Assembly: GCA_012514255.1 (NCBI GenBank)
Contig: JAAZAP010000194.1
Location: forward strand, 1 to 6,862
Length of the DNA: 6,862 nucleotides
DNA from: Bacteroidales bacterium
GTDB taxonomy: Bacteria; Bacteroidota; Bacteroidia; Bacteroidales; VadinHA17
Direction of reading: 5' to 3'
Positions 1-6,862 of the stretch are shown here, one piece after another (within the stretch, counting starts at the first letter, position 1; each line of letters begins with the position of its first letter). A model generated the notes under the pieces. The model was not told the origin of the DNA, ran no database searches, and worked only from the letters and a program-made list of their open reading frames with translations. The position numbers and the translations under genes are program-made.

Positions 1-61
1 AGAACGTCAGGATCAGCGGTCCTATAAACGATCTAATCATGAAAAGATCGATCTTCTTCAT
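1..61 (-). CDS. LptF/LptG (YjgP/YjgQ) family permease, N-terminal fragment
   Basis: The reverse strand from an ATG at 59-61 reads MKKIDLFMIRSFIGPLILTF and runs off the left edge, so only 20 codons are visible. The start MKK-(I/L)-D-x-(F/Y)-x-I-R-x-F followed by a hydrophobic first membrane segment is typical of the LptF/LptG permeases. That family forms the inner-membrane part of the ABC exporter that moves lipopolysaccharide to the outer membrane. It lies 54 bp downstream of the START-like gene on the same strand, a pairing I know from Bacteroidota genomes, which supports the call. LptF and LptG cannot be told apart from so short a stretch. The family call rests on the N-terminal pattern and the context. 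Confidence 0.72.
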   Translation of the reverse strand, partial: MKKIDLFMIRSFIGPLILTF

Positions 62-115
62 TGTCTCGGGTGTGGTGCAAACGTACGTTATTTTTGAGAA
101 AGATGCAAAGCTCTT

Positions 116-502
116 TCACTCGGTGAGGCCGAGTACCTTTTTGAGGTAAGAGATCTGGGTGTCCCACAGGTCACGGGCATCCTCCACCTCGTCCTCCTCG
201 GCGTGGTCGGTTATCAGTAGGGCGATGTCACCTGTCAGTTCATGGATAATGATCCGGAACTCGAAGAAGTTGGATTCTGGTTCCGGGAAATCCAGCCAGA
301 TGAATTTGACGGCCTTATTCTCCCTTGCATATGCGAGTTTTGCTCTTGCTTCCGTCTGGTCCCAGTAGAACGTGAATATGTCATCTTCCACTGTTACATT
401 ATCAGCGAACCATTCAGAGAGGCCTTCCGGTGTGCTCAGTCTCTCATAAAGTACTCTTACCGGAGTGTTAAGAGTGTATTCAATTTCAAATCTGGATCTC
501 AT
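116..502 (-). CDS. START-like domain protein
   Basis: This 128-residue cytosolic protein has no signal peptide or membrane segment. It has the layout of a small START/AHSA1-type helix-grip fold: an early beta strand (FEIEYTLN), the helix LYERLSTPEGLSEWFADNV, where L-x-x-W-F is the usual AHSA1-like signature, a set of beta strands, and a C-terminal helix (residues about 105-124). It matches the short START-like proteins common in Bacteroidota. Members of the fold bind hydrophobic ligands or act as co-chaperones, but no specific role is known here. It is rich in Glu and Asp, especially residues 98-112. The start is the ATG at 500-502; an upstream ATG at 519-521 is out of frame and hits a stop after five codons. 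A loose promoter candidate (TTTG, 17 bp, TATATTG) lies at 523-550 on the minus strand. The LptF/LptG-like gene follows in the same direction. Confidence 0.85.
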   Translation of the reverse strand: MRSRFEIEYTLNTPVRVLYERLSTPEGLSEWFADNVTVEDDIFTFYWDQTEARAKLAYARENKAVKFIWLDFPEPESNFFEFRIIIHELTGDIALLITDHAEEDEVEDARDLWDTQISYLKKVLGLTE

Positions 503-553
503 GTCAGAGGGTGAGTGTCATGCAATATAAAAATAATAGATGAAAACAAAAAG

Positions 554-587
554 TTTGACGGACAAAATGAAAAAATATTTATATTTG
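554..587 (+). promoter_or_regulatory. Bacteroidota-type promoter of the tRNA locus
   Basis: TTTG at 554-557, a 22-bp spacer, and TATATTTG at 580-587 match the Bacteroidota primary sigma factor consensus (TTTG near -33, TAnnTTTG near -7) exactly. Transcription should start around 593-597 and run rightward through two tRNA-like scars into the intact tRNA at 737. This is the best promoter match I see in the window, as expected for a stable RNA gene. Confidence 0.8.
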
Positions 588-617
588 CAGCCTCGAAAAA
601 GTTGCCTTTTGTAGGGA

Positions 618-633
618 AGGTCGGGAGTTCAAT
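618..633 (+). repeat. Isolated tRNA T-arm fragment
   Basis: The sequence AGGTCGGGAGTTCAAT resembles the variable loop, 5' T-stem strand and T-loop of a tRNA. The core AGGTCGRGAGTTC recurs at 713-725 in the degenerate tRNA and at 781-793 in the intact tRNA. No 3' T-stem or acceptor strand follows. Instead GTCGGGA (620-626) pairs perfectly with TCCCGAC at 652-658. I read it as a scar of a lost tRNA, or of recombination within the T-arm. It sits inside the transcript expected from the promoter at 554-587. Confidence 0.5.
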
Positions 634-660
634 GAATTAATGATATGGCGATCCCGACGG

Positions 661-728
661 GTCTGGATCAGATGGTTAGAGCGTCCCGCATCCGCCGGCT
701 GGCGGATCGGGGAGGTCGAGAGTTCTTT
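661..728 (+). pseudogene. Degenerate tRNA copy with anticodon arm replaced by a hairpin
   Basis: Two blocks are identical to the intact tRNA downstream: 668-683 equals 748-763 (D-loop, D-stem and base 26) and 712-725 equals 780-793 (variable loop and T-arm start). Between them the 16 bases of the intact gene are replaced by 28 bases. These include TCCGCCGGCTGGCGGA (691-706) and form a long hairpin: CCCG, an unpaired C, ATCCGCC, a GGCT loop, GGCGGAT, CGGG. The D-stem 5' strand is changed (GATC for GCTC), and the 3' T-stem and acceptor strands are missing, with an A-run following. It cannot fold as a complete tRNA, so I call it a pseudogene formed by partial duplication. The hairpin may be a dispersed palindromic repeat that inserted into, or was captured by, the anticodon arm. 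Confidence 0.65.
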
Positions 729-736
729 AAAAAAAA

Positions 737-810
737 GGCGAGATAGCTCAGATGGTTAGAGCGCATGATTCATAATCATGAGGTCGAGAGTTCAATTCTC
801 TCTCTCGCTA
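737..810 (+). tRNA. tRNA with anticodon CAT, probably elongator tRNA-Met
   Basis: All arms can be drawn. Acceptor 737-743 pairs with 803-809 and the discriminator is A810. The D-stem is GCTC/GAGC. Anticodon stem CATGA/TCATG (764-768/776-780) holds loop TTCATAA with anticodon CAT at 771-773. The variable loop is AGGTC, and T-stem GAGAG/CTCTC (786-790/798-802) holds loop TTCAATT. CCA is not encoded: ACA follows at 810-812. The first acceptor pair would be a G1-U72 wobble. The anticodon stem lacks the run of three G-C pairs of initiator tRNA, so it is an elongator Met tRNA or, less likely, the tRNA-Ile read with lysidine; the sequence does not fully separate these. The 3' end from 794 on is repeated twice downstream. 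Confidence 0.93.
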
Positions 811-812
811 CA
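794..812 (+). repeat. 19-bp direct repeat, copy 1 (tRNA 3' end, attB-like)
   Basis: AATTCTCTCTCTCGCTACA covers the end of the T-loop, the 3' T-stem strand, the 3' acceptor strand, the discriminator and two more bases. Exact copies lie at 978-996 and 1162-1180, both with 184-bp spacing. The left limit is set by C793 against T977/T1161, and the right limit by A813/A997 against C1181. A tRNA 3' end duplicated at the far side of inserted DNA is the classic footprint of tyrosine-recombinase integration. Confidence 0.75.
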
Positions 813-820
813 AAGCCAGG

Positions 821-850
821 CCCTTCCTGCGAAAGCAGGAGGGGTTTTTT
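821..850 (+). terminator. Intrinsic terminator in unit 1
   Basis: CCCTTCCTGC (821-830) pairs with GCAGGAGGGG (835-844) over ten positions with one G-T wobble, around a GAAA tetraloop, and is followed by TTTTTT (845-850). It lies 10 bp past the tRNA discriminator base and should end the tRNA transcript here. It was brought in with the unit and is not the ancestral terminator. Confidence 0.9.
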
Positions 851-947
851 GTTGAATGGCTCATGAGCTTGTTCAATGAGACATGGAGACAAAAAGCCCC
901 GAAAGCGGCGTAAGCCGCAAGGGCTTGGTTTTGTCAGGCATCCCCAA

Positions 948-985
948 GGAGAATCACGGTCAACCGGAGGTTGCCGTAATTCTCT
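948..985 (+). repeat. Long imperfect hairpin overlapping tRNA-end copy 2
   Basis: GAGAAT (949-954), a C-A mismatch, ACGG (956-959), a bulged T960 and CAACC (961-965) pair with GGTTG (969-973), CCGT (974-977) and ATTCTC (979-984), with loop GGA. A G948-T985 wobble can extend it. The 3' arm takes in the first bases of the tRNA-end repeat, so the same sequence that pairs within the tRNA can here form a different stem. An identical hairpin lies 184 bp downstream at 1132-1169. Confidence 0.7.
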
Positions 986-996
986 CTCTCGCTACA

Positions 997-1180
997 AAGC
1001 CAGGCCCTTCCTGCGAAAGCAGGAGGGGTTTTTTGTTGAATGGCTCATGAGCTTGTTCAATGAGACATGGAGACAAAAAGCCCCGAAAGCGTCGTAAGCC
1101 GCAAGGGCTTGGTTTTGTCAGGCATCCCCAAGGAGAATCACGGTCAACCGGAGGTTGCCGTAATTCTCTCTCTCGCTACA
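997..1180 (+). repeat. 184-bp tandem unit 2 ending in a tRNA 3'-end copy
   Basis: This is the second copy of the unit, 183 of 184 bases identical to the first. The one change, T1092 for G908, breaks a G-C pair in the inner GCGGC/GCCGC hairpin. It ends with the third 19-bp tRNA 3'-end copy at 1162-1180, and the sequence then switches to what looks like the native region after the tRNA. Near identity points to a recent duplication or insertion, or to ongoing homogenisation by recombination between the units. Confidence 0.85.
1005..1034 (+). terminator. Intrinsic terminator in unit 2
   Basis: It is identical to the hairpin at 821-850: a ten-position stem, a GAAA loop and six T residues. No transcript is known to reach it, because the first copy should already stop the tRNA transcript, unless there is read-through or a promoter inside the unit. 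Confidence 0.85.
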
Positions 1181-1190
1181 CTGAAAATCA

Positions 1191-1229
1191 ACCACTTACA
1201 TGGTTAAACATATAAGTGGTTTTTCTTTT
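1191..1229 (+). terminator. Probable native terminator of the tRNA locus
   Basis: ACCACTTA (1191-1198) pairs perfectly with TAAGTGGT (1213-1220), with two more pairs possible after a mismatch, followed by a T-rich run (1220-1229). It begins 10 bp after the last tRNA 3'-end copy. Removing the two 184-bp units would place it directly behind the tRNA, so it is probably the original terminator. Confidence 0.82.
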
Positions 1230-1437
1230 ACGCCAGGTTTGTGCCAGGTATAGGATGATTTTGGATGTATTGTCTTAATGATGTTGACCTCATTGCATAC
1301 AATATGGACAGAGTAAAAAATCCCAGAACCCGGGAGAAGTGAGCATAATAAGGATTAGAGACAAGATCATAGTCGGCTCCCCCCTGAATTGCAGGTGCCT
1401 AGGATTGACAGGGAGGACTGAGTTTGTCAGTGAGTCT
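1230..1437. other. Intergenic stretch with no gene seen
   Basis: I see no coding region here. It holds a direct repeat GCCAGGT (1232-1238 and 1243-1249, 11-bp spacing) and an imperfect hairpin at 1268-1304 (TATTGT/ACAATA outside, AATGA/TCATT inside). On the minus strand, a weak 4-bp hairpin at 1321-1335 is followed by a T6 run and might help end transcription of the gene at 1438-1953. None of these is strong. Confidence 0.4.
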
Positions 1438-1953
1438 TCAGAAAACTACTCTCACTCCGGCACCTGCCGGGGAGATGGCAATGGTGACGCTGGCAACGGG
1501 TGTTCGTTCGATGCCAGGCTGGGAGTTGTAAATATTCACAGAACGAACAAACTGTGAATTGCCTTTAAGCATAAATGGAATACCGGCCAGTGCCATTCCG
1601 CAACCTATCAGGAAAGGTCCTGTGTTGGCCCCGGAAACATCCAGGCTGCCACTGTTCAGTGTCTCAACATCCTTAAGGGTACTGATCAGTGACGATGCTC
1701 CGATCACCAGGCAGCCTCCAGCAACGAGACCGACACCAATGCCTGAATTCCTTGAAGACTTCCTGAATTCGTCTGCTGATCCTTCATACCCCGTCAGCAC
1801 CTCACTGATCTCTTTACGGTCAAGTCGCTGACCGTTCTGGAGATAATGTCTGGTCAGGCCCTTTTTCTCAATGGTTATCGGGCTTGCTTGCTGACCAAAT
1901 ACCGGCATGCATGAAATAATGCAGATCACAGCAACAATGATACTCCTTTTCAT
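1438..1953 (-). CDS. Small exported protein with two hydrophobic segments, function unknown
   Basis: This 171-residue protein begins with a clear export signal (KR, then a hydrophobic stretch to about residue 18). Signal peptidase I could cut near VFGQ|Q. An alternative lipobox IISC at 12-15 would make it a lipoprotein. Residues 33-52 carry a motif with the pattern L-x-x-x-Y-x-x-x-G-x-x-L-x-x-K-E, and residues 71-92 and 112-129 are hydrophobic and Gly-rich. This resembles a widespread group of uncharacterised Bacteroidota proteins with a Y-x-x-G-K-x-L-x-x-K-E/D motif and two membrane segments. The last residues (GAGVRVVF) end in an aromatic residue, as outer-membrane strands often do. The start ATG at 1951-1953 has an AT-rich leader without a Shine-Dalgarno site. 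It is divergent from the gene at 2206. I do not assign a function. Confidence 0.75.
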   Translation of the reverse strand: MKRSIIVAVICIISCMPVFGQQASPITIEKKGLTRHYLQNGQRLDRKEISEVLTGYEGSADEFRKSSRNSGIGVGLVAGGCLVIGASSLISTLKDVETLNSGSLDVSGANTGPFLIGCGMALAGIPFMLKGNSQFVRSVNIYNSQPGIERTPVASVTIAISPAGAGVRVVF

Positions 1954-2205
1954 GTGATTATGTTTAATGAAAATTAAACAATGGATATAAAATAATGGCG
2001 AAAAGTTATGTTATTAAATTGAAATAAGTAATAAATTAGCCAGATAAAATTAACAATATCAACAAAAAGTGATTCGGGCTGGTCTGTAAGGGAAGGGTGG
2101 GCGTATTGTCATGGATATGCCGGTGAAGTGTTTCCAAAACCAGTTTCAGGGCAGAGTAAGCAAAACAGATATACTCACTCTCAGATTAACTAAAATCTTA
2201 AAAAG

Positions 2206-2649
2206 ATGAAAACAAAGAAGCTTTTAATTGGCTTGGCCATTGGGGTATTGATCTTCTCTGTTTCAATTCTGGAGACCAGTGCCCAGTATCATTATGCGGG
2301 TTGGGTTGACCGAAGTGATGAGCTGCCTGGCATGATAAGTGACGGAGAAATGTTGCTTATTGCCGGGGGAGCAGTTCTTGTAATAGGAGGGGTGATAACC
2401 TACATCATCCTTAAAAAGAAACAGGACAGCAAACTGGAATCCCTGATCCCTGATTCTCCGGAGAATCCGGAACCCTTTTTCGGGGTGGCTGACACTGGAG
2501 AGACAGGGTCTCTCGGAACACTCTATAGGGACATATGCCGGACGGCGGACAGGTCAAACGTGCTTTTCTTTTCAAGGATTGAGAATGTTCAGACGATTGA
2601 TCAGAGAGGCAACAAGGCATTGTCAGTGGGGGTGAGGTTCCAATTCTGA
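2206..2649 (+). CDS. Small exported membrane protein, function unknown
   Basis: This 147-residue protein has a signal peptide (MKTKK, then a hydrophobic core, probable cut TSA|Q at 26). It then has a short segment, a transmembrane helix at about 49-69 and a basic stop-transfer KKKQ, and a C-terminal region of some 75 residues. It ends in ALSVGVRFQF, an amphipathic strand closing with Phe, similar in style to the end of the divergent neighbour at 1438-1953. I do not recognise a named family. The start is preceded by AAAAAG rather than a clear Shine-Dalgarno site. Residues 83-104 are rich in Pro, Glu and Gly and look unstructured. It converges on the TPR gene across a shared terminator. It is probably a real gene given its export signal and organised layout. 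Confidence 0.68.
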   Translation: MKTKKLLIGLAIGVLIFSVSILETSAQYHYAGWVDRSDELPGMISDGEMLLIAGGAVLVIGGVITYIILKKKQDSKLESLIPDSPENPEPFFGVADTGETGSLGTLYRDICRTADRSNVLFFSRIENVQTIDQRGNKALSVGVRFQF

Positions 2650-2665
2650 CCGCAGGGAATAAAAA

Positions 2666-2700
2666 GAAAGACGCCCGACAGAGGCGTCCTTCATATTCTC
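2666..2700. terminator. Bidirectional terminator between convergent genes
   Basis: GACGCC (2670-2675) pairs with GGCGTC (2683-2688) around a 7-base loop, and GAA/TTC pairs can extend the stem past one mismatch. On the minus strand the stem is followed by a T-rich run (TTTCTTTTTATT), so it should end the TPR transcript. On the plus strand the tail is T-rich but broken, so it is weaker for the gene ending at 2649. Confidence 0.75.
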
Positions 2701-2717
2701 ATTTTAAGGAGAAAGTA

Positions 2718-3689
2718 CTATTGGTCACATTTGAGATTGGTTCGCTGTGCCTTGGCGGCTTCTGCGAATGGGCCATACTGGGCATTCTTGAATGATTCAC
2801 AAGCAGCAGCGGTATTACCCTGACCTACCTGTGCAACAGCAAGCTGATAGTAGAACATCGCTTTTGCTTCTGCGTCACCTGTCTCAAGATCAAGACCCTT
2901 CTGGGCATATGCAGCGCCCTCGGTAAAATTGCTTTTCTTGTTATATGCATCTGCAAAGAAGTAGAAGAGCGTCTTGTCGTCGCCATACTTTGCTGCTTTG
3001 CCCAGCAGTTCAAGCGCCTGGTCAAGCTGGTCTGCACTGATGGCTTTTGAACCCGCTGCCCGGAAGTATTCCAGAGCACCGCCTTTTGCCTGTTCGGCTT
3101 TGTCAGCATCCTTCTCCGGATCGAGTTTGCTCAGGAACAGATCAATGGTCTGTTCAAAGAAGTCGGCCTCCTCGCGGTTTCTGTAGATCAAAGCCTTGTT
3201 ATAGATGGAGGCTATATGATCAGGATTAAGTGTAAGCACACTGTCAAATGCAAGCATGGCATTGTCATAGTCGTTTTCCGAGAAGAGTTCAGTTGCCATC
3301 CGGTAATAACCGTTAACGAGAATTTTCCCGGAATTGGCACCATAGGTTACATTCCCGTACTTTTCAGCCATGGCACCCGCCAGTTTGGCGGCGGAGATGA
3401 TCTCTGCAGCAGGTTTCTTTTCATTATAGGCGGTGGCGGCCAGTTTGTAATAGAGTCCCGGCAGAACCTGAACGGCCTTCTGTTTCAAATCATCGGCGGA
3501 TTCTCCCACCTGATCAGAAAGAGTGATTACCTTTTCAAATGCGGTTATTGCAGCAGGGACATCACTCTGAATAGCTTTGGCGCCTTCATTGTAGACTGCT
3601 ATCACATCATTGCGCTCCTGGGCGCCGAGATTGAGGCTGAAAAAGGCAGTAATACCTGCAACAGCGACTATAAACCTTCTGATTTTCAT
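2718..3689 (-). CDS. Periplasmic tetratricopeptide-repeat (TPR) protein
   Basis: This 323-residue protein has a signal peptide (KIRR, then a hydrophobic core, cut at LGA|Q, residue 23-24). The mature part is almost all helical, with TPR-like repeats. The clearest covers about 124-157 (GYYRMATELF, then NDYDNAMLAFDSVLTLNPDH) and runs into a second at 158-190. Others cover about 27-60, 203-236, 240-270 and 274-305. The G/A-Y-x-x-A and A-x-x-x-F-x-x-A/V-L pattern and the N-P-D/E turn are visible. TPR domains are protein-interaction scaffolds; the partner is unknown. The C-terminus (ACESFKNAQYG followed by LKC) is a common ending in Bacteroidota TPR proteins. The start ATG at 3687-3689 has AAAAGGAA just upstream. 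A promoter candidate lies at 3746-3778. It is transcribed alone, as both neighbours are on the other strand. Confidence 0.85.
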   Translation of the reverse strand: MKIRRFIVAVAGITAFFSLNLGAQERNDVIAVYNEGAKAIQSDVPAAITAFEKVITLSDQVGESADDLKQKAVQVLPGLYYKLAATAYNEKKPAAEIISAAKLAGAMAEKYGNVTYGANSGKILVNGYYRMATELFSENDYDNAMLAFDSVLTLNPDHIASIYNKALIYRNREEADFFEQTIDLFLSKLDPEKDADKAEQAKGGALEYFRAAGSKAISADQLDQALELLGKAAKYGDDKTLFYFFADAYNKKSNFTEGAAYAQKGLDLETGDAEAKAMFYYQLAVAQVGQGNTAAACESFKNAQYGPFAEAAKAQRTNLKCDQ

Positions 3690-3745
3690 TTTCCTTTTCT
3701 TTTTTTCTATCGGGTTATTAATTATTAATTTTATTTTTCAGCGGG

Positions 3746-3778
3746 TAAATATAAAAAAACAGATCATAAATACTACAA
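3746..3778 (-). promoter_or_regulatory. Candidate promoter of the TPR gene
   Basis: On the minus strand, TTG (3778-3776), a 22-bp spacer and TATATTTA (3753-3746) match the Bacteroidota promoter at all but the final base of TAnnTTTG. The expected start site near 3740 would give a leader of about 50 bases. The region is AT-rich, so a chance match is possible. Confidence 0.35.
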
Positions 3779-3873
3779 TTATGATTTATTTACCTGTCCT
3801 TTTTGTTGTATGTAAGCAACTTCAGATCCATTGCAGGACTTTTGGTCACAGACGGATATTTAAGATTATAGTT

Positions 3874-3881
3874 TATTTTTG
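3874..3881 (+). promoter_or_regulatory. Candidate -7 element of the isomerase-like gene
   Basis: TATTTTTG fits TAnnTTTG exactly and lies 21 bp before the ATG at 3903. The nearest TTTG (3841-3844) is 29 bp upstream, longer than the usual spacer, so the -33 box is poor or the promoter needs an activator. Its position argues against a TTG start at 3879, which would fall inside this box. Confidence 0.45.
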
Positions 3882-3902
3882 ATAAAGGATAACAATTATT
3901 TG

Positions 3903-5105
3903 ATGAGTGAGAGAAACAAAATGCATGCCAGCAGGGATTTGTGTCTGAATGTGGCATGGGCGGCACACGGCGGAGCCGTACCCGGGACTGCTTTATTGGC
4001 CGAAGAATTCATGAGCCGCTTACTGCCACCGGATGCTTTCAAAATGACAGACAGCCATCCTGACATCATCCTGTTCATGAGTGGCGGTTCTGAACGAAGG
4101 GCAATAGAGATGGCTGATCCTGAGCGGCCTGTACTGCTCCTTAGTATCCGCGGTAACAACGCATACGCGGCAGCAACTGAGGTGATGGCATGGATGACAA
4201 ATAAAGGCAGGATTGCCACTCTGTCTGATGCTGCTGATGCGGCAGAATCAGGACTGTTGAACAACTGGCACAGGGTTGTGGGAGCATGGAAGGTGTTGAG
4301 GGGCAGCACTGCAGGGCTGGCAGGAACAGTCTCGGAATGGCTTGTGGCATCAGATGTATCTGCTGAAACGCTGCTTGGGAGATTTGGGATCAGCCTGAAG
4401 GCGAAGCCATGGTCCGGTTTGCCTGATTTTGCGAGATCAGAGCCTGACAGGGCCCTGATGAAAAGGTTTAACGGTCAGGATCTGCCGGGTCTGGAAGATG
4501 AGGCTCGTGTGCTGACGCTGTTGCGAAGAGTGATCAGGGATAATAACCTGGATGCCATTGCAGTGGAATGTTTCAGCCTGGTACAGGAACGAAAGGTCAC
4601 GGCATGTCTGGCGCTGGCGCAGTTGAACGCAGAGGGAACGGTGGCTGCATGTGAGGGAGACCTCGCCTCCATGGCTGGCATGATGGCAGTAAAAGCACTG
4701 ACGGGCAGCGTTCCCTGGATGGCCAACACCACGCGACTGACGGATAGTAGCCTTGTTCTCACACACTGTACTGCTCCCTTTGACCTTCTGAAAGACATGA
4801 CACTGCGGACACACTATGAGACAGGTTTGTCTTTGGCCGTTGACGGGGAAATCAAACCTTCGGAGGTGACAGTCTGCAGATTCTCTGAAAAGCTTGACCA
4901 TGCTTTCATTGCTGCAGGCAGGGTTATCAGCAGACCTCATCTTGAAGATGCCTGCCGCACACAGGTAGAGATAGAGCTTTCTCCGGAACCACTCAGGGAA
5001 CTCAGGGAGAGACCGTTGGGCAATCACCTGCTTTTGTTGCCAGGCCACCATTGTGAGCTGCTCCGTCTTGCCTGCAGGTATAAAGGGATAGCATTGACAG
5101 TTTGA
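3903..5105 (+). CDS. L-fucose isomerase-like sugar isomerase (COG2407 family)
   Basis: This is a cytosolic protein of 400 residues from the ATG at 3903. An in-frame TTG at 3879 is less likely because it overlaps a promoter element, and a second ATG lies at 3921. The C-terminal half has the conserved series of the L-fucose/L-arabinose isomerase-like family: VECF (221-224), ACEGD (249-253), THCTAP (287-292), HYETG (304-308), RTQVEIEL (352-359), GNH (373-375) and PGHH (380-383). Family members interconvert ketoses and aldoses with a divalent metal. E222, E251, D253, H288, H375 and H382/H383 are candidate metal or catalytic residues by inference. At 400 residues it is shorter than classical FucI (about 590) and typical of the short family. 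The N-terminal half (residues 14-135) looks like the alternating alpha/beta region. The substrate is unknown. It lies 146 bp before an LsrG-like gene and may belong to the same catabolic unit. Confidence 0.78.
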   Translation: MSERNKMHASRDLCLNVAWAAHGGAVPGTALLAEEFMSRLLPPDAFKMTDSHPDIILFMSGGSERRAIEMADPERPVLLLSIRGNNAYAAATEVMAWMTNKGRIATLSDAADAAESGLLNNWHRVVGAWKVLRGSTAGLAGTVSEWLVASDVSAETLLGRFGISLKAKPWSGLPDFARSEPDRALMKRFNGQDLPGLEDEARVLTLLRRVIRDNNLDAIAVECFSLVQERKVTACLALAQLNAEGTVAACEGDLASMAGMMAVKALTGSVPWMANTTRLTDSSLVLTHCTAPFDLLKDMTLRTHYETGLSLAVDGEIKPSEVTVCRFSEKLDHAFIAAGRVISRPHLEDACRTQVEIELSPEPLRELRERPLGNHLLLLPGHHCELLRLACRYKGIALTV

Positions 5106-5187
5106 CGGCAGATGAATTTAAGCATTTGGTCAGGCTTCCTGAAATATGACGACGGTTGAACAGTCATCATTGCCGGGTGGCAAAAGA

Positions 5188-5202
5188 CAGATATACTATC
5201 TG
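5188..5202. promoter_or_regulatory. Palindrome upstream of the LsrG-like gene, possible operator
   Basis: CAGATA, TAC, TATCTG is a perfect 6-bp inverted repeat with a 3-bp centre, 49 bp before the ATG at 5252. The 11-mer ACAGATATACT within it also occurs at 2165-2175, 30 bp before the gene at 2206, though not as a palindrome there. The position suits a regulator site, but no regulator gene is in the window and the match may be chance. Confidence 0.3.
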
Positions 5203-5251
5203 CCCCATTCATCAATTTTTATAAATTGCACTGACAAATGGGAGAAGAATT

Positions 5252-5560
5252 ATGATAGTCACTTGCGTACACGTTAATGTGAGACCAGAAAAGGTTAAAG
5301 ATTTCACAGAAGCAATAAAGGCAAATCACATAGGGACTTCAGGTGAGCCCGGAAACATCAGGTTTGATGTGTTGCAGCAGGCGGATGATCCGTGCCGCTT
5401 CATGGTTTATGAGGTGTTCGAATCGGAGGAGGCTGTCAGGCTGCACAAGGAGACTCCTCACTATCTTAAGTGGAGAGACACTGTTCAGGAGTGGATGGCT
5501 GAACCAAGAATGGGTATAAGGTACAATATCCTGGAACCTTCAGACAGGTCCTTATGGTGA
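5252..5560 (+). CDS. LsrG-like ABM-fold protein (antibiotic biosynthesis monooxygenase domain)
   Basis: This 102-residue protein is a single ABM (dimeric alpha/beta barrel) domain. It closely follows the LsrG pattern: MIVTCVHVNV strand, NHIGTSGEPGNIRFDVLQ (25-42), DPCRFMVYEVFESEEAVRLH (46-65), and HKETPHY (65-71). LsrG from enteric bacteria converts the phosphorylated form of the signal autoinducer-2 by isomerisation; other family members are quinol or heme-type monooxygenases that need no cofactor. H26, H65 and H70 are candidate active-site residues by comparison with the conserved HK-x-T-x-H-Y block. No lsrK, lsrF or lsr transporter is visible, so a role in autoinducer-2 breakdown is not implied. 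A good ribosome-binding site (GGGAGAAG, 5240-5247) sets the start. It overlaps the dehydrogenase gene by 7 bp, so the two are probably coupled. Confidence 0.82.
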   Translation: MIVTCVHVNVRPEKVKDFTEAIKANHIGTSGEPGNIRFDVLQQADDPCRFMVYEVFESEEAVRLHKETPHYLKWRDTVQEWMAEPRMGIRYNILEPSDRSLW

Positions 5561-6726
5561 GACCTTTCCGCCTGGCCAGAATACCGCAGATACTTTTCAG
5601 AAGCGGTGCAATAAATGATCTGCCGGCTATTGTGGCTGGATATGGGAGCACCCTTCTCCTTGTCACCGGTGAAAAGTCATTTGCAACTTCACCCCATGCT
5701 GACCGCCTGCGTGATCAGCTCACCGTCCGGGGAGTAAAGATTCATCAGGTAACCGTTGCCGGGGAGCCCTCGCCGACTATTATTGATGAAGCCGTCAACG
5801 GATTGAGGAGATCAGGGATATCTATCGTTGTCAGCATCGGAGGAGGCAGCGTGATGGATGCCGGAAAAGCCATCTCCGCAATGCTTACAACAGACGGATC
5901 AGTTATTGATTACCTTGAGGTGGTAGGCAGCCGGGAACATCCGGGCACCAAGGTGCCGTTCATTGCTGTCCCCACCACCTCAGGCACCGGCAGTGAGGCC
6001 ACAAAGAACGCTGTTATCTCCAGGGTTGGAAAGGATGGGTTCAAGAGATCACTGAGACATGATAATTTTGTACCGGACATTGCGCTGTTGGATCCTGGCC
6101 TTACACTGAACACCCCTGCGGAAATCACGGCCGCTGCAGGGATGGACTGTTTCACACAGCTCACAGAGGCATTTCTATCCGTCAAGGCCTGCGAGATGAC
6201 TGACGCACTGGCCATTGAGGGCCTAAAGGCGGTCAGCAGGTCGCTGGTCAGGTCATTTACTCACGGTGATGACATTGATGCACGGTCAGACATGTCGTTT
6301 GCTGCTCTCATGTCAGGCATCTGCCTGGCCAATGCCGGACTGGGTGCAGTGCACGGCCTTGCAGGATCGGTAGGAGCCATGTTCAACATCCCTCATGGTG
6401 TTGTCTGTGGCACCCTGATGGCTGCAGCAAACGAGATAAACATCAGGGAGCTCAGGAAAAATCCCAGCGGTGAGCATGCCCTTCGCAGGTACATAATCCT
6501 GGGCCGGCTTTTTGCAGATGCCGGTTCAAAGAGTGACAATTATTACATCGATTTCTTTACAGATTATTTACATTCAGTGACATACCTGCTGAAGATTCCG
6601 AGGCTGGGTAGTTTCAGGTTGAGTCAGGATGATGTAAAGGTAATTGCAACTCAGGCGGATGTTAAAAACAACCCTGTCAGGCTTGACAGGTATAGTATGG
6701 AAGAGATACTCAATCGGAGACTATAA
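5554..6726 (+). CDS. Iron-containing-type (group III) alcohol dehydrogenase
   Basis: This is a 390-residue NAD(P)-dependent oxidoreductase of the Fe-ADH family, acting on alcohols and aldehydes in the cytosol. The N-terminal Rossmann-like part has GGGSVMDAGKA (96-106) for the cofactor and the signature VPTTSGTGSEAT (139-150). The C-terminal helical part carries the metal site: GMDCFTQ (196-202), VHGLAG (266-271) and NIPHG (278-282). Against FucO, D198, H267 and H281 are kept. The second ligand His is Q202, and the catalytic-type His after H-G-x-A is G271. I recall the same T-Q-L pattern in a poorly studied subgroup of Fe-ADHs that also ends in K-x-N-P-V-x-L (here 371-377), so this is probably a subgroup trait and not damage. 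Length is normal for the family. ATG at 5554 overlaps the TGA of the LsrG-like gene (ATGGTGA), indicating coupled translation. The substrate is unknown; a sugar-derived aldehyde is a guess from context. Confidence 0.88.
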   Translation: MVRPFRLARIPQILFRSGAINDLPAIVAGYGSTLLLVTGEKSFATSPHADRLRDQLTVRGVKIHQVTVAGEPSPTIIDEAVNGLRRSGISIVVSIGGGSVMDAGKAISAMLTTDGSVIDYLEVVGSREHPGTKVPFIAVPTTSGTGSEATKNAVISRVGKDGFKRSLRHDNFVPDIALLDPGLTLNTPAEITAAAGMDCFTQLTEAFLSVKACEMTDALAIEGLKAVSRSLVRSFTHGDDIDARSDMSFAALMSGICLANAGLGAVHGLAGSVGAMFNIPHGVVCGTLMAAANEINIRELRKNPSGEHALRRYIILGRLFADAGSKSDNYYIDFFTDYLHSVTYLLKIPRLGSFRLSQDDVKVIATQADVKNNPVRLDRYSMEEILNRRL

Positions 6727-6771
6727 TGGCAATATATGCCTGCATGACGCATTCAGAATAACGAGAATATT

Positions 6772-6862
6772 ATGGAAATTAAGTTTATCCTTGATGTTCA
6801 TCTCGGAAGACTGGCGAAATACCTCAGATTGTGTGGATTTGACTCGCTATTCAGCGCCTTCT
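6772..6862 (+). CDS. Mut7-C (PIN-like) RNase domain protein, N-terminal fragment
   Basis: Thirty codons are visible before the right edge. The start FILDVHLGRLAKYLRLCGFD matches the opening of the Mut7-C domain (F-x-x-D-x-x-L-G-x-L-A-R/K-x-L-R-x-x-G-F-D), where the first Asp (D8 here) belongs to the acidic PIN-like active site. The family is predicted to be an RNase. Some relatives carry an N-terminal ubiquitin-like domain; here an in-frame TGA at 6745-6747 shows that this gene starts directly with the RNase domain at ATG 6772. It lies 46 bp after the dehydrogenase in the same direction; whether it is co-transcribed is not clear. Confidence 0.8.
   Translation, partial: MEIKFILDVHLGRLAKYLRLCGFDSLFSAF

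What the first reader, a model, noticed from the sequence alone, without database searches (positions are those of the whole stretch)
737..1229. Two 184-bp units inserted at a tRNA 3' end, each regenerating 19 bp of the tRNA
The tRNA 3' end AATTCTCTCTCTCGCTACA occurs at 794, 978 and 1162 with an exact 184-bp period, and the two intervening units are 183/184 identical. After the last copy comes a different terminator (1191-1229) that would sit right behind the tRNA if both units were removed. That is the expected layout of two tandem site-specific insertions at a tRNA attB. At 184 bp, though, the units are far too short to encode an integrase. They may be a non-autonomous, trans-mobilised mini-element, a deletion remnant, or a slippage duplication. 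The exact use of the tRNA end as the boundary favours site-specific recombination.
Basis: partly seen in the sequence, partly recalled or inferred. Interest (0 to 1): 0.72.

Follow-up and report, generated by a model that had tools for sequence, protein, structure and literature searches.

The report
Structured cassettes behind bacterial tRNA genes
The doubled 184-base unit behind this tRNA gene looks like one member of a family of short, elaborately folded, gene-free DNA cassettes that sit right behind many kinds of tRNA gene in Bacteroidota and are present, absent or different in close relatives.

Summary
Units of nine genomes at this locus share one fold (base stem, three hairpins, right-end hairpin; 21 of 42 pairs covary). 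A covariance model of them hits 18 of 19 relative genomes; of 98 sense hits examined, 75 start within -2 to +4 nt of a tRNA 3' end (Met, fMet, Pro, Cys, Ser, His, Arg, Asp, Val, Gly). Hits examined in order- and phylum-wide samples (10 and 19 fetched loci) also lay behind tRNAs. Tandem series occur elsewhere, once with units of different sequence. Relatives have precise empty sites (L010 occupied, L013 empty). They carry no gene; I found no mobilising enzyme that tracks with them, no Rfam match, and no description in eight literature searches. Best reading: non-autonomous cassettes inserted at tRNA 3' ends by a trans-acting recombinase, turning over quickly and doubling as terminators. Main rival: inherited structured terminators with local duplication and loss. 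Mechanism unproven.

The parts
737..811 (+). tRNA-Met (CAT), intact, the target gene
   Evidence: ARAGORN; Rfam RF00005 73.3 bits
794..812 (+). 19-bp 3' end of the tRNA (T-loop to just past the discriminator), left copy of the direct repeat
813..977 (+). cassette 1 (165 bp between direct-repeat copies)
   Evidence: R1 model match 810-984, 125.6 bits, (this unit was one of the nine used to build R1)
810..934 (+). folded body of cassette 1: base stem 810-824 with 920-934, hairpin H1 825-840, long hairpin H2 841-900, hairpin H3 905-918
   Evidence: RNA fold; covariation of the same fold in nine genomes
818..847 (+). intrinsic-terminator-like hairpin with T tract directly behind the tRNA
948..985 (+). 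right-end hairpin GGAGAATCACGG...CCGTAATTCTCT; its right arm is the first part of the next tRNA 3'-end copy
   Evidence: helix 5
978..996 (+). second copy of the tRNA 3' end
997..1161 (+). cassette 2, one base different from cassette 1 (G908 vs T1092)
   Evidence: R1 match 994-1168, 123 bits
1162..1180 (+). third copy of the tRNA 3' end
1181..1229 (+). flank with the terminator-like repeat that lies directly behind the tRNA in empty-site relatives
   Evidence: inverted repeat 1190-1221; same sequence directly after the tRNA in L004, L009, L013
647..736 (+). tRNA-Met 5'-part-like block (GGCGA..TCAGATGGTTAGAGCG..GAGGTCGAGAGTTC) with palindromes in place of arms; a similar 85-bp block is present in L013 and absent in L010. 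Probably a separate phenomenon
612..646 (+). shorter second tRNA 5'-part-like remnant (AGGTCGGGAGTTCAAT)

Best explanation
The 184-bp units are two tandem members of a Bacteroidota family of non-coding cassettes ('tRNA-tail cassettes', my name). Each is about 150-200 bp: a copy of the target tRNA's 3' end, then a cross-shaped fold (base stem closing three hairpins, the first of which also serves as the tRNA's terminator), then a right-end hairpin that runs into the next copy of the tRNA 3' end. They sit in one orientation at the 3' end of tRNA (and tmRNA) genes, with the break point in or next to the T-loop, so that the tRNA keeps or regains a complete 3' end and the old 3' end is left behind the cassette. 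Shown: anatomy, conserved covarying fold, position behind many tRNA kinds, empty sites, tandem series, differences between close relatives. Inferred: that insertion is site-specific recombination done in trans by a tyrosine-type recombinase of another element or of the host, that exact loss runs through the same direct repeats, that H1 terminates tRNA transcription, and that the one-sided conserved fold reflects a folded single-strand intermediate or selection as a terminator.
For: Empty versus occupied sites at the tRNA-Met locus; close pair L010/L013 with both flanks conserved and only cassette plus right tRNA copy missing. Model R1: 18 of 19 relative genomes have matches, 120 in all. Dropped: 19 antisense shadows of listed hits and 3 further units in loci already counted. 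Of the 98 others, 75 start -2 to +4 nt from a same-strand tRNA end and 83 have a same-strand tRNA or tmRNA within 361 nt; by eye, six more lie behind tRNAs cut by a contig end or N, two behind tmRNA, two behind a bare tRNA 3' end. Order sample: 9 of 99 genomes (G004 itself included); the 12 hits outside G004 lie at 10 loci, each behind a tRNA. Phylum sample: 14 of 296 genomes (G004 included), 28 hits; the 19 loci fetched and read all lie behind a tRNA, 16 directly and 3 as a later unit of a series; 8 hits were not fetched. Right tRNA copy at least 15/17 in 17 of 80 units. Tandem series: three units at tRNA-Val in L160; two units of different sequence at tRNA-Pro in L197, the first followed by a copy of the tRNA-Pro end including CCA. 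Covariation: 21 of 42 pairs changed on both sides, 90% of cells paired versus 44-55% when slid. Arms fit the local tRNA better than permuted tRNAs.
Against: No mobilising gene found: Y1 transposases in 9 of 19 genomes, integron integrase over cut-off in 0 of 19, GIY-YIG in 10 of 19. Five of the 98 hits have no tRNA in reach (L091, L123, L298, two in L300), most of them partial right halves. In 63 of 80 units the right tRNA copy scores below 15/17, as expected of old residents or of no full duplication. Units at one tRNA resemble each other across species (read), which also fits vertical descent. In the pair G010/G013 only the Met locus is a clean presence/absence; at four other tRNAs the unit was seen in G013 only, but the downstream flank does not align within 500 nt, and in G010 the Pro-CGG tail is broken by another insert. 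Seven further genomes gave 0 of 7.
Confidence: 0.58

Rival explanations
1. A vertically inherited structured tRNA tail (elaborate two-way terminator or 3' RNA) that duplicates locally by slippage or unequal crossing-over between its tRNA-end repeats and is lost by recombination between them; no insertion from elsewhere.
For: Terminator-like hairpin with T tract in the window; T tract in the first half in 79 of 93 bodies, A tract in the second half in 74 of 93; units at the same tRNA resemble each other across species; near-identical tandem copies in the window; arrays of repeated right halves.
Against: A first unit needs a tRNA 3'-end copy at its right, which slippage alone does not make; different bodies at the same tRNA in the close relatives G010 and G013 (Pro-GGG, Ser-GGA); tandem units of different sequence (L197); patchy distribution.
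Confidence: 0.25
2. Nested insertion: the moving unit is a whole tRNA gene plus its structured tail, inserted into the T-loop of the resident cognate tRNA, leaving the old 5' part upstream and the old 3' part downstream.
For: Two 5'-part-like blocks and two extra 3' ends in the window; in L002 the upstream remnants and the downstream copy are of the GAGAG/CTCTC T-stem type around an inner CCGAG/CTCGG tRNA; long 5' parts upstream of intact tRNA-Cys plus unit in L111, L096 and L089.
Against: By alignment score only 9 of 73 unit-bearing tRNAs tabulated have their own 5' part upstream (palindrome-broken blocks, as in L002, can escape this test); the three-unit tRNA-Val locus L160 has none; L013 has a 5' block but no unit, and L010 lacks that block but has the unit.
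Confidence: 0.08
3. Deletion remnants of ordinary tRNA-integrating islands: attL and attR with the interior lost.
For: Direct repeats have the size and place usual for such att sites (recalled); L120 is an attR-like bare tRNA-Cys 3' end about 200 nt from a truncated ORF that I judge recombinase-like (Pfam gave no match).
Against: A conserved covarying fold shared by the tails of many tRNA kinds is not expected of independent deletion scars.
Confidence: 0.05

Closest known systems
Tyrosine-recombinase integrative elements and satellites that use tRNA 3' ends (recalled class)
   Same: Insertion at the tRNA 3' end with a direct repeat from the T-loop to the tRNA end that keeps the tRNA whole; tandem insertions possible.
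   Different: 150-200 bp, no gene, conserved cross-shaped fold, many tRNA kinds served by one structural family.
Miniature non-autonomous elements (MITEs) and REP/REPIN repeats (recalled; PMC3733652 and PMC4596501 seen only in search listings)
   Same: Short, structured, non-coding, several per genome.
   Different: Nearly all hits lie behind tRNA genes instead of scattered; a long copy of the target is part of the unit; Y1 transposase found in only 9 of 19 genomes.
Integron gene cassettes / attC sites (recalled)
   Same: Folded structure with bulges; series behind a fixed site.
   Different: No integron integrase over cut-off in 19 genomes; target is a tRNA; no coding cassette; no GTTRRRY core shared across tRNA kinds (read).
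Intrinsic terminators of tRNA genes
   Same: Hairpin plus T tract directly behind the tRNA.
   Different: Only the first part of the unit; H2, H3, the right-end hairpin and the tRNA-end copy are not needed for termination.
Rfam structured RNA families of Bacteroidetes
   Same: Covarying multi-hairpin fold in the same phylum.
   Different: No Rfam 15 family reached its gathering score other than tRNA itself, in the window or in 14 further loci; the weak matches listed there are below it.

Membership tests
tRNA-site integrative element (tyrosine recombinase) | Direct repeat of the tRNA 3' end at both borders | tested here: met
   Window: three exact 19-bp copies; elsewhere 17 of 80 units keep at least 15/17
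tRNA-site integrative element (tyrosine recombinase) | Encodes its own integrase | tested here: not met
   Only ORFs of 51-73 aa touch the units in the ORF list of at least 50 aa
tRNA-site integrative element (tyrosine recombinase) | Empty attB in relatives | tested here: met
tRNA-site integrative element (tyrosine recombinase) | Excised circle | not testable with these tools
   needs reads or PCR
MITE of a DDE or Y1 transposon | Dispersed copies at unrelated sites with short target duplication | tested here: not met
   83 of 98 hits have a same-strand tRNA/tmRNA close upstream; ten more lie behind a cut tRNA, a tmRNA or a tRNA 3' end by eye; five do not
REP/IS200-IS605 group (Y1_Tnp) | Y1 transposase in host genomes | tested here: inconclusive
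   9 of 19 relative genomes (drafts) have PF01797
Integron cassette array | Integron integrase IntI | tested here: not met
   TIGR02249 over cut-off in 0 of 19; no unit within the 11 fetched stretches around recombinases below the cut-off
Known structured RNA family | Match to an Rfam 15 model | tested here: not met
Intrinsic terminator | GC hairpin followed by T tract behind the gene | tested here: met
   818-847 and 1002-1031; function not tested

The most novel reading that the evidence does not exclude
These cassettes are a new class of mobile DNA that moves as a folded single strand and recognises its target, the T-arm and acceptor end of a tRNA gene, by structure and base pairing: base stem and right-end hairpin carry short arms complementary to the particular tRNA, special loops occur on one strand only, and one family thereby serves about a dozen tRNA kinds and tmRNA while replacing each gene's terminator.
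Probability: 0.25. Interest if true: 0.92.

Novelty: new variant of a known kind. Interest (0 to 1): 0.74.

Why it matters
If right, tRNA genes in several lineages of a large phylum carry small, gene-free, quickly changing tails that I found described nowhere in the sources searched. They would be among the smallest users of tRNA attachment sites, a case where one structural family fits many targets, and a source of variation in where tRNA transcription ends. Some assemblies here break right at a unit (for example L005, L074, L100), so they may also matter for genome reconstruction, and they offer an easily scored marker of recombination in uncultured Bacteroidota.

Tried and rejected
Own-genome search and file: not held. 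Exact unit pattern in genome contigs and in viral contigs: 0 hits; tandem tRNA-end pattern in viral contigs: 0; in the phage and plasmid blastn the places listed (20 of 63 and 20 of 195 records) cover the tRNA part only.

GIY-YIG idea: small GIY-YIG genes lie next to tRNAs in several relatives, in tRNA-Gly and tRNA-Pro loci beside tRNA fragments. I first took them for the autonomous form, but they occur in 10 of 19 genomes and a motif scan found them at few unit loci, so I keep them apart. Nested tRNA-carrying element (see rival): dropped as the general case. Y1 transposase and integron integrase as motor: no consistent match. RNA versus single-strand DNA: loop bias is one-sided (C(GNA)G 28 sense versus 0 antisense, C(GNNA)G 40 versus 0, GNRA 27 versus 0; CTTG loop in 68 of 93 bodies against 13 for its complement), which says which strand folds but not whether it is RNA or DNA; that GNA loops are unusually stable in DNA is recalled (one search shows only listings). 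The terminator control had 34 hairpins only. The arm test against right copies did not decide whether the arm follows the tRNA or its copy. Permutation tests ignore relatedness. The base-stem detector alone is not specific: shuffled tails reach 9.8 (95% below 7.8), and tRNA-Ile tails scoring 10.3 are not units by eye.

Literature: searches listed nothing that I could recognise as this (I saw listings and the beginnings of abstracts); passages found by terms in PMC8040213 and PMC2864571 held no such element. Only open-licence PMC papers are held.

Full report
What is there. tRNA-Met 737-811 is followed by two 184-bp units, each ending with the tRNA's 19-bp 3' end, then by an inverted repeat at 1190-1221. 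The units differ at one base, G908/T1092. Each folds far better than shuffles as RNA (z -6.9) or DNA (z -6.4), has no ORF over 73 aa (list of at least 50 aa) and a terminator-like hairpin right behind the tRNA. No own genome is held; the closest records found with the START-like gene are Bacteroidales or Bacteroidetes assemblies.

Relatives at the same locus. With the START-like neighbour (116-502) I obtained 65 genome loci. I scanned 24 of them; 21 gave a tRNA-Met call beside the gene. Eight relatives carry a unit of the same architecture but diverged sequence (L002, L003, L005, L007, L010, L016, L018, L019). L004, L009 and L013 have the tRNA directly followed by the sequence that follows the window's units, and L012 a diverged form of it. 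L001, L008, L011, L015, L020-L022, L024 and L027 have no unit directly behind the tRNA but another tail; L015 has right-end remnants further down. On a tree of the START-like gene L010 (unit) and L013 (empty) are neighbours (support 93/84, branches 0.0015 and 0.02) and the window groups with L001 (no unit; 94/92); it is one short gene with many weak forks. In the alignment L010 and L013 agree closely upstream and in the downstream terminator, while the unit with its right tRNA copy is missing from L013.

The fold. In nine units aligned by MAFFT, RNAalifold gives 42 pairs, 21 with two-sided changes. 90.3% of cells pair versus 80.6% in shuffles and 44-55% with partners slid; covariation score 0.329 versus 0.164; one measure, further pair types, was not unusual (106 of 500 shuffles as high). 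The fold is a base stem, H1, a long A/T-rich H2 with an apical CTTG loop, H3, then a right-end hairpin whose right arm is the start of the tRNA 3'-end copy. Of 93 bodies later collected, 82 fold with exactly three hairpin loops. Special loops are on one strand, so the tRNA-sense strand is the one that appears to be under structural selection.

A family behind many tRNAs. Model R1, from the nine tRNA-Met-locus units, gave 120 matches in 18 of 19 relative genomes (the sequences it was built from match by construction). I dropped 19 antisense shadows and 3 further units in loci already counted. Of the 98 left, 75 begin -2 to +4 nt from a same-strand tRNA end and 83 have a same-strand tRNA or tmRNA within 361 nt. 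The other 15 were read by eye: six behind tRNAs cut by a contig end or N, two behind tmRNA, two behind a bare tRNA 3' end, five with no tRNA in reach, most of these partial right halves. Kinds: Met, fMet, Pro (3 anticodons), Cys, Ser (4), His, Arg, Asp, Val, Gly, plus tmRNA. In 99 genomes of the order, 9 had hits under stricter filters (G004 among them); the 12 hits outside G004 lie at 10 loci, all behind a tRNA, including tRNA-Val with three tandem units. In 296 genomes of the phylum 14 had hits (28 hits, G004 among them); the 19 loci fetched and read lie behind tRNAs, now also Lys, Leu and other Arg; 8 hits were not fetched. Seven further genomes, five of them named isolates, gave none, so tRNA tails in general do not trigger the model. 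R1 contains no tRNA body, though its first positions are the tRNA-derived ACA.

Fit to the target. The right tRNA copy is nearly complete (at least 15 of 17) in 17 of 80 units; in the rest mostly the part inside the right-end hairpin is left. 102 of 103 tails pass a lenient base-stem test (score 7), 93 the stricter one (score 9, no N); shuffled tails reach 9.8 at most, 95% below 7.8. Just outside the stem complementarity to the own tRNA end averages 2.71 against 2.15 for permuted tRNAs (0 of 500 as high). The left arm of the right-end hairpin matches the own T-stem better than permuted (5.24 vs 4.70, highest of 500 4.90). These tests ignore relatedness.

Turnover. In the close genomes G010 and G013 I fetched the tRNA tails (40 and 41 tRNAs recognised of 41 and 42 listed). 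All were scored for a base stem; I read the tails of Met, fMet and eleven other kinds by eye, plus Ile-GAT and Arg-TCT as controls, which are not units. Eleven tRNAs carry a unit in at least one genome: Met only in G010 (clean); Asp, Pro-CGG, Ser-TGA and Ser-CGA only in G013 (downstream flanks not alignable within 500 nt; the G010 Pro-CGG tail is broken by another insert); Pro-GGG and Ser-GGA in both but with different bodies, Ser-GGA with the same right-end hairpin; Pro-TGG, fMet, Arg-ACG and Gly-CCC related in both, each cut, truncated or reduced in one. L197 shows two tandem units of different sequence, the first followed by the tRNA-Pro end including CCA, which slippage cannot make.

What moves them. 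Nothing found tracks with them: Y1 transposase 9 of 19 genomes, integron integrase 0 of 19 over cut-off (eleven stretches around related recombinases hold no unit), GIY-YIG genes 10 of 19. One locus, L120, looks like the far end of an island integrated at tRNA-Cys, so ordinary integration may use the same target. Mobilisation in trans is therefore an inference without proof.

Judgement. A real family of structured tRNA-tail cassettes is well supported. That they are gained and lost is supported by empty sites, different bodies and tandem series. The enzyme, the nucleic acid form and the benefit are open. The main rival, vertical structured terminators with local duplication and loss, keeps about a quarter of my belief.

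Noticed in passing
window 612-736; L013 versus L010; L009: tRNA 5'-part-like blocks of about 85-90 bp upstream of tRNA-Met, with palindromes replacing D and anticodon arms; one block is present in L013 and absent in close L010. A mirror-image, separate repeat phenomenon.
   Followed up: partly
L111, L096, L089 upstream of tRNA-Cys; L084, L086 upstream of fMet: Extra tRNA 5' parts ending in the T-loop; in the Cys loci a palindrome-rich insert in the T-loop is followed by part of the tRNA 3' end.
   Followed up: partly
L001, L002, L008, L015 (tRNA-Met), L177, L180 (tRNA-Gly), L127, L176, L179 (tRNA-Pro), L182-L184 (tRNA-Val): Small single-domain GIY-YIG nuclease genes next to tRNA genes, often beside split or duplicated tRNA pieces; in L177 a tRNA-Gly 3' half and its terminator are repeated behind the gene. 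Looks like homing into tRNA genes.
   Followed up: partly
tRNA-Met in L001-L019: The T-stem of tRNA-Met differs by compensatory changes between relatives (GAGAG, GGGAG, CCGAG, CCGGG and others), even between L010 and L013 whose flanks agree closely.
   Followed up: no
L075, L076, L088, L089, L093, L156, L168, L189, L190, L202, L299, L300: Repeated right halves (from the H2 apex or H3 to the right-end hairpin), truncated at their 5' side, mostly behind a full unit.
   Followed up: no
L143, L147, L151: Units behind tmRNA, whose 3' end is tRNA-like; ARAGORN names it in L143, the other two are my reading.
   Followed up: partly
L288-L296: A tyrosine recombinase of about 400-470 aa (longer in L292) with an extra N-terminal region, related to integron integrases but below the cut-off, preceded in several genomes by a repeat-coding stretch and a motif like ATCGCTGCATATT, often near contig ends.
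   Followed up: partly
window 3879-5105: A 408-aa ORF with only a sub-threshold Pfam match (L-fucose isomerase C-terminal domain, E 4e-4), before an ABM-domain protein and an iron alcohol dehydrogenase.
   Followed up: no
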